Source: Micromonospora sp. NBC_01813
GTDB lineage: Bacteria; Actinomycetota; Actinomycetes; Mycobacteriales; Micromonosporaceae
Reading direction: 5' to 3'
DNA: 64,000 nt
Assembly: GCF_035917335.1 (NCBI RefSeq)
Contig: NZ_CP109067.1
Location: 2,169,001-2,233,000, forward strand
Shown: in pieces, positions 1-64,000 of the stretch
How positions within the stretch are numbered: the stretch's first letter is position 1
Layout: each line of letters starts with the position of its first letter
Program-made: the position numbers and the translations under genes
Notes under the pieces: generated by a model
The model's input: only the letters and a program-made list of their open reading frames with translations
Told to the model about the DNA's origin: nothing
Databases searched by the model: none

Positions 1-78
1 CACCCCGGCGGGAACGCCCTCGAGGAGTGCCACCAGGGCGGGGCCATGGGATTCACCTGCAGTCAGCCAGCGCAACAC
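1..78 (-). CDS. aroC: Chorismate synthase, N-terminal fragment (cut by window edge)
   Basis: Only the first 26 codons are inside the window, reading leftwards from a GTG at position 78. They translate to [16 protein letters not shown] followed by [10 protein letters not shown]. This is the characteristic start of chorismate synthase, with the conserved GESHG loop at residues 8-12. The enzyme converts 5-enolpyruvylshikimate-3-phosphate to chorismate, the last step of the shikimate pathway. aroE lies about 1.3 kb upstream on the same strand, as in other actinobacterial aro clusters, although here an exporter gene on the opposite strand separates the two. No strong Shine-Dalgarno sequence is visible before the GTG. 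The identification rests on a short stretch but a distinctive one. Confidence 0.88.
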
Positions 79-200
79 GTCCGAAAGTGTGCCACGGCCC
101 GGTCGGCCGCCGGATCGGCACGGCACCCGCGTCCCGCCCTCCGGACACCGCGGGCATGTCCCTACCGTACGGTTGGTTCAAATCTCGGGAGGCGGTCCGC

Positions 201-1391
201 GTGCCGTACGACGTCCGGCGCCGGCCGGCGGTGCTGCTCATCCTGCTCGGCGCGGTCACCGCGGTCGGACCGCTGTCCATCGACATGTACCTGCCGGCGT
301 TCCCGGCGATCAGCGACGATCTTGGCGCGACACCGGCCCGGGTGCAGCTGTCGCTGACCGCCTGCCTGATCGGCGTGGCGCTCGGGCAACTGGTCGGCGG
401 CCCGCTCAGCGACCGCTGGGGCCGCCGCCGCCCGGTGCTGGTCGGCACCGTCTGCTACGTGCTCGTCGCCCTGGCCTGCGCGGTGGCGCCGACCGCCGAG
501 GCGCTGGTCGGGTTGCGGCTGCTGCAGGGCATCGCTGGCGGCGTCGGGGTGGTGGTGGCCCGGGCGGTGGTGCGCGATCTCTTCTCCGGCGTGGACGCGG
601 TGCGGTTCTTCTCCCGGCTGCTGATCATCTTCGGGGTCGCGCCGATCGCCGCCCCGGCGCTCGGCGCGCTGGTGCTGTCGGTCACCTCCTGGCGGGGCAT
701 CTTCGTGGTCCTGGCGGTGATCGCCGCCCTGCTCGCCGTGGTCCTGGCCCGCTGGCTGCCGGAGACGCTCCCGGCCGAGCGCCGCAACCCCGACGGGCTG
801 GCCGGCACCGCGCGGGCGGCCCGCACCGCGCTCACCGACCGGACGTTCGTCGGGTACGCGTTGACCCAGGGGTTCGCGTTCGCCGGGTTGTTCGCCTACC
901 TCGCCGGGTCGCCGTACGTGCTGCAGGACGGCTTCGGGCTCTCCCCGGCCATGTTCAGCCTGGTGTTCGGGGTCAACTCGGTGGGCCTGATCGCAATCGG
1001 GCAGCTCAACGCCCGACTGGTCGGCCGGCACCGGACACGGTCGCTGTTCGTCGGGGCCCTGGTCGCCGGCGTGCTCGCCGCGGCGGCGCTGGTGGTCGGC
1101 GCGGCCAGCGGTCAGCTGTGGCTCGTGCTGGTCCCGCTCGCGGTGTACGTCGGCAGCATCGGAATGGTGCTGCCCAACGGCACCGCCCTGGCGCTGGAGA
1201 ACCACGGCCGGCACGCCGGCACCGCCGCCGCGCTGCTCGGCGCGGTCGGCTCCGGCATCGGAGCGCTGGCAGCGCCGCTGGTCGGGTTGGCTGGCACCAC
1301 GAGCGCCCTGCCGATGGCGCTGATCATCCTCGGTGCCGCCGGATCGTCACTGACCGTCGTGCTGACGCTGGCCCGGGGCCGGACGTCCTGA
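201..1391 (+). CDS. MFS exporter of the Bcr/CflA drug-resistance type
   Basis: This is a polytopic membrane transporter of about 396 residues with roughly twelve hydrophobic segments. The first helix carries GPLSIDMYLPAFP, typical of the Bcr/CflA branch of drug/proton antiporters. The MFS loop 2-3 signature GGPLSDRWGRRRP follows. I chose the GTG at 201 because GGGAGG lies eight bases upstream and the protein then begins just before helix 1. An in-frame ATG at 156 and a longer reading frame from 27 also exist but add residues without membrane character. The gene reads away from aroC and its last 45 bases overlap the 3' end of aroE on the other strand. It interrupts the usual aroE-aroC order. 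The substrate cannot be read from sequence; export of a small drug-like compound is the family inference. Confidence 0.85.
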   Translation: MPYDVRRRPAVLLILLGAVTAVGPLSIDMYLPAFPAISDDLGATPARVQLSLTACLIGVALGQLVGGPLSDRWGRRRPVLVGTVCYVLVALACAVAPTAEALVGLRLLQGIAGGVGVVVARAVVRDLFSGVDAVRFFSRLLIIFGVAPIAAPALGALVLSVTSWRGIFVVLAVIAALLAVVLARWLPETLPAERRNPDGLAGTARAARTALTDRTFVGYALTQGFAFAGLFAYLAGSPYVLQDGFGLSPAMFSLVFGVNSVGLIAIGQLNARLVGRHRTRSLFVGALVAGVLAAAALVVGAASGQLWLVLVPLAVYVGSIGMVLPNGTALALENHGRHAGTAAALLGAVGSGIGALAAPLVGLAGTTSALPMALIILGAAGSSLTVVLTLARGRTS

Positions 1392-2273
1392 CCAGGCATC
1401 ATGCAACGCCGCCCGCATCGCCGACACCGGCGCGGCGACCCCGGTGAACTGCTCGAACTGGCCGACCGCCTGGGCGAGTAGCAGGTCCAGCCCGGACACC
1501 ACCCGGGCGCCGGCCGCCTCGGCGGCCGAGGCCAACGGGGTCGGCCAGGGGTCGTAGATCGCGTCGAAGCAGACCGTGGCCGGGGTCCACCGCAGCCGAT
1601 CGGCGAACTCGTCGGCGACGCCTTTGGGCAGCGTGGACACCAGGACGTCGGCACCGTTCGCCCCCGCCGCGCGGTCCGCCCAGTCGGCGGCGGTGAGGTT
1701 CAGGCCGAGCGCGGCCGCGACCGGCTCCAACTCGCCGACCGCCTCGGCGCGCCGGGCCAGCACCGTCACGGAATCGGCGGCCAACGCCGCCGCGGCGGCC
1801 AGCGCCGCCCGGGCGGTGCCACCGGCGCCGAGCACGGTGAACCGGGCACCGGCGCCGACTCCGGCGGCACGCAGCACCTCGACCATGCCGGGCACGTCGG
1901 TGTTGTCGGCGTACCAGCGGCCGTTCGGCCGGCGTACCAGGGTGTTGGCGGCACCGACGGCGGCCGCGACCGGCGAGACCTCGTCGGCCAGCGCGAGCGC
2001 CGTCTCCTTCAACGGCATGGTGACCGACAGGCCGGCCCAGTCGGGACCGAGACCGGCGAACAGATCGGGCAGCTCCGCCTCGGCGCACTCGATCGCGGTG
2101 TAGGTCCAGCTGGTCAGCCCGGCCGCCCGGTAGCCGGCGTTGTGGATCACCGGGGAGAGCGAGTGCGCGATCGGCTTACCGACGACCGCCGCCCGGCGAG
2201 CCCCGGTGTGGCCGGGGCCGCGCGCGATCGCACCGGCTGCCGGGCCGGACCCGGGTGGGGTGCCGCCGGTCAC
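1347..2273 (-). CDS. aroE: Shikimate dehydrogenase
   Basis: AroE performs the NADPH-dependent reduction of 3-dehydroshikimate to shikimate. Visible motifs are the substrate-binding HSLSP (about residues 37-41), the catalytic lysine in SVTMPLKE (K89), NTDVPG with the catalytic aspartate (D126), and the dinucleotide-binding GAGGTARAA near residue 149. At 308 residues it carries about 25 extra N-terminal residues rich in Gly and Pro before the conserved core. The GTG start at 2273 follows the mltG stop codon by one base, so the two are translationally coupled. A downstream start cannot be excluded. The C-terminal 45 bases overlap the convergent MFS gene. Confidence 0.95.
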   Translation of the reverse strand: MTGGTPPGSGPAAGAIARGPGHTGARRAAVVGKPIAHSLSPVIHNAGYRAAGLTSWTYTAIECAEAELPDLFAGLGPDWAGLSVTMPLKETALALADEVSPVAAAVGAANTLVRRPNGRWYADNTDVPGMVEVLRAAGVGAGARFTVLGAGGTARAALAAAAALAADSVTVLARRAEAVGELEPVAAALGLNLTAADWADRAAGANGADVLVSTLPKGVADEFADRLRWTPATVCFDAIYDPWPTPLASAAEAAGARVVSGLDLLLAQAVGQFEQFTGVAAPVSAMRAALHDAWSGRPAPGQRQHDGQ

Positions 2274-2274
2274 C

Positions 2275-3474
2275 TCAGAGCACGCCGTTCTGCCGGGCGA
2301 TCGCGATGTTGGCGTCGTGTTCGTCGACGGTCGTCGCGAACGCCGAGCGGCCTTCCTTGTCGATCGCGACGAAGAAGACCCAGTCCTCGTCCGGCGGGTT
2401 GACCGACCCTTCCAACGCGGCCTTGCCCGGATTGTTGATCGGCGTGGGCGGCAGCCCGGCGTGCGCGTGGGTGCTGTACGGGTTGCTCTCGTCGTACAGC
2501 TCTTCGCGGGTCATGTCCTTGGACGCCTTGGTCGCCTTGCCGGTCAGCTCCCAGTAGTAGTTGACCGTGACGTCGAACTGCAGGCAGCTGCACTGGAAGT
2601 CGTCGCTGTAGACCCGGTTGTAGGCGACTCGGGCGACCTTGGCAAGGTCCTCGGCGATGCCGGCCTCGGCCTGGGCCAGGGAGGCCACGATCAGCGCCTC
2701 GTACGGGCTGATCCCGCCCCGCTCGGCCTGCACCTGCTCGGCGTACTGCATGTCGCCGGTCACGGTGAGGAAGCGGTCCACCATCAGCCGGATGATCTCC
2801 GGCGCGGTGCTGTCGGGGTCGAGGTCGTAGGTGTCCGGGAAGAGGAAGCCCTCGGCCGACGCGGTGACCTGCTGGCCGTCGGTGCGGGTGAGCCACCAGT
2901 CCGGCACGCCCAGCGCGAGCGGGTCCTGCGCGGCGGCGGCGAACTCCTCGGCCGGGATGTCGGTCGCCTCGGCGAGCGCCTGGTAGATCTGCTTGGCGGT
3001 GCGACCCTCCGGGATGGTCACCCGGTTCGAGATCTTGTTCTCCAGGTCGAGCAGCAGCGCCAGCGCGGTGGCGGCGCTCATCTCCAGGCGCAGCTGGTAG
3101 AAGCCGGGCTGGATGTTCTGGCTCCGGGAGTTGTTGCGGGCCTCGTTGGTGAAGGCCTTCGTGCTCTTGATCACGCCGGCCTCGACGAGGGTGTTGCCGA
3201 TGTCGGTGGCGGTTTCACCGGAGTTGACCTGCACGACCACCTCGCCGGTGCCGCCACCCTCGTAGTCCGGGGTGGCGAGCAGGTTCTGCACCCGGTCGAA
3301 GCCGTACCAGACGCCGCCGCCGAGTAGGCCGAGCATCAGCAGGGTGACCAGCAGTGCGGCGACGGTCTTGCCGCGGCCGCTACCGCCGGACGACTTTTTG
3401 CGCCGGGCACCGCGACGGTGCCGGCCCTTGTCCGCCCGGTCCTCGAAGGCAAGGTCCAGTTCGTCGATCATCAC
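2275..3474 (-). CDS. mltG: Endolytic murein transglycosylase MltG (YceG-like)
   Basis: MltG cleaves nascent peptidoglycan strands at the membrane and helps set glycan length. The protein (399 residues) has a basic Ser/Gly-rich cytoplasmic N-terminus, one membrane helix at about residues 38-58 and a long extracytoplasmic YceG domain. The conserved active-site region reads ASLAQAEAG, where E270 is the likely catalytic glutamate. It is followed by the family block LQFDVTVNYYWEL and the C-terminal GLPPTPINNPG. The GTG start overlaps the ruvX stop in a GTGA arrangement. Position between ruvX and aroE is the standard actinobacterial order. Confidence 0.93.
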   Translation of the reverse strand: MMIDELDLAFEDRADKGRHRRGARRKKSSGGSGRGKTVAALLVTLLMLGLLGGGVWYGFDRVQNLLATPDYEGGGTGEVVVQVNSGETATDIGNTLVEAGVIKSTKAFTNEARNNSRSQNIQPGFYQLRLEMSAATALALLLDLENKISNRVTIPEGRTAKQIYQALAEATDIPAEEFAAAAQDPLALGVPDWWLTRTDGQQVTASAEGFLFPDTYDLDPDSTAPEIIRLMVDRFLTVTGDMQYAEQVQAERGGISPYEALIVASLAQAEAGIAEDLAKVARVAYNRVYSDDFQCSCLQFDVTVNYYWELTGKATKASKDMTREELYDESNPYSTHAHAGLPPTPINNPGKAALEGSVNPPDEDWVFFVAIDKEGRSAFATTVDEHDANIAIARQNGVL

Positions 3475-3968
3475 ATCCGCCTCCGCTGCGTATCCAGCCA
3501 GCTCTGCAGGATCTCCACGGCAGCCGCCTGATCGACCACCGCGCGCTGGCGCCGTCCCCGGACACCCCGCTCGGACAGCCTACGGCTAGCGACCACCGTC
3601 GACATCCTTTCGTCCGTCATCAGCACCGGAATCGGCGCAACCGCAACGCTCAGTGACTGTATATATGCGGTGACGGCATCGGCAGCCGGCCCGTGGCGTC
3701 CGGCGAGGTTCACCGGCAAACCGACGATAACCTCATACACCTCGTATTCGTCTACTATTTGGACAATTTTTGTTATATCCGATGGAATGGGGCCAGACGG
3801 GTCGGTGGATGCGGTTCCGACACCGCTCGACCTGTCCCGCTGCACCGTCAGCAGCGGAGTGGCGAGGATGCCGTCCGGGTCGCTGATCGCCAGACCGACC
3901 CGGACCTGTCCCACATCGACGCCGAGCCGGCGACCACGGACGAAGCCCGCTGACATCGCCTCGTTCAC
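3471..3968 (-). CDS. ruvX: Putative pre-16S rRNA nuclease / YqgF-type Holliday junction resolvase-like protein
   Basis: The RNase H-like fold is recognised from GVDVGQVRVGLAISD near the N-terminus, VGLPVNLAG in the middle, the DERMST block, and a C-terminal DQAAAVEILQSWLD. YqgF proteins process the 5' end of 16S rRNA in E. coli; the resolvase name is historical. At 165 residues it is slightly longer than the common 135-150, owing to an N-terminal stretch and a Ser/Asp-rich insertion around residues 45-60. The start is a GTG at 3968; an ATG at 3956 is an alternative. It lies 39 bases after alaS and overlaps mltG by four bases, so it belongs to the same transcription unit. Confidence 0.9.
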   Translation of the reverse strand: MNEAMSAGFVRGRRLGVDVGQVRVGLAISDPDGILATPLLTVQRDRSSGVGTASTDPSGPIPSDITKIVQIVDEYEVYEVIVGLPVNLAGRHGPAADAVTAYIQSLSVAVAPIPVLMTDERMSTVVASRRLSERGVRGRRQRAVVDQAAAVEILQSWLDTQRRRM

Positions 3969-4007
3969 CGCCGCACCTGCCGCCTGCCGCCCGTCACCTG
4001 TCGTCCG

Positions 4008-6692
4008 TCACGCCGACTCGACGATCGCCTTCTCCACGGCGGCCAGCAGGTTCGGTGCCTCCGCCGCCGGCAGACCGCCGCCCTGCGCCAGGTCGGCGTT
4101 CCCGCCGCCCCGACCGCGCAGCGCACCCTTGACCAGATCGGCCGCCGAGATGCCACGCCCCTTGCCGGCCGCGTTCACCGCCACCACCAACGACGCCTTG
4201 CCGTTCGACCGGGCGGCGACCGCCACCACCCCGGGACGGGACGGATCGATCTTGCCGCGGATCTCCTGGGCGAGCGTCCGCACGTCGTTGCCGGCCGCGC
4301 CGTCCGGCGCCTCCGTCCCCACGTACGCCACCCCGCCCAGGTCGCGAGCCTGGGCGACCAGCGCCGCAGCGCCGCCCAGCACCAACTGCGCCCGCAGCTT
4401 CTCCAGCTCCTTCTCCGCGTCCCGCAACTGGGTCACGGTCTGCTGCACCCGGTCGGCGACCTGATCGGCCGGCACCCGGTACAGCTCCGCGAGCCGGGCC
4501 ACCAGCAGGTGCTCGCGGGCCAGGAAGTTGAACGCGTCGATGCCGACCAGCGCCTCCACCCGGCGCACCCCGGAGCCGATCGACGACTCCGAAAGGATCT
4601 TGACCAGGCCGAGCTGCCCGGAGCGGGTCACGTGGGTCCCGCCGCACAGTTCGCGGGCGTAGTCACCGACCTCGATGACCCGCACCTCGTCGCCGTACTT
4701 CTCACCGAACAGCGCCATCGCGCCGAGGCGGCGCGCCTCCTCCTGGGAGGTGACGAACGCGTTCACCTCCAGATCCCGCAGCAGCACCTCGTTGACCTGC
4801 TGTTCGATGTCGACCAGCACCGACGGGGAGACGGCTCCCGGGGTGTTGAAGTCGAACCGCAACCGGCCCGGCGCGTTCAACGAACCCGCCTGGGTCGCCG
4901 ACTCCCCGAGGAAGTTCCGCATGGTCTGGTGCACCAGGTGGGTCGCGGTGTGCGACCGGGAGATCGCCCGCCGCCGGGCGACGTCGATCTCGGCGTACCC
5001 GGTCTCACCGGAACGCACCTCGCCGCGGACCACCCGGGCCTTGTGCACGACCAACCCCGGCACCGGCGACTGCACGTCGAAGATCTCGACCCGGCCGTCG
5101 CCGACGGTCAGCAGACCCGTGTCCGGCTGCTGGCCACCGCCCTCGGCGTAGAACGGCGTGCTGTCGAGCACCAGCTCGATGACGTCGCCCTCACCGGCCA
5201 CCGGCAGCACGACCCCGTCGGTGCCGAGCACCGCGCGCACCCGCGACTCACGGGCCACCTCCGCGTACCCGGTGAACTCCACCGGGCCACCCGCGTCGAG
5301 CACTCCCCGGTAGGCCGACATGTCGACGTGGCCGGTCTTGCGCGCCCGCGCGTCCGCCTTCGCCCGCGTCCGCTGCTCGGACATCAGCCGGCGGAAGCCG
5401 TCGGAATCCACCGACAGGCCCTGCTCGGCGGCGATCTCCAAGGTCAGATCGATCGGGAAGCCGTAGGTGTCGTGCAGCTGGAACGCCTTGTCACCGGCGA
5501 GCTTCGCTCCGCCGGCGGCCTTCGTCTCGGAAATCGCCAGGTCCAGGATCGTGGTACCGGAACGCAACGTCGCCAGGAAGGCGTCCTCCTCGGCGTACGC
5601 GTACGTCGAGATCCGCTCGAAGTCGGCGGCCAACTCCGGGTACGACGGCGCCATGCAGTCGCGGGCCACCGGGAGCAGCTCCGGCAACGCCCGTTCCTGC
5701 CAGCCCAGCAGCCGTACCGACCGGATCGCCCGCCGCATGATCCGCCGCAGCACATATCCCCGGCCTTCGTTGCCCGGGGTCACCCCGTCGCCGATCAGCA
5801 TCAGCGCGGTCCGCACGTGGTCGGCGATCACCCGCAGCCGTACGTCGTCGGGATGCGACTCCGTCGCCGCCGGACCGGACTGGACGCCGTACCGCTTACC
5901 GGTCAGCTCGGCCGCCCGGTCCAGCACCGGACGCACCTCGTCGATCTCGTAGAGGTTGTCCACCCCCTGCAGGATCGACGCGATCCGCTCCAGGCCCATG
6001 CCGGTGTCGATGTTCTTCTTCGGCAGGTCGCCGACGATGCGGAACCGCTCCTTGTCGAGCACGTCGGTGATCTCGTACTGCATGAAGACGAGGTTCCAGA
6101 ACTCCAGGAACCGGTCCTCGTCGACCTCCGGACCGCCGTCGGGCCCGTAGGCCGGACCGCGGTCGTAGTACAACTCCGAGCACGGCCCGGCCGGCCCGGG
6201 GATGCCCATCGACCAGAAGTTGTCCTTGTTGCCCCGGCGGACGATCCGCTGCGCCGGCACCCCGGTCCGCCGCCAGATGTCGGCCGCCTCGTCGTCGTCG
6301 AGGTAGACCGTCACCCAGATCCGCTCCGGGTCCATGCCGAAACCGCCCTGCTCCACCGGCTTGGTGGACAGGTCCCAGGCGAGCGGGATCGCACCTTCCT
6401 TGAAGTAGTCGCCGAAGGAGAAGTTGCCGTTCATCTGGAAGAAGGTGCCGTGCCGCGACGTCTTGCCGACCTCGTCGATGTCCGGGGTACGGATGCACTT
6501 CTGCACGCTCGTCGCCCGCTGGTACGGCGGGGTGCGCTGGCCGAGGAAGAACGGCACGAACTGCACCATGCCCGCGTTGATGAACAGCAGGTTCGGGTCA
6601 TCGATCGCGGGCAGCGGAGCGGACGGCACCACGGCGTGACCGTTGTCCTCGAAATGCGCGAGGAACCGCCGCTTGATCTCCGCTGTCTTCAC
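4008..6692 (-). CDS. alaS: Alanyl-tRNA synthetase
   Basis: AlaRS charges tRNA-Ala and edits mischarged Ser and Gly. The 894-residue protein has all expected domains in order. The N-terminal class II catalytic core starts with [13 protein letters not shown] and contains motif 2 with [16 protein letters not shown]. The tRNA-recognition domain follows, then the editing domain with zinc-binding HTATHLVH and, further on, CGGTHV. The glycine-rich C-terminal (DHHA1-like) domain closes it with [11 protein letters not shown]. The length matches the family. Its ATG overlaps the stop of the upstream small membrane protein gene by four bases. A very long open frame on the opposite strand is a GC-composition shadow of this gene. 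Confidence 0.97.
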
Positions 6693-6994
6693 CGCACGTC
6701 CTCCTGGGGGAAAATCTCGTTGTCACCGATCGTCGGATCGCCCCGCAACTCGGCGAACTGGTCGTCGAACGCCACGCCCTCGGCGAACGCGGCCTGGATC
6801 TGCTGCTCGCGCTCTGCCATGCCCTCGCGGACGTCCTCCACGAAGGTACGGACCGACTCCACCAGACCACCAGCGGATTCCGACAGCGAGGCGGCGACGC
6901 CCGACGGCGTGTAGGACTGCGCGGTCCGGGTCAGCTTGCGCACCACCAGGGCACCGACGGCGAGACCCACACCGAGCCAGAGCAGGCGTTTCAT
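6689..6994 (-). CDS. Small membrane-anchored protein, DUF6167-like
   Basis: This 101-residue protein has one N-terminal hydrophobic helix ([20 protein letters not shown]) followed by a charged, probably helical tail rich in Glu and Gln. The position directly upstream of alaS and the sequence type match the actinobacterial family I know as DUF6167; its function is unknown. The stop overlaps the alaS start (ATGA), which implies coupled translation. It ends with an acidic segment containing IFPQEDVR. The DUF assignment is from memory of the family and its genomic position. Confidence 0.75.
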
Positions 6995-7010
6995 GACAGC
7001 GTCCTCTCGC

Positions 7011-7472
7011 TCATCCGGCGCTGCGCCGGGCGGCCCGGCGGCGCTGCTTGAGTTCGGTCCGTACGTCGCGCTCCTGCTCGGCGCTACGCCGGGCGGAAGC
7101 GGCCCGGCGTACGCCGTACCCGAACGCGGCGACCTTCACCAGCGGGTTGGCCGCAGCGGCCGAGACCACAGTGGCCAGGTTCGCCACGTTGGCAGTGACG
7201 TTCTGCGCGTGACCGGTCATCGTGTCGATCTTGGCAAGCTGGATGTTGACGCCGTCCAAGGTCGTGTGCACCTGGCTCAACGCGGTGTTCACGTTCTCGA
7301 CGGACGTGTTGACCTGGCCGAGTAGCGGACCACTCCGGTCGTTGAGATCGTTGATCGCCCGGGTCGCGGCGTCCACGGTGTGCCGCAGCCGCAGAATCGG
7401 CACCGCGAGCACGAGCACCAGCATCAGGAACGCCCCGGCGGCCACCAACGCCGCGATCTGTCCACCATCCAT
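7011..7472 (-). CDS. DUF948 domain membrane protein
   Basis: This is a 153-residue protein with an N-terminal membrane helix (about residues 7-27) followed by a long heptad-like amphipathic region. That region contains the repeated pattern N-x-x-L-x-x-V typical of DUF948 proteins (VNTSVENVNTAL, VHTTLDGVNIQL). The C-terminus is strongly basic (KQRRRAARRSAG). DUF948 proteins are membrane-tethered coiled coils of unknown role, usually found upstream of alaS in actinobacteria. The gene lies 16 bases before the DUF6167-like gene in the same direction and probably heads the alaS operon. The 161 bases upstream (7473-7633) hold no recognisable gene; any promoter would lie there, but I see no convincing -35/-10 pair. 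Confidence 0.8.
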   Translation of the reverse strand: MDGGQIAALVAAGAFLMLVLVLAVPILRLRHTVDAATRAINDLNDRSGPLLGQVNTSVENVNTALSQVHTTLDGVNIQLAKIDTMTGHAQNVTANVANLATVVSAAAANPLVKVAAFGYGVRRAASARRSAEQERDVRTELKQRRRAARRSAG

Positions 7473-7633
7473 GCCTGCCTGTCCTCCTCTATACGAACCG
7501 CCTGCCCCGACCGCGACCCGGTACGCAGGTCGTACCCTGCGGGCACGCCACGCCGACCCGGCCTACTACACCGCCGTGGTCAGCGGACGCGGCACCACCG
7601 GTGCAGACCCTACCGTCAGTGATGGTCGTCCGC

Positions 7634-10369
7634 TCACGACGGTTCGAGGTCCAGGTCGAGCAACGGGTCGTCGGTGAAGACCGGATCGGGATCCTCACCG
7701 GTGAGCGAGGGGTCGAGGCTCGGCTGGGGTTTGGTCCGATCATCGCCGATCGCGTTGCGGACCTTGATCGAAACCACCGACCCGGTGCAGCTGTCCGCCT
7801 CGGTGACCGGTGGTTCGCCGGCGGAGTCGCCGTCGGGTGCCTCGCCGGCCGGCGGTTCCACCGGCGGCCGTTGCGCGAGCAGGTCGTCCGAGCAGGCCGG
7901 CGGTCGAACCCACAGGTCGAGGGTGAGCTCGTCGCGGGTCCAGCAGGTGTACTGGCCGTCCTCGACCGGCTGGGACGGGCAGAGGTCCACCTCCCAGGGC
8001 AGCCAGCCCGCACCGGTCAGCGCCGCGGTGTAGACCTGGGCGGTCTCCTCCGCGCCGCGCTCGGAGGTGAGGGTCCGCTCGCGGAACCGGCAGTCGATCA
8101 GGCACCATCGGCTCCCGCTGACCGCGTCGGTGCCCTCCTGTGCGGCCCATCCGGGCACGTCGAGCCGGTCGAGGGAGTTGAACACCGGGTCCCGGGTCGC
8201 CGTCCGGATGCCGAAATAGAGCGGCAGCGCGGCGAGCACCACCACCGCAACCATGATCAACGCGATCGCCCGCAGCCTTCGCTGCTGCAGCGTCGCCGCG
8301 TCGTCACCGGAGACCGGGGCCACCGGTTCGGAGCCGCCACCGCTCGGGTCGTCTGCAGCCGGGGCAGCCGGGGAACGAGGCTGGGCCACCGCCACCGCCG
8401 CCCGCCCGTCGCCGCCGGGCATCCGTGGTGCGGCCGGGCTGCGTGGAGCTACGTCGGTACGGTCGTCCACCGCCACGCCCGCCCGGGCCGGGCCGGGCCC
8501 CGCAGAGCCACGGCCAGGATCGCCACCGGCCGGCACTCGGCCGAGGCCACCACCCGGATGCGGACCGGCGGGTCCAGGTGTCGAATGCGGAGCAGCTGAT
8601 CCGGGCATCGGATGCGGACCAGCCGGACCCGGGGCCGAATACGGGCCAGCGGGCCGCACGGGTGCCGCCGCGGCTGCCCTGGCCACCGGGCCGTTGCCGC
8701 CGGCACCACCGGATACCGGCCGGGGCGGGCCGACCGGCGCGCCTGACCGAGCCCGTACGGCCGCGACGGCGGCGGCCGGCCCAGGGCCGGCGGGTACCGT
8801 GGCCCGGCCTGGACCTGGCGGCGGCTGGCTGGTCCCGGGCGGACCGGCCAGCCCTACCGGCGGCGGGCCGGACGGACGGGCCGCCGGTCGACCGGTCGGA
8901 TCCGCTGCCGGGTCGCGCCGAGGATCGCGGGTCGGCGGCAGCGCGCCACCCGGTCCGGGCACCACCGGGGCGGCCATCGCGGCGCGGGCCGGGCCATGAC
9001 CGGGCCGACCGTGGCCCGGAGCACCGCCAGCCGGTGACACCGGTCCAGCCGCTGGCGGAGTGGGACCGCCGCCGGCAGGCGAGACCGGATGGCCGCCGGC
9101 TGGTGAGATCGGACCGACCGGCGAGCCTGGTCCGGGCATCGGACCGGGGCCGACCCGGGGGCGTGGCCCGGCGTCGGGTACGGGCCGTTGCACCGGACGG
9201 GCAGCGCCGGACGGGCCGCCGCGGTCGTAGGACTGGCCTGGCCCAGGTCGCTCACCGTGAGTCGGCCCGGCCGGTCCGTCCCCGGGTGCCGAGGCGTGCC
9301 GACCCGCCAGGGGCGGTGCGCCCGTTTCCTCACGCGAGGCCGGACCCCCCATCGGGCGAGGCGCCTCGCGACCCGGTGGACGGGACCCGTCGGGACCCAA
9401 CGGACGGGGTGCTGGGCCGCGCGGCGGCTCGGCGGCCGGACCCCGGCCGAACGCGGCCGAACGCTGCGGCCAATCGGACGTCGACTCCTCGGGATCGGGC
9501 GCACGACGACGGCCACCGGCGGACCTGGTCGGGCCGGTCGGGTCCCGATCCGGGTCGCCGTGTCCCGTACCGTCGCGGGACACCGGGCCCGGCCGGCTGG
9601 CAAGTCCAGCCGCCGGACCGGGCGCGGTCTCTGGTCCGAAACGACCGGCAACCGGACCGGATGCCTGCCCTGGGCCGGAACGACCAGCGGCGGAGGGCGG
9701 TGCCGGTGGCCGGGCGGTGCCGGAGGAGGGCAGCGGCGGAGCGTTGCCTGACTGCGGCACGACGGAGCTGGCCGAACCGGCCGGGCGGGACGCCCGGTCG
9801 TACCGGTCAGCTCCGTGTTGCGACTGCTCACCGGTCACCGGGCCGTTTGGTGCCCGACCCGCACGTGGATCCGGCTGCCCGGTGTGGTCCGGCATGGCAC
9901 GTGGGCCAGGCTGCCGTGGCTGGTCCGGCATGGCACGTGGGCCAGGCTGCCGTGGCTGGTCCGGCATGGCACGTGGGCCAGGCTGCCGTGGCTGGTCCGG
10001 CATGGCACCGGGGCGTGGCTGGGCGGTCGGTGGTCGTCCCGCCGCCCCCGACGTGGCACCACCGGGTCGACCCGCCGGCTCGCTCGGCTCCGAGGGTTCG
10101 GGCCGCCCCAGGCCGGAAGCCGGCTCGCCCCGGCCGGGTGGCGACATCCGGCCCGCTGGCGGCGCCTCGCCGCCGACACCACCGGGTCCGATGTCGACTC
10201 GCTGTTCCTTGGCGGTACGCAGGTCGTCGAGCCAGCCGGTCTCTTCACCGCTGACTTCTTCCTCGACCGGTGCCGCCCTGCCCCACCTGCGCCCCTTGGC
10301 CTTGCCCTCGGCCTGGCCGTCGCGACGCTCATCGGGGCTTTCCGGGCGCTCGGGTCCGCGCGCTCTCAC
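7634..10369 (-). CDS. Large Pro/Gly-rich single-pass membrane protein of unknown function
   Basis: This 911-residue protein has four visible parts. There is a short charged N-terminus, then about 650 residues of low-complexity sequence built from P, G, A, R and S. A single membrane helix follows ([20 protein letters not shown], around residue 715). Last comes an exported domain of about 175 residues with six cysteines (for example WCLIDC, CPSQP, CWTRD, PACSD) that could form disulfides. The tail is acidic. Near residues 120-165 a 12-residue unit ([12 protein letters not shown]) is repeated three times exactly, mirrored at DNA level. The start overlaps the rarA stop (ATGA), so it is cotranscribed with rarA. 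The frame is fully open and codon bias is consistent, so I regard it as real. No homologous function is recognised. Confidence 0.75.
9886..10008. repeat. Perfect 36-bp tandem repeat (3.4 copies) inside a coding region
   Basis: A 36-bp unit beginning ggtccggcatggcacgtggg occurs at 9886-9921, 9922-9957 and 9958-9993 without mismatch, and its first 15 bases recur at 9994-10008. The unit length is a multiple of three and encodes a 12-residue repeat in the Pro/Gly-rich protein on the minus strand. Copies are contiguous without spacers, so this is a coding minisatellite and not a CRISPR array. Confidence 0.95.
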
Positions 10370-11925
10370 TGCTGTACCTCCCCGGCAGTCACGCTGCCGC
10401 TATCGTCGGACGCCACGGCGGTTCCGGGCAGCGGACCGGTCTCGGCCGTGCGACCGGCCTCGGCCGTGGTGCCCGGCCCGGACGTGGTGCCCGGCCCGGC
10501 CGTACGACCGGCTTCGGACGTGGTGCCGGAGCCGCCGCGCACGATCCGCCGTAGGACCGGCATCCGCGCGGCGACCGCGCGTTCCGCACCATGCTCGGTT
10601 GGACGGTAGTAGTCAACACCGGCGAGTTCGTCCGGTGGGTACTGCTGGGTCACCACGCCGCGCTGATCGTCGTGGGGGTAACGGTAGCCCCGCCCGTGGC
10701 CGAGTCGCTGCGCCCCGGAGTAGTGGCCGTCGCGCAGGTGCGCCGGCACGCCACCGCCCTTGCCGGCCCGTACGTCGGCGACGGCCGCCGCGAGCGCGGT
10801 GGTGGTCGAATTCGATTTCGGGGCGCTGGCCAGGTGGATCACCGCCTGGGCGAGGTTGAGCTGCACCTCGGGCAGGCCGACGTACTCCACCGCGTGCGCG
10901 GCGGCGGTCGCCACCGACAGTGCGCTCGGATCGGCCATCCCCACATCCTCGCTCGCGAAGATCACCATCCGCCGGGCGATGAACCGGGCGTCCTCGCCGG
11001 CGACCAGCATCCGGGCCAGCCAGTGCAGGGCGGCGTCGACGTCGGAACCGCGCATGCTCTTGATGAAGGCGCTGGTGACGTCGTAGTGGGCGTCTCCGTC
11101 GCGGTCGTAGCGGACGGCCGCGACGTCGATCGCCTGCTCGGCGATGCCCAGGTCGATCTCGTCGGCGGACAGGGCGACGGCCGCGGCGGCGGCCGCCTCC
11201 AACGCGGTGAGTGCCTTGCGTACGTCGCCGCCAGCGAGCCGGACAAGGTGATCCTCTGCCGGTGGCGACAGCCGGGGCGAGCCACCGAGCCCACGCTCGT
11301 CGGTCACCGCACGCCGGAGCAGGTCGCGGACCGCGTCCTCGGTGAGTGGTCGCAGGGTGAGCAGGACACATCGCGACAGTAACGGCGAGATGACCGAAAA
11401 GTGGGGATTCTCGGTGGTGGCCGCCAGCAACGTCACTGTCCGATCCTCGACTGCCGCCAGCAGCGAATCCTGCTGCGTCTTACTGAAGCGGTGCACCTCG
11501 TCGATGAACAGCACGGTCGGCAACCCGCCGGTACGCCGTTGCCGACGGGCTTCGTCGATCACCGCGCGGACGTCCTTGACGCCGGCAGACAGCGCCGACA
11601 TCGCCACGAACCGGCGGTCGGTGGCCCGGGCCACCAGGTGGGCCACGGTGGTCTTGCCGCAGCCGGGTGGCCCCCACAGGATCACCGACATCGGCGCGGT
11701 ACCGCTCACCAGCTGCCGCAACGGCGCCCCGGGAGCGAGTAGGTGCTCCTGGCCGATCAGCTCGTCGATGCTCGCCGGACGCATGCGTACCGGCAACGGC
11801 GACCCCGCGTCGCCAGCCGGCCCGGCTTCGCCGAGTCCACGACCCACCGCCACGCCGCCGCCGGCCGGCTGCGTATCGCGCAGCCCACCGGACGCGGGGT
11901 AGGAGAAGAGAGTGTCGGACTCCAT
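10366..11925 (-). CDS. rarA: Replication-associated recombination protein A (AAA ATPase, RarA/MgsA)
   Basis: RarA acts at stalled replication forks. The AAA module shows Walker [11 protein letters not shown], Walker B FIDEVHRF with the sensor region TENPHFSV, and the clamp-loader-like C-terminal block. That block includes [16 protein letters not shown] and the stretch ending [15 protein letters not shown]. From the ATG at 11925 the protein is 519 residues; an in-frame upstream extension exists but is Arg/Gly-rich and non-homologous, while [10 protein letters not shown] is the usual type of start. The last 60 residues after the core are an unusual low-complexity tail with repeats such as [11 protein letters not shown] and EAGRTAE. 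The stop overlaps the next gene by four bases. No strong ribosome-binding site is seen. Confidence 0.92.
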
Positions 11926-11938
11926 CAACAAGACAGTA

Positions 11939-11982
11939 CCGGCCCGATCTCGTACGCCGGAAATGCGCCGAGATCGGGCCGG
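11939..11982 (-). terminator. Hairpin terminator after the small membrane protein gene
   Basis: The arms 11939-11952 (ccggcccgatctcg) and 11969-11982 are perfect 14-bp complements with a 16-base loop. It lies about 60 bases after the stop at 12041 and just upstream of the rarA start, so it probably separates the MFS/small-protein transcript from rarA. There is no T-tract, which is usual in this group. Confidence 0.6.
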
Positions 11983-12040
11983 GTGATCGTCCCGGTCGGG
12001 ACCGGGGCCGGGTCGTCGTCCCGGCCGGCCGGCCGCAGCC

Positions 12041-12217
12041 CTACCGGCGCCTGCGCGGCAACCGGCCACCGATACCGGCGAGGTGCAGGGCCACGCAGAG
12101 CAGCCCGATCAGCACGAGGGTGTTCCAGTTGAACAGGTCCGGCGCGCCCAGATCGCTGTTGATCAGGTCGAGAAGCAGAGCGAAGCCGAAAACGGCCGCC
12201 GCGACGATGGCGAACAT
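12041..12217 (-). CDS. 58-residue two-helix membrane protein, unknown function
   Basis: A strong AGGAGG precedes the ATG at 12217 at good spacing, which supports this start over a longer frame. The protein has two hydrophobic segments, [19 protein letters not shown] and [18 protein letters not shown], joined by a short polar loop ([11 protein letters not shown]), and ends in a basic cluster RLPRRRR that predicts a cytoplasmic C-terminus. It follows the MFS gene by 17 bases in the same direction. Small proteins of this form are widespread in actinobacteria but have no known role. Confidence 0.75.
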
Positions 12218-12234
12218 ATGGTCCTCCTGGGGGT

Positions 12235-13575
12235 TCAGTGGGTCGACCCCTCCATACCCACCGGCGCCGGCTGCCAATCCAGCTTGGACCCGCTCTGCGC
12301 CGGGCCGACCGGTGCCGGGCCGACCGGTGCCGGATCGACCGGCGGGCGGGGGTTGCGCCGCGCCACCAGGTAGAGCGGTGCGGCCGCGGCCAGCACGGCC
12401 GCGCCGACCAGCATCGCCAGGCTGACGGTGGTAGCGCCGGCGATACCCAGCAGCACCACCCCGCCGAGCGCTCCCGCCGGTTGGGCGACCATCGAGTTGA
12501 GCGAGACGACGCTGGTCCGGTGCGGGCCGTCGACCTGCCGGTGCAGCAACCCCATGTGCACCGGGTTCGACGCACCGTGGATGGCGTAGCAGGCCAGATA
12601 GGCCACGATCACCCCGACCGGCCCGGCGAGCAGCGCCATCGCCACCACGGTCGCCCCCTGCAGAATCCGGAACGCGGCGGCGGTCACCGGTGCGCCGAGG
12701 CGCCGGCTGAGCGCCGGCACCAGGGCCGCGCCACCGGCCGACGCCAGCCAGGCGACCGCCCCGACCGGGCCGAGCAGCGCCGCCGCCCGGTCTGCATCGC
12801 CGGCCACCTCCGCCAGGCGCACCGGCAGCAGCGTCTCGAAGGAGATCATGCCGAAACCCCAGAACAGCTCGACCGAGATCAGAGCGAGCAGAATCCGGGA
12901 CCGCCGCAGCAGCCGCAGCGCGCCGAGCACCACCCCGGGCACCTGCCGGATCGAAGCGGTGAGAGTCGGTGCCCCGCCCGCCGGCCGCACCTCGACCAAG
13001 AGCAGCGCCAGGCCGACCAGGCCGACGACCTGCAGCACCCCGGCGACCACGACCGGTCCGGTCAACGCGCTCACCGGCCCGACCGGCCCCAGCGCCACCA
13101 GCCCGCCGGAGGCCAGCGCGCCGGCCGCGATCGCCAGACCGCCCACCACTGCACCGTGGCTCAGGCCGCGTTCGTACCGCGCGTCGGGGTCGGCGGCGAG
13201 CGTGGCGTCGACGTACCAGGAATCAAGCGGTCCGCTCTCCAACGCCCGGTAGACGCCCTGCAACAGCATCACGGCGACGAACAGGGCGAAGGAGTCGGCG
13301 ACGACCAGCAGCGCCAGCGCCAGCAGGTTCGCCGCCGCCGCGCCGAGCAGCACCGGCTTGCGACCGACCGCGTCGGCCAGGCCGCCGGTCGGCAGCTCCA
13401 GCAGCAGTACGGCGAACCCCTGCGCGGCGACGACCAGGCCGATCTGCGGCAGGGCGAGCCCACGCTCCAGCATCAGCAGCACCGTCACCGGGATCACCAG
13501 TCCGGTGGGTGCCCAGCGCAAACCGTGCAGGATCAGGTAGCGACGGTGCACCTGGCGGGCGGCCAGCGCGGTCAC
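12235..13575 (-). CDS. MFS transporter, probable exporter
   Basis: This is a 446-residue polytopic membrane protein with about twelve hydrophobic segments. The loop 2-3 motif is [15 protein letters not shown], diagnostic of the major facilitator superfamily, and the C-terminal tail is rich in PAPVGPAPVG. The GTG start overlaps the stop codon of the winged-helix regulator gene (13572-13575), so regulator and transporter are coupled. This arrangement suggests the transporter is induced by its own substrate through the regulator. The substrate is not evident. Confidence 0.85.
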   Translation of the reverse strand: MTALAARQVHRRYLILHGLRWAPTGLVIPVTVLLMLERGLALPQIGLVVAAQGFAVLLLELPTGGLADAVGRKPVLLGAAAANLLALALLVVADSFALFVAVMLLQGVYRALESGPLDSWYVDATLAADPDARYERGLSHGAVVGGLAIAAGALASGGLVALGPVGPVSALTGPVVVAGVLQVVGLVGLALLLVEVRPAGGAPTLTASIRQVPGVVLGALRLLRRSRILLALISVELFWGFGMISFETLLPVRLAEVAGDADRAAALLGPVGAVAWLASAGGAALVPALSRRLGAPVTAAAFRILQGATVVAMALLAGPVGVIVAYLACYAIHGASNPVHMGLLHRQVDGPHRTSVVSLNSMVAQPAGALGGVVLLGIAGATTVSLAMLVGAAVLAAAAPLYLVARRNPRPPVDPAPVGPAPVGPAQSGSKLDWQPAPVGMEGSTH

Positions 13576-14207
13576 GGCTCGTCTCCGACCGGCTCATCCC
13601 CGGCCGGCCCGTCCCGGTCCGCACCACCACCACCGCCGCTGACGACGCGCGGGAAGGCGTACTTGTACAACAGCACCTGCTCGGCCGACCCGTCGCCGGG
13701 GCCCGGGTCGGTGCGGTATCGCTCGACGACCTCGTCGATCTCGTCGTTGAGCCGCCGCAGCTGGTCGGCGGTGAGGGTCAACCGGGTGTCGGAGTAGTCG
13801 GCCGCGTCGCGCCACTCGGTGGAGTAGCCGTCCCGGGCGGTGTGCCAGTCCTCGGCACGACGGACGAACTGCTGCACGAAGTAGCTGTTGAGCCAGTCGG
13901 CGGCGGCGCGGGCGTCCGGGTCGGCGTCGAAGGACGTGTTGCGCCACGAGGTGTTCTGGTGCACCGCGCGCCACCACCGCTCCCGGCCGGTGCCCCGGGC
14001 CGACTCCTCGCGGACCAGCCCGGCGTCGGCGAGTTTGCGCAGGTGGTAGCTGGTGGCGCCGGTGTTGGTGCCCAGCTCGCGGGCAAGGCTGGTGGCCGTC
14101 GCCGGACCGTCCAGACGCAGCGCGCCCAGCAGCCGCAACCGCAGCGGGTGGGCCAGGGTGCGGACCTGGTCCCCAGTGAGCCAGACCGTCGACAGTTGCT
14201 CATCCAT
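13572..14207 (-). CDS. ArsR-like winged-helix transcriptional regulator
   Basis: The N-terminal half is a winged helix of the ArsR/HTH_20 type: VRTLAHPLRLRLLGAL, then GPATATSLARELGTNTGATS as helix-turn-helix and YHLRKLADAGLV as recognition helix and wing. The C-terminal half (residues 90-185) is predicted helical and charged and may sense ligand. No cysteine metal-binding motif is present, so it is unlikely to be a metal sensor. I use the ATG at 14207 (211 residues), as residues upstream in the frame are Cys-rich and implausible and cover the operator. The palindrome at 14225-14267 lies immediately upstream, which implies autoregulation of this regulator-exporter operon. Confidence 0.85.
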   Translation of the reverse strand: MDEQLSTVWLTGDQVRTLAHPLRLRLLGALRLDGPATATSLARELGTNTGATSYHLRKLADAGLVREESARGTGRERWWRAVHQNTSWRNTSFDADPDARAAADWLNSYFVQQFVRRAEDWHTARDGYSTEWRDAADYSDTRLTLTADQLRRLNDEIDEVVERYRTDPGPGDGSAEQVLLYKYAFPRVVSGGGGGADRDGPAGDEPVGDEP

Positions 14208-14224
14208 GTTCTGCACGATAACTC

Positions 14225-14267
14225 TGCAAAGAAAGCATGCACAACATCCGTGCACACTTTCTTTGCA
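14225..14267. promoter_or_regulatory. Palindromic operator upstream of the winged-helix regulator
   Basis: Two 18-base arms, tgcaaagaaagcatgcac (14225-14242) and gtgcacactttctttgca (14250-14267), are inverted copies with 16 of 18 bases matching and a 7-base spacer. The site ends 18 bases before the regulator ATG and is notably AT-richer than its surroundings. This position and symmetry fit a dimer-binding operator for the adjacent regulator. Confidence 0.7.
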
Positions 14268-14290
14268 ACCGTCCGACGTGCTCCAGACGT

Positions 14291-14327
14291 AGCTGAGCCC
14301 GGGTGCGGTACGCACCCGGGCTCAGCT
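14291..14327 (-). terminator. Intrinsic-type hairpin after aspS
   Basis: Perfect 17-bp arms (14291-14307 and 14311-14327, beginning agctgagcccgggtgcg) flank a 3-base loop. The hairpin starts 19 bases beyond the aspS stop and separates it from the regulator promoter. No T-run follows, as is common in high-GC actinobacteria. Confidence 0.8.
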
Positions 14328-14346
14328 GCAACCGTGAGTCAGCAGA

Positions 14347-16167
<1,821 letters not shown>

Positions 16168-16300
16168 GGAACGGGTCTCCTCATCACGGGTACGGGCTGC
16201 ACCTCGCATTGTGTCAGCCCGACCGATCCGCTTCGGCGTCGATCCCGGCCACACCCGGCGTAACATCACCAGCGCCTCACCCGTGGCACCCGGAGTGGCC

Positions 16301-17494
16301 ATGCTGCTGTTGAGTTTCGCCGCCGTCCTGCTGCTGGCCGTCCTGGTCTCGGCGCTGGCGCACCGCACCATCCTGTCGACCGCCGCACTGTTCCTGGTCG
16401 CCGGAGTCGTCCTCGGCCCGCAGACCACCGGGGTGCTCGACATCGAGCCCGCCACCCCGATCGTGGCGACCCTGGCCGAGCTGGCGCTGTTCGCGGTGCT
16501 GTTCAGCGACGGAATGCGGGTCGGCTGGAACGACCTGCGGTCGGCCTGGCGACTGCCGGTCCGGGCGCTGGGTGTCGGGCTGCCACTCACCATGGCCGTC
16601 ACCGCCGCGCTGGCCTACTTCGTCGTCGGGTTGGACTGGCCGGCGGCGCTGCTGATCGGCGCGGTGCTCGCGCCCACCGACCCGGTCTTCGCCGCCGCGT
16701 TGGTCGGCAACGAGAAGGTGCCGTACCGGCTGCGGCACCTGCTCAACGTCGAATCCGGTGCCAACGACGGGCTCGCCCTGCCGTTCGTGATCCTCTTCCT
16801 GGCGATCGCCGCCGGATCCGACGATCTGCACCTCGGCGAGCTGGCCACCGAGCTGGCCCTCGGCCTGGTCATCGGCGTCGTCGTGCCGCTGGCGGCCATC
16901 GCGTTGGAACGGCTCCGCTGGTTCGGCGCGTCCGCCCAGTACGCCCCACTCAACGCGGTCGCGATCGGCCTGCTGGTGCTCGGGCTCGGCCAGGTGACCC
17001 ACGGAAACCTGTTCCTGGCGGCCTTCGCCGCCGGCAGCACGGTGGCGACCTTCGGGCCGCGTCAGCGGATCGCCTTCGAACAGTTCGGCGAGAACGTCGC
17101 CGAACTGTTGAAGCTGGCCGCCCTGCTGGTCTTCGGCGCGCTGATCTCGGTCGATTTCCTCGCCGAAATCTCCTGGCCCGGCTGGGTGTTCGCGGTGCTG
17201 GCCATCGTCGTCGCCCGGCCGCTGGCGCTGGCGGTCGCGTTCGCTGGCTCCGGGCTGGCGGCCCGAGAGCAGGTGGCTGCCATGTGGTTCGGCCCGAAGG
17301 GCTTCGCCTCGGTGGTCTACGGCCTGCTGGTGCTCAACAGCGGCATCGACGCCGCCGACGTGGTCTTCCACCTGGTCGCGCTGACCATCGTGATCTCGAT
17401 CCTGGCCCACTCGTCGACCGATGTGGTGATCGCCAACTCCTTCGACGACACCAGAGGAGCCCCCGCCTCGCAGGACGCCGCCCTGCACGAGTGA
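16301..17494 (+). CDS. CPA1-family Na+/H+ (monovalent cation/proton) antiporter
   Basis: This is a polytopic membrane protein of 397 residues from the ATG at 16301, with GGAG five bases upstream. The frame is open further upstream but those residues lie opposite aspS and are not membrane-like. The transport core shows [20 protein letters not shown], with the conserved Asp pair region, and [12 protein letters not shown], the ND motif typical of CPA antiporters. The expected role is cytoplasmic pH and sodium homeostasis. It is divergent from aspS with 133 bases between them. Confidence 0.88.
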
Positions 17495-17541
17495 CGGGGC
17501 TACCGGACCGCAGCAGGTGGTGTCGGCGACACGGTTGGCCG

Positions 17542-17568
17542 GATACGCAGGCGTAACGCGATTGAAAT
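17542..17568 (+). promoter_or_regulatory. Putative GlnR box upstream of ureA
   Basis: Three elements spaced by six bases, GATAC-n6-GTAAC-n6-GAAAT (17542-17546, 17553-17557, 17564-17568), fit the actinobacterial GlnR consensus of alternating gTnAC and GaAAC sites with one or no mismatch each. The box ends 57 bases before ureA. GlnR regulates urease genes in other actinomycetes, so nitrogen control is plausible. A similar sequence lies upstream of urtA. Confidence 0.45.
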
Positions 17569-17575
17569 GTCAGAA

Positions 17576-17590
17576 TGCCAGCATCTGGCA
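17576..17590. promoter_or_regulatory. Short perfect palindrome upstream of ureA
   Basis: The sequence tgccagcatctggca has perfect 6-bp arms around a CAT centre and lies 35 bases before the ureA start, next to the GlnR-like box. It could be a second operator half-overlapping the promoter, or chance. Confidence 0.3.
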
Positions 17591-17625
17591 CGACCCAGGT
17601 CTCGATCGCTCATGGAGGTCCGGTT

Positions 17626-17928
17626 TTGTTTCTCACCCGGCACGAGCAGGAGCGACTGCTCATCCACGTCGCTGCGGACGTGGCCTGGAAGCGCCGTGAG
17701 AGGGGCATCCGGCTCAACCACCCGGAAGCGACCGCGGTGATCACCGCCTTCCTGATGGAAGGTGCTCGGGACGGCCGCAGCGTGGCGGAGCTGATGGAGG
17801 CCGGGCGCAACGTGCTCGGCCGCGAGGACGTGCTCGACGGAGTGCCGGAGATGCTCCCCGAGGTGCAGGTGGAAGCCACCTTCCCCGACGGGACCAAGCT
17901 GGTGACCGTACACGAGCCGATCTCCTAG
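17626..17928 (+). CDS. ureA: Urease gamma subunit
   Basis: The small structural subunit of the nickel enzyme urease. Starting at the TTG at 17626, eight bases after GGAGG, the protein is exactly 100 residues, the family length. It begins [13 protein letters not shown], contains [13 protein letters not shown] and GRSVAELM, and ends [10 protein letters not shown]. Earlier in-frame codons add unrelated residues. It is the first gene of ureABCFGD; ureB starts eight bases after its stop. Confidence 0.96.
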
Positions 17929-17936
17929 GAGCGAGA

Positions 17937-18338
17937 TTGAGCGCACCATCCACGCCGTCGGACACCGACGGCGGCACAGTCGTTCCCGGCGAACTCATCC
18001 CCGGCGACGGGCCGATCATCCTCAACTCGGGCCGTGCGGTGCTGACCCTGGCGGTGGTCAACACCGGTGACCGGCCGGTTCAGGTGGGTTCGCACTACCA
18101 CTTCGCCGAGGCCAACCCGGCGCTGGACTTCGACCGGGCCGCCGCGTGGGGGCACCGGCTGGCGGTGGCGGCCGGCACGTCGGTGCGCTTCGAGCCCGGG
18201 GTCGACCGCGAGGTCGACCTGGTGCCGTTCGGCGGCCGGCGGATCGTCGCCGGGCTGCGCGGCGAGTGCGCCGGCGAGTTGGACGGACGCGGACCGACCG
18301 GCGCGGCGGGCACCGGCGAGACGGGAGACACGGCGTGA
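17937..18338 (+). CDS. ureB: Urease beta subunit
   Basis: The second structural subunit, 133 residues. Recognised by [17 protein letters not shown] near the N-terminus and the diagnostic [18 protein letters not shown] followed by [13 protein letters not shown] start at 17937 is preceded by AGGAG overlapping the ureA stop. The C-terminal 25 residues are Gly/Thr-rich and extend past the typical end. Its stop overlaps the ureC GTG (GTGA), ensuring coupled translation of beta and alpha. Confidence 0.95.
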
Positions 18339-20071
18339 GCACCCTGGACCGACGGCGGTACGCCGCCCTGCTCGGACCGACCGCCGGTGACCGGATCCGG
18401 CTGGCCGACACCAACCTGCTGATCGAGGTCGAGGAGGACCGGTGCGCGCCGCCCGGCGCCGACGGCAGACCGGCGTACGGCGACGAGGTTGTCTTCGGCG
18501 GCGGCAAGGTGATCCGTGAGTCGATGGGCCAGTCGCTGGCGACCCGGGCCGAGGGCGCCCCGGACACGGTCATCACCGGTGTGGTCGTGCTGGACCACTG
18601 GGGCATCGTCAAGGCCGATGTCGGCATCCGCGACGGCCGGATCGTGGCGCTCGGCAAGGCCGGCAACCCGGACACGATGGACGGCGTACACCCCGATCTG
18701 GTCATCGGGCCGGGCACCGAGATCATCGCAGGCAACGGCAAGATCCTCACCGCCGGGGCGATCGACAGTCACGTACACCTGATCTGCCCGCAGATCCTGG
18801 AGACCGCGCTGGCCAGCGGGATCACCACGATCATGGGCGGCGGCACCGGGCCGGCCGAGGGCACCAAGGCGACCACCGTCACCCCCGGCCCGTGGCATCT
18901 GGGCATGATGTTCGCCGCGCTCGACCCGTGGCCGATCAACGTGCTGCTGCTCGGCAAGGGCAACACGGTCAGCGAAGACTCCATGTGGGAGCAGCTGCGC
19001 GGCGGCGCCGGCGGGTTCAAGTTGCACGAGGACTGGGGCACCACCCCGGCGGCGATCGACGCCTGCCTGCGGGTGGCCGACGCCTCCGGCGTGCAGGTGG
19101 CGATCCACACCGACACCCTCAACGAGGCCGGGTACGTGGAGTCCACCCTGGCGGCGATCGCCGGCCGGTCGATCCACGCGTACCACACCGAGGGGGCCGG
19201 CGGCGGACACGCGCCGGACATCATGCGGGTGGCGGCCGAGCCGAACGTGCTGCCGTCGTCGACCAACCCGACCCGGCCGCACACCGTCAACACCCTCGAC
19301 GAGCACCTCGACATGCTGATGGTCTGCCACCATCTCAACCCGAGCGTGCCCGAGGACCTGGCGTTCGCCGAGAGCCGGATCCGGCCCAGCACGATGGCCG
19401 GCGAGGACATCCTGCACGACCTCGGCGCGATCTCGATGATCGGCTCCGACTCGCAGGCGATGGGCCGGGTCGGCGAGGTCATCCTGCGGACCTGGCAGAC
19501 CGCGCACGTGATGAAGGCCCGCCGGGGCGCGCTGCCCGGCGACGGCCCGGCTGACAACAACCGGGCCCGGCGCTACGTCGCCAAGTACACGATCTGCCCG
19601 GCCGTGGCGCACGGCATCGAGGGCGAGGTCGGCTCGGTCGAGCCGGGCAAGCTGGCCGACCTGGTGCTGTGGGATCCGGTCTTCTTCGGCGTACGGCCGC
19701 ACCTGGTGATCAAGGGCGGCATGATCGCCTGGGCGCAGATGGGCGACGCGAACGCCTCCATCCCGACCCCGCAGCCGATGCTGCCGAGGCCGATGTTCGG
19801 CGCCTACGGCACCGTGCCGGCCGCGACCAGCCTGGCGTTCGTCGCCCCGGCGGCGATCGACGCGCTGCTCGGCGACCGGCTCGGCATCCGCCGCCGGCTC
19901 GCCCCGGTCGCCGACACCCGGCGGCGTGGCAAGGCCGACATGCCGCTCAACGACGCCATGCCGCGCATCGAGATCGACGCGGACACGTTCACCGTCCGTA
20001 TCGACGGCGAGGTGGTGGAGCCGGCACCGGCCACCGAGCTGCCGATGGCACAGCGCTACTTCCTGTTCTGA
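18335..20071 (+). CDS. ureC: Urease alpha (catalytic) subunit
   Basis: UreC hydrolyses urea to ammonia and carbamate at a dinickel centre. The 578-residue protein starts at the GTG overlapping ureB. Key elements are visible: nickel ligands in SHVHLICP (around residue 145), the lysine to be carbamylated in [10 protein letters not shown] (around residue 229), further nickel histidines in [10 protein letters not shown] and [16 protein letters not shown], and the mobile active-site flap [20 protein letters not shown] with its conserved cysteine. All catalytic residues appear intact. The 48 bases before ureF contain a short direct repeat (gatgaccggccga). Confidence 0.98.
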
Positions 20072-20119
20072 TGACCGGCCGAGTACTGATGACCGGCCGA
20101 CGTCGATGATCAGTCGATC

Positions 20120-20806
20120 ATGACCGGGCTCGCCACGCTGCTGGTGCTCGCCGATGGCCGGCTGCCGTCCGGCGGGCACGCCCACTCCAGCGGTCTGGAG
20201 GCGGCGGTCGTCGCCGGCCGGGTGCACGACCTGGACACCCTGGCCGGATTCCTCACCGGCCGGCTGGCCACCGGTGGGCGTACCGCCGCCGCTTTCGCGG
20301 CCGCAGCGGCGGCGGCCGGCTGCGACGCCACCGCGCCGGCCTCGGACGACGCCACGGCTCGGCTGGACGCGCTCGACGACGGACTCGACGCCCGTACCCC
20401 CTCCCCTGCGCTGCGCCGGGCGTCGCGGACCCAGGGTCGGGCGCTGCTGCGCGCGGGCCGCAGCATCTGGTCGATGCCGGCCGACGGCCGACGGGAGCGA
20501 CACCAGCCGGTGGCGCTCGGCGCGGTCACCGCGGCCGCCGGGCTCGGCCCGGCGCAGGCGGCGCTGACCGCCGCGTACGGGGCGGTCACCGGGCCGGCCA
20601 GCGCCGCGGTGCGACTGCTCGGCCTCGACCCGTACGCGGTGCACGGCCTGCTCGCCCGGCTCGCCCCACAGATCGACGCGGTCGCCGCCGAGGCGGCGAC
20701 GATGGCCGGTTGGCCGGTCGACGACCTGCCCGCCGGGTCGGCCCCGATCCCGGAGGTCGACGCCGAACACCACGCCACCTGGGAGGTGCGTCTCTTTGCG
20801 TCCTGA
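20120..20806 (+). CDS. ureF: Urease accessory protein UreF
   Basis: UreF works with UreG and UreD as the GTPase-regulating part of the nickel-delivery complex. The 228-residue helical protein begins [26 protein letters not shown], whose [13 protein letters not shown] is the UreF signature. A mid-protein [12 protein letters not shown] and the [16 protein letters not shown] block are also family features. No ureE lies between ureC and ureF. UreG overlaps its 3' end by 11 bases. Confidence 0.93.
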
Positions 20807-21581
20807 ACCCCACGACCATGCGCCGGACGGATCCGCCGCGCCGCACGCACACACCGGCGGGGACACCCCGCACGTGCACGACGAAGGCGAGGTGCCGCAC
20901 ACCCACCCGGAGCCGGGGGTCGACCCGCACCCGCCCCGGGTGCCCGACGGCTCCCCCGCGCTGCGTATCGGCATCGGCGGCCCAGTCGGATCCGGTAAGA
21001 CCGCGCTGGTCGCCGCGCTGTGCCGGGCGCTGGCCGACGAGCTGCGGCTGGCCGTGGTCACCAACGACATCTACACCACCGAGGACGCCGACTTCCTGCT
21101 GCGCAACGGGGTGCTGCCGGCCGAACGGGTCCGGGCGGTGGAGACCGGATGCTGCCCACACACCGCGATCCGCGACGACATCTCCGCCAACCTGGACGCG
21201 ATCGAGGAGTTGTCCGAGCAGTTGGGCACCCTCGATCTGGTGCTGGTGGAGAGCGGCGGCGACAACCTGACCGCCACGTTCAGCCGGGGCCTGGTCGACC
21301 AGCAGATCTTTGTGGTCGACGTGGCCGGCGGCGACAAGGTGCCACGTAAGGGCGGCCCGGGGGTCAGCACCGCCGACCTGCTGGTGATCAACAAGACGGA
21401 TCTGGCACCGTTGGTCAACGCCGACCTGTCGGTGATGCAACGCGACGCCGCCGCCCGCCGGGGCGACCTGCCGACGGTGTTCCTGTCGCTGGTGCAGGAC
21501 CCCAAGGCGACCCCGGTCACCGACTGGATCCGGGGGCTGCTGCGCGAACGGGCCCAGGCGTCGGCGGCGGTCACCGGCTGA
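20796..21581 (+). CDS. ureG: Urease accessory GTPase UreG with His-rich N-terminus
   Basis: UreG is the SIMIBI GTPase that delivers nickel to apo-urease. The P-loop [12 protein letters not shown], the metal-binding CPH motif in [13 protein letters not shown], the ESGGDNL switch region and NKTDLAP guanine specificity motif are all present. A TTG start at 20796 follows GGGAGG by nine bases. Before the GTPase core the protein carries about 50 extra residues with nine histidines, including four PHxH repeats (PHDH, PHAH, PHVH, PHTH). This probably stores or buffers nickel and may compensate for the absent ureE. Confidence 0.96.
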
Positions 21582-22351
21582 TGCGGGCCCGCGCGCGGCT
21601 GGCCGCCGAGGTCGACGCCACCGGGCGGACCCGGCTGACCAGCCTGCGCGGCGAACCGCCACTGGTGCTGCGCCGCACCGGCCCACGGACCACCGGCGAC
21701 GACGAGGTCGAGGTGCACCTGGTCGGGGCGGCGGCCGGCCCACTCGGCGGCGACGACCTACGCCTGGACGTCGAGGTCGGGCCGGGGGCACGGTTGTGTC
21801 TGCGTACGGTCGCCGCGTCGCTGGCGCTGCCCGGAGCCGGCGGCGGCCGGTCGGTGCTGGAGATGGTGGTCCGGGTCGCGGCCGGCGGCACGCTGCGCTG
21901 GCTGCCGGAGCCGCTGATCGCCGCCGCCGGCTGCGACCACCTGTCCCGGTCGGTGGTGGAGCTGGCCGACGGCGCGAGCCTGGTGTGGCGCGAGGAGTTG
22001 GTCTGCGGCCGGGCCGGCGAGCCGTCCGGCGACGCCCGGATCGACACGATCGTGCGGTACGCCGGGCGGACCCTGCTGCGCACCGACCTGGCGGTGGGGC
22101 CGCAGTCCGCCGGTTGGGCCGGCCCGGCGGTGCTGGCCGGAGCGAAGGCAACCGGTTCGGTGCTGGTGGTGCGACCCGAGTGGGCTGACGGTGGCGCGCC
22201 GACCGCTGCTCCGCTGGGGCCAGGCGCGGCGCTGCTGCCGCTGGCCGGTGGCCCGGCGGTGCTGGTCACCGCGACCGGGCCGACCGCCCACCAGGTCCGC
22301 GCCCACCTCGACCGGGCGGTTGACGGGACGCGACCCGTGAAGGTCAGCTGA
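21581..22351 (+). CDS. ureD: Urease accessory protein UreD (UreH)
   Basis: UreD scaffolds the UreDFG complex on apo-urease. The 256-residue beta-rich protein is of typical length and ends the operon. Conserved blocks are LVGAAAGPLGGDDL, the DVEVGPGARL segment and LPEPLIAAAGCDHL (the LPEP signature), then SLVWREELVCGRAGE. Its ATG overlaps the ureG stop by one base. No clear terminator follows in the 47 bases before the convergent XRE gene. Confidence 0.9.
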   Translation: MRARARLAAEVDATGRTRLTSLRGEPPLVLRRTGPRTTGDDEVEVHLVGAAAGPLGGDDLRLDVEVGPGARLCLRTVAASLALPGAGGGRSVLEMVVRVAAGGTLRWLPEPLIAAAGCDHLSRSVVELADGASLVWREELVCGRAGEPSGDARIDTIVRYAGRTLLRTDLAVGPQSAGWAGPAVLAGAKATGSVLVVRPEWADGGAPTAAPLGPGAALLPLAGGPAVLVTATGPTAHQVRAHLDRAVDGTRPVKVS

Positions 22352-22398
22352 CACTGGCCCTCCGCTGGGCGGCTGTGGCGCGGCCGTACCCCGGATCG

Positions 22399-23265
22399 TC
22401 ACTCCCGCGCGGCCCTGGCCCCGGTCGGAAACTCCTCGGTGCCGAGCACGAGCAGTAGCGCCAGCCGGGCTCGGGCGTCGTCGTCGGCCGGGGTCAGCAC
22501 CAGCAGCTGCTGCCGCTGATCGGGCGTGACCAGCGTCTCGCAGTCCAGCAGCAGGCTGCCCACCTGCGGGTGGACGACAGTTTTGCGGTCGGCGCGTCGT
22601 ACCGCCACCTCGTGGGCGTCCCACAGTCGCCGGAAGTCGGCGCTCACCGACCGCAGGCGTCCGACGAGCCCGGTGACCGTGGGGTCGCCGCTTCGGCGGC
22701 CGACGGTCGCCCGCAGATCGGCCACCAGCTGACGGGACTGGTGCTCCCACTCCTGCGGTGGATGAGCGGCGCGGGAGCCGGGTTCGGTGAACCAGCGGAA
22801 CACGAGATAGCGCTGGTCGCCGTGGTGGCCGGTCTGGTCCCCCGTGAGCAGCACCGACGCCCGGTTCTGGGCGAGCACCTCCCCCAGGTCGGACAGCACC
22901 AGGGCCGGTGTGTCGCCGAGCCGGTCGAGCAGCCGCACCAGGCCGGCGCGGGCCAGCCGGGCCGTCCCCTCGGCGGGTGGTGGCCGGTGTCCGGCCAGGT
23001 GGAACAGGTGGTCACGTTCGTCGTCGGACAGCCGCAACGCTCGCGACAACGCACCGAGCAGCTGCGTCGACGGCTGGCTGCTGCGGCCCTGTTCCAGGCG
23101 TACGACGTAGTCCACCGACATGCCGGCGAGCATGGCAACCTCCTCCCGGCGCAGGCCGGCGGTCCGCCGACGCGGGCCGTCGGCGATGCCGACCTCGGCC
23201 GGGCGGATCGCCGCTCGGCGGCGACGCAGGAAGTCGGCGAGCTGCTCACGCTGCATGGGCTCCAT
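22399..23265 (-). CDS. XRE-family transcriptional regulator with MmyB-like ligand-binding domain
   Basis: Residues 1-70 form an XRE helix-turn-helix (GLRREEVAMLAGMSVDYVVRLEQGR), and the C-terminal two thirds match the MmyB-like ligand-binding domain (LVLSDLGEVLAQNRA, YLVFRWFTEP, DFRRLWDAHEV, LLLDCETL). Such proteins commonly control a neighbouring oxidoreductase gene. Here the divergent neighbour is an aldo/keto reductase, 121 bases away, with an inverted repeat between. The start is ATG at 23265 or 23256; neither has a strong ribosome-binding site. The longer upstream frame is Arg-rich and not homologous. Confidence 0.88.
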   Translation of the reverse strand: MEPMQREQLADFLRRRRAAIRPAEVGIADGPRRRTAGLRREEVAMLAGMSVDYVVRLEQGRSSQPSTQLLGALSRALRLSDDERDHLFHLAGHRPPPAEGTARLARAGLVRLLDRLGDTPALVLSDLGEVLAQNRASVLLTGDQTGHHGDQRYLVFRWFTEPGSRAAHPPQEWEHQSRQLVADLRATVGRRSGDPTVTGLVGRLRSVSADFRRLWDAHEVAVRRADRKTVVHPQVGSLLLDCETLVTPDQRQQLLVLTPADDDARARLALLLVLGTEEFPTGARAARE

Positions 23266-23292
23266 GCTCGCGCGCACCGGGCGGCGGATCCA

Positions 23293-23337
23293 GGGAGCGG
23301 CTCTCCTACGACAAACTCTCCGCTCCCGCGCGCCCCG
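23293..23337. promoter_or_regulatory. Inverted repeat in the XRE / aldo-keto reductase intergenic region
   Basis: Perfect 8-bp arms gggagcgg (23293-23300) and ccgctccc (23330-23337) are separated by 29 bases, in the only intergenic space shared by the two divergent genes. It is a candidate operator for the XRE regulator. Confidence 0.35.
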
Positions 23338-23386
23338 GGCTCGACGCAAGGTGGGCGTGACACACCTCGACGACGAAGGAGACACC

Positions 23387-24406
23387 ATGCAAGACGCCAC
23401 GATGCCGACCCGGACCCTGGGCCGGACCGGGCCGGCGGTTTCCGCGCTGGGGTTGGGCGCGATGGGCATGTCGGGTGACGGCTACGGCCCGGCCGACCGG
23501 GCGGAGAGCATCGCCACTGTGCACGCCGCGCTGAGCGCTGGCGTCACGCTGATCGACACCGGCGACTTCTACGCGATGGGCCACAACGAGTTGCTGCTCG
23601 CCGAGGCGCTGCGCGGCCGGGACCGGGACAGCTACCTGCTCAGCGTCAAGTTCGGTGGGCTGCGCGGGCCGGACCACAGGTTCGGTGGGCAGGACAGCCG
23701 CCCCGAGGCGGTGCGCAACTTCCTGGCGTACTCGCTGACCCGGCTGGGCACCGACCACATCGACATCTACCGTCCGGCCCGGCTGGATCCGGCGGTGCCG
23801 ATCGAGGAGACGGTGGGCGCGATCAAGGAAATGGTCGACGCCGGGTTCGTCCGGCACATCGGGCTCTCCGAGGTCGACGCGGCGACGATCCGCCGGGCGC
23901 ACGCCGTACATCCGATCGTCGACCTGCAGATCGAGTACTCGCTGATCTCCCGTGCGGTGGAGGCCGACGTCCTGCCCACCCTGCGGGAGCTCGGCATCGG
24001 CCTGACCGCGTACGGCGTGCTCGGTCGCGGGCTCATCTCCGGGCACTGGAGCACCGACTACACCGCCGGTCCCGGCGACCTGCGCGGTCTCGGTGTGATC
24101 CCCCGGTTCGCCAGCGGCAACGTGGAGCACAACCTGGCCATGGTGGAGGCGCTGCGTCGGGTCGCCGGGGCCAAGGGGTGCACCGTCGCCCAGTTGGCGA
24201 TCGCCTGGGTGGCCGCGCAGGGCCCGGACATCGTGCCGCTGGTCGGCGCACGTACCCGGGAACGGCTGGCCGAGGCGCTGCCGGCGGCGCAGCTGCACCT
24301 CACCGCCGACGACCTCGCCGAGATCGAAAACGCGGTGCCGAAGGGTGCGGCGCGCGGCGACCGCTACCCGTCGGCGTTCATGGCCAGTCTCGGTGTCGGA
24401 AACTGA
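23387..24406 (+). CDS. Aldo/keto reductase family oxidoreductase
   Basis: This 339-residue TIM-barrel NADPH-dependent reductase starts at the ATG at 23387 after GAAGGAG. It shows LGLGAMGMSGDGYGPADRAE, the catalytic Asp and Tyr in LIDTGDFYAMG, the catalytic Lys in LLSVKFGG, and the NADPH-binding SEVDAATIRRAHAVHP, plus VPLVGARTRERLAEAL. The position of the fourth catalytic residue, the His of the usual YxxHR motif, reads YRPARLD with Ala131 in its place. The family is clear, but the proton-donor geometry must differ. Substrate unknown; the divergent XRE regulator suggests ligand-induced expression. Confidence 0.9.
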   Translation: MQDATMPTRTLGRTGPAVSALGLGAMGMSGDGYGPADRAESIATVHAALSAGVTLIDTGDFYAMGHNELLLAEALRGRDRDSYLLSVKFGGLRGPDHRFGGQDSRPEAVRNFLAYSLTRLGTDHIDIYRPARLDPAVPIEETVGAIKEMVDAGFVRHIGLSEVDAATIRRAHAVHPIVDLQIEYSLISRAVEADVLPTLRELGIGLTAYGVLGRGLISGHWSTDYTAGPGDLRGLGVIPRFASGNVEHNLAMVEALRRVAGAKGCTVAQLAIAWVAAQGPDIVPLVGARTRERLAEALPAAQLHLTADDLAEIENAVPKGAARGDRYPSAFMASLGVGN

Positions 24407-24462
24407 GCCGAGGTCGGTGCCGGCCGGCGCCCTCGCGCGGTGAGTCCCGGCGCCTCGCGCGG

Positions 24463-24513
24463 TGAATCTAGAAGGATCTGGCCGGTATCCTGACCAGAAT
24501 CCTTCTAGATTCA
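24463..24513. terminator. Long inverted repeat between aldo/keto reductase and phosphotransferase genes
   Basis: Arms 24463-24481 (tgaatctagaaggatctgg) and 24494-24513 are complementary over 19 positions with a single inserted base, around a 12-base loop. It is AT-rich compared with flanks. It can serve as terminator for the aldo/keto reductase gene, or as an operator just upstream of the phosphotransferase start at 24533. I cannot choose between the two from sequence. Confidence 0.55.
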
Positions 24514-24532
24514 CTGATCGGCTGGGCGGAAC

Positions 24533-25570
24533 GTGGACGGTGACCGGAGTCCGACGCAGCGCACCCTGACCCGGGACGACGTCGAGCGTTACCTGGCGGC
24601 CTCGTTCGACCCGGCACCGCATCTGCTCGACTGCACACCGCTGACCGGTGGTGGGTTTGCCGCCGTCTGGTCGGTCGAGCTGGCCGACGGCCGCGCCATG
24701 GTGCTCAAGGTCGGCCCGCCGCCGCAGGTGCCGCTGCTGCGCTACGAACGCGGCATGATCGCCGCCGAGGCGCGGTACCTGCGGCTGGTGGCGGCCCAGG
24801 CACCGCAGGCGCCGGTGCCGGCGCTGCTGCACCACGGCGTCGACCCGGCCGGCGGTGACTGGCTGGTCGTCGACCGGCTGCCCGGACGCAACCTGCCGGC
24901 TCTCGCCGACTGCGCAGAGCCGCCCGATGACAGCGCGGCCCGTCGCGATCTCGGGGCGGCGTACGCGGCGCTGCACCGGGTCACCGGCGACCGGTTCGGT
25001 TACGACGGTGGCCGCGCCGGTGCGGCGACCTGGTCGGCGGCGTTCGCCGCGATCGTCGACGACCTGCTCGCCGACGCCGTCGACTGGTCGGTGCCGCTGC
25101 CGGTGCCGGCCGGCGAGATCCGGTCACTCGTCGCGCGGCACGCCGGGCTGCTCGACACGGTACGCCGACCGGCGCTGCTGCACTGGGACGGTTGGGACGG
25201 CAACGTCCTCGCCGCGGCGGACTCGGGCGGCGTACTGCGGATGACGGGCCTGGTCGACGGCGAACGGTTCCTGTACGGCGACCCGGTGATGGATTTGGTG
25301 TCGCCGTTGTTGTTCCGCCGCGCCGAGCAGGAACCGGAGCATCCGTTCCTGCAGGGCTACCGCGCCGCCGCCGGCGACGCGGCGGTCGATCTCACCGACG
25401 AGGCGGTACGCCGCCGCCTCGGCCTCTACCGGCTACACCTGTACCTGCTGATGCTGGTGGAGATGCCGAGCCGGCACATGTCGGACCCGGGCCGGTCGGA
25501 GTTCCTCACCGACCTGCTGGTGCAGGAGGCGGTCAGACTCGGCAGAGGATCTCGCCGTGCAGGATGGTGA
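24533..25570 (+). CDS. Phosphotransferase of the aminoglycoside/choline kinase (APH) family
   Basis: A kinase-fold enzyme of 345 residues. The N-lobe has GGGFAAVWSVEL as a glycine-rich loop and VLKVG with the ATP-binding lysine. The catalytic loop is LLHWDGWDGNVL, giving the HxDx4N pattern at H217, D219 and N224, and the metal-binding aspartate lies in GLVDGERFLYGDP. APH-family members phosphorylate small hydroxylated molecules or antibiotics; the substrate is not predictable. GTG start at 24533. The last 38 bases overlap the 3' end of the methyltransferase gene on the other strand. Confidence 0.85.
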   Translation: MDGDRSPTQRTLTRDDVERYLAASFDPAPHLLDCTPLTGGGFAAVWSVELADGRAMVLKVGPPPQVPLLRYERGMIAAEARYLRLVAAQAPQAPVPALLHHGVDPAGGDWLVVDRLPGRNLPALADCAEPPDDSAARRDLGAAYAALHRVTGDRFGYDGGRAGAATWSAAFAAIVDDLLADAVDWSVPLPVPAGEIRSLVARHAGLLDTVRRPALLHWDGWDGNVLAAADSGGVLRMTGLVDGERFLYGDPVMDLVSPLLFRRAEQEPEHPFLQGYRAAAGDAAVDLTDEAVRRRLGLYRLHLYLLMLVEMPSRHMSDPGRSEFLTDLLVQEAVRLGRGSRRAGW

Positions 25571-26333
25571 ACCAGCCGTCGGGTGCGTCGGCCCAGCGAC
25601 GCCAGCCTGCTGACAGGCGGTCGAGGTCGGCGGCGGTGGCGGTGCCGGCGGCGAGGACCTGGCGGGCCATCTCGGAGGCGACGATGCGGTCGGCCCACAT
25701 ACCGCCCCACCAGCGGCGGTCCTCTTCGGTGGCGTAACACCAGACGGACGCGCCGGGGGTGATGTCGCTGAATCCGGCGGCCTGCGCCCAGGAAAGCATG
25801 CGGCGACCGGCGTCGGGTTCGCCGCCGTTGGCACGGGCGGTGGCCCGGTAGAGCGCGAGCCATTCGTCGAGCTCGGGGACTGCGGGATACCAGGCGAAGC
25901 GGTCGTAGTCGCTGTCGCGGGCGGCGACCACACCCCCTGGCTTGCAGACCCGGCGCATCTCGGCGAGCGCGCGGACCGGGTTGGCGACGTGCTGGAGGAC
26001 CTGGTGGGCGTGGACCACGTCGAAGGCGTCGTCGGGGAACGGCAGCTCGTGTACGTCGGCGGTGGTGAAATCGACGGTCGTTACGCCCCGCGCCTGCGCT
26101 TCGGCGCGCGACAGCGAGAGCGCTTCGTCGGTGACCTCGGTGGCGGTGACCCGGCCCGGGGCGACGAGCGCGGCGAGGTCCATGGTGATGGTGCCGGGGC
26201 CGGCGCCGATGTCGAGCAGCGTCTGGCCAGGGTGCAGGTGCGGCAGCAGGTACGCCGCCGAGTTCTCGGCGGTACGCCACCGGTGGGAACGCAGCACCGA
26301 CTCGTGATGACCGTGCGTGTATACGGCTGACAT
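25533..26333 (-). CDS. SAM-dependent methyltransferase (class I)
   Basis: A 266-residue Rossmann-fold methyltransferase from the ATG at 26333. The N-terminus reads YTHGHHESVLRSHRWRTAENSA, typical of the UbiE/Methyltransf_25-like small-molecule enzymes. Motif I is LLDIGAGPGTIT, the acidic residue after strand 2 lies in TATEVTDEAL, the post-I region has TTADVHELPFPDDAFDVVHAHQV, and the catalytic region has RRVCKPGGVVAARDSDY. The substrate is unknown. The gene is convergent with and overlaps the phosphotransferase. Confidence 0.88.
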   Translation of the reverse strand: MSAVYTHGHHESVLRSHRWRTAENSAAYLLPHLHPGQTLLDIGAGPGTITMDLAALVAPGRVTATEVTDEALSLSRAEAQARGVTTVDFTTADVHELPFPDDAFDVVHAHQVLQHVANPVRALAEMRRVCKPGGVVAARDSDYDRFAWYPAVPELDEWLALYRATARANGGEPDAGRRMLSWAQAAGFSDITPGASVWCYATEEDRRWWGGMWADRIVASEMARQVLAAGTATAADLDRLSAGWRRWADAPDGWFTILHGEILCRV

Positions 26334-26442
26334 GCCCCGACGATAGCGGGGCTGTCTCGCATTTCGGGAGAGTCTTCCCATATAGCGGACACACTCGAAT
26401 GCTCGCGATCCTCGTCGGGCACCGACCATGTCTCTTCGAGCG

Positions 26443-26480
26443 TGATCCCGTAAGGGGATTTTGATCCCCTTACGGGATCA
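26443..26480. terminator. Perfect hairpin between methyltransferase and HTH genes
   Basis: Perfect 17-bp arms (26443-26459, tgatcccgtaaggggat, and 26464-26480) with a TTTG loop. The hairpin begins 42 bases after the stop of the minus-strand HTH gene at 26522, so it probably ends that transcript. It also lies about 110 bases upstream of the methyltransferase start and could act there as an operator. Confidence 0.6.
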
Positions 26481-26521
26481 GACTGGTGCGCAACGTGGAC
26501 CGACCCCACTCCCCCGAGGGG

Positions 26522-26725
26522 TCAGCTGACCCGGGGCGGCCGGTTCTCCTGGATCCACCGCTCGACATCGGCCCGAAGCCAGACCTCACCCTGCTTGAGC
26601 TTCGCCACCGGCAGCGGGAACGTCCGAGACCTGGTGATGGTGTACGTCCGCTGGCGGGATAGCGGAGTGCCTGGCTGGCCCAGCATTTCGGCTATCTCAG
26701 CGCTGCCAACCAGGTCGATGTCCAC
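26522..26725 (-). CDS. AlpA/excisionase-like small HTH protein, copy 1
   Basis: A 67-residue MerR-type (HTH_17-like) DNA-binding protein. It shows LVGSAEIAEMLG as the first helix pair, SRQRTYTITRSRTFP as recognition region, and VWLRADVERWIQENRPPR at the end. GTG start at 26725. It is a close paralogue of the next gene (copy 2), but with four extra residues in the helix-turn region. Proteins of this type act as excisionases or small transcription factors in mobile elements. No integrase is visible nearby, so a chromosomal regulatory role is just as possible. Confidence 0.75.
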   Translation of the reverse strand: MDIDLVGSAEIAEMLGQPGTPLSRQRTYTITRSRTFPLPVAKLKQGEVWLRADVERWIQENRPPRVS

Positions 26726-26779
26726 ACTTTCGCAAGCTAGCCGCAGGCCGCCAACCTCGCCAGCCGGATTCCTGCTAGT

Positions 26780-26968
26780 TCAGCTCGCCCTGGGCGGTCG
26801 GTTCTCCTGAATCCACCGCTCGACATCGGCCTTCAACCACACCGAGCCCATGGCGAGTTCTGCGACCGGCTCCGGAAATCCCTTACTACGCGTGACCACG
26901 TGAACCCGCTGACGGGAGACGCCGAGCATGCTCCCGATCTCGGCCGCGCCGACCAGTTCAAGGTTCAC
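26780..26968 (-). CDS. AlpA/excisionase-like small HTH protein, copy 2
   Basis: A 62-residue paralogue of the preceding small HTH protein: ELVGAAEIGSMLGVSRQRVH, then TRSKGFPEPVAEL and the near-identical C-terminus VWLKADVERWIQENRPPR. The GTG at 26968 is preceded by AAGGG. A perfect 10-bp palindrome, ggcttaagcc, lies 20 bases upstream at 26988-26997 in the divergent promoter region shared with the DUF5753 gene. The tandem arrangement with 54 bases between suggests local duplication. Confidence 0.75.
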   Translation of the reverse strand: MNLELVGAAEIGSMLGVSRQRVHVVTRSKGFPEPVAELAMGSVWLKADVERWIQENRPPRAS

Positions 26969-27035
26969 GCCCTTGATACTGGCCGTAGGCTTAAGCCGTT
27001 GACATGAGCCAACGTCACGGTTCACGCTATCGGGT

Positions 27036-28040
27036 ATGACTGGCAGGGGCGGCGGCCGAGGGGCCGCGACGGACAACGGACGAGGTGTCCGCGCGGCGGG
27101 CACCAACGCGCAGGCGGCGGGCGGGACGGTGCTACTGCGCCGGCAGGTGGGGCGCTGGTTGGCGGCACTGCGGCACGAGGCCGGGCTGTCCCAGGACACC
27201 GCCGCCGACAAGCTGCACCGGGGCAGCGGCACCCTCTGGCGGATCGAGGCCGGCAACCTGCGGATCCGGTGGAACGAGGCGGACATGTCGGCGCTGTGCC
27301 AGCTGTACGGGGCCGACGACGGGACCACCGAACGCCTGCTCGCCCTGGCTGCGGAGATCGACCGCCCAACCGGGGGTCGCTGGTGGCACGACGAGCTGAC
27401 CGGGCCACCGGTCGATGCCGACCCGTACCCGGTGTTCGAGCAGTCCGCGACCCTGATCCGCTGCTACGACCAGGCGATGATCCCGGACCTGCTGCAGACC
27501 CCCGAGTACGCCGACGCGGCGCTGCGCTGCCCGGCCGGTCACCGCAGCGACGACGAGATCGCCGCCCGGCTGGCCCAGTTGGCCGCCCGACAGCGGCACC
27601 TGCTGACGCATCCGTACCCGCCGGCGGTGCAGGTGATCGTCAGCGAGGGCGCGCTGCGGCGTACCGTCGGCGGCCCGGCTGCGATGCGGGCGCAACTCGA
27701 CCACCTGCGCTCGCTGGCGACCCGGCCGGGGATCTCGGTGCGGGTGCTGCCGTCGGCCGGCGGCGCGCACGCCGGCATGACCAACTCGTTCACCTTGCTG
27801 CGCTTCGCCGCGACCACTGTCACTCCCGGGCGGCCGATGGCCGGGTCGGGGCTGGTCCGGCTCGGCACCCTGACCGGGGCGATGTACCTGGACCAGCCGG
27901 CGCACGTCGCCACGTACGAGCGGGTCTGGTCCGACCTGGCCGCCCGCGCCGTCGACGAGCCGATCACGCGCGGGCCCGAGCATCCGGCAGCGCCGCTGAG
28001 CAGCCGACACGGAAAGGCAACGGGTCAGCAAAGTGACTGA
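27036..28040 (+). CDS. HTH-DUF5753 (Scr1-family TA-like) regulator, orphan
   Basis: A 334-residue protein. A basic Gly-rich N-terminus is followed by an XRE helix-turn-helix (LAALRHEAGLSQDTAADKLHRGSGTLWRIEAG) and the DUF5753 ligand-interaction domain. That domain is recognised by LIRCYDQAMIPDLLQTPEYADA, ARLAQLAARQRHLL, VIVSEGALRRTVGG and ISVRVLPSAGGAHAGMTNSFTLLRF. Such genes are normally followed by a DUF397 gene; here none follows, and the guanidine riboswitch begins 48 bases after its stop. It is divergent from the two small HTH genes. The ATG at 27036 has no clear ribosome-binding site and may be leaderless. Confidence 0.85.
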   Translation: MTGRGGGRGAATDNGRGVRAAGTNAQAAGGTVLLRRQVGRWLAALRHEAGLSQDTAADKLHRGSGTLWRIEAGNLRIRWNEADMSALCQLYGADDGTTERLLALAAEIDRPTGGRWWHDELTGPPVDADPYPVFEQSATLIRCYDQAMIPDLLQTPEYADAALRCPAGHRSDDEIAARLAQLAARQRHLLTHPYPPAVQVIVSEGALRRTVGGPAAMRAQLDHLRSLATRPGISVRVLPSAGGAHAGMTNSFTLLRFAATTVTPGRPMAGSGLVRLGTLTGAMYLDQPAHVATYERVWSDLAARAVDEPITRGPEHPAAPLSSRHGKATGQQSD

Positions 28041-28088
28041 AACCACAGAGGCGTCTACTCCGGGTGACTCACCAACGGTGAGGCGCAC

Positions 28089-28217
28089 CTAGGGTTCCGC
28101 CGCCGCCGGGCAGCCAGAGACGGGCAACCGGGGGCGGGGCTGGTCCAAGAGGTGCAGGCGCCGGACCGCCGACACGGGCGGGCATGGCGTTCCACGGCGG
28201 GACAAAAGCCCGGGAGG
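28089..28217 (+). ncRNA. Guanidine-I (ykkC) riboswitch aptamer
   Basis: The conserved ykkC-I blocks occur in the correct order: CTAGGGTTCCG at 28089-28099, CTGGTCCAAGAG at 28140-28151, ACACGG at 28172-28177, and the 3' core GGGACAAAAGCCCGGGAG at 28199-28216. The spacing between blocks is compatible with the P1/P2/P3 architecture, with GC-rich stems between. These RNAs bind free guanidinium and usually switch on genes for guanidine export or breakdown. Here the next gene is a ureohydrolase 53 bases downstream, followed by an ABC importer. Identification is by motif recognition; a covariance-model search was not possible. Confidence 0.92.
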
Positions 28218-28262
28218 CAGCCGAATGTCTGGCTGTGCCTCAGCCAGGCCCTCATTCGGAGG
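28214..28262 (+). promoter_or_regulatory. Putative expression platform of the guanidine riboswitch
   Basis: Two mutually exclusive foldings can be drawn. Helix A pairs 28214-28222 (gaggcagcc) with 28231-28241, using the 3' edge of the aptamer. Helix B pairs 28221-28227 (ccgaatg) with 28253-28259 and 28229-28235 with 28241-28247; its 3' arm touches the first bases of the ribosome-binding site GGAGG at 28258-28262. This suggests control at translation initiation. I cannot assign which state is on. Confidence 0.45.
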
Positions 28263-28268
28263 TGCCCC

Positions 28269-29429
28269 GTGGGCTTCCACCACCATCACAATCACCCGCA
28301 CCGCGACCAGCAGCCCAGCGACCAGCCTGAGCTGCACGGCAACTACGGCCCGGAGGCGGCGTACGCGGTCGCCCGCGAAGCCGAGCTGCCCACCACCAAA
28401 TGGGAAGAGGAGATCGCCCGGGGCCTGGAGTACGGGCTGCCCGGCGCCGACTCGATCGTCGACAAGCGGATCCCGACGTTCTCCCGTGGCGAGCTGCCGC
28501 ACTTCGCCGGGATCAACACCTTCCTGAAGGCGCCGTACGTCGAAGACGTGCGTCGCTGCGGCGAGTACGACGTGGCGGTCCTCGGCGCGCCGTTCGACGG
28601 GGGCACGACGTACCGCCCCGGGACCCGGTTCGGCCCGCAGGGCATCCGCAAGATCTCCGCGCTGTACGGGCCGTACTCGTTCGAACTCGGCGTCGACCTG
28701 CGTGAGTCGATCACGATCGCCGACCTGGGAGACATCTTCACCATCCCGGCGAACATCGAGAAGACCTTCGACCAGATCTCCAAGGCGGTCAGCCACGTCT
28801 ACTCCTCCGGGGCGTTCCCGGTGGTGCTCGGCGGCGACCACTCGATCGGCTACCCGACGGTGCGCGGCGTCGCCGAACATCTCAACGGCAACCTGGGCAT
28901 CATCCACTTCGACCGGCACGTCGACACCCAGGAGACCGACCTCGACGAGCGGATGCACACCACCCCGTGGTTCCACGCCACCGACATCCCGAACGTGCCG
29001 GCGAAGAATCTGGTGCAGATCGGCATCGGCGGTTGGCAGGCACCGCGCCCCGGGGTCAAGGTCGGCCGGGAACGCGGCACCACGATCATGACGGTCACCG
29101 ACTGCGTCGAGATGGGCATCGAGGCCGCCGCCGCCAAGGCCCTCGAAGTGGCCTGGGACGGTGCCGAGGCGGTCTGGCTGTCGTTCGACGTGGACTGCCT
29201 GGACGCCGCGTTCGTGCCCGGCACCGGCTGGCCCGAGCCGGGCGGCTTCCTGCCCCGTGAGGTGCTCAAGTTCATCCAGTTGATCGCCGAGCGACCGCTC
29301 GCCGGGATCGAGGTGGTGGAGTGCTCGCCGCCGTACGACAACGCCGACATCACCTCGCTGATCGCCACCCGGGTCATCTGCGACACCCTCGGCTGTCTGG
29401 TCCGCGCCGGGCATCTGCCGCGCCGCTGA
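28269..29429 (+). CDS. gdmH: Ureohydrolase, probable Ni-dependent guanidinase (annotated agmatinase family)
   Basis: A 386-residue arginase/agmatinase-fold enzyme starting at GTG 28269, six bases after GGAGG. All six metal ligands are present: H191 in GGDHSIG, D215/H217/D219 in HFDRHVDT, D307 and D309 in FDVDCLD. It departs from ordinary agmatinases in having Arg216 where DAH is usual, Trp321 in GTGWPEPGG where GTGTPEPGG is usual, about 80 extra N-terminal residues, and a His-rich start (FHHHHNHPH). From memory, an equivalent Trp helps guanidine selectivity in the cyanobacterial guanidinase. With the guanidine-I riboswitch directly upstream, the likely reaction is guanidine plus water to urea plus ammonia. 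Agmatinase activity is the alternative. The symbol is provisional. Confidence 0.82.
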   Translation: MGFHHHHNHPHRDQQPSDQPELHGNYGPEAAYAVAREAELPTTKWEEEIARGLEYGLPGADSIVDKRIPTFSRGELPHFAGINTFLKAPYVEDVRRCGEYDVAVLGAPFDGGTTYRPGTRFGPQGIRKISALYGPYSFELGVDLRESITIADLGDIFTIPANIEKTFDQISKAVSHVYSSGAFPVVLGGDHSIGYPTVRGVAEHLNGNLGIIHFDRHVDTQETDLDERMHTTPWFHATDIPNVPAKNLVQIGIGGWQAPRPGVKVGRERGTTIMTVTDCVEMGIEAAAAKALEVAWDGAEAVWLSFDVDCLDAAFVPGTGWPEPGGFLPREVLKFIQLIAERPLAGIEVVECSPPYDNADITSLIATRVICDTLGCLVRAGHLPRR

Positions 29430-29475
29430 CCTGCACCGCAGGGACGCGGATCCCCTTCTCCAACGGAGGACATAG

Positions 29476-30507
29476 ATGCGACGTACCGCCATATTTTCCC
29501 GACGCTTCCCCACCCGGGCGGTCATCGCCGCCGCCTGTGCGGCGACGCTGCTGCTCACCGCCGCCGGCTGCGGTGACGACAGCGACGACGCCGGGTCCGG
29601 TGCGGAGACCGTACGGTTGGGGTTCAGCGCCTGGCCCGGCTGGTTCCCCTGGCAGGTCGCGCAGGAGCAGGGGTTGTTCGAGGCCAACGGAGTGACCGTC
29701 GAGCTGACCTACTTCGACAGCTACACCGACAGCCTGACCGCGCTGGCCACCGGCAATCTGGACGCCAACAGCCAGACCCTCAACGACACCCTGTCGTCGG
29801 TCAGCGGTGGTGCCGCCCAGACCGTGGTGCTGGTCAACGACAACTCGACCGGCAACGACCAGATCATCGCCGCGCCGGGGATCGACTCGGTGGCGGACCT
29901 GGCCGGCAAGCGGGTGGCAATCGAGGAGGGCACGGTCGATCACTACCTGCTGCTGCTGGCGCTCGCCGAGGCCGGGCTCTCCGCCGACGACGTCGAGATC
30001 AGCCCGTTGCTGACCGATGCGGCCGCCGCCGCGTTCCTGGCCGGCCAGGTCGACGCGGTCGGGGTGTTCGCCCCGTTCACCACGACCGCGCTGGGACTTG
30101 AGGGCAGCAAGGCGATCGCCACCTCGGCCGACTTCCCCGGCGCGATCCCGGACCATCTGGTGTTCGACTCGGAGTTCGTGGCCGGGCAACCGGAGCAGGT
30201 GCAGGCGGTGGTGGACACCTGGTTCGACACGCTGGAATGGATCGCCGACAACCCGGACGAGGCGATCGACATCATGGCGGCGCAGGCCGGGGTCAGTGTC
30301 GAGGACTACCGCACGTACGACGCCGGCACGACGATCTTCAGCCTGGCCGACAACCAGGCGGCGTTCGAGCCGGGTGACACCCCGGCGAACCTGGACTTCC
30401 AGGCCCGGTCGATCGCCGAGTTCCTGGTCGAGACCGGGCTGGTGGACGAGGCGCCGTCGACTGAGGGCCTGCTCGACGGGCAGTTCGTGGCGGCGGTGTC
30501 GCCGTGA
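29476..30507 (+). CDS. ABC importer substrate-binding lipoprotein, probable guanidine binder
   Basis: A 343-residue periplasmic-type binding protein of the NMT1/THI5-like (nitrate/taurine) family. A twin-Arg-like basic start, hydrophobic segment and lipobox LLLTAAGC place Cys34 as lipidated, so it is membrane-anchored outside the cell. The mature part has LGFSAWPGWFPWQVAQEQGLFEANG, then QTLNDTLSS and KRVAIEEGTVDHYLLLLAL, typical of the family. An AACGGAGG ribosome-binding site lies before the ATG. It is the first of three ABC genes 46 bases after the ureohydrolase. Substrate assignment to guanidine is from riboswitch control, not from binding-site residues. Confidence 0.88.
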   Translation: MRRTAIFSRRFPTRAVIAAACAATLLLTAAGCGDDSDDAGSGAETVRLGFSAWPGWFPWQVAQEQGLFEANGVTVELTYFDSYTDSLTALATGNLDANSQTLNDTLSSVSGGAAQTVVLVNDNSTGNDQIIAAPGIDSVADLAGKRVAIEEGTVDHYLLLLALAEAGLSADDVEISPLLTDAAAAAFLAGQVDAVGVFAPFTTTALGLEGSKAIATSADFPGAIPDHLVFDSEFVAGQPEQVQAVVDTWFDTLEWIADNPDEAIDIMAAQAGVSVEDYRTYDAGTTIFSLADNQAAFEPGDTPANLDFQARSIAEFLVETGLVDEAPSTEGLLDGQFVAAVSP

Positions 30508-31409
30508 CCGTCGCGCCGGCGCCGGCGACTGCGAACGGCGGCCCGGACGACACCGGCGAGGTCGCCGACGGCAGTGCGGGCCGGGCGACGTGGGGGCCGC
30601 TGCCCCGGCGTCGCCCGGCCCGCCGGGTGCTGGCGCTGCTGGCCATCCGTACGCCGATCCCGGCGACCGGCCGGTGGGTGCTGACGGTCGCCTCGATCGT
30701 GGTGCCGCTGGCCGGCTGGCAGATCGGCAGCATGCTGGTCGACGGGCAGCCGGATTTCCTGCCGTCACCGCTGGAGTCGGTGGCGGCCGGGGTGGAGATG
30801 GCCCGCTCGGGTCAGCTCTGGACCGACACGGCCGCGACCGTGGGCCGGGTGCTGCGTGGCTTCGGCCTAGCCGTGGCGGTGTCGGTGCCGCTGGGCCTGC
30901 TGATGGGCAGTTTCCAGGCTGGTCGGGCGGCGCTGGAGCCGATGATCGGCCTGCTGCGCTACCTGCCGGCCAGCGCGTTCATCCCGCTGCTGATCATCTG
31001 GTTGGGGCTGGGTGAGCCGTCCAAAGTCGCGTTGATCTTCATCGCGACGGTCTTCTTCAACACGCTGATGACCGCGAACGTGGTCCGGACCGTGCCGGCC
31101 GGGTTGATCGATGTGTCGTACACCCTCGGTGCCCGGCGCTTCGAGGTGCTGCGCAAGGTGATCGTGCCGCACTCGCTGCCCGGCATGATCGACTCGATCC
31201 GGGTCAACGCCGCCGCCGCGTGGAACTTCGTCGTCGTCGCCGAGCTGATCAACGCCCAGTCCGGGCTGGGCTACCGGATCGTCCGGTCGCAACGCTTCAA
31301 CCAGCTCGACAACATCTTCGCCGTACTGATCGTGATCGCGCTGATCGGGGTGGCGATCGACCTGACGTTGCGGACCACCCGCGACCGGATCGGCAGGTGG
31401 ACGACGTGA
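30504..31409 (+). CDS. ABC importer permease (SsuC/TauC-like), probable guanidine uptake
   Basis: A 301-residue inner-membrane permease with about six helices after a 50-residue charged N-terminus. The EAA loop contacting the ATPase reads GARRFEVLRKVIVPHSLPGMID, the hallmark of binding-protein-dependent permeases. Membrane segments around WVLTVASIVVPLAGW and FIPLLIIWLGLGEPSK are clear. Start and upstream stop overlap (GTGA), as does its stop with the ATPase start, so the three genes are translated as a unit. Confidence 0.9.
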   Translation: MTVAPAPATANGGPDDTGEVADGSAGRATWGPLPRRRPARRVLALLAIRTPIPATGRWVLTVASIVVPLAGWQIGSMLVDGQPDFLPSPLESVAAGVEMARSGQLWTDTAATVGRVLRGFGLAVAVSVPLGLLMGSFQAGRAALEPMIGLLRYLPASAFIPLLIIWLGLGEPSKVALIFIATVFFNTLMTANVVRTVPAGLIDVSYTLGARRFEVLRKVIVPHSLPGMIDSIRVNAAAAWNFVVVAELINAQSGLGYRIVRSQRFNQLDNIFAVLIVIALIGVAIDLTLRTTRDRIGRWTT

Positions 31410-32230
31410 CCGCGACCCAACCCGCGCCGTTGGTGCGCCTCGACGGCGTCGGCAAAGACTTCCGGACCGCCGCGGGCGGGTCGCTGCGCGCGCTCGACGG
31501 CGTGGATCTGGCGGTACGCCGAGGCGAGTTCGTCTGCCTGGTCGGCGCCTCCGGATCCGGCAAGTCCACGCTGCTGTCGTTGATCGCCGGGCTGACCGCG
31601 CCGAGCCGGGGCACCGTGCTGCTCGACGGGGTGCCGGTCACCGGCCCCGGTCCCGACCGGGGTCTGGTGCTGCAGAGTGGTGCGGTGTATCCGTGGCGCA
31701 CAGTGGAACGCAACGTCGCGTTCGGGCTGGAGTTGCTGCCGATCAGCCGGGCCGAACGGGCCCGCCGGGTCGCCTGGTACCTGGCCGAGACCGGGCTGAC
31801 CGGGCTGCGGCACGCGCTGCCGAAGCAGCTCTCCGGCGGGCAGCTCCAGCGGGTGGCGATCGCCCGCGCGTTGGCCTGCGAGCCGCAGGTGCTGCTGCTC
31901 GACGAGCCGTTCGGTGCCCTCGACGTGCAGACCAAGGAGGACATGCAGCTGTTCGTCCGCCGGGTGTGGGCCGACACCGGCACCACCGTGGTGATGGTGA
32001 CCCACGACGTCGAGGAGGCGGTCTTCCTCGGCCAGCGGGTGGTGGTGCTGGCCAGCGACCCCGGCCGGGTCGCCGCCGACCTGGCGGTCGAGTTGCCGCC
32101 GGACCGCGACGGCGTGCCCCGGGACCTGGCGGTCAAACGGCTGCCCGAGTTCCTGGCGCTACGCGCCGAGGTGGAGGACCAGGTCCGCGCCTACCACCAG
32201 CGGCACACCGCCGCCCAGCCTGGCGTCTGA
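31406..32230 (+). CDS. ABC importer ATPase (SsuB/TauB-like), probable guanidine uptake
   Basis: A 274-residue ATPase from the GTG at 31406. Walker A is GASGSGKSTLL, Q-loop LVLQSGAVYPW, signature LSGGQLQRVAIARAL, Walker B LLLDEPFGALD and H-loop MVTHDVEEAVFLG. The order and spacing match the nitrate/taurine ATPase subfamily. It ends the riboswitch-controlled operon; the next gene is convergent and nine bases away, with no visible terminator between. Confidence 0.92.
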   Translation: MTATQPAPLVRLDGVGKDFRTAAGGSLRALDGVDLAVRRGEFVCLVGASGSGKSTLLSLIAGLTAPSRGTVLLDGVPVTGPGPDRGLVLQSGAVYPWRTVERNVAFGLELLPISRAERARRVAWYLAETGLTGLRHALPKQLSGGQLQRVAIARALACEPQVLLLDEPFGALDVQTKEDMQLFVRRVWADTGTTVVMVTHDVEEAVFLGQRVVVLASDPGRVAADLAVELPPDRDGVPRDLAVKRLPEFLALRAEVEDQVRAYHQRHTAAQPGV

Positions 32231-32238
32231 AATCGGCG

Positions 32239-33012
32239 TCACTGCCAGCGGAAGAACCTGCCGGCCACCAGCGCGCTGACCACGGTGGCGACGGCCAGGG
32301 CGATCAGGTGCTGCGGCTGCGGTGCGACCCCGGACCAGGCGGCACCGAGCGCGTGGACCGATGCCCCGAACGGCAATGCCTCGCCGACCACCCGGACCTG
32401 CTCGGGCAGGTTCTGCGTCGGCCCGAACAGGCCACCGGTCGCCCCCATCGCGAAGAAGGCCGTCAAGCCGATCGCCACCGAGGCGTTGCCGCTGGGTGCC
32501 ACCGCCGCCACCAGCATCCCGACGGCGTACATGGCCGCTGCGGCGAGGGCGACGACGGCCAGGGTACGGCCAGGGTCGGCTGGCGGCCGAGCGCCGAAGG
32601 CGACCACCGCGACCCCGAGCGCCAGCCCGACGCCGACGATGGTCTGCAGCAGGCTCGTGATCACCTGCGCCGCGAGGACCATCGCCGGGTGGGCCGGCGT
32701 CACCGCCAGCCGGCGCAGCACCCCGGTGCGCCGGTAGTAGGCCAGGAAGCTCGGCATGTTCACCACCCCGATGGTGGCGATGATGACCGTCAGGACCAGC
32801 GGCAGCACGTACACGTCGAGCACGGTGCGGCCGCCGGGCAGGGTCTGGTCGCCCTGCACGCTGACCGCGTTCATCACCAGGATCAGCAGCGGCAGCCCGA
32901 TCGGCACCACCAGGCCGGCGGTGTCCCGGGCCACCATCCGGCACTCGGCGGCGACCAGCGCGGCCCAGGCGCGCGGTCCGGGTCGGCGTACGACGATCTC
33001 CGGCGCGGTCAC
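32239..33012 (-). CDS. ABC-2 type exporter permease
   Basis: A 257-residue permease with about six membrane segments (VVPIGLPLLILVMNAV, VLPLVLTVIIATIGVVNM, VGVGLALGVAVVAFGA, TLAVVALAAAAMYAVGML, SVAIGLTAFFAMGATGGLF, LIALAVATVVSALVAG). The short loop YYRRTGVLRRLAVTP after the second segment and LPEQVRVVGEALPF near the end are typical of drug/lipid ABC-2 exporters. GTG start at 33012 overlaps the ATPase stop. With the ATPase it forms a complete exporter next to a two-component system. Confidence 0.85.
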   Translation of the reverse strand: MTAPEIVVRRPGPRAWAALVAAECRMVARDTAGLVVPIGLPLLILVMNAVSVQGDQTLPGGRTVLDVYVLPLVLTVIIATIGVVNMPSFLAYYRRTGVLRRLAVTPAHPAMVLAAQVITSLLQTIVGVGLALGVAVVAFGARPPADPGRTLAVVALAAAAMYAVGMLVAAVAPSGNASVAIGLTAFFAMGATGGLFGPTQNLPEQVRVVGEALPFGASVHALGAAWSGVAPQPQHLIALAVATVVSALVAGRFFRWQ

Positions 33013-33788
33013 CACGTCTCCTCCTCGGCGTCGCGGGCGGTGCCGAACGGCTGGCCGGTCAGAATGAGGAAGGCGTCGTCGAGGGTGGTGCACGGTGCTG
33101 CTGTCCCCGTGTCGGCGGCGGTGCGCCCGGCCCGCGCGATCAGTCCGGCCGGGCTGTCGAGAGCGATCAGCCGGCCACGGTCGATCAGCGCGACCCGGTC
33201 ACAGAGCAGCTCCACCTCCTCCATCAGGTGGCTGACCAGCAGCACCGTCACCCCGTCGTCGCGCAACTGCTCGACGACCGCCCAGATGCGTCGACGGGCC
33301 TGTGGGTCCAGCCCGGTGGACAGCTCGTCGAGCAACGCCACCCGGGGATTGCCGACCAGCGCCAGGGCGATCGACAGCCGCTGCTGCTGGCCGCCGGAGA
33401 GCTGCTCGAACCGGGTGTCGCGGCGGCCAGCGAGACCCAGCAGGTCGATCAGCTCGTCGGGGTCGGCACCGTCGGCGTAGAAGCTGCGGTACAGCCGGAC
33501 CAGCTCCCGGACGGTCAGCGCCGAATGCAGCGCGGCGGCCTGCAGCTGTACGCCAAGCACCTGACGTAGCCGCGCCCGGTCGCGCCACGGGTCGAGCCCG
33601 AGCACCCGCACCTGGCCCCGATCGGGTCGCCGTAGCCCGGCGATGGTCTCGACGACCGTGGTCTTGCCGGCCCCGTTGCGCCCCAGGACACCGAAGATCT
33701 CCCCCTGCTCGACGGTGAGGCTCACCGAGTCCACGGCGACGGTCGACCCGTACCGCTTGTGAATGTCCTCGACGGTGATCGCGGGCAT
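33009..33788 (-). CDS. ABC exporter ATPase (DrrA/CcmA-like)
   Basis: A 259-residue ATPase from the ATG at 33788 after AAGGAGG. Walker A GRNGAGKTTVVETIAG, signature LSGGQQQRLSIALAL, Walker B ALLDELSTGLDPQARR (Leu where Pro is more usual after DE), and H-loop VLLVSHLMEEVELL. The C-terminal ACTTLDDAFLILTG type segment is usual for drug-export ATPases. It is divergent from the sensor kinase with a strong inverted repeat in the 136-base gap, so the exporter is probably a target of that two-component system. Confidence 0.9.
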   Translation of the reverse strand: MPAITVEDIHKRYGSTVAVDSVSLTVEQGEIFGVLGRNGAGKTTVVETIAGLRRPDRGQVRVLGLDPWRDRARLRQVLGVQLQAAALHSALTVRELVRLYRSFYADGADPDELIDLLGLAGRRDTRFEQLSGGQQQRLSIALALVGNPRVALLDELSTGLDPQARRRIWAVVEQLRDDGVTVLLVSHLMEEVELLCDRVALIDRGRLIALDSPAGLIARAGRTAADTGTAAPCTTLDDAFLILTGQPFGTARDAEEETW

Positions 33789-33850
33789 CGACGTACCTCC
33801 TTCGGTTGGGGACGTCTGCACGCTATGGCGGCCGGGCCGACCGGCGGATC

Positions 33851-33887
33851 TGCCGGTGGTCACGGCTGGTAGGCGTGACTTCCGGCA
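33851..33887. promoter_or_regulatory. Large dyad-symmetric operator between ABC exporter and two-component genes
   Basis: Arms tgccggtggtcacg (33851-33864) and cgtgacttccggca (33874-33887) are inverted copies with 12 of 14 bases matching and a 9-base spacer. The site sits in the shared divergent promoter region, 63 bases from the exporter ATPase start and 37 bases from the kinase start. It is a good candidate site for the LuxR-type response regulator. Confidence 0.6.
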
Positions 33888-33924
33888 GGGTCAGCGCGGC
33901 GAGTCAGCCGCATAGCATGGCGGG

Positions 33925-35049
33925 GTGAGCCGATCCGATCCCCGACCCTGGTCCGGGCTGGTCGGCGTACTGACCTGCCTGGCCGTCGGTGCCCCGGTGC
34001 TGGTGCTGGGTGGCGGCGCCTCCCCGGCGTTCCTTGTCCCGGTCTGGCTGTGGTGGACGTGTTTCGCCGGGTTCGTCGGGGCGCTGGTGGTCTGCACCCT
34101 GCTGGTGGACCGGGTCCGCGACATCGGCACGCTGCTGGTGTTCGCCGCCCAGGTCGGCCTCGCAGTGGCGGTGGTGCTGATGGCGCCGGCGTTCGGGTGG
34201 ACGCAGATCCTGCTGGTGTTCGGCGCGGCGGTCAGCACCTACCTGAACCGGTGGCCGGTGACGGTCGCCGTGGTGGCGCTGAACACGGCGGTGGCCGCCG
34301 TGGCCGCGTACCTCAACTCGGGTGCGGTCACCCAGGCGCTGCTCAACGCACTCCTGTACGCCCTGCTGCAGGCGGGGGTGGTGCTGTCGGTGCAGACGTA
34401 CCTGCGGGAGTTGGCGACCCGGCGCAAACTCGCCGAGGCGCACACCGAGCTGCGGGCGGCGACCGTGCTGCTGGCGCAGGCGACCCGGTCGGACGAGCGG
34501 TTGCGGATCGCCCGGGAGCTGCACGACCTGATCGGCCACCAGTTGACGGTGCTGACCCTGGAGCTGGAGGTCGCCGCGCACCAGAGCGCACCGCCAGCGG
34601 CTGAGCACGTCACCCGGGCCCGGCAGGTGGCCCGGGACCTGCTGGCCGATGTCCGTGGCACCGTGGGCGAGCTGCGCCGGCACTCCCCGGACCTGCGCGA
34701 GGCCCTGCAGCGGATCGTGGCGGAGCTGCCGGAACCGGCCGTGCACCTGCGGGTCGCCGACGGGATCGCCGTCGACGAGGAGCGGGTCACCGCGCTGGTC
34801 CGCTGTGTGCAGGAGGTGGTGACCAACACGATCCGGCACGCCGGGGCGGCCAACCTGTGGATCGAGATCAGCGACGACGAGGGGACGATCCGGCTGTCGG
34901 CCTGGGACGACGGCCGGGGTACGGGTGGCGAGGTGCGGCCCGGCAACGGGCTGTGCGGGATCCGGGAACGGGTCGAGGCGCTCGGCGGACGGGTGTCGTT
35001 GGATGGCGGACGCGGGTTCCGGGTACGGGCCGAGGTGCCGGCGGCATGA
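33925..35049 (+). CDS. Sensor histidine kinase, HisKA_3 (NarL/DesK-like) type
   Basis: A 374-residue membrane kinase. Five to six membrane helices span residues 10-160 with little extracytoplasmic sequence, so the signal is likely sensed in the membrane, as in DesK/LiaS-like kinases. The H-box is RIARELHDLIGHQLTVL with phosphoacceptor His200. The ATPase region shows VQEVVTNTIRHAGA (N-box), WDDGRGT, and GNGLCGIRERVEALGG (G-box). GTG start at 33925. The stop overlaps the response regulator ATG. Confidence 0.92.
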   Translation: MSRSDPRPWSGLVGVLTCLAVGAPVLVLGGGASPAFLVPVWLWWTCFAGFVGALVVCTLLVDRVRDIGTLLVFAAQVGLAVAVVLMAPAFGWTQILLVFGAAVSTYLNRWPVTVAVVALNTAVAAVAAYLNSGAVTQALLNALLYALLQAGVVLSVQTYLRELATRRKLAEAHTELRAATVLLAQATRSDERLRIARELHDLIGHQLTVLTLELEVAAHQSAPPAAEHVTRARQVARDLLADVRGTVGELRRHSPDLREALQRIVAELPEPAVHLRVADGIAVDEERVTALVRCVQEVVTNTIRHAGAANLWIEISDDEGTIRLSAWDDGRGTGGEVRPGNGLCGIRERVEALGGRVSLDGGRGFRVRAEVPAA

Positions 35050-35744
35050 CCAGCGGTCGCGTGACTAGTAGCCGCGAGACCGGTGGTCGCGTCATCAGCG
35101 TCTGCGTCGTCGACGACCAGACCCTGGTCCGCCAGGGCATCCGCAGCCTGCTGGAGCTGGCCGACGACGTCGCGGTCATCGCCGAGGCCGACGACGGACA
35201 GACAGCCGTCGCGGCGGTCGAGCGGCACCGGCCGGACGTGGTCCTGCTCGATCTGCGGATGCCCGGCCGGGACGGGATCTGGGCGCTGCGGACGTTACGC
35301 GAGCGCGGGATCGACGTACCGGTGCTGGTGTTGACGACGTTCGACGACGACGAACTGGTCCTGCAGGCGTTGCGGGCGGGCGCCCGCGGCTACCTGCTCA
35401 AGGACGTGACCCTCGAACAACTCGTCGGCGCGGTGCGGACGCTCTCCACCGGTGGGACGCTGATCCAGCCGGCGATCACCGACCGGCTGCTGCGGGCGGT
35501 CGCCGCCGGTGACGCCCCGGTCGTCGTCGACCGTGACACACCGCCGATCCAGGAGTTGACCGAGCGGGAACGCGAGGTGCTGCGGCTGGTCGCCACCGGG
35601 TACTCCAACCGGGAGATCGCCGAGGCGCTGTTCCTGGCCGAGGGCACGGTCAAGAACCACGTGTCGGCCGTACTGCTGAAGTTGGGCACCCGCGACCGCA
35701 CCCGCGCGGTGCTGCGCGCCCTGCACCACGGCCTGCTGGGCTGA
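35046..35744 (+). CDS. LuxR/NarL-family response regulator
   Basis: A 232-residue regulator. The receiver has VCVVDDQTLVRQGIRSLL and phosphoacceptor D69 in VVLLDLRMPGRDG, then LTTFDDDELVLQALRAGARG and the conserved Lys in YLLKDV. The LuxR HTH is LTEREREVLRLVATGYSNRE followed by IAEALFLAEGTVKNHVSAVL. The ATG overlaps the kinase stop (ATGA). Probable target: the divergent ABC exporter through the dyad at 33851-33887, and its own operon. Confidence 0.93.
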   Translation: MTSGRVTSSRETGGRVISVCVVDDQTLVRQGIRSLLELADDVAVIAEADDGQTAVAAVERHRPDVVLLDLRMPGRDGIWALRTLRERGIDVPVLVLTTFDDDELVLQALRAGARGYLLKDVTLEQLVGAVRTLSTGGTLIQPAITDRLLRAVAAGDAPVVVDRDTPPIQELTEREREVLRLVATGYSNREIAEALFLAEGTVKNHVSAVLLKLGTRDRTRAVLRALHHGLLG

Positions 35745-35759
35745 CCCGGGAATCACCGC

Positions 35760-36152
35760 TCAGGCCGGGCCGACCAGGTCCCACCGGTTGCCGGCGATGT
35801 CGGCGAAGACCACGACCTTGCCGTACGGCTCGGTGCGTGGTGCGGTCACGAACTGTACGTCGTGGTCGATCATCCGCTGGTACGCGGCGTCGAAGTCGTC
35901 GACCCGCAGGAAGAACCCGACCCGGCCGGCCGCCTGGTTGCCGACCGCAGCCTTCTGCCCGTCGCCGTCGGCACGGGCCAGCAGCAGGCCGGTCTCGGCA
36001 CCGGGCGGGCGCACCACCACCCACCGTTTGGGGCGGCCGTCGTTGGTCGTCGACGGAGAGTCCTCGACCAGTTCGAAACCGAGGACGGTGGTGAAGAAGT
36101 CGATGGCCGGGTCGTAGTCGTCGACGATGATCGCGGTGAGCGAGATGTGCAC
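35760..36152 (-). CDS. VOC-superfamily (glyoxalase/bleomycin resistance-like) protein
   Basis: About 130 residues from a GTG at 36152; a TTG at 36173 gives seven more residues. The protein begins HISLTAIIVDDYDPAIDFFTTVLGFEL and ends PYGKVVVFADIAGNRWDLVGP, the paired beta-alpha-beta-beta-beta half-motifs of the vicinal oxygen chelate fold. A potential metal glutamate lies in RTEPYGKVVVF. Function cannot be fixed; members range from isomerases to dioxygenases and resistance proteins. It is in the same direction as the hxlR gene, 37 bases after its stop, so they may be cotranscribed. Confidence 0.85.
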   Translation of the reverse strand: MHISLTAIIVDDYDPAIDFFTTVLGFELVEDSPSTTNDGRPKRWVVVRPPGAETGLLLARADGDGQKAAVGNQAAGRVGFFLRVDDFDAAYQRMIDHDVQFVTAPRTEPYGKVVVFADIAGNRWDLVGPA

Positions 36153-36189
36153 GCCCCGCAGCGTATAGGTCAAGGCAGCGCGTAGGTCG

Positions 36190-36672
36190 TCACGTGGCGG
36201 GGGTGCGGCGGTAAGCGCCGGGGCCGGGGCGGGGCAGGGCGTCGCGCGGGCTGGCCACGTCGTGGCCGGCGGCGCAGCGCATGGTCACGCCGATCTCGGC
36301 GCCGCAGTCGCGGTGGGTCACGGTCAACGCCGAACCGTCCGGGTCGGCGCAGTACCGGTCGCCCCACTGCAGCATGGCGACCAGCACCGGCCACAGGTCG
36401 AGTCCTTTGTCGGTGAGGCGGTATTCGTAGCGTTGCCGCTCCCCCGGCTCCTGGTACGGGTGCCGGCGCAGCAGGCCCTGGTCGACCAGCATGGCGAGTC
36501 GGTTGGTCAGTACCTGGCGGGGGACCCTGGTGCGCTCACGCATCTGGTCGAAGCGCCGGACCCCGTTGAAGACCTCGCGGAGCACGACGACGGTCCACCG
36601 CTCGCCGAGGATCTCCATGGTGCGGGCGATGGTGCAGTTGTCGATGGACCAGTCGAGTGCGGTAGGTCTCAC
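36190..36672 (-). CDS. HxlR-family winged-helix transcriptional regulator
   Basis: A 160-residue regulator recognised by CTIARTMEILGERWTVVVLREVFNGVRRFDQMRER, then PRQVLTNRLAMLVDQGLLRR and YEYRLTDKGLDLWPVL, the HxlR helices, recognition helix and wing. The C-terminal tail has four cysteine/histidine positions around HRDCGAEIGVTMRCAAGH, a feature seen in one HxlR subgroup. The GTG at 36672 has GAGAGG upstream. That region is only three bases from the tnpB stop, so the start codon lies at the very edge of the IS607-type insertion. Its probable divergent partner, a thioesterase gene, is now 2 kb away. Confidence 0.88.
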   Translation of the reverse strand: MRPTALDWSIDNCTIARTMEILGERWTVVVLREVFNGVRRFDQMRERTRVPRQVLTNRLAMLVDQGLLRRHPYQEPGERQRYEYRLTDKGLDLWPVLVAMLQWGDRYCADPDGSALTVTHRDCGAEIGVTMRCAAGHDVASPRDALPRPGPGAYRRTPAT

Positions 36673-36674
36673 CG

Positions 36675-38051
36675 TTACCTCTCAGTGCGCTTTAGTGAGC
36701 ACACGGTCGGTAGTCCCGCCTTGCGGTGGGACGGTCCCGGTCTGACCGGCGTTGCCGTGCCGGGTTCACGCTTCGCAGCCACCTGCCCGCGTACGCGGGT
36801 CTTCTGGTCGGCTCCACGTGCTGCCACCGGGCCACTCCCGGCAGTCTCGTACTCAACGGCCAGGGCGGCCAGGTTACGCGCGGCGTTGTGGTCGCGGTCC
36901 ATGACCAGGCCACACGCCGCACAGCGGTACTCACGCTCGGACAGGGCCAGCTTGGTTTTCACCGCGCCACAGCCCGAGCAGGTCTTTGAGGATGGATACC
37001 AACGGTCGGCCACGAGCAGCCTGCCGCCGTTCCAGATGGTCTTGTACGCCAGTTGCCGCCGCAGTTCGGCGAATCCCGCGTCGGTGATGTGCCGGGCCAG
37101 CCTGCGGTTGGCCAGCATCCCGGAAACGTTGAGGTCTTCCGCCACGACCGTGCCGTGCTCGCGGGTCAGCCGGGTGGTGAGCTTGTGCAGCCCGTCGCGG
37201 CGCAGATGAGCGACCCGGGCGTGCGCCCGCCCGAGCCTGGCCTGAACGCGCTGCCACCGGTTCGACGGACGCTGCCCGGTACGCCGGTCCGGGCCGACCC
37301 GGCGAGACAGGGTCCGGCCGAGTGCCCGCAGCCGGGACCGCGCGCCGACAAGGTGTCGCGGGTTCGGCACCAGTTCACCGGTGGACAGCACCGCGAGATG
37401 CCGGATACCGACGTCCACCCCCACCACCGAGTCTGGTCGGGTCGGCCGCCGAACGGCGCGCTCCACCTCGACGGTGAACGCGACGTGCCAGCGTCCACCA
37501 GCACGGCGCACGGTAGCGGACACGATCCGGGCGGTGCCGGCCTCCACCCGGCGGGCGAGCTTACGCGTGGACTCGTGCACCTTCAACCGGCCCAGTCGGG
37601 GCAGCACCACATGTTTACGGTCCGGCTCGACGCGGATCGCGCCGGTGGTGAACCGCACGCCCGGCGTCGACCGACGGCGGGACTTGAACCGGGGAAACCC
37701 GACCCGACGGCCGGCCCGCTCACCCGAACGGGAACCGGCCCAGTTGGCCAACCCGCGGGCCAGGGCATCCAACCCGGTGTTGAACGCCTCCTTGGACACC
37801 TCCCGCCACCACGGCGCCACAGCAGGCTTGGCCGCGTTCCACGCCTTACGCAACGCCGGCAACGACCACGACACCGCCGGGGTGAGCAGTTCATCGGCGA
37901 CACCGTACGAACGCTCGGCGGCCCGCTGGTCCACCACCGCCCTCACCCGCGCGAGCGCCCAGTTGTACGCCACCCGCGCCGCCCCGGCGTGCGCCAGCAC
38001 CGCACGTTCCTGGCCCAGGGTGAGGTCCAGAGCGAACCGGTACGCCTGCAT
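36675..38051 (-). CDS. tnpB: TnpB-type RNA-guided nuclease of an IS607-like element
   Basis: A 458-residue OrfB/TnpB protein from the ATG at 38051. It opens MQAYRFALDLTLGQ. The RuvC-like catalytic residues are visible as D in VGVDVGIRHLAV, E in GTVVAEDLNVSGM and D in MDRDHNAARNLA. The zinc ribbon is CSGCGAVKTKLALSE followed by RYRCAAC-type CxxC (YRCAACG). TnpB proteins are programmable nucleases guided by an omega RNA from the element's 3' end and are ancestors of Cas12. Here the 3' end runs directly into the hxlR start, which limits the length of any guide. Not needed for transposition itself. Confidence 0.92.
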   Translation of the reverse strand: MQAYRFALDLTLGQERAVLAHAGAARVAYNWALARVRAVVDQRAAERSYGVADELLTPAVSWSLPALRKAWNAAKPAVAPWWREVSKEAFNTGLDALARGLANWAGSRSGERAGRRVGFPRFKSRRRSTPGVRFTTGAIRVEPDRKHVVLPRLGRLKVHESTRKLARRVEAGTARIVSATVRRAGGRWHVAFTVEVERAVRRPTRPDSVVGVDVGIRHLAVLSTGELVPNPRHLVGARSRLRALGRTLSRRVGPDRRTGQRPSNRWQRVQARLGRAHARVAHLRRDGLHKLTTRLTREHGTVVAEDLNVSGMLANRRLARHITDAGFAELRRQLAYKTIWNGGRLLVADRWYPSSKTCSGCGAVKTKLALSEREYRCAACGLVMDRDHNAARNLAALAVEYETAGSGPVAARGADQKTRVRGQVAAKREPGTATPVRPGPSHRKAGLPTVCSLKRTER

Positions 38052-38056
38052 CGTCT

Positions 38057-38653
38057 TCACACCGGCCCACCCGCTCCGGTGGCAGCTTCGACAGCCCGAC
38101 GGGCACGGCCCGCCGCCGCTCGACGCCCGTACAGCCGGGCACACAACAAGGTGAGAAACTCCGCCACGTCACCGACCAGGTCGCCGTCCACCCCGGCCGG
38201 GTCGACCACCAGGAGACGCCGGCCCTGTGCGGCAAGCGCCGCCTCGACATACTCGGCACCGAAGCGGACGAAACGGTCCCGGTGTTCCACCACGATCGTC
38301 GACACAGCCGGGTCACGGAGCAGAGCCAGGAACTTCCCGCGATGCCCGTCCAACCCGGACCCCACCTCGGTTACCACCCGAGACACCGACAGTCGCTGGC
38401 TGGTCGCCCACACGGTGACCCGGGCGACCTGCCGATCCAGGTCCGCTGTCTGGTCGGCGGACGACACCCGGGCGTACACCACGACCTGCCCGGCGGCAGT
38501 CGTGGCAGCAGCGAGCGGGTCACCGACCATGATCAGGCGGCCGAGCCGGTACGTGGGAACGGGCAGCGTCCCGGCCGCGTACTGCCGACGAGCGGTGATG
38601 TACGCGATGCCCTGCGACGCCGCCCACTCCTTCAAGTTCACATCGAACACCAT
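38057..38653 (-). CDS. tnpA: IS607-family serine recombinase (transposase A)
   Basis: A 198-residue recombinase. The N-terminal MerR-like DNA-binding domain reads FDVNLKEWAASQGIAYITARRQY then LPVPTYRLGRLIMV. The serine recombinase catalytic domain follows with VVVYARVSSADQ (nucleophilic Ser in ARVSS), DLDRQVARV, EVGSGLDGHRGKF and VVEHRDRFVRFG. The order HTH-before-catalytic domain is specific to IS607 enzymes. The preferred start is ATG at 38653. Its stop lies five bases before tnpB. Confidence 0.92.
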   Translation of the reverse strand: MVFDVNLKEWAASQGIAYITARRQYAAGTLPVPTYRLGRLIMVGDPLAAATTAAGQVVVYARVSSADQTADLDRQVARVTVWATSQRLSVSRVVTEVGSGLDGHRGKFLALLRDPAVSTIVVEHRDRFVRFGAEYVEAALAAQGRRLLVVDPAGVDGDLVGDVAEFLTLLCARLYGRRAAAGRARRAVEAATGAGGPV

Positions 38654-38712
38654 AGCAGCCCCAAGATCACCAAAGATGCCCAGCACGGCAGCAGATAACT
38701 ACCCCGACCAGG

Positions 38713-38735
38713 CTAGGTCTCGTTGACAGACCTAG
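38713..38735. repeat. Inverted repeat at the left boundary of the IS607-type element
   Basis: Perfect 8-bp arms ctaggtct (38713-38720) and agacctag (38728-38735) around cgttgac. It overlaps the proposed element edge and lies about 60 bases upstream of tnpA. It could be a TnpA binding site or part of the target. Confidence 0.45.
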
Positions 38736-38755
38736 CAACCGGCTGACAGCCTGCA

Positions 38756-39282
38756 ATGATGACGCAGACTCAGCAGCCGGCGCCGGACGCGACGCAGCGC
38801 AGCCGCACCTTCTCGTGGACCGACCCCGCGACGGTCCGGCTGGCCGCGTTGAACGGTCTCGACGGGCTGGACCAGCTGCGGGCGATGGCTTCCGGTGAGC
38901 TCCCCGCCCCGCCGGTCCTGGTGATGCTGGGCCTCGAAGGCCTGGAGCCCGAGCACGGCCGGGTCGTCGCCACGCTGACGCCGCAGGAGTTCCACTACAA
39001 CGCTCTGGGCACGGTGCACGGCGGCATCATCTCGACGCTGCTGGACACCGCGGCCGGCTGCGCGGTGCACTCCGTCCTGCCGGCCGGGACCAGCTACACC
39101 TCGATCGACCTGAACGTGAAGTTCCTGCGCCCGGTCACGCTCGCCTCGGGCATGCTGCGCTGCGAGGGCACCGTCGTGCAGCGCGGGCGGCGCACCGCGT
39201 ACGCCGAGGCGAAGCTGACCGATGCCGCCGGTCGGCTGGCCGCCCACGCCACCTCGTCCTGCCTGCTGTTCGAGCTGCCGCC

Positions 39283-39292
<10 letters not shown>
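38756..39292 (+). CDS. PaaI-family hotdog thioesterase
   Basis: A 178-residue hotdog-fold acyl-CoA thioesterase. The family motif is LGTVHGGIISTLLDTAAGCAV, with the conserved HGG and the catalytic acid Asp, and the second strand block reads YTSIDLNVKFLRPVTLASG. The first 50 residues (WTDPATVRLAALNGLDGLDQ) are an N-terminal extension common to one PaaI subgroup. Start at ATG 38756 or 38759, without a clear ribosome-binding site; the upstream region was probably rearranged by the IS607-type insertion. Convergent with urtE. Confidence 0.88.
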
Positions 39293-39330
<38 letters not shown>

Positions 39331-39344
39331 GGGCACGCGCCGGT

Positions 39345-40046
39345 TCACACCGACAGCAGCTGGCGGACCGACTCATCGCGTAGGTCCTCCTTGTCGCCGG
39401 CCCGGACCACCTCGCCGGCGTCGAGGATGACGAACTGGTCGGCCAGCCGCAACGCCAGTTCGAGGTACTGCTCGACCAGCAGGATCGCCAGCCCGGCCTC
39501 GGAGTGCAGCCGTTCGATCGCCTCCTCGATCTCGACGATGATGGACGGCTGGATGCCTTCGGTCGGCTCGTCGAGCAGCAGCATCTTCGGCCGGGTGACC
39601 AGTGCGCGGGCGATCGCCAACTGCTGCTGCTGGCCGCCGGAGAGGAACCCTGCCCGGCGACGCAGCAGACCCCGCAGCGCCGGGAACAGGTCGAGGGCCT
39701 CGTCGACGCTGGACTTGTCGGTCCGGGCCGCCTCGACCGCGACCTGCAGGTTCTCCGCGACGGTCAGCTGTGGGAAGGTCTCGTGGCCCTGCGGCACGTA
39801 GCCGAGCCCGAGCCGCACCCGCTCGTGCGTGCGCAGTTTGGTGATGTCGCGCCCCTCGAAGGTGACCCGGCCGGCGCGCACCGGCAGCACCCCGGTGATC
39901 GCCTTCAGCAGCGTGGTCTTGCCGACCCCGTTGCGCCCCATCACACAGACCAGCGCGCCGGCCGGGGCCTGCAGGTCGACCCCGAAGAGCACCTGGGCCC
40001 GGCCGTACGCGACGTCGAGTGACTCGACGGTCAACATGGCAGTCAC
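39345..40046 (-). CDS. urtE: Urea ABC transporter ATPase UrtE
   Basis: A 233-residue ATPase of the LivF branch. Walker A GRNGVGKTTLLKAITG, signature LSGGQQQQLAIARAL, Walker B LLLDEPTEGIQPSI and H-loop LLVEQYLELAL. TEGIQPSIIVEIEEAIERL is typical of UrtE. GTG start at 40046 after AGGAGG, overlapping the urtD stop. Last gene of urtABCDE. Confidence 0.94.
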   Translation of the reverse strand: MTAMLTVESLDVAYGRAQVLFGVDLQAPAGALVCVMGRNGVGKTTLLKAITGVLPVRAGRVTFEGRDITKLRTHERVRLGLGYVPQGHETFPQLTVAENLQVAVEAARTDKSSVDEALDLFPALRGLLRRRAGFLSGGQQQQLAIARALVTRPKMLLLDEPTEGIQPSIIVEIEEAIERLHSEAGLAILLVEQYLELALRLADQFVILDAGEVVRAGDKEDLRDESVRQLLSV

Positions 40047-40828
40047 GACGACGCCTCCTGAGTGACTGGGGGTGCGGCGAGTTCGGTGGTCTCCTCGCGG
40101 GTCCGGCCGAGGTAGACCTGCTGCACCCGGGGGTCGGCCTGCACCTGCGCGACGGTGCCCTCGCAGAGCAGTTTGCCCTCGTGCAGCACGGTGACGGTGC
40201 TGGCGAAGCGGCGCAGGAACTCCATGTCGTGCTCGATCACCATCACCGTGTGGTCCTTGGCCACCTCGCGCAGCAGTTCACCGGTGCGTTCCCGCTCGCT
40301 GCGGCTCATTCCGGCCACCGGCTCGTCGAGCAGCAGCAGGCTGGGCTGCTGCACGATCAGCATGCCGATCTCCAGCCACTGCCGCTGGCCGTGGGAGAGC
40401 ACCCCGGCCGGCCGGTACGCCAGGTCGGCGAGACCGGTGGTGTCCAGTGCCCGCGACACCTCGTCGGAGACGCCCCGGCGACGGCGCAGCAGGCCGAGCA
40501 GCGGCCGGCGGAAGGACGCCGCCAGGTCGAGATTGTCCAAGACGGTGAGCTGCTCGAACACCACCGAGGTCTGGAAGGTACGGCCGATGCCGAGCCGGAC
40601 GATCCGGTGTTCCCGCTGGCCGACGAGTTCCTTGCCGTTGAACCGCACCGACCCGGACGCCGGCCTGGTCCGGCCGGTCACCACGTCGATCAAAGTGGTC
40701 TTGCCGGCACCGTTGGGCCCGATCAGGAACCGCAACTCGCCCGGCTCGACGGTCAGGCTCAGGTCGGTGACCGCCCGGAATCCGTCGAAGACGACGTTGA
40801 GGTCGCGTACCTCCAGTTTGCCGCTCAT
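40043..40828 (-). CDS. urtD: Urea ABC transporter ATPase UrtD
   Basis: A 261-residue ATPase of the LivG branch. Walker A IGPNGAGKTTLIDVVTG, Q-loop region GRTFQTSVVFEQLTV, signature LSHGQRQWLEIGM (the LSHG variant typical of UrtD), Walker B LLLDEPVAGMSRSE and H-loop MVIEHDMEFLRR. ATG start overlaps the urtC stop by four bases. It pairs with UrtE to energise urea uptake. Confidence 0.94.
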   Translation of the reverse strand: MSGKLEVRDLNVVFDGFRAVTDLSLTVEPGELRFLIGPNGAGKTTLIDVVTGRTRPASGSVRFNGKELVGQREHRIVRLGIGRTFQTSVVFEQLTVLDNLDLAASFRRPLLGLLRRRRGVSDEVSRALDTTGLADLAYRPAGVLSHGQRQWLEIGMLIVQQPSLLLLDEPVAGMSRSERERTGELLREVAKDHTVMVIEHDMEFLRRFASTVTVLHEGKLLCEGTVAQVQADPRVQQVYLGRTREETTELAAPPVTQEASS

Positions 40829-42018
40829 CGGTGCTCACCGCCGACCGAGGCGGTCGCCGCCGGCTGTGCCTGCGCGGGCACCGAGGTGCCGGCGGCCGGC
40901 GCGACTGGCACCGCCGCGCCCGGTGGGCCGCCGGACGACCGGCCCGGCCAGCGGTGCCGCAGCGCCGCCCAGCCGTCGCCGAGCAGCCCGGCGAGGCCGC
41001 GTGGTGCCCACATCATCACCGCGATGAACAGGCCGCCGAGCAGGTAGAGCCAGCCCGAGGGCCACTGCTCGCTGAGCACGGTGCTGCCGTAGTTGAACAG
41101 GATCGCGCCGCCGACCGCGCCGGCCAGCGAGAACCGTCCACCGATCGCGACGGCGACCAGCATCTCGATCGACGGGATCACGCCCAGATCGGCCGGGCCG
41201 AGGATGCCGACCACCGGCACGAACAGCGCGCCGGCGATCCCGGCCATGGCGGCCGACAGGGCGTACACCAGGGTCTTCACCACGGCCGGGTCGTAGCCGA
41301 GGAAGCGGACCCGGTCCTCGCCGTCGCGGATCGCGACCAGCAGTTTGCCGAACCGGGAGTGGGTGAGCTGCCAGGCGACCAGGAACACCAGGCCGAGGGC
41401 GCCGACGGCGACGTAGTAGACGATCCGTTTCTGCGCCGGGTCGTAGAGGTCCAGGCCGAAGAAGAACTGGACGTTGGTCAGCCCGTTGGTGCCGCCGGTG
41501 AGGCCCTGCTGACCGACCAGCAGGATCACGAACGCGGCGGCCAGAGCCTGGGAGAGTACGGCGAAGTAGGCGCCCCGCACCCGCTGGCGGAACACCAGCG
41601 TGCCGAGGATCAGGGCGACGGCGGTGGGCAGCACCACCACCATGGCCAGGGCGAAGAGCGGGTTGCGGAACGGTGCCCAGATTGCCGGCAGGGTCTCCAC
41701 GCCGCTCCACACCATGAAGTCGGGCAGGTTGCCCTCGCCTGCGTCGGCGAGTTTGAGGTACATGCCCATGGCGTAGCCGCCGAGGCCGAAGAAGACGCCC
41801 TGGCCGAGGGTGAGCATGCCGCCACGGCCCCAGGCCAGGTAGATGCCGACGGCGACGACGGCGTAGCAGAGGTACTTGGCCAGCAGGTCCAGCCGGAACG
41901 GGCTGAGCACCAGCGGTGCGACGACCAGTAGCAGCACCCCGACGGTGACGAAGACCGCCGGTCCAGGCCAGCGGGCGGCCGAGCGCGCGGCGGGCCGGGT
42001 CGTCCGGGCGGCGCTCAT
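40825..42018 (-). CDS. urtC: Urea ABC transporter permease UrtC
   Basis: A 397-residue LivM-like permease with nine to ten membrane segments. Family blocks are YLAWGRGGMLTLGQGVFFGLGGYAMGMYL, GLTGGTNGLTNVQ and the EAA-type region AIRDGEDRVRFLGYDPA. The C-terminal 45 residues are Pro/Ala-rich and cytoplasmic, beyond the usual end. ATG at 42018 overlaps the urtB stop; the longer upstream frame is antisense-like and not used. Confidence 0.93.
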   Translation of the reverse strand: MSAARTTRPAARSAARWPGPAVFVTVGVLLLVVAPLVLSPFRLDLLAKYLCYAVVAVGIYLAWGRGGMLTLGQGVFFGLGGYAMGMYLKLADAGEGNLPDFMVWSGVETLPAIWAPFRNPLFALAMVVVLPTAVALILGTLVFRQRVRGAYFAVLSQALAAAFVILLVGQQGLTGGTNGLTNVQFFFGLDLYDPAQKRIVYYVAVGALGLVFLVAWQLTHSRFGKLLVAIRDGEDRVRFLGYDPAVVKTLVYALSAAMAGIAGALFVPVVGILGPADLGVIPSIEMLVAVAIGGRFSLAGAVGGAILFNYGSTVLSEQWPSGWLYLLGGLFIAVMMWAPRGLAGLLGDGWAALRHRWPGRSSGGPPGAAVPVAPAAGTSVPAQAQPAATASVGGEHR

Positions 42019-42890
42019 GTCAGTGCCCGGGAACGGAGGACGAACATGCCCTGCGGGCGGAACTGGAGGAAGGCCACGATCACCGCGAACACCACCACCT
42101 TGGCGAGACTGGCATCGGTCCAGAATTCGACAAAACTGTTGATCACGCCGAGGGCGATCGCGGCGATCACCGCACCGCGCAACTGCCCGAGTCCCCCGGC
42201 GACGACGACGAGGAACGCGTCCACGATGTAGTAGGTGCCCAGCGACGGACCGACCGGGCCGATCAGGGTCAGCGCCACCCCGGCGACGCCGGCCAGGCCG
42301 GAGCCGATGAAGAAGGTGAGCTGGTCGACCCGTTGGGTGGCCACCCCGGTCACGGCCGCGAGCTGCCGGTTCTGCATCACCGCCCGCATCCGCCGGCCGT
42401 ACGACAGCTTGCTCAGGTAGAGCGAGATCGCCACCACACAGCCGATCGCGAGGGCCATGATGAAGATCCGGTTGTACGGCAGCCGTACGCCGGCCACGTC
42501 GACCCCGCCGGTGAGCCAACTGGGCGCGGTGACCTGCACGTTCGGCGCGCCGAAGATGTCCCGGGCGAGTTGCTGCAGGATCAGGCTGACGCCGAAGGTG
42601 AGCAGCAGGGTGTCCAGTGGACGGCCGTAGAACCGGCGGATCACCAGGCGTTCGAGGATCAGGCCCATGGTGCCGGCGATGAGGAACGCGACCGGCAGGG
42701 CGGCCGGGACGGCCTGCGCCCCGACCAACCCCTGCATCAGGTACGCGGTGTAGGCGCCCGCCAGGATGAACTCCCCATGGGCCATGTTGATGACGCCCAT
42801 TTGTCCAAAGGTGAAGGTCAGTCCGAGCGCGATCAGGAGCAGCACCGCTCCGATGCTCGCGCCGATGACCAGTTGGTTGAGTACCGCCAT
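42015..42890 (-). CDS. urtB: Urea ABC transporter permease UrtB
   Basis: A 291-residue LivH-like permease with eight or so membrane helices. It begins AVLNQLVIGASIGAVLLLIALGL and has FGQMGVINMAHGEFILAGAYTAY, the UrtB signature, then RRMRAVMQNRQLAAVTGVAT as the ATPase-contact loop. ATG at 42890 follows GGAGGGAGG at good spacing; a GTG at 42899 lies too close to that site. UrtB together with UrtC forms the membrane channel. Confidence 0.94.
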   Translation of the reverse strand: MAVLNQLVIGASIGAVLLLIALGLTFTFGQMGVINMAHGEFILAGAYTAYLMQGLVGAQAVPAALPVAFLIAGTMGLILERLVIRRFYGRPLDTLLLTFGVSLILQQLARDIFGAPNVQVTAPSWLTGGVDVAGVRLPYNRIFIMALAIGCVVAISLYLSKLSYGRRMRAVMQNRQLAAVTGVATQRVDQLTFFIGSGLAGVAGVALTLIGPVGPSLGTYYIVDAFLVVVAGGLGQLRGAVIAAIALGVINSFVEFWTDASLAKVVVFAVIVAFLQFRPQGMFVLRSRALT

Positions 42891-42923
42891 GGCGGGCACC
42901 TCCCTCCGTGAGCTACCGGCGCG

Positions 42924-44147
42924 CTACGACAGGCCTTCGGCCCAGTCGTAACCGGACAGGTACGGGTCCGGCTTGATGGGTTCGCCGGAGTTCCACACCT
43001 CCTGGATCTGGCCGTCGGGCTGCACCACGCCGATCCTGGCCGTCTTGAAGACGTGCTGGTTGTCGCCGTCGATGGTGACGGTGCCTTCGGGCGCGTCGAT
43101 GCTGATCCCGCCGGCTGCCGCCTTGACTGCTTCGACCTCGGTGGTGCCGGCGGCTTCGACGGCCGCCGCCCAGAGGTAGACGGCGTTGTAGCCGGCCTCC
43201 ATCGGGTCGGAGGTGACCTTGGATTCGCCGTACTTGGCCTTGAACGCCTCGACGAAGGCGGTGTTCCGGTCGCCTTCGGTGGTCTGGTAGTAGTTCCAGG
43301 CGACCAGGTGGCCGGCGACGTTCTCCGGTCCGATGCCGACGACTTCTTCCTCGGCGACGCTGACCGACACGGTCGGCATCGCGTCGGCGGTGATGCCGGC
43401 GCTGGTCAGCTGCTTGAAGAAGGCGACGTTGCTGTCACCGTTGAGGGTGTTGAAGACCGCGTCGGGGCTGGCCTGCTGGAGCTTGTTGACCACTGTGCTG
43501 TATTCGGTGTGGCCGAGCGGGGTGTACTCCTCGCCGACCACCTGCATGCCGTTCGCCTCGGCGTACGCCTTGATGATCTTGTTCGCGGTCCGCGGGAAGA
43601 CGTAGTCGCTACCGACCAGGAAGATCGTCTGGTGGCCCTGCTCCTTGAGGTAGTCCAGGCCGGGGACGATCTGCTGGTTGGTGGTGGCTCCGGTGTAGAA
43701 GATGTACGGCGAGCTCTCCAGCCCTTCGTACTGCACCGGGTACCACAGCAGGGCCTTGTTGCGCTCGAAGACCGGCAGCATCGCCTTGCGACTGGCCGAT
43801 GTCCAGCCACCGAAGACGGTGGCGACCTTGTCCTGGGATATGAGCTTCTGCGCCTTCTCGGCGAACGTGGGCCAGTCCGACGCACCGTCCTCGACGACGG
43901 GTTCGATCTGCTTGCCCAGCACGCCACCGGCCTCGTTGATCTCTTCGATCGCGAGCAACTCTGCGTCGCGTACGGTGACCTCGCTGATGGCCATGGTGCC
44001 GCTCAGCGAGTGCAGGATGCCGACCTTGATGGTGTCGGAGTCGGTGCCGCCGCCCGAGGACGTGGGGTCCTCGGCGCAGGCGGCGGTGGCGACCAGTGTC
44101 GACAATATACAGAGTGCGGCTAGGCCGCCCCGGAGGCGTCGTGGCAT
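42924..44147 (-). CDS. urtA: Urea ABC transporter substrate-binding lipoprotein UrtA
   Basis: A 407-residue binding protein with a lipoprotein signal ([10 protein letters not shown], Cys23 lipidated). The mature domain has [44 protein letters not shown] then [13 protein letters not shown], and [11 protein letters not shown], all strongly diagnostic of UrtA. ATG at 44147 after GAAGGGAAG. It is first in urtABCDE, as expected for a highly expressed binding protein, and has a GlnR-like motif about 75 bases upstream. Confidence 0.95.
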
Positions 44148-44220
44148 CCAACTTCCCTTCAGCCGAAGTGTGGTGCCACGAAACGTAGGGACGTGGAGTT
44201 TCACGTATCTCGACACATCG

Positions 44221-44236
44221 ATTTCCAACGCGTTAA
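44221..44236 (-). promoter_or_regulatory. Putative GlnR-like box upstream of urtA
   Basis: On the minus strand the sequence reads TTAAC-gcgttg-GAAAT, matching the gTnAC-n6-GaAAC GlnR pattern at 8 of 10 positions. It resembles the box before ureA (GTAAC-gcgatt-GAAAT), including most of the spacer. It lies 74-89 bases before the urtA start, at the base of the upstream terminator hairpin. Confidence 0.4.
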
Positions 44237-44278
44237 GCCCGCCTCACAGTCGACCTGAACGGTCAGTGAGGCGGGCTT
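44235..44278 (-). terminator. Hairpin terminator after the acyl-ACP desaturase gene
   Basis: Perfect 13-bp arms aagcccgcctcac (44235-44247) and gtgaggcgggctt (44266-44278), with further GACC/GGTC pairing inside the loop. It lies 39 bases beyond the desaturase stop and insulates urtA from it. Confidence 0.75.
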
Positions 44279-44316
44279 GACGACGGGTTACCGAAAGGCC
44301 GCTGGCGCGGCGGTGG

Positions 44317-45264
44317 TCACCGCTGGCGGGCGCGGCGCTCCTCGCGGCGGGCCTCGAACCGGGCGGCGGCGGTGTCCAACTGGGACATCTGCGCGGCCAA
44401 CTGCTCCCGGGCCGCCTCGCCGTCGGCGTCGAGGCCGGTGACGTTCCAGATGTCCCACTGCCGCAACACCGGCGAGAGCACCTCGTCGTGGTGCTGACGC
44501 AGGTCGTAGATGCCGGCCATCGCGATCGCCACCGACTTGCGGGTGAAGCCCTCGATGCCGGCGCCCGGCATCTGGAAGTCGGCGACCACATCGGCCACCG
44601 CCCGCATCGCCTGGCTCGGCGCCAGCTCGAACGACGCGGCGAGCAGGTTGCGGTAGAACATCATGTGCAGGTTCTCGTCGGCGGCCACCCGGGCCAGCAG
44701 GCGCTCACAGAGCGGGTCGCCGGTGGCCTTGCCGGTGTTGCGGTGCGAGATCCGGGTGGCCAACTCCTGGAACGAGACGTACGCCAGCGAGTGCAGCACC
44801 TCGTAGCTGTGCACGTTGGAGTAACCCGTGGACATGTGCACCATCCGGGCCCGCTCCAACTCCACCGGGTCCACCGCCCGGGTGACGGTCAGGTAGTCGC
44901 GGATCGCGATACCGTGCCGCCCCTCCTCCGCCGTCCACCGGTGCACCCAGGTGCCCCAGGCCCCGTCACGACCGAACCGGGTGGCGATCTCGTGATGGTA
45001 GGAGGGCAAGTTGTCCTCGGTCAGCAGGTTGACGATCAGCGCGGTGCGGGCGACGTCGGAGAGCTTCGAGTCCTCCGGCGACCAGGCCTCGCCACCGAGC
45101 AGACCGTCGAAGGTGCGCCCGTCGCTCCACGGCACGTACTCGTGCGGGAACCACTCCTTGGCCAGGCCGAGATGCCGGTTCAGGTTATCGGCGACCACCG
45201 GTTCGAGCTCGACGAGCAACGCGGTCTGGGACATCGGGGCAGTGGCGGCGGCGGTCAACGACAT
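44317..45264 (-). CDS. Acyl-ACP desaturase (ferritin-like diiron, DesA-type)
   Basis: A soluble 315-residue stearoyl-ACP desaturase-like enzyme. Diiron ligands are visible in TEDNLPSYHHEI, WTAEEGRHGIAIRDYL (ExxRH) and ADENLHMMFYRN (ExxH), with EVLHSLAYVSFQELAT between. It probably introduces a double bond in fatty acyl-ACP and so tunes membrane fluidity. The C-terminus is a charged helical tail (RFEARREERRARQR). ATG at 45264; the ribosome-binding site is poor, and ATG 45234 is an alternative. A cluster of repeated half-sites lies just upstream and suggests regulation by a TetR-type factor encoded elsewhere. Confidence 0.9.
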   Translation of the reverse strand: MSLTAAATAPMSQTALLVELEPVVADNLNRHLGLAKEWFPHEYVPWSDGRTFDGLLGGEAWSPEDSKLSDVARTALIVNLLTEDNLPSYHHEIATRFGRDGAWGTWVHRWTAEEGRHGIAIRDYLTVTRAVDPVELERARMVHMSTGYSNVHSYEVLHSLAYVSFQELATRISHRNTGKATGDPLCERLLARVAADENLHMMFYRNLLAASFELAPSQAMRAVADVVADFQMPGAGIEGFTRKSVAIAMAGIYDLRQHHDEVLSPVLRQWDIWNVTGLDADGEAAREQLAAQMSQLDTAAARFEARREERRARQR

Positions 45265-45280
45265 CTCCCAACACGGCAAC

Positions 45281-45315
45281 AACTTACGGCTACGTAACTT
45301 ACGCAACCGTAGGTT
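45281..45315. promoter_or_regulatory. Repeated half-sites upstream of the desaturase (putative operator)
   Basis: The octamer aacttacg occurs at 45281-45288 and 45296-45303 (15-base period), and an inverted one-mismatch copy, cgtaggtt, at 45308-45315. The cluster ends 17 bases before the desaturase start. Unsaturated-fatty-acid genes are commonly repressed by TetR-type proteins, so this is a plausible operator. Confidence 0.5.
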
Positions 45316-45390
45316 ATGTGGTGCCACCACCGCCACTTCTCGCGCGGATCTTGCACCTATCGCGGCGGATTATCCGAATTTTTCTGGTGG

Positions 45391-46743
45391 TCAACCTGCG
45401 GCCGGTGCCGCCTGATCGGAGACCGTCGGCAGCAGGTCCGCCGCCGCCGGCTGCCACGACCCGGCCTGCGCCGACACCTGGTCACCCGAGCGGATGTCCT
45501 TCACCCCGTCCGGCTCACCGTCGACCCCCAGGAACCAGACGTACGGGATACCGCGCCGCTGTGCGTACCGGATCTGCTTGCCGAACTTGGCCGCAGACGG
45601 TGACACCTCGGTCGCGATCCCCCGGCGGCGCAGCGCGTCGGCGACCTGGTTGCCGGCCGGCCGGTCGGTCTCGGCCGGCAGCGCCACCAGCACGCAGGTC
45701 GGCACCGGGCGGGAGATCGACAGCGCGTCGGCGCCGAACAGCAGGCCCAGCAGCCGGGACACGCCGATCGAGATGCCCACCCCTGGGAAGCGGTCCGCCC
45801 CGGCCGAGGCGAGATCGTCGTAGCGGCCACCCGAGCAGATCGAGCCGAACCGCTCGTACCCCTGCAGCTGGGTCTCGTAGACCGTACCGGTGTAGTAGTC
45901 GAGGCCACGAGCGATCCGCAGGTCGGCGACGCACAGCCCGGGCGAGTGCACGGCGGCGGTCTGCAGCACCGCGACCAGCTCTGCCAGCCCCTCGTCGAGC
46001 AGCGGGTGCTCGACACCGAGTCCGCGCACCGCGTCGTCGATCGAGGCGTCCGGCGCGGAGATCTCCGCCAGCGACAGGCACGCCTTGGCCTGGCTCTCAC
46101 TGGCGCCGGCCGTGCTCATCAGCAGCTCGGCCACCCGCTGCGGGCCGAACCGGTCCAGCCGGTCGATCGCCCGCAGCGCGGCGTCCGGATCGGTCAACCC
46201 GATCCCCCGGTAGAAACCTTCGCAGACCTTGCGGTTGTTGACCTGGATCCGCACCGGCGGGATCGGCAGACTGGCCAGCGCGTCACCGATGATCAACGGG
46301 AGCTCGGCCTCGTGGTGCGGGGCCAGCTCGTCGCGGTCGACGATGTCGATGTCGGCCTGCAGGAACTCGCGGTAACGGCCCTCCTGCGGCCGTTCGCCGC
46401 GCCACACCTTCTGGATCTGGTAGCGGCGGAACGGGAACTGCAGCTTTCCGGCGTTCTCCAGCACGTAGCGGGCGAACGGCACGGTCAGATCGAAGTGCAG
46501 CCCGAGGGCGTCGTCACCGGTCTGCGCGTCCGGATCGGCCTGCAGTCGACGCAGCAGGTAGACCTCCTTCGAGGTCTCCCCCTTGCGCAGCAACTGGTCC
46601 AGCGGCTCGACCGCGCGGGTCTCCAGCGGGGCGAACCCGTACAGCTCGAAGGTGCGGCGCAGCCGGTCGATCACGTACTGCTCGATCATCCGCTGCGGGG
46701 GCAGCCACTCCGGAAAGCCGGAGATCGGCCGGGGCTTGCTCAT
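45391..46743 (-). CDS. hisS: Histidyl-tRNA synthetase
   Basis: A 450-residue class II synthetase from the ATG at 46743 (a GTG at 46758 in frame overlaps the upstream stop). N-terminus PISGFPEWLPPQRMIEQYV, motif 2 region QKVWRGERPQEGRYREFLQAD, the HisA signature RGLDYYTGTVYE and motif 3 GVGISIGVSRLLGLLFG are all present. The C-terminal anticodon domain reads CVLVALPAETDRPAGNQVADALRRRG. Length and order are normal. Cotranscription with the upstream MBL hydrolase is likely. Confidence 0.96.
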   Translation of the reverse strand: MSKPRPISGFPEWLPPQRMIEQYVIDRLRRTFELYGFAPLETRAVEPLDQLLRKGETSKEVYLLRRLQADPDAQTGDDALGLHFDLTVPFARYVLENAGKLQFPFRRYQIQKVWRGERPQEGRYREFLQADIDIVDRDELAPHHEAELPLIIGDALASLPIPPVRIQVNNRKVCEGFYRGIGLTDPDAALRAIDRLDRFGPQRVAELLMSTAGASESQAKACLSLAEISAPDASIDDAVRGLGVEHPLLDEGLAELVAVLQTAAVHSPGLCVADLRIARGLDYYTGTVYETQLQGYERFGSICSGGRYDDLASAGADRFPGVGISIGVSRLLGLLFGADALSISRPVPTCVLVALPAETDRPAGNQVADALRRRGIATEVSPSAAKFGKQIRYAQRRGIPYVWFLGVDGEPDGVKDIRSGDQVSAQAGSWQPAAADLLPTVSDQAAPAAG

Positions 46744-46754
46744 CAGAGTCCTCG

Positions 46755-47471
46755 TCACAGTCCGGTACGGCGAGCCGGCGGCGCGATATCGCTGCCGGCG
46801 GCCTCCTGCAGATAGGGGTTACTCGCGCGCTCCCGGCCGATGGTGGTCGCCGGGCCGTGGCCGGGGAGCACGACGGTGTCGTCGGCCAGCGGCAGGACCT
46901 TGTCGCGCAGGCTGGTCATCATCGTCGGCAGGCTGCCGCCGGGCAGGTCGGTGCGGCCGATGGAGCCGGCGAACAACACGTCACCGGAGAGGCAGACCTG
47001 CTCGGTCTCCCAAGGGGAGCCGGCACCGGGCAGCCGGAACAGCACCGACCCGCCGGTATGTCCGGGGGCGTGGTCGACGGCGAGCTCCAGGCCGGCGAGT
47101 ACCAGAGTGGCGCCGTCGGTCAACTCGGCCACGTCGTCGGGTTCGCTGTACGGCAGTCGTCCGCCGAACATCGCGGTCAGGTCCGCCGACAGGGCCTTCG
47201 CCGGGTCGGCCAGCATCTCGCGGTCACCGGGATGGACGTACGCGGTGATCCCCCGGGCGCCGCAGACCGGAGCGACCGAGAAAGTGTGGTCGAGGTGTCC
47301 GTGGGTCAGCAGGACCGCGGCCGGTTGCAGGCGGTGCTCCGCCAGCACCTGTTCCAACTGGTCCAGCACCCCGATGCCGGGGTCGACGATCACGCACTGC
47401 TCGCCCGGGCCGGTCGCCACCACGTAGCAGTTGGTGCCGAACGCCTGCGCTGGAAACCCGGTGATGAGCAC
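46755..47471 (-). CDS. MBL-fold metallohydrolase (glyoxalase II-like)
   Basis: A 238-residue metallo-beta-lactamase-fold hydrolase. The metal motif is LTHGHLDHTFSV (HxHxDH), with further ligands in HAPGHTGGSVLF, LSGDVLFAGSIGR and VLPGHGPATTIG. It begins LITGFPAQAFGTNCYVV, typical of the group found between relA and hisS in actinobacteria. Annotated glyoxalase II by similarity, but substrate is not certain. GTG start at 47471 after GGGAGAGG. The 293 bases upstream (47472-47764) hold no recognisable gene; they contain the divergent promoters. Confidence 0.92.
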   Translation of the reverse strand: MLITGFPAQAFGTNCYVVATGPGEQCVIVDPGIGVLDQLEQVLAEHRLQPAAVLLTHGHLDHTFSVAPVCGARGITAYVHPGDREMLADPAKALSADLTAMFGGRLPYSEPDDVAELTDGATLVLAGLELAVDHAPGHTGGSVLFRLPGAGSPWETEQVCLSGDVLFAGSIGRTDLPGGSLPTMMTSLRDKVLPLADDTVVLPGHGPATTIGRERASNPYLQEAAGSDIAPPARRTGL

Positions 47472-47764
47472 GCCTCTCCCTTCTCGCGTCCCGTCCGCGC
47501 CTACGGGCGGGACGAACCGTCGTCGAGCCTATCCGCCGCTGCCACCCGGCTCGCCCATGGCACACCACCTACCCGGCGCGGGGTCCGGCCGACCCATCCG
47601 TCACAATGATGATCTCCGATTGGATACGGAGCCGACCTCACACAACAATTTCCCAGCGGTTACCCGTACACTCTGGCGGGCATGTGGCGTGGCGCACCAC
47701 AAAGGCGCCCGGATCCGGCACGCCCGCCGCAAGGCGCAGGGATGATCAGGAAAGGGGAGCACGG

Positions 47765-48706
47765 GTGGCTTCCAGCAGGGACCGGCAGCGCAAGTTGGCG
47801 CGCGCGAAGCTCGACCGGCAGATGGCCCGGCGTGCCGCCACGACGCGCCGTCGGCGACGAATCCGGGCCGGGTTCGGCGCCGGGCTCGCGGTGGTGATGA
47901 TCGCCGGTGTATCGGCCTGGGCGCTCGGCGCCTTCGACCGGGAGCCGGAGATCACCGAGGCAGCCGGTCCGTGCACGTGGACGCCGCAGGACACGGCGGC
48001 CAACAGCAACCTCACCGAGGTCGCCGTCCCCGAGACGACCGATCCGCCCAACAGTGGCGTACGGCCGATGACGATCACCACCAACCAGGGCGAGCCGATC
48101 ACCGTCGAGCTCGACCTGGCCGGCGCGCCCTGCGCCGCTGCCAGCTTCACCCACCTGGCCAGCCGCAACTTCTTCGACAACACGAACTGCCACGAGATCA
48201 CCGACGAAGGCGCGGTGCTCTGCGGGGACCCCGGCGGCACCGGCCAGGGCGGCCCGACGTACTCGTACTACAGCGAGAACGTGCCGACGGCACCGCAGCT
48301 GGACCCCTCGGCCGACCCGGCCGCGGACCCGGCGGACAACCCGCCGTTGTACCCGGCCGGCACGGTTGTGGCAGTCGGCGTACCGCAGGGCAGCAACGGC
48401 AGCCAGTTCAAGATCTTCTTCGAGGACTTCACCACCGAGTTCCCCGAGTACCCGATCATCGGTCGGGTCACCTCGGGGTTGGCCACGGTCGAGGCGATCG
48501 GCGCCCTGCCCCGGGTGGACAATGGTTCCGGAGCCCAGGTCAAGCCGGAGACCGACGTGATCATCCAGAGCCTGACCGTCGGCGAGCCGGTGGAGGCCCC
48601 GGTGGCCGACCCGAGCCCGTCGACCAGCCCGGGGGCGACGGAGCCGTCCGCCGACCCGTCAGCGTCGGCATCCGATGACGCCGACGCCACGGACGGCCAG
48701 TCCTGA
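47765..48706 (+). CDS. Membrane-anchored cyclophilin-like protein lacking the catalytic Arg
   Basis: A 313-residue protein with a basic N-terminus (RRAATTRRRRRIRAG), one membrane helix (about residues 37-56) and an exported cyclophilin-type domain. The domain has PITVELDLAGAPCAAASFTHLAS and the GSNGSQFKIFFED core. In cyclophilins the FHR motif supplies the catalytic Arg; here the aligned residues are CHE (E144), and the segment up to CGDPGG is altered. The C-terminus is a Pro/Ser/Asp-rich tail. GTG at 47765 with GGGGAG upstream. It is followed 77 bases later by an apparently active paralogue, so it may be a non-catalytic partner. Confidence 0.85.
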   Translation: MASSRDRQRKLARAKLDRQMARRAATTRRRRRIRAGFGAGLAVVMIAGVSAWALGAFDREPEITEAAGPCTWTPQDTAANSNLTEVAVPETTDPPNSGVRPMTITTNQGEPITVELDLAGAPCAAASFTHLASRNFFDNTNCHEITDEGAVLCGDPGGTGQGGPTYSYYSENVPTAPQLDPSADPAADPADNPPLYPAGTVVAVGVPQGSNGSQFKIFFEDFTTEFPEYPIIGRVTSGLATVEAIGALPRVDNGSGAQVKPETDVIIQSLTVGEPVEAPVADPSPSTSPGATEPSADPSASASDDADATDGQS

Positions 48707-48783
48707 CGTGATCCGGCGGCCACCGGCACGGGCCCCACAGCGATGACAGAGTGCACCAGGTACCCGATTCAGGAGGATCCACC

Positions 48784-49614
48784 GTGACGTCGACCAGGGA
48801 GCGGCAACGTGCCGCGGCTCGGGCCCGCCTCGAAAAGGAGATGGCCCAACGCGCCGCGGCCGCCAAGAAACGCCGCCAGTTGCAGGCCAGCATCGGTGCC
48901 GGAGCCGGCCTGCTGCTCGTGGTGGTCCTGACGGTGTGGGGGGTGACCAGTCTCGGCGACGACGAGACCGAGACCCCGCAGGCGACCGATGACGGACAGG
49001 CCAGCGCCGGCTGCGTGTGGAACGAGATCCCCGCCGAGCAGCGCAGCCCCACCGTGAAGGACGTCGGGGTGCCGACGACGACGACCCCGCCGAGCACCGG
49101 CACCCAGCTGATGACCCTGGACACCAGCTTCGGCGAGGTCCAGGTGACGATGAACCTGGCCGACGTGCCGTGTACTGCGGCCAGCTTCAGCCACCTGGCC
49201 AGCCAGGGCTTCTGGGACAACACGAAGTGCCACCGGATGTTCCCGGGCATGCTGCAGTGTGGCGACCCGAGCGCCACCGGTGAGGGCTACCGCGACAGTG
49301 ACGGCACCGGCGGGCCCAGCTACCAGTTCGCCAACGAGAACCTGCCGGTCGACGACCGACCCGCGTACCCCGCCGGGGTGGTGGCCATGGCCAACAGCGG
49401 ACCGGACACCAACGGCAGCCAGTTCTTCTTCATCTACCAGGACGTCGAGCTCAGCCCCGACTACACGGTGCTTGGTCAGGTCACCGAGGGTCTCGACGTG
49501 ATCCAGGAGGCCACGGAGGCCGGCCACGACGGCGCCTTCGACCCGTCGCCCGGTGGCGGGCACCCGAACAGCGACATCGTGATCAACTCGTTGACGGTCA
49601 GCGAGCCGCAGTAA
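48784..49614 (+). CDS. Membrane-anchored peptidyl-prolyl cis-trans isomerase (cyclophilin)
   Basis: A 276-residue cyclophilin. A Lys/Arg/Ala-rich N-terminus precedes a membrane helix (SIGAGAGLLLVVVLTVWGV); the exported domain shows VTMNLADVPCTAASFSHLAS, CHRMFPGMLQCGDP with catalytic Arg151, GGPSYQFANENLP and NGSQFFFIYQD. All landmark catalytic positions appear intact. GTG at 48784 after AGGAGG. It presumably folds exported proteins at the cell surface. A strong bidirectional hairpin follows. Position next to relA is usual in actinobacteria. Confidence 0.93.
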   Translation: MTSTRERQRAAARARLEKEMAQRAAAAKKRRQLQASIGAGAGLLLVVVLTVWGVTSLGDDETETPQATDDGQASAGCVWNEIPAEQRSPTVKDVGVPTTTTPPSTGTQLMTLDTSFGEVQVTMNLADVPCTAASFSHLASQGFWDNTKCHRMFPGMLQCGDPSATGEGYRDSDGTGGPSYQFANENLPVDDRPAYPAGVVAMANSGPDTNGSQFFFIYQDVELSPDYTVLGQVTEGLDVIQEATEAGHDGAFDPSPGGGHPNSDIVINSLTVSEPQ

Positions 49615-49643
49615 CCGAAGCACTCACGGACGACCGAACGGGT

Positions 49644-49682
49644 CCGGGTCCGTACGGCGGTCACACCGCCGTACGGACCCGG
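49644..49682. terminator. Bidirectional terminator between cyclophilin and relA
   Basis: Perfect 17-bp arms 49644-49660 (ccgggtccgtacggcgg) and 49666-49682 with loop tcaca. It lies 30 bases after the cyclophilin stop and 9 bases after the relA stop on the other strand. The plus-strand side is followed by tcttt, a weak T-tract. Confidence 0.85.
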
Positions 49683-49690
49683 GCCCGTCT

Positions 49691-52297
49691 TTAGTTGTTG
49701 GAGGTCACCCGGTACGCGTCGAAGACCCCGTCGACCTTGCGGACGGCGTTGAGCAGGTGACCAAGGTGCTTGGGGTCGGCCATCTCGAAGGAGAACCGGC
49801 TCACCGCCACCCGGTCGCGCGTGGTGGTGACCGTCGCCGAGAGGATGTTGACCCGTTCCTCGGAGAGCACCCGGGTCACGTCGGCCAGCAACTTGTGCCG
49901 GTCCAGCGCCTCTACCTGGATGGCCACCAGGAACGTCGACGCCGAGGTCAGCTTCCAGCTGACCTCGACCATGCGTTCTTCCTGGACCTTGAGGTCACCG
50001 GCGTTCACGCAGTCGTCGCGGTGCACGCTGACGCCGCCGGAGCGGGTGACGAACCCGAACACGGTGTCCGGCGGGACCGGGGTGCAGCAACGGGCCAGCT
50101 TGATCCAGACGTCGGTGACCCCACGGACGACGACTCCGGGGTCGCTGCCGGCGTGCCGGATCCGGGACGGCTGGGTCGCCATCGCCGATTCGGCGATGTC
50201 CTCGGCCGCGCCTTCCTCGCCACCGAAGCTCGCCATCAGCCGCTGCACGACCGACTGCGCCGAGACCTGGCTGTCGCCGACCGCCGCGTAGAGCGACGCC
50301 ACGTCGGTCAGGTGCAGGTCGCGGGCGATCGTCATCAGCGAGTCGGTGGTGAGCATGCGTTGCAGCGGCATGCCCTGCTTGCGCATCGCCTTGGCGATCG
50401 CGTCCTTGCCGGTCTCGATCGCCTCTTCACGGCGTTCCTTGTTGAAGTACTGCCGGATCTTGGTCCTGGCGCGGGGGCTCTTGACGAAACCGAGCCAGTC
50501 CTGGGTGGGACCGGCGGTGGCCGACTTCGAGGTGAAGATCTCGATGACGTCGCCGTTGGACAGCGTCGACTCCAGCGGCACGAGCTTGCCGTTGACCCGT
50601 GCTCCGATGCACTTGTGGCCGACCTCGGTGTGCACCGCGTAGGCGAAGTCGACCGGGGTCGACCCGGTCGGCAGCGGGATGACGTCGCCCTTGGGGGTGA
50701 AGACGTACACCTCCTGGCTGGACAGGTCGAAGCGCAGCGCGTCGAGGAACTCGCTCGGGTCACTCGCCTCGCGCTGCCAGTCGAGCAGTTGCCGTAGCCA
50801 GGTCATCTCGTCGATGTGGGCCGGCGGGCCGACGACGGTGGTGCCCTTGTGCTCCTTGTACTTCCAGTGCGCGGCGATACCGAACTCCGCGGTGCGGTGC
50901 ATCGCGAAGGTGCGGATCTGCATCTCCACCGGCTTGCCGGTCGGCCCGATCACCGTGGTGTGCAGCGACTGGTACATGTTGAACTTCGGCATCGCGATGT
51001 AGTCCTTGAACCGGCCGGGAACCGGCTGCCAGTTCGCGTGGATCACGCCGAGCGCCGCGTAGCAGTCGCGCACCGTGTCGACCAGGATGCGGACGCCGAC
51101 CAGGTCGTAGATGTCGTTGAAGTCCCGCCCCCGCACGATCATCTTCTGGTAGATCGAGTAGAGGTGCTTCGGCCGGCCGGTGACCTCCGCCTTGATCTTG
51201 GCGGCGCGGAGGTCGACCTGCACTTTCTGGGTGACCTTGCGCAGCTGGGTGTCCCGCTGGGGCTGGTGCTCCCCGATCAGCCGGTTGATCTCCTCGTACC
51301 GTTTCGGGAACAGCGTGCCGAAGGCGAGGTCCTCCAGCTCCCACTTGACGGTGTTCATACCCAGCCGGTGCGCCAGCGGAGCCAGGATCTCCAGGGTCTC
51401 CTTGGCCTTCTGCTCCTGCTTCGCCTTGGGCAGGAAGGTCAGGGTACGCATGTTGTGCAGCCGGTCGGCGAGCTTGATCACCAGCACCCGGGGGTCCTTG
51501 GCCATCGCCACGACCATCTTGCGGATCGTCTCGGCCTTTGCCGCGTCGCCCAGTTTGACCCGGTCGAGCTTGGTCACCCCGTCGACCAGCAGGGCCACCT
51601 CACCGCCGAAGTCGACCCGCATCTCGTCGAGGGTGTAGTCGGTGTCCTCGATCGTGTCGTGCAGCAGCGCCGCCACCAGCGTCGTGGTGTCCATGCCGAG
51701 GTTGGCCAGGATCGTCGCGACCGCCAGCGGATGGGTGATGTACGGGTCACCCGATTTGCGGAACTGCCCGGAGTGCCACTTGGCGGCCAGGTCGAAGGCA
51801 CGTTGCAGGACCCGTGGATCCACCTTCGGGTGGCTCTGCCGGTGGGTCGCGATCAGCGGTTCCAGCACCTCGGGGATGTGCGGCGTCTGCCAGGGCGCGT
51901 TGAACCGGGCCAACCGGGCCCGGACTCGCCGCCCGGTGGGTGCCCCGGAGAATCCGAATCCGTTGCCGACCGCAGGGTCGACGGACCCGGTCTCGGCCGC
52001 ACCGTTGGTGTGCGATCCGTTGGTGTGCGATCCATTGTCAGGCGATCCGTTGACGGGCGGATGGTCGGGCGCGGGCGCGCCGTTCGTACCGGGATCGACG
52101 GATGTGGGCGTGCCGTTCGTCGCCGGATCAGCGGCCGAACCGTTGGCGGCGGTCACCGCCGCGTCCCCGTTGCGGAGCGCGACAGTGGGATCGACAGCTG
52201 GTCCGGATGCCTCGCCGTTGGTCGGACCCGCCGTCGGGTCGACCTCGCCAGTCGGGTGCACAGTGCCCTCCACGGAAGGGGTGACGTTGTAGGACAC
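49691..52297 (-). CDS. relA: Bifunctional (p)ppGpp synthetase/hydrolase, RelA/SpoT homologue
   Basis: An 868-residue Rel protein from GTG 52297 with GGGAGG upstream. The order is: HD hydrolase domain ([45 protein letters not shown]), synthetase domain ([38 protein letters not shown]), TGS ([16 protein letters not shown]), the helical/zinc region ([20 protein letters not shown]) and C-terminal ACT. Both active sites look intact, so synthesis and hydrolysis are expected. About 110 N-terminal residues precede the HD domain and are rich in Asn, Gly, Pro and Thr with repeats such as [12 protein letters not shown]. Confidence 0.96.
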
Positions 52298-52489
52298 CGG
52301 CCTCCCTCGAATCTGCCGGAACTCAGCCGACCGTATCCGGCCGAGCCGCTGCCGCGCTAGCCAGGACGACGTGCCCCTGACTGACAGGGACCGCAATATT
52401 ACCCAACCGGACCGTACCCTGCTCCGTTGGCGGGGGTAACCCGTGGCACTCACCTCGGCGAGTTTGCCCCGCCGCCGACACTTAAAGCA

Positions 52490-53053
52490 TCAGACTCGCC
52501 ACAGAGCGTGAACATCGCGCGGCGTCAGTCGGTCCCGGCCGGCGAGGAAACTCAGCTCCAGCAGGACGGTGAGACCAGAAACGCTGCCGCCGGCCCGCTC
52601 GACCAGCTCGAGGGTCGCGGCGGCGGTGCCTCCGGTAGCCAGCACGTCATCCACCACCAGGACCCGGTGGCCGGCGGTGAAGGCGTCCTGATGCACCTCC
52701 AGGACCGCCTCGCCGTACTCCAACGCGTACGAGGCGGAAAACGATGCCCGGGGCAGCTTGCCGGCCTTACGGACCGGCACCACCCCGGTGCCGGTGGCGT
52801 ACGCGATCGCCGCCGCCAACACGAAGCCCCGGGCCTCGATGCCGGCCACCACGTCGAACGACTCCGCCCCGTGGTGGGCGATGATGCCGTCGATCACCGC
52901 GCGGAACACCGCGCCATCGGCGAACAACGGCATCAGGTCCTTGAAGACGATGCCCGGCTTGGGAAAATCGGGTACGTCGAGAACCCGGCTGGCCACCAAC
53001 GCGGCCATTTCGGGCCCGCTGTCCCCGATGACCGCTGTCGGCATCTGCGTCAC
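52490..53053 (-). CDS. apt: Adenine phosphoribosyltransferase
   Basis: Salvages adenine to AMP using PRPP. The 187-residue protein shows VPDFPKPGIVFKDLMPLFAD, AGIEARGFVLAAAIAYATG and the PRPP loop VLVVDDVLATGGTAAATLEL, all typical. GTG at 53053 is preceded by AAAGGA; an ATG three codons in is an alternative. It lies between relA and secF in the standard order, but a strong hairpin separates it from secF. Confidence 0.94.
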   Translation of the reverse strand: MTQMPTAVIGDSGPEMAALVASRVLDVPDFPKPGIVFKDLMPLFADGAVFRAVIDGIIAHHGAESFDVVAGIEARGFVLAAAIAYATGTGVVPVRKAGKLPRASFSASYALEYGEAVLEVHQDAFTAGHRVLVVDDVLATGGTAAATLELVERAGGSVSGLTVLLELSFLAGRDRLTPRDVHALWRV

Positions 53054-53083
53054 TCTGGTCCTTTCCCGTACGGGTGCCACCGC

Positions 53084-53136
53084 CCCCGTCGGTGATCCGA
53101 CAAGTCTGCTTCCGCAGACCACGGTCACCGACGGGG
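53084..53136 (-). terminator. Branched hairpin terminator after secF
   Basis: Outer arms ccccgtcggtga (53084-53095) and tcaccgacgggg (53125-53136) are perfect 12-bp complements; inside, gtctgc/gcagac (53104-53109 and 53114-53119) pair around ttcc. The structure begins 15 bases after the secF stop. Confidence 0.8.
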
Positions 53137-53150
53137 ACGACGCAACGCGG

Positions 53151-54353
53151 TCAACGACGCTTCGCTCCGCTGGGCCGCTTACGATTGCCGCCACTACCGG
53201 GGCGACCGCCACGACCACCGGGCTGACGCTTGCCGGCCGGCCGGGCACCGGCCTTGGGTGCGGCACCGGCCAGGGCCGCGTCGGACTCTTCCTCAACCGA
53301 CTCCGCCTCGGCGTCGCCGCCATCCACGGTAGACGGCGCCGGCCGCCGGGTCGCCGCCCCGGCGCGCTCCGCCAGTGAGGCACGCTTGGCCTGCACCCGC
53401 TGGGCGTGCATCTTGTACTTGGGCTCCTGCCCCTTGAGGAAGGTCACCAACGGCGCGGAGAAGAAGATCGAGGTGAAGAACGCGCCGGCCATACCGACGA
53501 AGAGCACCAGGCCGAGGTCCTTGAGCGTGCCGGCGCCGAGCAGGCCCGCACCGATGAACAGCAGGCCACCGACCGGCAGCAACGCCACGATCGACGTGTT
53601 GATCGACCGCATCAGGGTCTGGTTGATGGCGAGGTTGGCCGCCTCACCGTACGTCTGGCTGCTGTTTCCGGTGATCCCCCGGGTGTTCTCCTGAATCTTG
53701 TCGAACACCACGACGACGTCGTAGAGCGCGAAGCCGAGGATCGTCAGGAAGCCGATGATCGTCGACGGGGTGACCTCGAAGTTCGAGATCGAGTAGATGC
53801 CGGCGGTGAGGACGAGGTCCAGGACCAGACCGGCCACCGCCGCGATCGCCATCCGGTACTCGAAGCGGAGCACCAGGTAGATCGTGACGACCACCATGAA
53901 GACGACCAGACCGAGCAGCGCGCGCTGGGTGACCTGGCCACCCCAGGCCGCGCTGACCCGGCTGTCACTGATCGCCTGCTCCTCGATGCCGAGTCGCTGG
54001 GCCAACGCCTGCTTGAACGCGGTCGACTGCTCCGAGTCAAGGTCGCTGGTCCGGAACAGGTAGGTGGTGCCGCCCACCTCCTGCCCGGACACCACCCGGG
54101 CCGGCTCCTCGGTGTCGAGCTCGCCGAGCTCGGCGGTGACCGCGTCCTCGGCCTGCTGCAGGGAGCCGACGCTGCTCGGCACCTGGAACTCGTTGCCGCC
54201 GCGGAACTCGATGCCGAGGTTGAACCCGAAGATGATGACGGCGGAGATCGCGGTCACGACGATGGCCGCCGCGATGCCGAACCAGATGTTTCGGCGCCCG
54301 ACGATCGGCAGGTTGGCGTCACCGCGGTACAGGCGTCCAGCGAAACCGCTCAT
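53151..54353 (-). CDS. secF: Protein translocase subunit SecF
   Basis: A 400-residue RND-like membrane protein that assists Sec export with SecD. It has six membrane segments, the P4 region between TM1 and TM2, and the conserved GFNLGIEFRGGNEF, TILGFALYDVVVVFDKIQENTRG and ARSINTSIVALLPV-type block (LMRSINTSIVALLPVGG). After TM6 it has a cytoplasmic tail of about 100 residues ending in a Gly/Arg/Lys-rich segment (GRGGRPGSGGNRKRPSGAKR), longer than in most bacteria. ATG lies one base after the secD stop. Confidence 0.95.
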   Translation of the reverse strand: MSGFAGRLYRGDANLPIVGRRNIWFGIAAAIVVTAISAVIIFGFNLGIEFRGGNEFQVPSSVGSLQQAEDAVTAELGELDTEEPARVVSGQEVGGTTYLFRTSDLDSEQSTAFKQALAQRLGIEEQAISDSRVSAAWGGQVTQRALLGLVVFMVVVTIYLVLRFEYRMAIAAVAGLVLDLVLTAGIYSISNFEVTPSTIIGFLTILGFALYDVVVVFDKIQENTRGITGNSSQTYGEAANLAINQTLMRSINTSIVALLPVGGLLFIGAGLLGAGTLKDLGLVLFVGMAGAFFTSIFFSAPLVTFLKGQEPKYKMHAQRVQAKRASLAERAGAATRRPAPSTVDGGDAEAESVEEESDAALAGAAPKAGARPAGKRQPGGRGGRPGSGGNRKRPSGAKRR

Positions 54354-54354
54354 G

Positions 54355-56241
54355 TCAGGCCTCCTTGACGCGCGGGTTGCGGATCGGGGTCTCGTCGTCG
54401 GCGGTCTTCACGGCGCGGCCGAGACCACTGACCCGGGGTGACAGGAACGCCTTGGTCCGGGCCAGCATCGACATGATCGGATGCCGGAACAGGAAGACCA
54501 CGACCAGGTCGAGCACGGTCGCCAGGCCTAGGGCGAAGGCGAAGCCCTTCACCGTGCCGACCGAGACGATGTAGAGCACGACGGCGGCCATCAAGGTGAT
54601 CGCGTTGGCGGAGATGATCGTCCGCCGGGCCCGCAGCCAGGCCCGAGGTACGGCGCTACGCGGACTTCGACCCTCGCGGATCTCGTCCTTGAGGCGTTCG
54701 AAGTAGAGCACGAACGAGTCGGCGGCCACACCCAGCGAGACGATCAGACCGGCGATGCCGGCGAGGGTGAGAGTGAAGCCGATCTGCCGGCCAAGGACCA
54801 CCAGCGCGCCGAAGACCAGCAGCGCCGAGAGGATCAGGCTGAGGAAGATGACGATGCCGAGCATCCGGTAGTAGAAGAACGAGTAGACCGCCACCAGCAG
54901 CATGCCGATCCCGGCGGCCAGCAGGCCGGCGCGCAGGTGCTCGGTGCCCAGCGTGGCGGAGATGCTCTGCGCCTCCTGCGGCTCGAAGGTCAGCGGCAGG
55001 GCACCGAAGCGCAGGTTGCTGGCGAGCTCGTTGGCGGTGGCGCTGGTGAAGTCACCGGTGATCTGCGAGTCGCCGGTGAGCACGCCCTGGATCTCCGGTG
55101 AGGAGATCACCTCGTTGTCGAGGACCACCGCGACCCGGCACTTGCCGTCCTGGCCGAGCGCGCTGGCCTCGCACTGCTGGTCGGTGTTGTTGAACGCCTC
55201 ACGGGTGAGCTCGGTCCAGGCCCGCTGGCCGGGCCCGGTGAAGTTCAGGCTGACCACCCACTGGCTGGTCGTCTGGTCCATCACGCCACTGGCGTCACTG
55301 ACGTCGGTGCCGAGCACCTTGGCCTCGTCGAGGAAGTACTTGATCAGGCCCTCACAGGCGACGACCTGCTGGGACTCGTCGCGGATCGACCCGGCCTGAC
55401 GCAGCAGGAGCTGGTCGCAGGTCACGTACGGCACGTTGTACTGGACCGTGGCCGGCAGCACCCGGACCTCCGCCGGCGTCAGCTCACCGAACGGGCTCAG
55501 CGTCTCGGACAGGGTCGGGTCGGCGCTGAAGTCCGCCGGTGCCTGCAGACCGGTCGCCGCGGCCCAGGCCGCCTCGCCGACCTTGGCCTGGACGGCCGCG
55601 AGCTCGACCGGCCCTTCGGTGTCCGGGGCCGCGGCTGGGCTGGCCTCAGGGCTGGGGCTGGGGTCGGTGGCCGGGTCGCTCGGGTCGGGCTGGGCCATGC
55701 CGCCCTCGCCGCCCGCCTCGGGGCTCGTCTCGGCGTCCGGGCTGGCATCGACCTCGGCGTCCGGCGGAGTCTCCGCGCCGGGCGAGGCGTCGGGAGCCGG
55801 TGAGGCGTCGGGGCTGGGGCTGGCCTGCGGCTGGATCGGCTCCCCACCGTCGGTGGCCTTGAGCACCTTGCGGAAGCGCAGCTCGGCGGCGTTACCGATC
55901 TCGTTGAGGTCGCGGTTCTGACCGGGCAGCGACACGACGATGTTGCGGTCGCCCTCGGTCACCACCTCGGCCTCGGAGACACCGAGGCTGTTCACCCGGT
56001 TCTCGATGATGCCCCGGGCCCGGTCCAACGAGGCGGCCGGCGGTGGGCTGCCGTCCTCGGTGGTGGCCTCCAGGGTGACCCGGGTGCCGCCGATCAGGTC
56101 TAGGCCCAGCTTGGGCTCCAGCCGTTCCTGCCAACTGCCGCTCGCTCCGGCGAAGAACACCATGAGGTAGAGGACGGCGAAGATGAGCCCGAGTGCGGCA
56201 AGCTGCCGACCGGGGCGCATCTGTCCCTGAGGTGGTGCCAC
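54355..56241 (-). CDS. secD: Protein translocase subunit SecD with acidic low-complexity insertion
   Basis: A 628-residue translocase subunit from GTG 56241. TM1 is ALGLIFAVLYLMVFFAG, followed by KLGLDLIGGTRVTLEA (P1 head), GIIENRVNSLGVSEAEV, and the C-terminal RND block LVSLGVAADSFVLYFERLKDEIREGRS, with the proton-relay Asp region. Between about residues 130 and 210 an insertion made of P, S, A, D, E and T (for example SPDASPAPDASPGAETPPDA) interrupts the P1 domain on the extracytoplasmic side. A promoter region of 186 bases separates it from yajC. Confidence 0.95.
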   Translation of the reverse strand: MAPPQGQMRPGRQLAALGLIFAVLYLMVFFAGASGSWQERLEPKLGLDLIGGTRVTLEATTEDGSPPPAASLDRARGIIENRVNSLGVSEAEVVTEGDRNIVVSLPGQNRDLNEIGNAAELRFRKVLKATDGGEPIQPQASPSPDASPAPDASPGAETPPDAEVDASPDAETSPEAGGEGGMAQPDPSDPATDPSPSPEASPAAAPDTEGPVELAAVQAKVGEAAWAAATGLQAPADFSADPTLSETLSPFGELTPAEVRVLPATVQYNVPYVTCDQLLLRQAGSIRDESQQVVACEGLIKYFLDEAKVLGTDVSDASGVMDQTTSQWVVSLNFTGPGQRAWTELTREAFNNTDQQCEASALGQDGKCRVAVVLDNEVISSPEIQGVLTGDSQITGDFTSATANELASNLRFGALPLTFEPQEAQSISATLGTEHLRAGLLAAGIGMLLVAVYSFFYYRMLGIVIFLSLILSALLVFGALVVLGRQIGFTLTLAGIAGLIVSLGVAADSFVLYFERLKDEIREGRSPRSAVPRAWLRARRTIISANAITLMAAVVLYIVSVGTVKGFAFALGLATVLDLVVVFLFRHPIMSMLARTKAFLSPRVSGLGRAVKTADDETPIRNPRVKEA

Positions 56242-56427
56242 GGCGGTCCTGTCTCCCTGCGCGGTTCGGCCGCTGGTGACCGGGGCGGCAGCGGTTGATG
56301 CCACCGGTGCGAGCGGCAGTGGGGTGGTCGTCCTACCTGCCGCGACCGCCCTTACGGGCGACCGTGACCGGCAACACAACGATTAGTATCTTCGATGTAA
56401 CGCGAACGTGGTGACCCGGGGGGTGGG

Positions 56428-56775
56428 TCAGTCCTTGGTCGGCACCTCGTCGGGCACCGTGGACTCGGCGACCATGGTGTCGTCGGTCTTGGGCACGACT
56501 CGGGCGATCGCCGGCCGGGCGTACCGGGCGAGGACGCCGGGCGACACCTCGAGCATGACGGTTTCGTCGTCGATGCTGGCGACGGTGCCGTACAGGCCGC
56601 CGATGGTGACCACCTCATCGCCCGGGCCGATCGAGGACTGCATCTGCTCGGCCTCCTTACGCCGCTTCTGCTGCGGCCGGATCATCATGAAGTACATGAC
56701 GCCGAAGAGCAGACCGATCATCAGGATGGGCATGAAGCTGGCGCCACCAGCGCCGCCATCTTGCGCCAAAATCAC
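56428..56775 (-). CDS. yajC: Preprotein translocase accessory subunit YajC
   Basis: A 115-residue protein with one N-terminal helix (SFMPILMIGLLFGVMYFMMI), the family motif IRPQQKRRKEAEQMQSSI and GDEVVTIGGLYGTVASIDDETVML. Located just upstream of secD as in most bacteria. GTG at 56775 after GGAAGG. The C-terminal 25 residues are acidic and variable. The 146 bases upstream, before ruvB, are locally AT-rich and could hold a promoter (a TAGACT -10-like hexamer is seen on the minus strand). Confidence 0.93.
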   Translation of the reverse strand: MILAQDGGAGGASFMPILMIGLLFGVMYFMMIRPQQKRRKEAEQMQSSIGPGDEVVTIGGLYGTVASIDDETVMLEVSPGVLARYARPAIARVVPKTDDTMVAESTVPDEVPTKD

Positions 56776-56921
56776 AACAACAACCTTCCGGTAAGCCGTC
56801 CGCGAGGCCGTTACGCTCTGCGGAGGCAGGATCCCACGTGCCGTACAGACCGCGGCGAGTCTAGTCGGTGTGACTGAGAACCCTACGGTCGGCACAGATC
56901 ACATTCAGATCACGGGATAAT

Positions 56922-58013
56922 CTAAGTATCATCTCCGAACAAATCTGACTGTCCGGACACCGTACCGCCCGGTTGTGGCGACCGGTACGACCCGCCGCCG
57001 AGCGCCCCCGGCGGCGGCACCCGGCCGAGATGCCGCCAGGCCGCCTCCGTCGCCACCCGACCCCGGGGGGTACGCGCCAACAACCCCGCCCGCACCAGGA
57101 ACGGCTCGCACACCTCTTCGACCGTGTCCGGCTGCTCCCCCACCGCTACCGCCAGAGTGGAGAGCCCGACCGGACCGCCGCCGAACGAAGAGATCAACGC
57201 GGTCAGCACCGCCCGGTCCAGCCGGTCCAAGCCCAGCTCGTCGACGTCGTACACGGTCAACGCCGCCCGCGCCGTCGCCAGGTCGACCACCCCGGCCGCC
57301 CGTACCTCGGCGTAGTCGCGCACCCGGCGCAGCAGCCGGTTCGCGATCCGCGGCGTCCCCCGCGACCGGCCGGCGATCTCCACCGCGCCGTCCGGGGTGA
57401 TCGGCACCGACAGGATCCCCGCCGATCGGCGCAGCAGCACCTCCAGATCGGCCGGCTCGTAGAAGTCCAGGTGCGCCACGAACCCGAACCGGTCCCGCAT
57501 CGGACCGGTCAGCAACCCGGCCCGGGTCGTCGCCCCCACCAGGGTGAACGGCTCAACGTCGAGCGGAATCGCGGTCGCCCCCGGCCCCTTGCCGACGATC
57601 ACGTCGACCCGGAAGTCCTCCATCGCGCTGTACAGCAACTCCTCGGCCGGCTTGGCGATCCGGTGGATCTCGTCGATGAACAGCACGTCGCCCTCGGCCA
57701 GGCTGGTCAGGATCGCCGCGAGGTCACCGGAGCGTTCGATCGCCGGACCGCTGGTCACCCGGATACCCGCGCCCAGCTCGGCGGCGACGATGTTGGCCAG
57801 CGTCGTCTTACCCAACCCCGGCGGACCGCTGAGCAGAATGTGGTCCGGCGGCGTGCCCCGGCCCATCGCACCATGCAGCAGCAGCTCCAGCTGGTCGCGT
57901 ACCCGATGCTGGGCGATGAACTCGGCCAGCCGGCGCGGTCGGACACTGACCTCGACGTCGCGTTCGGCGTCGCTGGCGTACGCCGAGATCAGACCGTCGA
58001 CCTCCTCGCTCAC
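56922..58013 (-). CDS. ruvB: Holliday junction branch migration ATPase RuvB
   Basis: A 363-residue AAA+ motor. Walker [17 protein letters not shown], Walker [10 protein letters not shown], sensor and arginine-finger regions in [21 protein letters not shown], and the C-terminal winged helix with [18 protein letters not shown]. The last 25 residues are Gly/Ser-rich. The GTG start overlaps the ruvA stop by four bases. Confidence 0.97.
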
Positions 58014-58612
58014 CTGGTCCTACCCAGCAGTCGGATCGCCTGCTTGAGCAGCACCGGCACCGGCGGCGGCGGACCGTCCAGGCTCTCGGCGACCGCAGCG
58101 ACCGCCTGATCGGCCTGGCCGGCGGTCCAGCCCAGCCCGACCAGCGCCTGGCGCACCTGCTCCGGCCAGGCGCCGGCGGTCACCCCGGCGGCGCCGTCGG
58201 CACCGACCGGCACCGGCCCGATCCGGTCCCGCAGCTCCAGCACCAGCCGCTCCGCCCCCTTCTTGCCGACCCCGGGGACCCGGGTCAGCGTCGCCGTGTC
58301 GGCGCCCGCGATCGCCTTGCGCACCGCGTCCGGGGTGAGCACCGACAACACCGCCTGAGCCAGCCGGGGACCGACCCCGCTGGCGGTCTGCAGCAGCTCG
58401 AACAGCTGCTTCTCGGCGTCGTCGGCGAAGCCGTACAGGGTGAGCGAATCCTCCCGTACCACCAGGCTGGTCGCCAGCCGGGCCTGCTCGCCCAGTCGCA
58501 GATTCGCCAGGGTGCCGGGCGTGCAGTGCACCGCCAGACCCACCCCGCCGACCTCGATCACCGCGCTGTCAGGCGCGACCGCCAACACCACTCCGCGCAG
58601 ACTCGCGATCAT
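58010..58612 (-). CDS. ruvA: Holliday junction DNA-binding subunit RuvA
   Basis: A 200-residue protein: domain I begins [12 protein letters not shown] and ends near [13 protein letters not shown]; tandem helix-hairpin-helix motifs are [17 protein letters not shown] and [17 protein letters not shown]; domain III, which contacts RuvB, contains [22 protein letters not shown] at 58612 overlaps the ruvC stop (ATGA). The longer frame upstream is read-through of ruvC antiframe and not used. Confidence 0.96.
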
Positions 58613-59136
58613 CGTTCTCCTCCGGTCCGGGCCGCCCGCCGCGCGGCGGTCAACCGGTCCTGCGTACCACCTCGCCAGACGTGGCAGATGGCCAGGGCGA
58701 GCGCGTCGGCGGCATCGGCCGGGCGAGGCGGGCTGTCCAGCCGCAGCAGCCGGGTCACCATCGCCGTCATCTGCGCCTTGTCCGCCTGACCGGAGCCGGT
58801 CACCGCCGCTTTCACCTCGCTCGGGGTGTAGGTCCGCACCGGCAGCCCGGCCCGCGCGCCGGCCAGGATCGCCACCGCGCTCGCCTGCGCGGTGCCCATC
58901 ACGGTACGGACGTTGTGCTGGCTGAACACCCGCTCGACCGCCACGGCGTCCGGCTGGTGCTCGGCGACCAGCGCGGTCAGCCGCTGGTCGAGCAGCAGCA
59001 GCCGCTCCGGCAGCTCGGCACCCGGATCGGTCTGCACCACGTGGTAGGCGACCAGCCGGCACGGCCGGCCCGGCACGCCCTCCACGACGCCCACCCCGCA
59101 CCGGGTCAGGCCAGGGTCGACCCCGAGCACTCGCAC
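58609..59136 (-). CDS. ruvC: Crossover junction endodeoxyribonuclease RuvC
   Basis: A 175-residue resolvase. Catalytic acids lie in [14 protein letters not shown] (D), [11 protein letters not shown] (E) and [15 protein letters not shown] (DxxDA). GTG at 59136 is preceded by GGGAGGAG. First gene of ruvCAB, which continues into yajC-secDF. A LexA-box-like sequence lies about 60 bases upstream. Confidence 0.96.
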
Positions 59137-59196
59137 ACCGCTCCTCCCGCAGCCGGCACCGCCGGAACGTCCTGCCGAAGCCGGCACCGCCGGCAC

Positions 59197-59212
59197 ACGT
59201 ACGTGTGTTCGA
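59197..59212 (-). promoter_or_regulatory. LexA (SOS) box-like sequence upstream of ruvC
   Basis: On the minus strand TCGAAC-acac-GTACGT matches the actinobacterial SOS box TCGAAC-n4-GTTCGA perfectly in one half and at four of six positions in the other. It lies 61-76 bases before the ruvC start. ruvCAB is SOS-induced in related bacteria, which supports the assignment. Confidence 0.4.
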
Positions 59213-59327
59213 CACCCTAACGAACCGCGCACACCCACGTTCCACCCGACACGCGCGGGAAGTCGATCAAGCTCCGCGAGCCGGCCGGCCGACGCCGGCC
59301 GTCCGGCCGCTGGTAAGTCAGCGTCGG

Positions 59328-59957
59328 TCAGTCGGCGGACAGCACGAGGCGCAACGCGGAGGGCAGCGAGTCGACCCGGGTCACCCTCGGCGGCAGCAAC
59401 GGCGGCCAACCCGGACCGGCCACGCACCGACGTACCGATGGGAAGTCGCGACCCAGCCTGGCCAGCGGCCGGGTACGCGCGGTGAACGACGTCTGCGCCC
59501 AGATGACCGTGGCGCGTGGCTGCCAGCGGCCGACCGCGTCGGTCAGCGCGCTCCACGGCAACGCCGCACCGAGCAGCAGGCAGTCGCGGCCCCGCTCCCG
59601 CAGCCCGGCCGCTAGCGCGTGCAACGCCAAGCTGTGCTGCTCACCTTCGGCGGCAGCGAGCAGCGCGCCACTCGGCGCCAGCCGCCGGCCGCCGGCCAGA
59701 CCAGCCCGGTCGGCCCAGTCGAGGCCGATCCGGATCCCCTCGGAGAGCGCATGCTCCACGGCGATGTCCGGCCCGGATTCGCCGACGGCCCGCTCCAGCA
59801 GCGGCAGGCAGATCCGCTGCCAGGTCGCGACGACACCCTCGTCGGCGATCCGTTGCGCGATCAGCGTGGCGACCCGGTGCGGATCGAGCCCATCAGCCGC
59901 CGCCCGGATCCTGGCCGACGCGTGCCACGCACCGACCGTCGTGTGTTCCGCCTGCAC
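59328..59957 (-). pseudogene. B12-binding-type regulator lacking its MerR DNA-binding domain (5' truncated)
   Basis: From the GTG at 59957 the 209-residue product matches the C-terminal sensory half of CarH/MerR-like regulators. There is a four-helix cap (LDPHRVATLIAQRIADEGVV, then IAVEHALSEGIRIGL) and a B12-binding-like Rossmann part ([30 protein letters not shown]). The DxHxxG cobalamin motif is degenerate (EQHSLA), so cobalamin may not bind. No MerR helix-turn-helix is found in any frame upstream; the sequence there changes abruptly. I interpret it as a remnant whose DNA-binding half was lost at the junction with the accessory region. A genuine stand-alone protein remains possible. Confidence 0.6.
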
Positions 59958-60107
59958 GAGGTGCGACCCCCACCGATTCGACTTGCGTTCGGTGAGGGTT
60001 CGCCAGCGGATGCCCCGCCGGATGCACCCATCTCGGGGTCGGCCCGGCCGACCGCCCGGATCCCGTCCACCTGGGTATGAGGTTGGTGCCGGCGTAGGCT
60101 GCGCCGG

Positions 60108-60998
60108 GTGACAAGGACGAAACGGTCCTGGGGTTCGGACCGGACGGCGGCCGATACCGCGTACGCGGCGGCGTTCGACCGATTGTTCGTTCAGGGCCGG
60201 GACGCGGTCCTGTCTGGGACGCACTACCGCGACACACCGCCCGTTGACGGTGGCCGGTGGGGAATGTCGGTGGTGTTCATTCCCGACCCGGACAGTGTGT
60301 CGAGGTTGGCTGCGGTGACCGCCGAGGTGATGGGCTTGGCCGGGCCGGGACATTGGCCGACCGGCGCCCCGGAGGCGGTGCACTTCACCGTCCGGGCCAT
60401 CGAAGTCCATCGCCGCGATGTTCCGGCGGGTGATCCGTTGGCGGGTCGGTGTGCGGCTGCGCTGGACCGGGCGGCTACGGAGTGTCGGCCCGTCCGGTTC
60501 AGGCTGGGTGGGGTGACGCTGACGCCGTCCGGGGTGATGGTGTGCGCGTTTCCCGTCGACGGCGCTGCCGACGAGTTCGCTGATCGGCTGGGCGCGGAGT
60601 TGGGGTCCGACGGCTGGTTCGAGGACAGCTATCACCGTGACATCTGGTACGCGACGCTGGTGCACTTCACCGATGAGGTTCGCGACGGGCAGGGATTGGT
60701 GGACTGGGTCGCCAGGCGGCGGAAGCTGCAGCTGGGCGAGGCCACGATCGACCGGGCGGATCTGCTGCGGTTTCAGCACAACGGCCGGCAACCGGTACGG
60801 GTTGGGCTCGACCACACGCGACTGGGTGGTGTCACTCGCCGAGTCCCCGGCGCCGAAGCTCGGACCGAATGTCCGCCGGCGACGACCTCAGTCCCGCGAT
60901 CGGCATCGAGAAGCGCAGTTGATCATCCTTGCGCCGACGCAACGGCCGACGGCCATCGCGGTCAAGTCGCATCACCCGCGATTCATCAGCCGAGCTGA
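60108..60998 (+). CDS. 2H phosphoesterase-like protein (2'-5' RNA ligase / cyclic phosphodiesterase fold)
   Basis: A 296-residue protein. Two HxT motifs, VHFTVRAIEV and LVHFTDEV, lie about 100 residues apart in hydrophobic strand contexts, which is the signature of the 2H phosphoesterase superfamily. The core covers about residues 45-235. The remaining 55 residues run antisense through the last part of the convergent membrane protein gene and look non-conserved (Ser/Pro/Ala/Asp-rich). Members hydrolyse 2',3'-cyclic phosphates in RNA-linked small molecules or nucleotides. GTG start at 60108. Confidence 0.6.
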   Translation: MTRTKRSWGSDRTAADTAYAAAFDRLFVQGRDAVLSGTHYRDTPPVDGGRWGMSVVFIPDPDSVSRLAAVTAEVMGLAGPGHWPTGAPEAVHFTVRAIEVHRRDVPAGDPLAGRCAAALDRAATECRPVRFRLGGVTLTPSGVMVCAFPVDGAADEFADRLGAELGSDGWFEDSYHRDIWYATLVHFTDEVRDGQGLVDWVARRRKLQLGEATIDRADLLRFQHNGRQPVRVGLDHTRLGGVTRRVPGAEARTECPPATTSVPRSASRSAVDHPCADATADGHRGQVASPAIHQPS

Positions 60999-61377
60999 CG
61001 AAAAGGTCGAGCATCGCGACGGGCCAGAACCACCGGACACGGGCACGAGACACGACCCCATAGGGCACCACGAGCACATCGCGCCGCTCAGCAGCCAACT
61101 CGATCCCCTCACTGCCAAACCGCAGCCCCGGGGGTCGACTGCGAGTCAACAGCAAAGAAAAGACCGGAAATAAAATTACATAAATAGGTACATAAACGGC
61201 AGCGCTAGCAATCGCGGGATCACTTGGACGGCCAGCGAGTACGGAGAACAGCAGAAACAACAACGGCCACGCGATGCCCGCCCCAAGAAGGCCGATCGCA
61301 GTCGCCGCAGCCACGTAGCGCCACGACGACCACCCGTACACCACATCGCCCGACGCGGGGGCCTCGCCGATAGCCAT
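60832..61377 (-). CDS. Hypothetical membrane protein with two helices and PH-like C-terminal domain
   Basis: A 181-residue protein from ATG 61377. Two hydrophobic segments (YVAAATAIGLLGAGIAWPLL and AAVYVPIYVILFPVFSLLLT) are followed by a beta-rich segment GLRFGSEGIELAAERRDVLV and PYGVVSRARVRWFWP, resembling bacterial PH-domain membrane proteins. The basic C-terminus ends RSELRRRGLGE. It overlaps 167 bases with the 2H-like gene on the opposite strand. Function unknown; no strong ribosome-binding site. Confidence 0.6.
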   Translation of the reverse strand: MAIGEAPASGDVVYGWSSWRYVAAATAIGLLGAGIAWPLLFLLFSVLAGRPSDPAIASAAVYVPIYVILFPVFSLLLTRSRPPGLRFGSEGIELAAERRDVLVVPYGVVSRARVRWFWPVAMLDLFVSSADESRVMRLDRDGRRPLRRRKDDQLRFSMPIAGLRSSPADIRSELRRRGLGE

Positions 61378-61621
61378 GAACTGATCATGGCAGCTGTTGC
61401 TGCGCCTGCGCCTGGCGCGCAGCCGTTTGGACCCCGGGGCGTCCGCCCGGATCTCCCATCCAGTTCCCCGAGCGGGGATGCGGTCCAGCGGGACCACGCA
61501 AGCTCGACCGGGCCGGGTCGACCCCTTTCGGGCAATGGGGAAGTGCCCGAATGAGGTTTGCCGGGGACCCGGCGGACCGGTGAGCCGTGGGGAGCGGTGA
61601 GGCGCGACGCCCCGGGGTCGT

Positions 61622-61981
61622 TCAGCAGGGACCCAGCTGGGTCCCGGTCGGGTCCCCCGAGGCGGGGGCGACGATGGGGTTGCCCGCCCCGGGGGAGCTT
61701 TCGACGGGGTGCACCGGGCACCCCTGGTTGTTGGCCGCCGTCCTGGTGACGATCCCGGGTCGGCGCAGCGCGTCGCGGTACGCGCGCACGCTCGTGATGC
61801 TGCCGTGCCGCTGCGGGTCTTCGCTGACCTCCCGGCCGTAGAGCGTCACCCACGACAGCCACTCCGGAGAGGGCCAGATCTCCTCAACCCGTAGCCGGAT
61901 TGGGCGGTCGGCGTCCACGTGGTCACACTGACGCAGCGCCACGAGATCCCCGGGACACACCGGAGGTTCAGCGTCAGACAT
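61622..61981 (-). CDS. Hypothetical protein, beside DUF5753/DUF397 locus
   Basis: A 119-residue protein from ATG 61981, overlapping the stop of the upstream gene by eight bases. The core (PGDLVALRQCDHVDADRPIR, LRVEEIWPSPEWLSWVTLYG, VSEDPQRHGSITSVRAYRDAL) looks like a small conserved domain found near HTH-DUF5753 genes in this group. The last 40 residues are low-complexity. An 18-base perfect palindrome covers its final codons. Confidence 0.6.
   Translation of the reverse strand: MSDAEPPVCPGDLVALRQCDHVDADRPIRLRVEEIWPSPEWLSWVTLYGREVSEDPQRHGSITSVRAYRDALRRPGIVTRTAANNQGCPVHPVESSPGAGNPIVAPASGDPTGTQLGPC
61628..61645. repeat. 18-base perfect palindrome
   Basis: The sequence gggacccagctgggtccc is its own reverse complement. 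It lies inside the last codons of the hypothetical gene ending at 61622 and can form a cruciform or a short terminator stem. Another 8-bp hairpin (ttcgggca / tgcccgaa) follows at 61527-61551 in the 244-base gap before the next gene. Confidence 0.7.
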
Positions 61982-62396
61982 CGTCGAGCGCTCCGTACGA
62001 ATCGGCGGACTCGTCAAGGTCGTCGTGCGGATAGCCGGCTGGCATCATCCCGGAAAGTTGGAGTACGGCCCGGATGCGCCGGGCACTCCCCGGCTCCCAC
62101 CGGTCCAGGATGGTGATCGCCCGCAGCAGTGGACGGCAGGGACCGGGGACGCCTCCACAGCGGTGGCACTCCCCGGTGGTCCGGTTCGGCAGGTGGGTAC
62201 GAGCCGTCGAGTTCGCGTCGTGGATCGCCCGGGACAGTTCCGGGGACCGGGCTGCCCCGGGGGTGTCGCCAGCCCCGGCCGGAGCGGGCGGGACGTTGTC
62301 CACGTTCTCCTCGCTCGACGTGTCGTCCGGGCCGTGTTGGAAAGATCGATATCGGGCGAGGCGGGGTTCACCGCCGATTCCGTCGTTCCTGAGCAT
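61974..62396 (-). CDS. Hypothetical protein with CxxC motif
   Basis: A 140-residue protein from ATG 62396. It has a disordered, Pro/Ala/Asn-rich N-terminal half and a C-terminal half with LPNRTTGECHRCGGVPGPC (four Cys/His that could bind metal) and AITILDRWEPGSARRIRAVL. The tail is acidic. Translationally coupled to the next hypothetical gene and divergent from the DUF5753 regulator by 123 bases, so it may be part of that regulatory locus. Function unknown. Confidence 0.55.
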   Translation of the reverse strand: MLRNDGIGGEPRLARYRSFQHGPDDTSSEENVDNVPPAPAGAGDTPGAARSPELSRAIHDANSTARTHLPNRTTGECHRCGGVPGPCRPLLRAITILDRWEPGSARRIRAVLQLSGMMPAGYPHDDLDESADSYGALDDV

Positions 62397-62519
62397 CCGT
62401 ACCCCCTCGATTGGAGCCGACCGGGTTGCGCTTCGTCGATTTCCACCCTGGACTGTGGGCGGCGTTGAGCGGAAGATGGTTGCGGGGGCTGGATAGCGCA
62501 GTACGGCCCCGATCAGTCC

Positions 62520-63332
62520 GTGGCGACGATTGAGGAACGTGAGGGGCTTGTGTTTGCCAGCGAGTATCTGATATTGGACTTACGCCGCACGCGCGAGATG
62601 CTGGGCCTCACACAGGAGGCATGGGGCGCGCGTATCCGGTTCTCCGCGCAGCACGTCAGTTCCATCGAGCGCGGAATCAGGGCGGTGCTGCCCGACTACG
62701 TACAAGCCGTGGATCGAGCGTTCGGGACGAACTTCTCCCACTTCTACCGGGAGTACGTGGTGGGGGAATCGTCACCGATCTGGTTGCGGCCATGGCTCGA
62801 CCACGAACGCGAGGCGACGACGCTTCGCTACTTCCAACTGGCGGTCATTCCCGGCCCACTCCAGACGGAGGCGTACGCCCGCGCGATCATCGGCACCACG
62901 CGATCAGGTGCCGCAGCAGACGATGCGGTCGCGGCCCGGCTGGCTCGCAGGGAGATCATCACCCGCGACATCAACCCGCCCCGGGTCGTCGCCATCCTCG
63001 ATGACGCGGTGCTCCGCAGGCCGGTCGGCGGCATGGCAGTCATGCACGAGCAGTTGACCACACTGGTCGACGCGATCGAGCGACCCAACATCAGCATCTT
63101 CATCGTCCCGGCCCACGTCGGGGCATATGCCGGATTGGACGGACCGGTAGCACTGGCGACGACCCACGGGCGGACTGTCGGAGTGCGAGACGCGCCCGGT
63201 GCTGGCAACGTGGTGGAGGACCCCGCCGGGGTGGACCTGCTGGAACATCAGTGGGAAGCGATCCGGGAGTATGCTCTGCCGCAAGACCAGAGCCTCGACC
63301 TGATCATGAAAGCAGTGGATACATGGACGTGA
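62520..63332 (+). CDS. HTH-DUF5753 (Scr1-family) regulator
   Basis: A 270-residue protein. XRE helix-turn-helix: LRRTREMLGLTQEAWGARIR then FSAQHVSSIERGIR. DUF5753 domain: LRYFQLAVIPGPLQTEAYARAI, ARLARREIITRDINPP, VVAILDDAVLRRPVGG and ISIFIVPAHVGAYAGLDGPV. It overlaps by ten bases with a DUF397 gene, the usual partner; the pair resembles the BldB/WhiJ-type developmental regulator modules of Streptomyces. GTG start at 62520 without a clear ribosome-binding site. Confidence 0.9.
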   Translation: MATIEEREGLVFASEYLILDLRRTREMLGLTQEAWGARIRFSAQHVSSIERGIRAVLPDYVQAVDRAFGTNFSHFYREYVVGESSPIWLRPWLDHEREATTLRYFQLAVIPGPLQTEAYARAIIGTTRSGAAADDAVAARLARREIITRDINPPRVVAILDDAVLRRPVGGMAVMHEQLTTLVDAIERPNISIFIVPAHVGAYAGLDGPVALATTHGRTVGVRDAPGAGNVVEDPAGVDLLEHQWEAIREYALPQDQSLDLIMKAVDTWT

Positions 63333-63511
63333 CCACGTTGAGCTGGCGCAAGTCGACCCGCAGCAACGGCGAGAGCAACTGTGTCGAGGTTGCCGACAAC
63401 CTTCCTGGCCGCGTACTCGTCCGGGACACCAAGGACCGCGACGGCGGCACCCTGACCTTCGCCCCGGCCGCCTGGTCGAGCTTCGTCGGGATGGCGAAGA
63501 CGCACAGCTGA
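63323..63511 (+). CDS. DUF397 protein (partner of the DUF5753 regulator)
   Basis: A 62-residue DUF397 protein with the family pattern LSWRKSTRSNGESNCVEVAD, VLVRDTKDRDGGTLTFAP and AAWSSFVG. Start ATG 63323 overlaps the regulator stop. DUF397 proteins are thought to bind or antagonise their HTH partner. A strong hairpin terminator follows at 63531-63579. Confidence 0.92.
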   Translation: MDVTTLSWRKSTRSNGESNCVEVADNLPGRVLVRDTKDRDGGTLTFAPAAWSSFVGMAKTHS

Positions 63512-63530
63512 CCCCGGGTACGCACGGACG

Positions 63531-63579
63531 TACGGCGAAAGCCCCGGCCCCACCTCGATGGGTCCGGGGCTTCGCCGTA
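63531..63579 (+). terminator. Hairpin terminator after the DUF397 gene
   Basis: The arms 63531-63547 (tacggcgaaagccccgg) and 63564-63579 are complementary with a single bulged A. The hairpin begins 20 bases after the DUF397 stop. Confidence 0.8.
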
Positions 63580-63679
63580 TCTCGGCCGGACCACGAAACG
63601 CGCAGCCGAGCAACGACAGAAACCACCGTGCGTGGTGACCGCTGACATCTTGGACCGGACACTGTTCAGTCACAACGGT

Positions 63680-63721
63680 CAAAAGTGCGTGGCCCGCATT
63701 CTTGCGTGGCACGCACTTTTG
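63680..63721. repeat. Inverted repeat upstream of the DUF397 relic
   Basis: Perfect 12-bp arms caaaagtgcgtg (63680-63691) and cacgcacttttg (63710-63721); the 18-base loop repeats gcgtggc. It may be a terminator or an operator left from a promoter region. Confidence 0.6.
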
Positions 63722-63763
63722 CACCCTCGTGTTGCTATACCTGGCAGGGCGCGGGCTCGGATC

Positions 63764-63838
63764 GATCAACGAGTAGCGGTGACCGAGTGTGTCGCGGTCG
63801 CCGACAACCTTCCCTGCCTGACCAAGGCACCCAACTGA
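63764..63838 (+). pseudogene. DUF397 gene remnant
   Basis: This short reading frame ends with VAVTECVAVADNLPCLTKAPN. ECVAVADNLP corresponds to NCVEVADNLPG of the intact DUF397 protein at 63323, and the DNA shares gccgacaaccttcc exactly. The N-terminal SWRKS part and the C-terminal beta-strands are absent, so it appears to be a degraded duplicate. Confidence 0.5.
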
Positions 63839-63852
63839 GCCCAGCGGAATCA

Positions 63853-63913
63853 GCGAGGGGAGGGCTGGGGTACGTAATTCTCGCGAAATTACGTACCCCA
63901 GCCCTCCCCTCGC
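63853..63913. terminator. Very long perfect inverted repeat (27-bp arms)
   Basis: Arms 63853-63879 (beginning gcgaggggagggctggggta) and 63887-63913 are perfect complements around a 7-base loop. The centre is AT-rich (acgtaatt). It overlaps the stop codon of the partial minus-strand gene at the window edge and probably ends that transcript; it could also end transcription from the left. Confidence 0.8.
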
Positions 63914-64000
63914 GACGGTTCGGCGGGTACTTCACCTGTCGAGAGTTCGTCGAGTTGATCGAAGTGGAAACCGCCGGAGTCAGCGATCTCCTGGAGGTCG
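63889..64000 (-). CDS. C-terminal end of an unidentified protein (cut by window edge)
   Basis: On the minus strand the last 112 bases form an open frame ending in TAA at 63889. The 36 codons read DLQEIADSGGFHFDQLDELS then TGEVPAEPSRGEGWGT. The composition looks coding (acidic, GC third positions), and the stop falls inside a strong hairpin, as for a natural gene end. Too little is present to identify a family. Confidence 0.4.
   Translation of the reverse strand, partial: DLQEIADSGGFHFDQLDELSTGEVPAEPSRGEGWGT

What the first reader, a model, noticed from the sequence alone, without database searches (positions are those of the whole stretch)
36655..38760. IS607-type element separates an HxlR regulator from a probable divergent target
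The element lies between the start of hxlR (minus strand) and a thioesterase gene (plus strand). Without it, the two would be closely divergent, the usual layout for an HxlR regulator and its target. The octamer taggtctc flanks the element (36663-36670, 38714-38721) and contains GG, the preferred IS607 target. If these are the true ends, the insertion split a shared promoter and supplied the present hxlR GTG start.
Basis: partly seen in the sequence, partly recalled or inferred. Interest (0 to 1): 0.5.

Follow-up and report, generated by a model that had tools for sequence, protein, structure and literature searches.

The report
Jumping element parked before regulator's start
A small mobile DNA element of a known family has landed between the probable on-switch of a regulator gene and the gene's first codon, and related copies land just in front of gene starts more often than expected.

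Summary
The element is real: a complete IS607-family insertion (TnpA, TnpB, 3' guide-type RNA) at 36674-38703. All 6 congeneric genomes searched lack it and keep hxlR and the thioesterase gene divergent and adjacent; 19 of 23 fetched loci from other genera show the same pair. Both taggtctc octamers lie outside the element and are in the empty sites (left 6 of 6, right 5 of 6). The right one is half of a conserved palindrome, probably the HxlR operator, found only at this locus in 6 of 7 genus genomes. The hxlR GTG was already present. The shared promoter was not cut: both inferred promoters stayed beside the thioesterase and hxlR lost its own. hxlR now follows tnpA-tnpB, two bases after the tnpB stop, with a Shine-Dalgarno-like GAGAGG from the element's end. 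The RNA's guide would be the first codons of hxlR. In 12 of 34 copies with both ends found, a co-directional gene start lies within 12 nt of the same element end, against 42 of 2823 control GGG sites. An ordinary IS607 element with an insertion habit for which the searches made found no report. Expression and activity were not tested.

The parts
36674..38703 (-). IS607-family element, 2030 bp; the crossover lies in a CC (GG on the tnp strand) core, so which CC copy belongs to the element is arbitrary
   Evidence: empty sites in 6 of 6 congeners; ten complete and one partial related copy in the own genome
36672..36673 (.). core dinucleotide at the tnpB-side end (right end, RE); 36672 also gives the first G of the hxlR GTG
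38702..38704 (-). core dinucleotide plus third G: GGG on the tnp strand at the tnpA-side end (left end, LE); agrees with the GGG TAM of ISXfa1 TnpB
   Evidence: PMC10711439 passages
38057..38653 (-). tnpA, IS607 serine transposase, 198 aa
   Evidence: NF033518, 177.9 bits, cut-off 110
36675..38051 (-). tnpB, IS607-type TnpB, 458 aa; its TAA stop (36675-36677) is two bases from the hxlR GTG
   Evidence: NF038280, 573.8 bits, cut-off 350; translation; alignment to two solved relatives
36709..36774 (-). Transposase-2 RNA (RF03015), taken here as part of the guide RNA (reRNA) scaffold
   Evidence: 68.9 bits, gathering 42.7; also in 8 of 8 further copies scanned
36652..36671 (-). expected guide stretch of the reRNA: first codons of hxlR (inferred)
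   Evidence: position next to the element end
36678..36683 (-). GAGAGG, Shine-Dalgarno-like, carried by the element end, 5 nt before the hxlR GTG
   Evidence: duplex energy -7.1 kcal/mol against -3.6 in the reconstructed empty site
36190..36672 (-). hxlR, HxlR-type regulator, 160 aa
   Evidence: PF01638; solved HxlR-type relatives
38712..38736 (.). palindrome GCTAGGTCT-N7-AGACCTAGC, probable HxlR operator
   Evidence: related sequence in 25 empty loci; pattern found only at this locus in 6 of 7 genus genomes
38710..38738 (-). inferred hxlR promoter: TTGCTA (38738-38733), 17 nt, TAGCCT (38715-38710); now reads into tnpA
   Evidence: read by eye from the conserved block; not reported by the consensus scan
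38723..38728 (+). TTGACA, inferred -35 of the thioesterase gene, inside the palindrome
   Evidence: invariant in the alignment; not reported by the consensus scan
38756..39292 (+). hotdog-fold thioesterase gene; the likely start is the second ATG at 38759, which matches relatives
   Evidence: PF03061, TIGR00369, starts

Best explanation
An IS607-family element inserted at a GGG site between the promoter of hxlR and its GTG codon. The ancestral hxlR message was probably leaderless, with a TAGCCT -10 box 7 nt before the start codon. The conserved bidirectional promoter/operator stayed intact beside the thioesterase gene, so thioesterase control in cis is probably unchanged. The former hxlR promoter now faces tnpA, and hxlR has become the last cistron of tnpA-tnpB-reRNA-hxlR. 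It would be translated from a Shine-Dalgarno-like sequence in the element's end and possibly coupled to tnpB (TAA CG GTG). The reRNA guide would be the start of hxlR. It could direct TnpB to the empty allele (GGG next to the target), while the filled allele shows CGG there and should be spared. Shown: ends, empty sites, gene order, conserved palindrome, element end sequence, excess of family copies before gene starts. Inferred: promoters, operator function, transcription, translation, guide activity.
For: Six of 6 congeners have the empty site. With 36674-38703 left out, the site has the length of all 6 and the letters of L025 and L027 across the junction (read off the sequences printed). At three further copies (L010, L011, L019) six alignments to relatives run ungapped through the junction. 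TnpA and TnpB pass their IS607 cut-offs, and the D, E and D positions of TnpB are intact in the two alignments shown (residue roles recalled). RF03015 lies at the 3' end. The intergenic block is conserved across 25 loci, with the start codon GTG or ATG at the same place in 24, and the palindrome pattern is local. The leader's pairing to the anti-SD rises from -3.6 to -7.1 kcal/mol; 1000 random window 20-mers have median -3.2 and a 5% point of -7.1. Co-directional gene starts lie within 12 nt of the tnpB-side end in 12 of 34 copies against 42 of 2823 control GGG sites, and at the other end in 1 of 34.
Against: The consensus scan found no promoter in the empty or filled intergenic region. In the 11 own siblings the frame of the terminal TAA is open for only 32 codons; 13 of 81 copies are open for at least 150, so coupling to tnpB is not a family rule. 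At L017 the empty site is one base shorter in 6 of 6 alignments; L014 (2 alignments, large gap beside the junction) and L015 (4) do not decide. The element's end pairs less well with the anti-SD than the leader it replaced in 10 of 12 sites; hxlR and L235 are the exceptions. hxlR shows no clear decay, which agrees with continued expression but also with a recent insertion. No expression data exist here.
Confidence: 0.7

Rival explanations
1. hxlR has been silenced: cut off from its promoter it is no longer made, the thioesterase gene is deregulated, and hxlR is on its way to decay.
For: The inferred promoter is 2 kb away behind tnpA and tnpB. reRNA maturation could cut the message at the hxlR start (TnpB processing its own mRNA: title and start of the abstract of PMC10278001 seen in the listing). 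Amino-acid differences of hxlR to G003 are somewhat higher for G000 (11) than for G006 (8) or G002 (5).
Against: The hxlR frame is intact with an SD-like sequence at suitable spacing. Differences to G006 by codon position are 7/4/19, the pattern of a constrained gene; distances to G001, G004 and G005 are hardly raised (15 against 13-14), and the thioesterase shows a similar small excess.
Confidence: 0.3
2. The octamers are the ends or target duplication of the element, as first read.
For: Two identical octamers flank the element.
Against: They are in the empty sites of the congeners (left 6 of 6, right 5 of 6), and own-genome copies show the conserved ends inside them without any octamer.
Confidence: 0.01
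3. The element's frequent place before gene starts reflects only purging of harmful insertions, not target choice.
For: By the score used, 30 of 34 copies lie outside coding frames; the excess reaches beyond 12 nt, with 8, 5, 2 and 4 of 34 in the classes 13-27, 28-42, 43-57 and 58-87 nt (classes can overlap).
Against: Against control GGG sites not inside a coding frame the excess remains, 12 of 30 against 37 of 1034, and it is one-sided, 12 of 34 at the tnpB end and 1 of 34 at the other. The coding score is crude: L010 and L014, which by eye touch reading frames, count as outside.
Confidence: 0.32

Closest known systems
IS607 family (IS607 of Helicobacter pylori, ISXfa1 of Xylella)
   Same: Serine transposase plus TnpB, GG core, (G)GG target, no target duplication, guide-type RNA at the 3' end; GGG TAM for ISXfa1 (passages of PMC6188088, and PMC10711439; section 25 of the latter)
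   Different: many copies sit directly before co-directional gene starts and carry a Shine-Dalgarno-like end; whether the ISXfa1 RNA belongs to RF03015 was not checked
IS607 TnpBs with RAGATH-18 RNA (ISFba1)
   Same: IS607 TnpB with a downstream guide RNA
   Different: RNA family and TAM differ (AGGAG or GAGGG there; passages of PMC11061315)
HxlR/divergent-target gene pairs such as Bacillus hxlR and YodB systems
   Same: HxlR-type regulator divergent from a likely target, with a palindrome between them
   Different: the partner is a hotdog thioesterase; the ligand is unknown; the resemblance of layout is recalled from general knowledge

Membership tests
IS607 family element | IS607-type serine transposase TnpA | tested here: met
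   NF033518 above cut-off
IS607 family element | IS607-type TnpB | tested here: met
   NF038280 above cut-off
IS607 family element | insertion at GG with no target duplication beyond the core | tested here: met
   empty sites and 11 complete own copies including this one
IS607 family element | no terminal inverted repeats | not tested
   no dedicated search was made
IS607 family element | guide RNA at the 3' end | tested here: inconclusive
   RF03015 match at the 3' end; its role as TnpB guide is inferred
IS607 family element | mobility and TnpB cleavage | not testable with these tools
   needs experiment
HxlR regulator with divergent target | HxlR-type DNA-binding protein | tested here: met
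   PF01638
HxlR regulator with divergent target | conserved divergent neighbour | tested here: met
   6 of 6 congeners, 19 of 23 loci of other genera
HxlR regulator with divergent target | binding of the regulator to the shared intergenic region | not testable with these tools
   only a conserved palindrome is seen

The most novel reading that the evidence does not exclude
This IS607 subfamily targets Shine-Dalgarno/start regions through its GGG requirement, in one orientation. It replaces the split ribosome-binding site with one in its own end, so the struck gene stays translatable and becomes part of the element's operon, while the TnpB guide is often written from the start of that gene. That gives a ready source of RNA guides against gene starts. 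In the sister species G002 and G006 the empty site differs by three adjacent bases that abolish the GGG, which may be a scar of a lost element and would protect the site from TnpB.
Probability: 0.27. Interest if true: 0.65.

Novelty: new member of a known kind. Interest (0 to 1): 0.42.

Why it matters
It shows how an insertion can take a regulator from its probable autoregulated promoter without breaking the gene, and it gives clean empty/filled pairs for testing that. If the excess before gene starts holds, it would help explain how TnpB elements live with host genes and how guide RNAs aimed at gene starts arise, a possible road to the RNA-guided regulators derived from TnpB (these are recalled; one appears in the listing).

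Tried and rejected
Octamers as ends: rejected by empty sites. GTG supplied by the element: rejected. Scar in G002/G006: the element's end reads CCGTTACC and the derived empty allele CCGTCACC. No place listed by the 300-genome pattern search joins CCGTCACC to the T[CT]TCAGTG of real ends (its listing is capped per genome), so a scar needs one more substitution; left open. Decay of hxlR after the insertion: not clear. Other genomic targets of the guide: only hxlR itself matches exactly; three places with 3 mismatches were found, and the backwards control also gave 1. Promoter scan: nothing. The first duplex-energy calculation doubled the GG core in the new leaders and was replaced. The codon-position comparison of tnpA used a wrong frame and is not used. 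Two rows of joined window sequence, were cut at wrong bases (three too many kept at the left, two dropped at the right); the comparison given rests on the unjoined letters. The 80 named loci were not used for any count. Limits of the gene-start test: the tnpA-side end was recognised with a pattern written for the purpose (it requires CCC), 46 of 80 copies were dropped because that end was not recognised or too little sequence was held, the control comes from this window only, and some copies share a genome. The looser test without that end gave 26 of 81 against 365 of 2835, and 19 of 69 without the own genome, p about 0.001. Literature: listings (12 of 117 shown; 1 of 1; 10 of 19; 2 of 2; 12 of 24) show no title or abstract start on IS607 insertion at Shine-Dalgarno sites, and PMC6188088 has no 'start codon' in its main text; these cover the held open library only. 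On checking, the odds of the novel case went from 0.30 to 0.27 and those of the purging rival from 0.30 to 0.32, because the element's end is weaker than the replaced leader in 10 of 12 sites and the excess extends beyond 12 nt.

Full report
What is there. On the minus strand, between hxlR and a divergent thioesterase gene, lies a complete IS607-family element: tnpA (38653-38057; NF033518, 177.9 bits, cut-off 110), tnpB (38051-36675; NF038280, 573.8 bits, cut-off 350), and a Transposase-2 RNA match, RF03015, at 36774-36709. TnpB aligns over most of its length with solved relatives; in the two alignments shown the DVG, EDL and DRDxNAA positions are present (their role as the RuvC triad is recalled). 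The neighbours are an HxlR-type regulator (PF01638) and a 4HBT hotdog protein.

Ends. The own genome (one contig, 7.63 Mb) holds 14 further matches at 67-81% identity, of which ten reach both element ends and one (L020) begins at the same tnpB-side end. The eleven complete copies, this one included, begin with CCGTTACC and end with CT[AG]CCC (printed ends; one search located the end with that same pattern). All 6 congeneric genomes searched have the thioesterase gene directly beside hxlR without the element. Three read CACCCCGACC at the site, L028 reads CACCCCGCCC, and L023 and L024 read CACCGTCACC. Leaving 36674-38703 out of the window gives the same length as all six and, for L025 and L027, the same letters across the junction (read off). 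Other copies, 18 alignments to relatives: at L010 (1), L011 (3) and L019 (2) they run ungapped through the junction; at L017 all six are one base shorter; at L014 (2) a large gap lies beside the junction and at L015 (4) the sequences are too diverged to tell. So the element is 36674-38703 with a CC/GG core, with L017 unexplained. The third C (GGG on the tnp strand) agrees with the (G)GG target of IS607 and the GGG motif of ISXfa1 TnpB (passages of PMC6188088; passages of PMC10711439, and its section 25). The nearest relative copy, in G003 (90%), has a different-looking tnpA-side end.

What the octamer is. Both copies of taggtctc lie outside the element and occur in the empty sites, the left in 6 of 6 and the right in 5 of 6. 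The right copy is half of GCTAGGTCT-N7-AGACCTAGC (38712-38736). The intergenic region is conserved in 25 empty loci, six from the genus and 19 from other genera, with TTGACAGAC invariant and the flanking GCTA..TCT and AGAC..AGC nearly so. A pattern of the palindrome occurs once in each of 6 of 7 genus genomes, always at this locus; G002 does not match, having a variant there. This is what an HxlR operator over the thioesterase -35 box would look like; binding is not shown. In other genera 19 of the 23 loci fetched have hxlR adjacent and divergent; these 23 are the best-scoring of 200 non-genus genomes with a match among the 300 searched.

What changed for hxlR. The start codon, GTG in the genus and GTG or ATG elsewhere, is at the same place in 24 of the 25 empty loci; L054 could not be judged. 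In the genus a TAGCCT box ends 7 nt before the GTG, with TTGCTA 17 nt upstream, which suggests a leaderless message; this is my reading, and the consensus scan lists no promoter in either state. The insertion lies between that box and the GTG. hxlR is now preceded by ACTGAGAGGTAACG: the element end carries GAGAGG five nt from the GTG, and the tnpB stop TAA is two nt from it. Pairing of the 20-nt leader to the anti-Shine-Dalgarno goes from -3.6 to -7.1 kcal/mol; 1000 random 20-mers of the window have median -3.2 and a 5% point of -7.1. hxlR codon differences to G006 are 7/4/19 by position. Amino-acid distance to G003 is 11 for G000 against 8 and 5 for G006 and G002; to G001, G004 and G005 it is 15 against 13-14. 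Coupling to tnpB is particular to this copy among its own siblings, whose frame at the terminal TAA is open for only 32 codons (11 of 11).

Guide. The expected guide of the reRNA is TGAGACCTACC..., the first codons of hxlR. The empty allele of L025-L028 shows GGG beside it and the filled allele CGG, so a TnpB with a GGG TAM would cut the former and spare the latter. In G002 and G006 three adjacent bases differ and the motif is CGG. This may be chance, or a scar of a lost element followed by one substitution; no listed element end has the scar's letters. No other exact match to the guide was found in the genome.

A wider habit. Reading the flanks of 12 own copies suggested that several sit directly before co-directional gene starts: hxlR, a glutamine synthetase gene, a GNAT gene (by eye just inside its start), an HTH regulator and others. 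Nine proteins read from such starts, three own and six foreign, all matched a Pfam family; L208, L214, L245 and L020 among them are not in the 34 copies counted below, and L018 is but was not scored as a start. I fetched 70 further copies (69 could be read) and scored starts with a codon model trained on 27 frames of the window. With both ends recognised in 34 of 80 copies, 12 have a gene start between -2 and +12 nt of the tnpB-side end; the control is 42 of 2824 GGG sites and 42 of 2823 (Fisher p about 2e-13). It is 4 of 11 in the own genome and 8 of 23 elsewhere. Other score limits keep the excess: 13, 12, 10 and 6 of 34 against 62, 42, 33 and 20 of 2823. Among sites scored as not inside coding frames it is 12 of 30 against 37 of 1034. 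At the opposite end 1 of 34 copies has an outward start. The excess is weaker but present further away: 8 of 34 at 13-27 nt and 5 of 34 at 28-42 nt, each against about 1.3-1.5% of control sites (classes can overlap). In 9 of the 12 sites the pre-insertion leader pairs strongly with the anti-SD, -6.4 to -10.8 kcal/mol, so a GGG target inside Shine-Dalgarno sequences is the simplest cause there; the hxlR site itself is not of that kind (-3.6). The element end leaves pairing of -3.9 to -9.5 kcal/mol, weaker than before in 10 of 12 sites and stronger in 2, hxlR and L235. That the end (GAGAGG, GAAAGG or GATAGG) is selected as a ribosome-binding site is not shown; it may be conserved for transposase binding or as the reRNA 3' end.

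Verdict. An ordinary IS607 element, correctly noticed, wrongly bounded. It separated hxlR from an apparently intact divergent promoter rather than cutting that promoter, and did not make the GTG. The one-sided excess before gene starts is the part worth following.

Noticed in passing
L023 and L024, junction beside hxlR: The empty sites of G006 and G002 differ from other congeners by three adjacent bases exactly at the insertion point, which removes the GGG; possibly a scar of a lost element.
   Followed up: partly
L020 (G000:C1:292746-296000): A partial copy of the element family lies 5 nt before the GTG of a glutamine synthetase gene.
   Followed up: partly
L011 (G000:C1:2847230-2850457): A copy interrupts an open reading frame (resembling an F420-dependent NADP reductase by eye, name recalled); three congeners have the stretch uninterrupted.
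   Followed up: partly
L245 (G003:C1:1642992-1646107): In a congener, a copy of the element end sits 9 nt before the start of smpB.
   Followed up: no
G245 of the family: One genome has 15 matches to the tnpB-side end pattern, the most of the 300 searched.
   Followed up: no
window 39345-44228: A run of minus-strand transporter-like genes follows the thioesterase (39345-40046 is an ABC ATPase); by eye it resembles a urea/amino-acid uptake operon.
   Followed up: no
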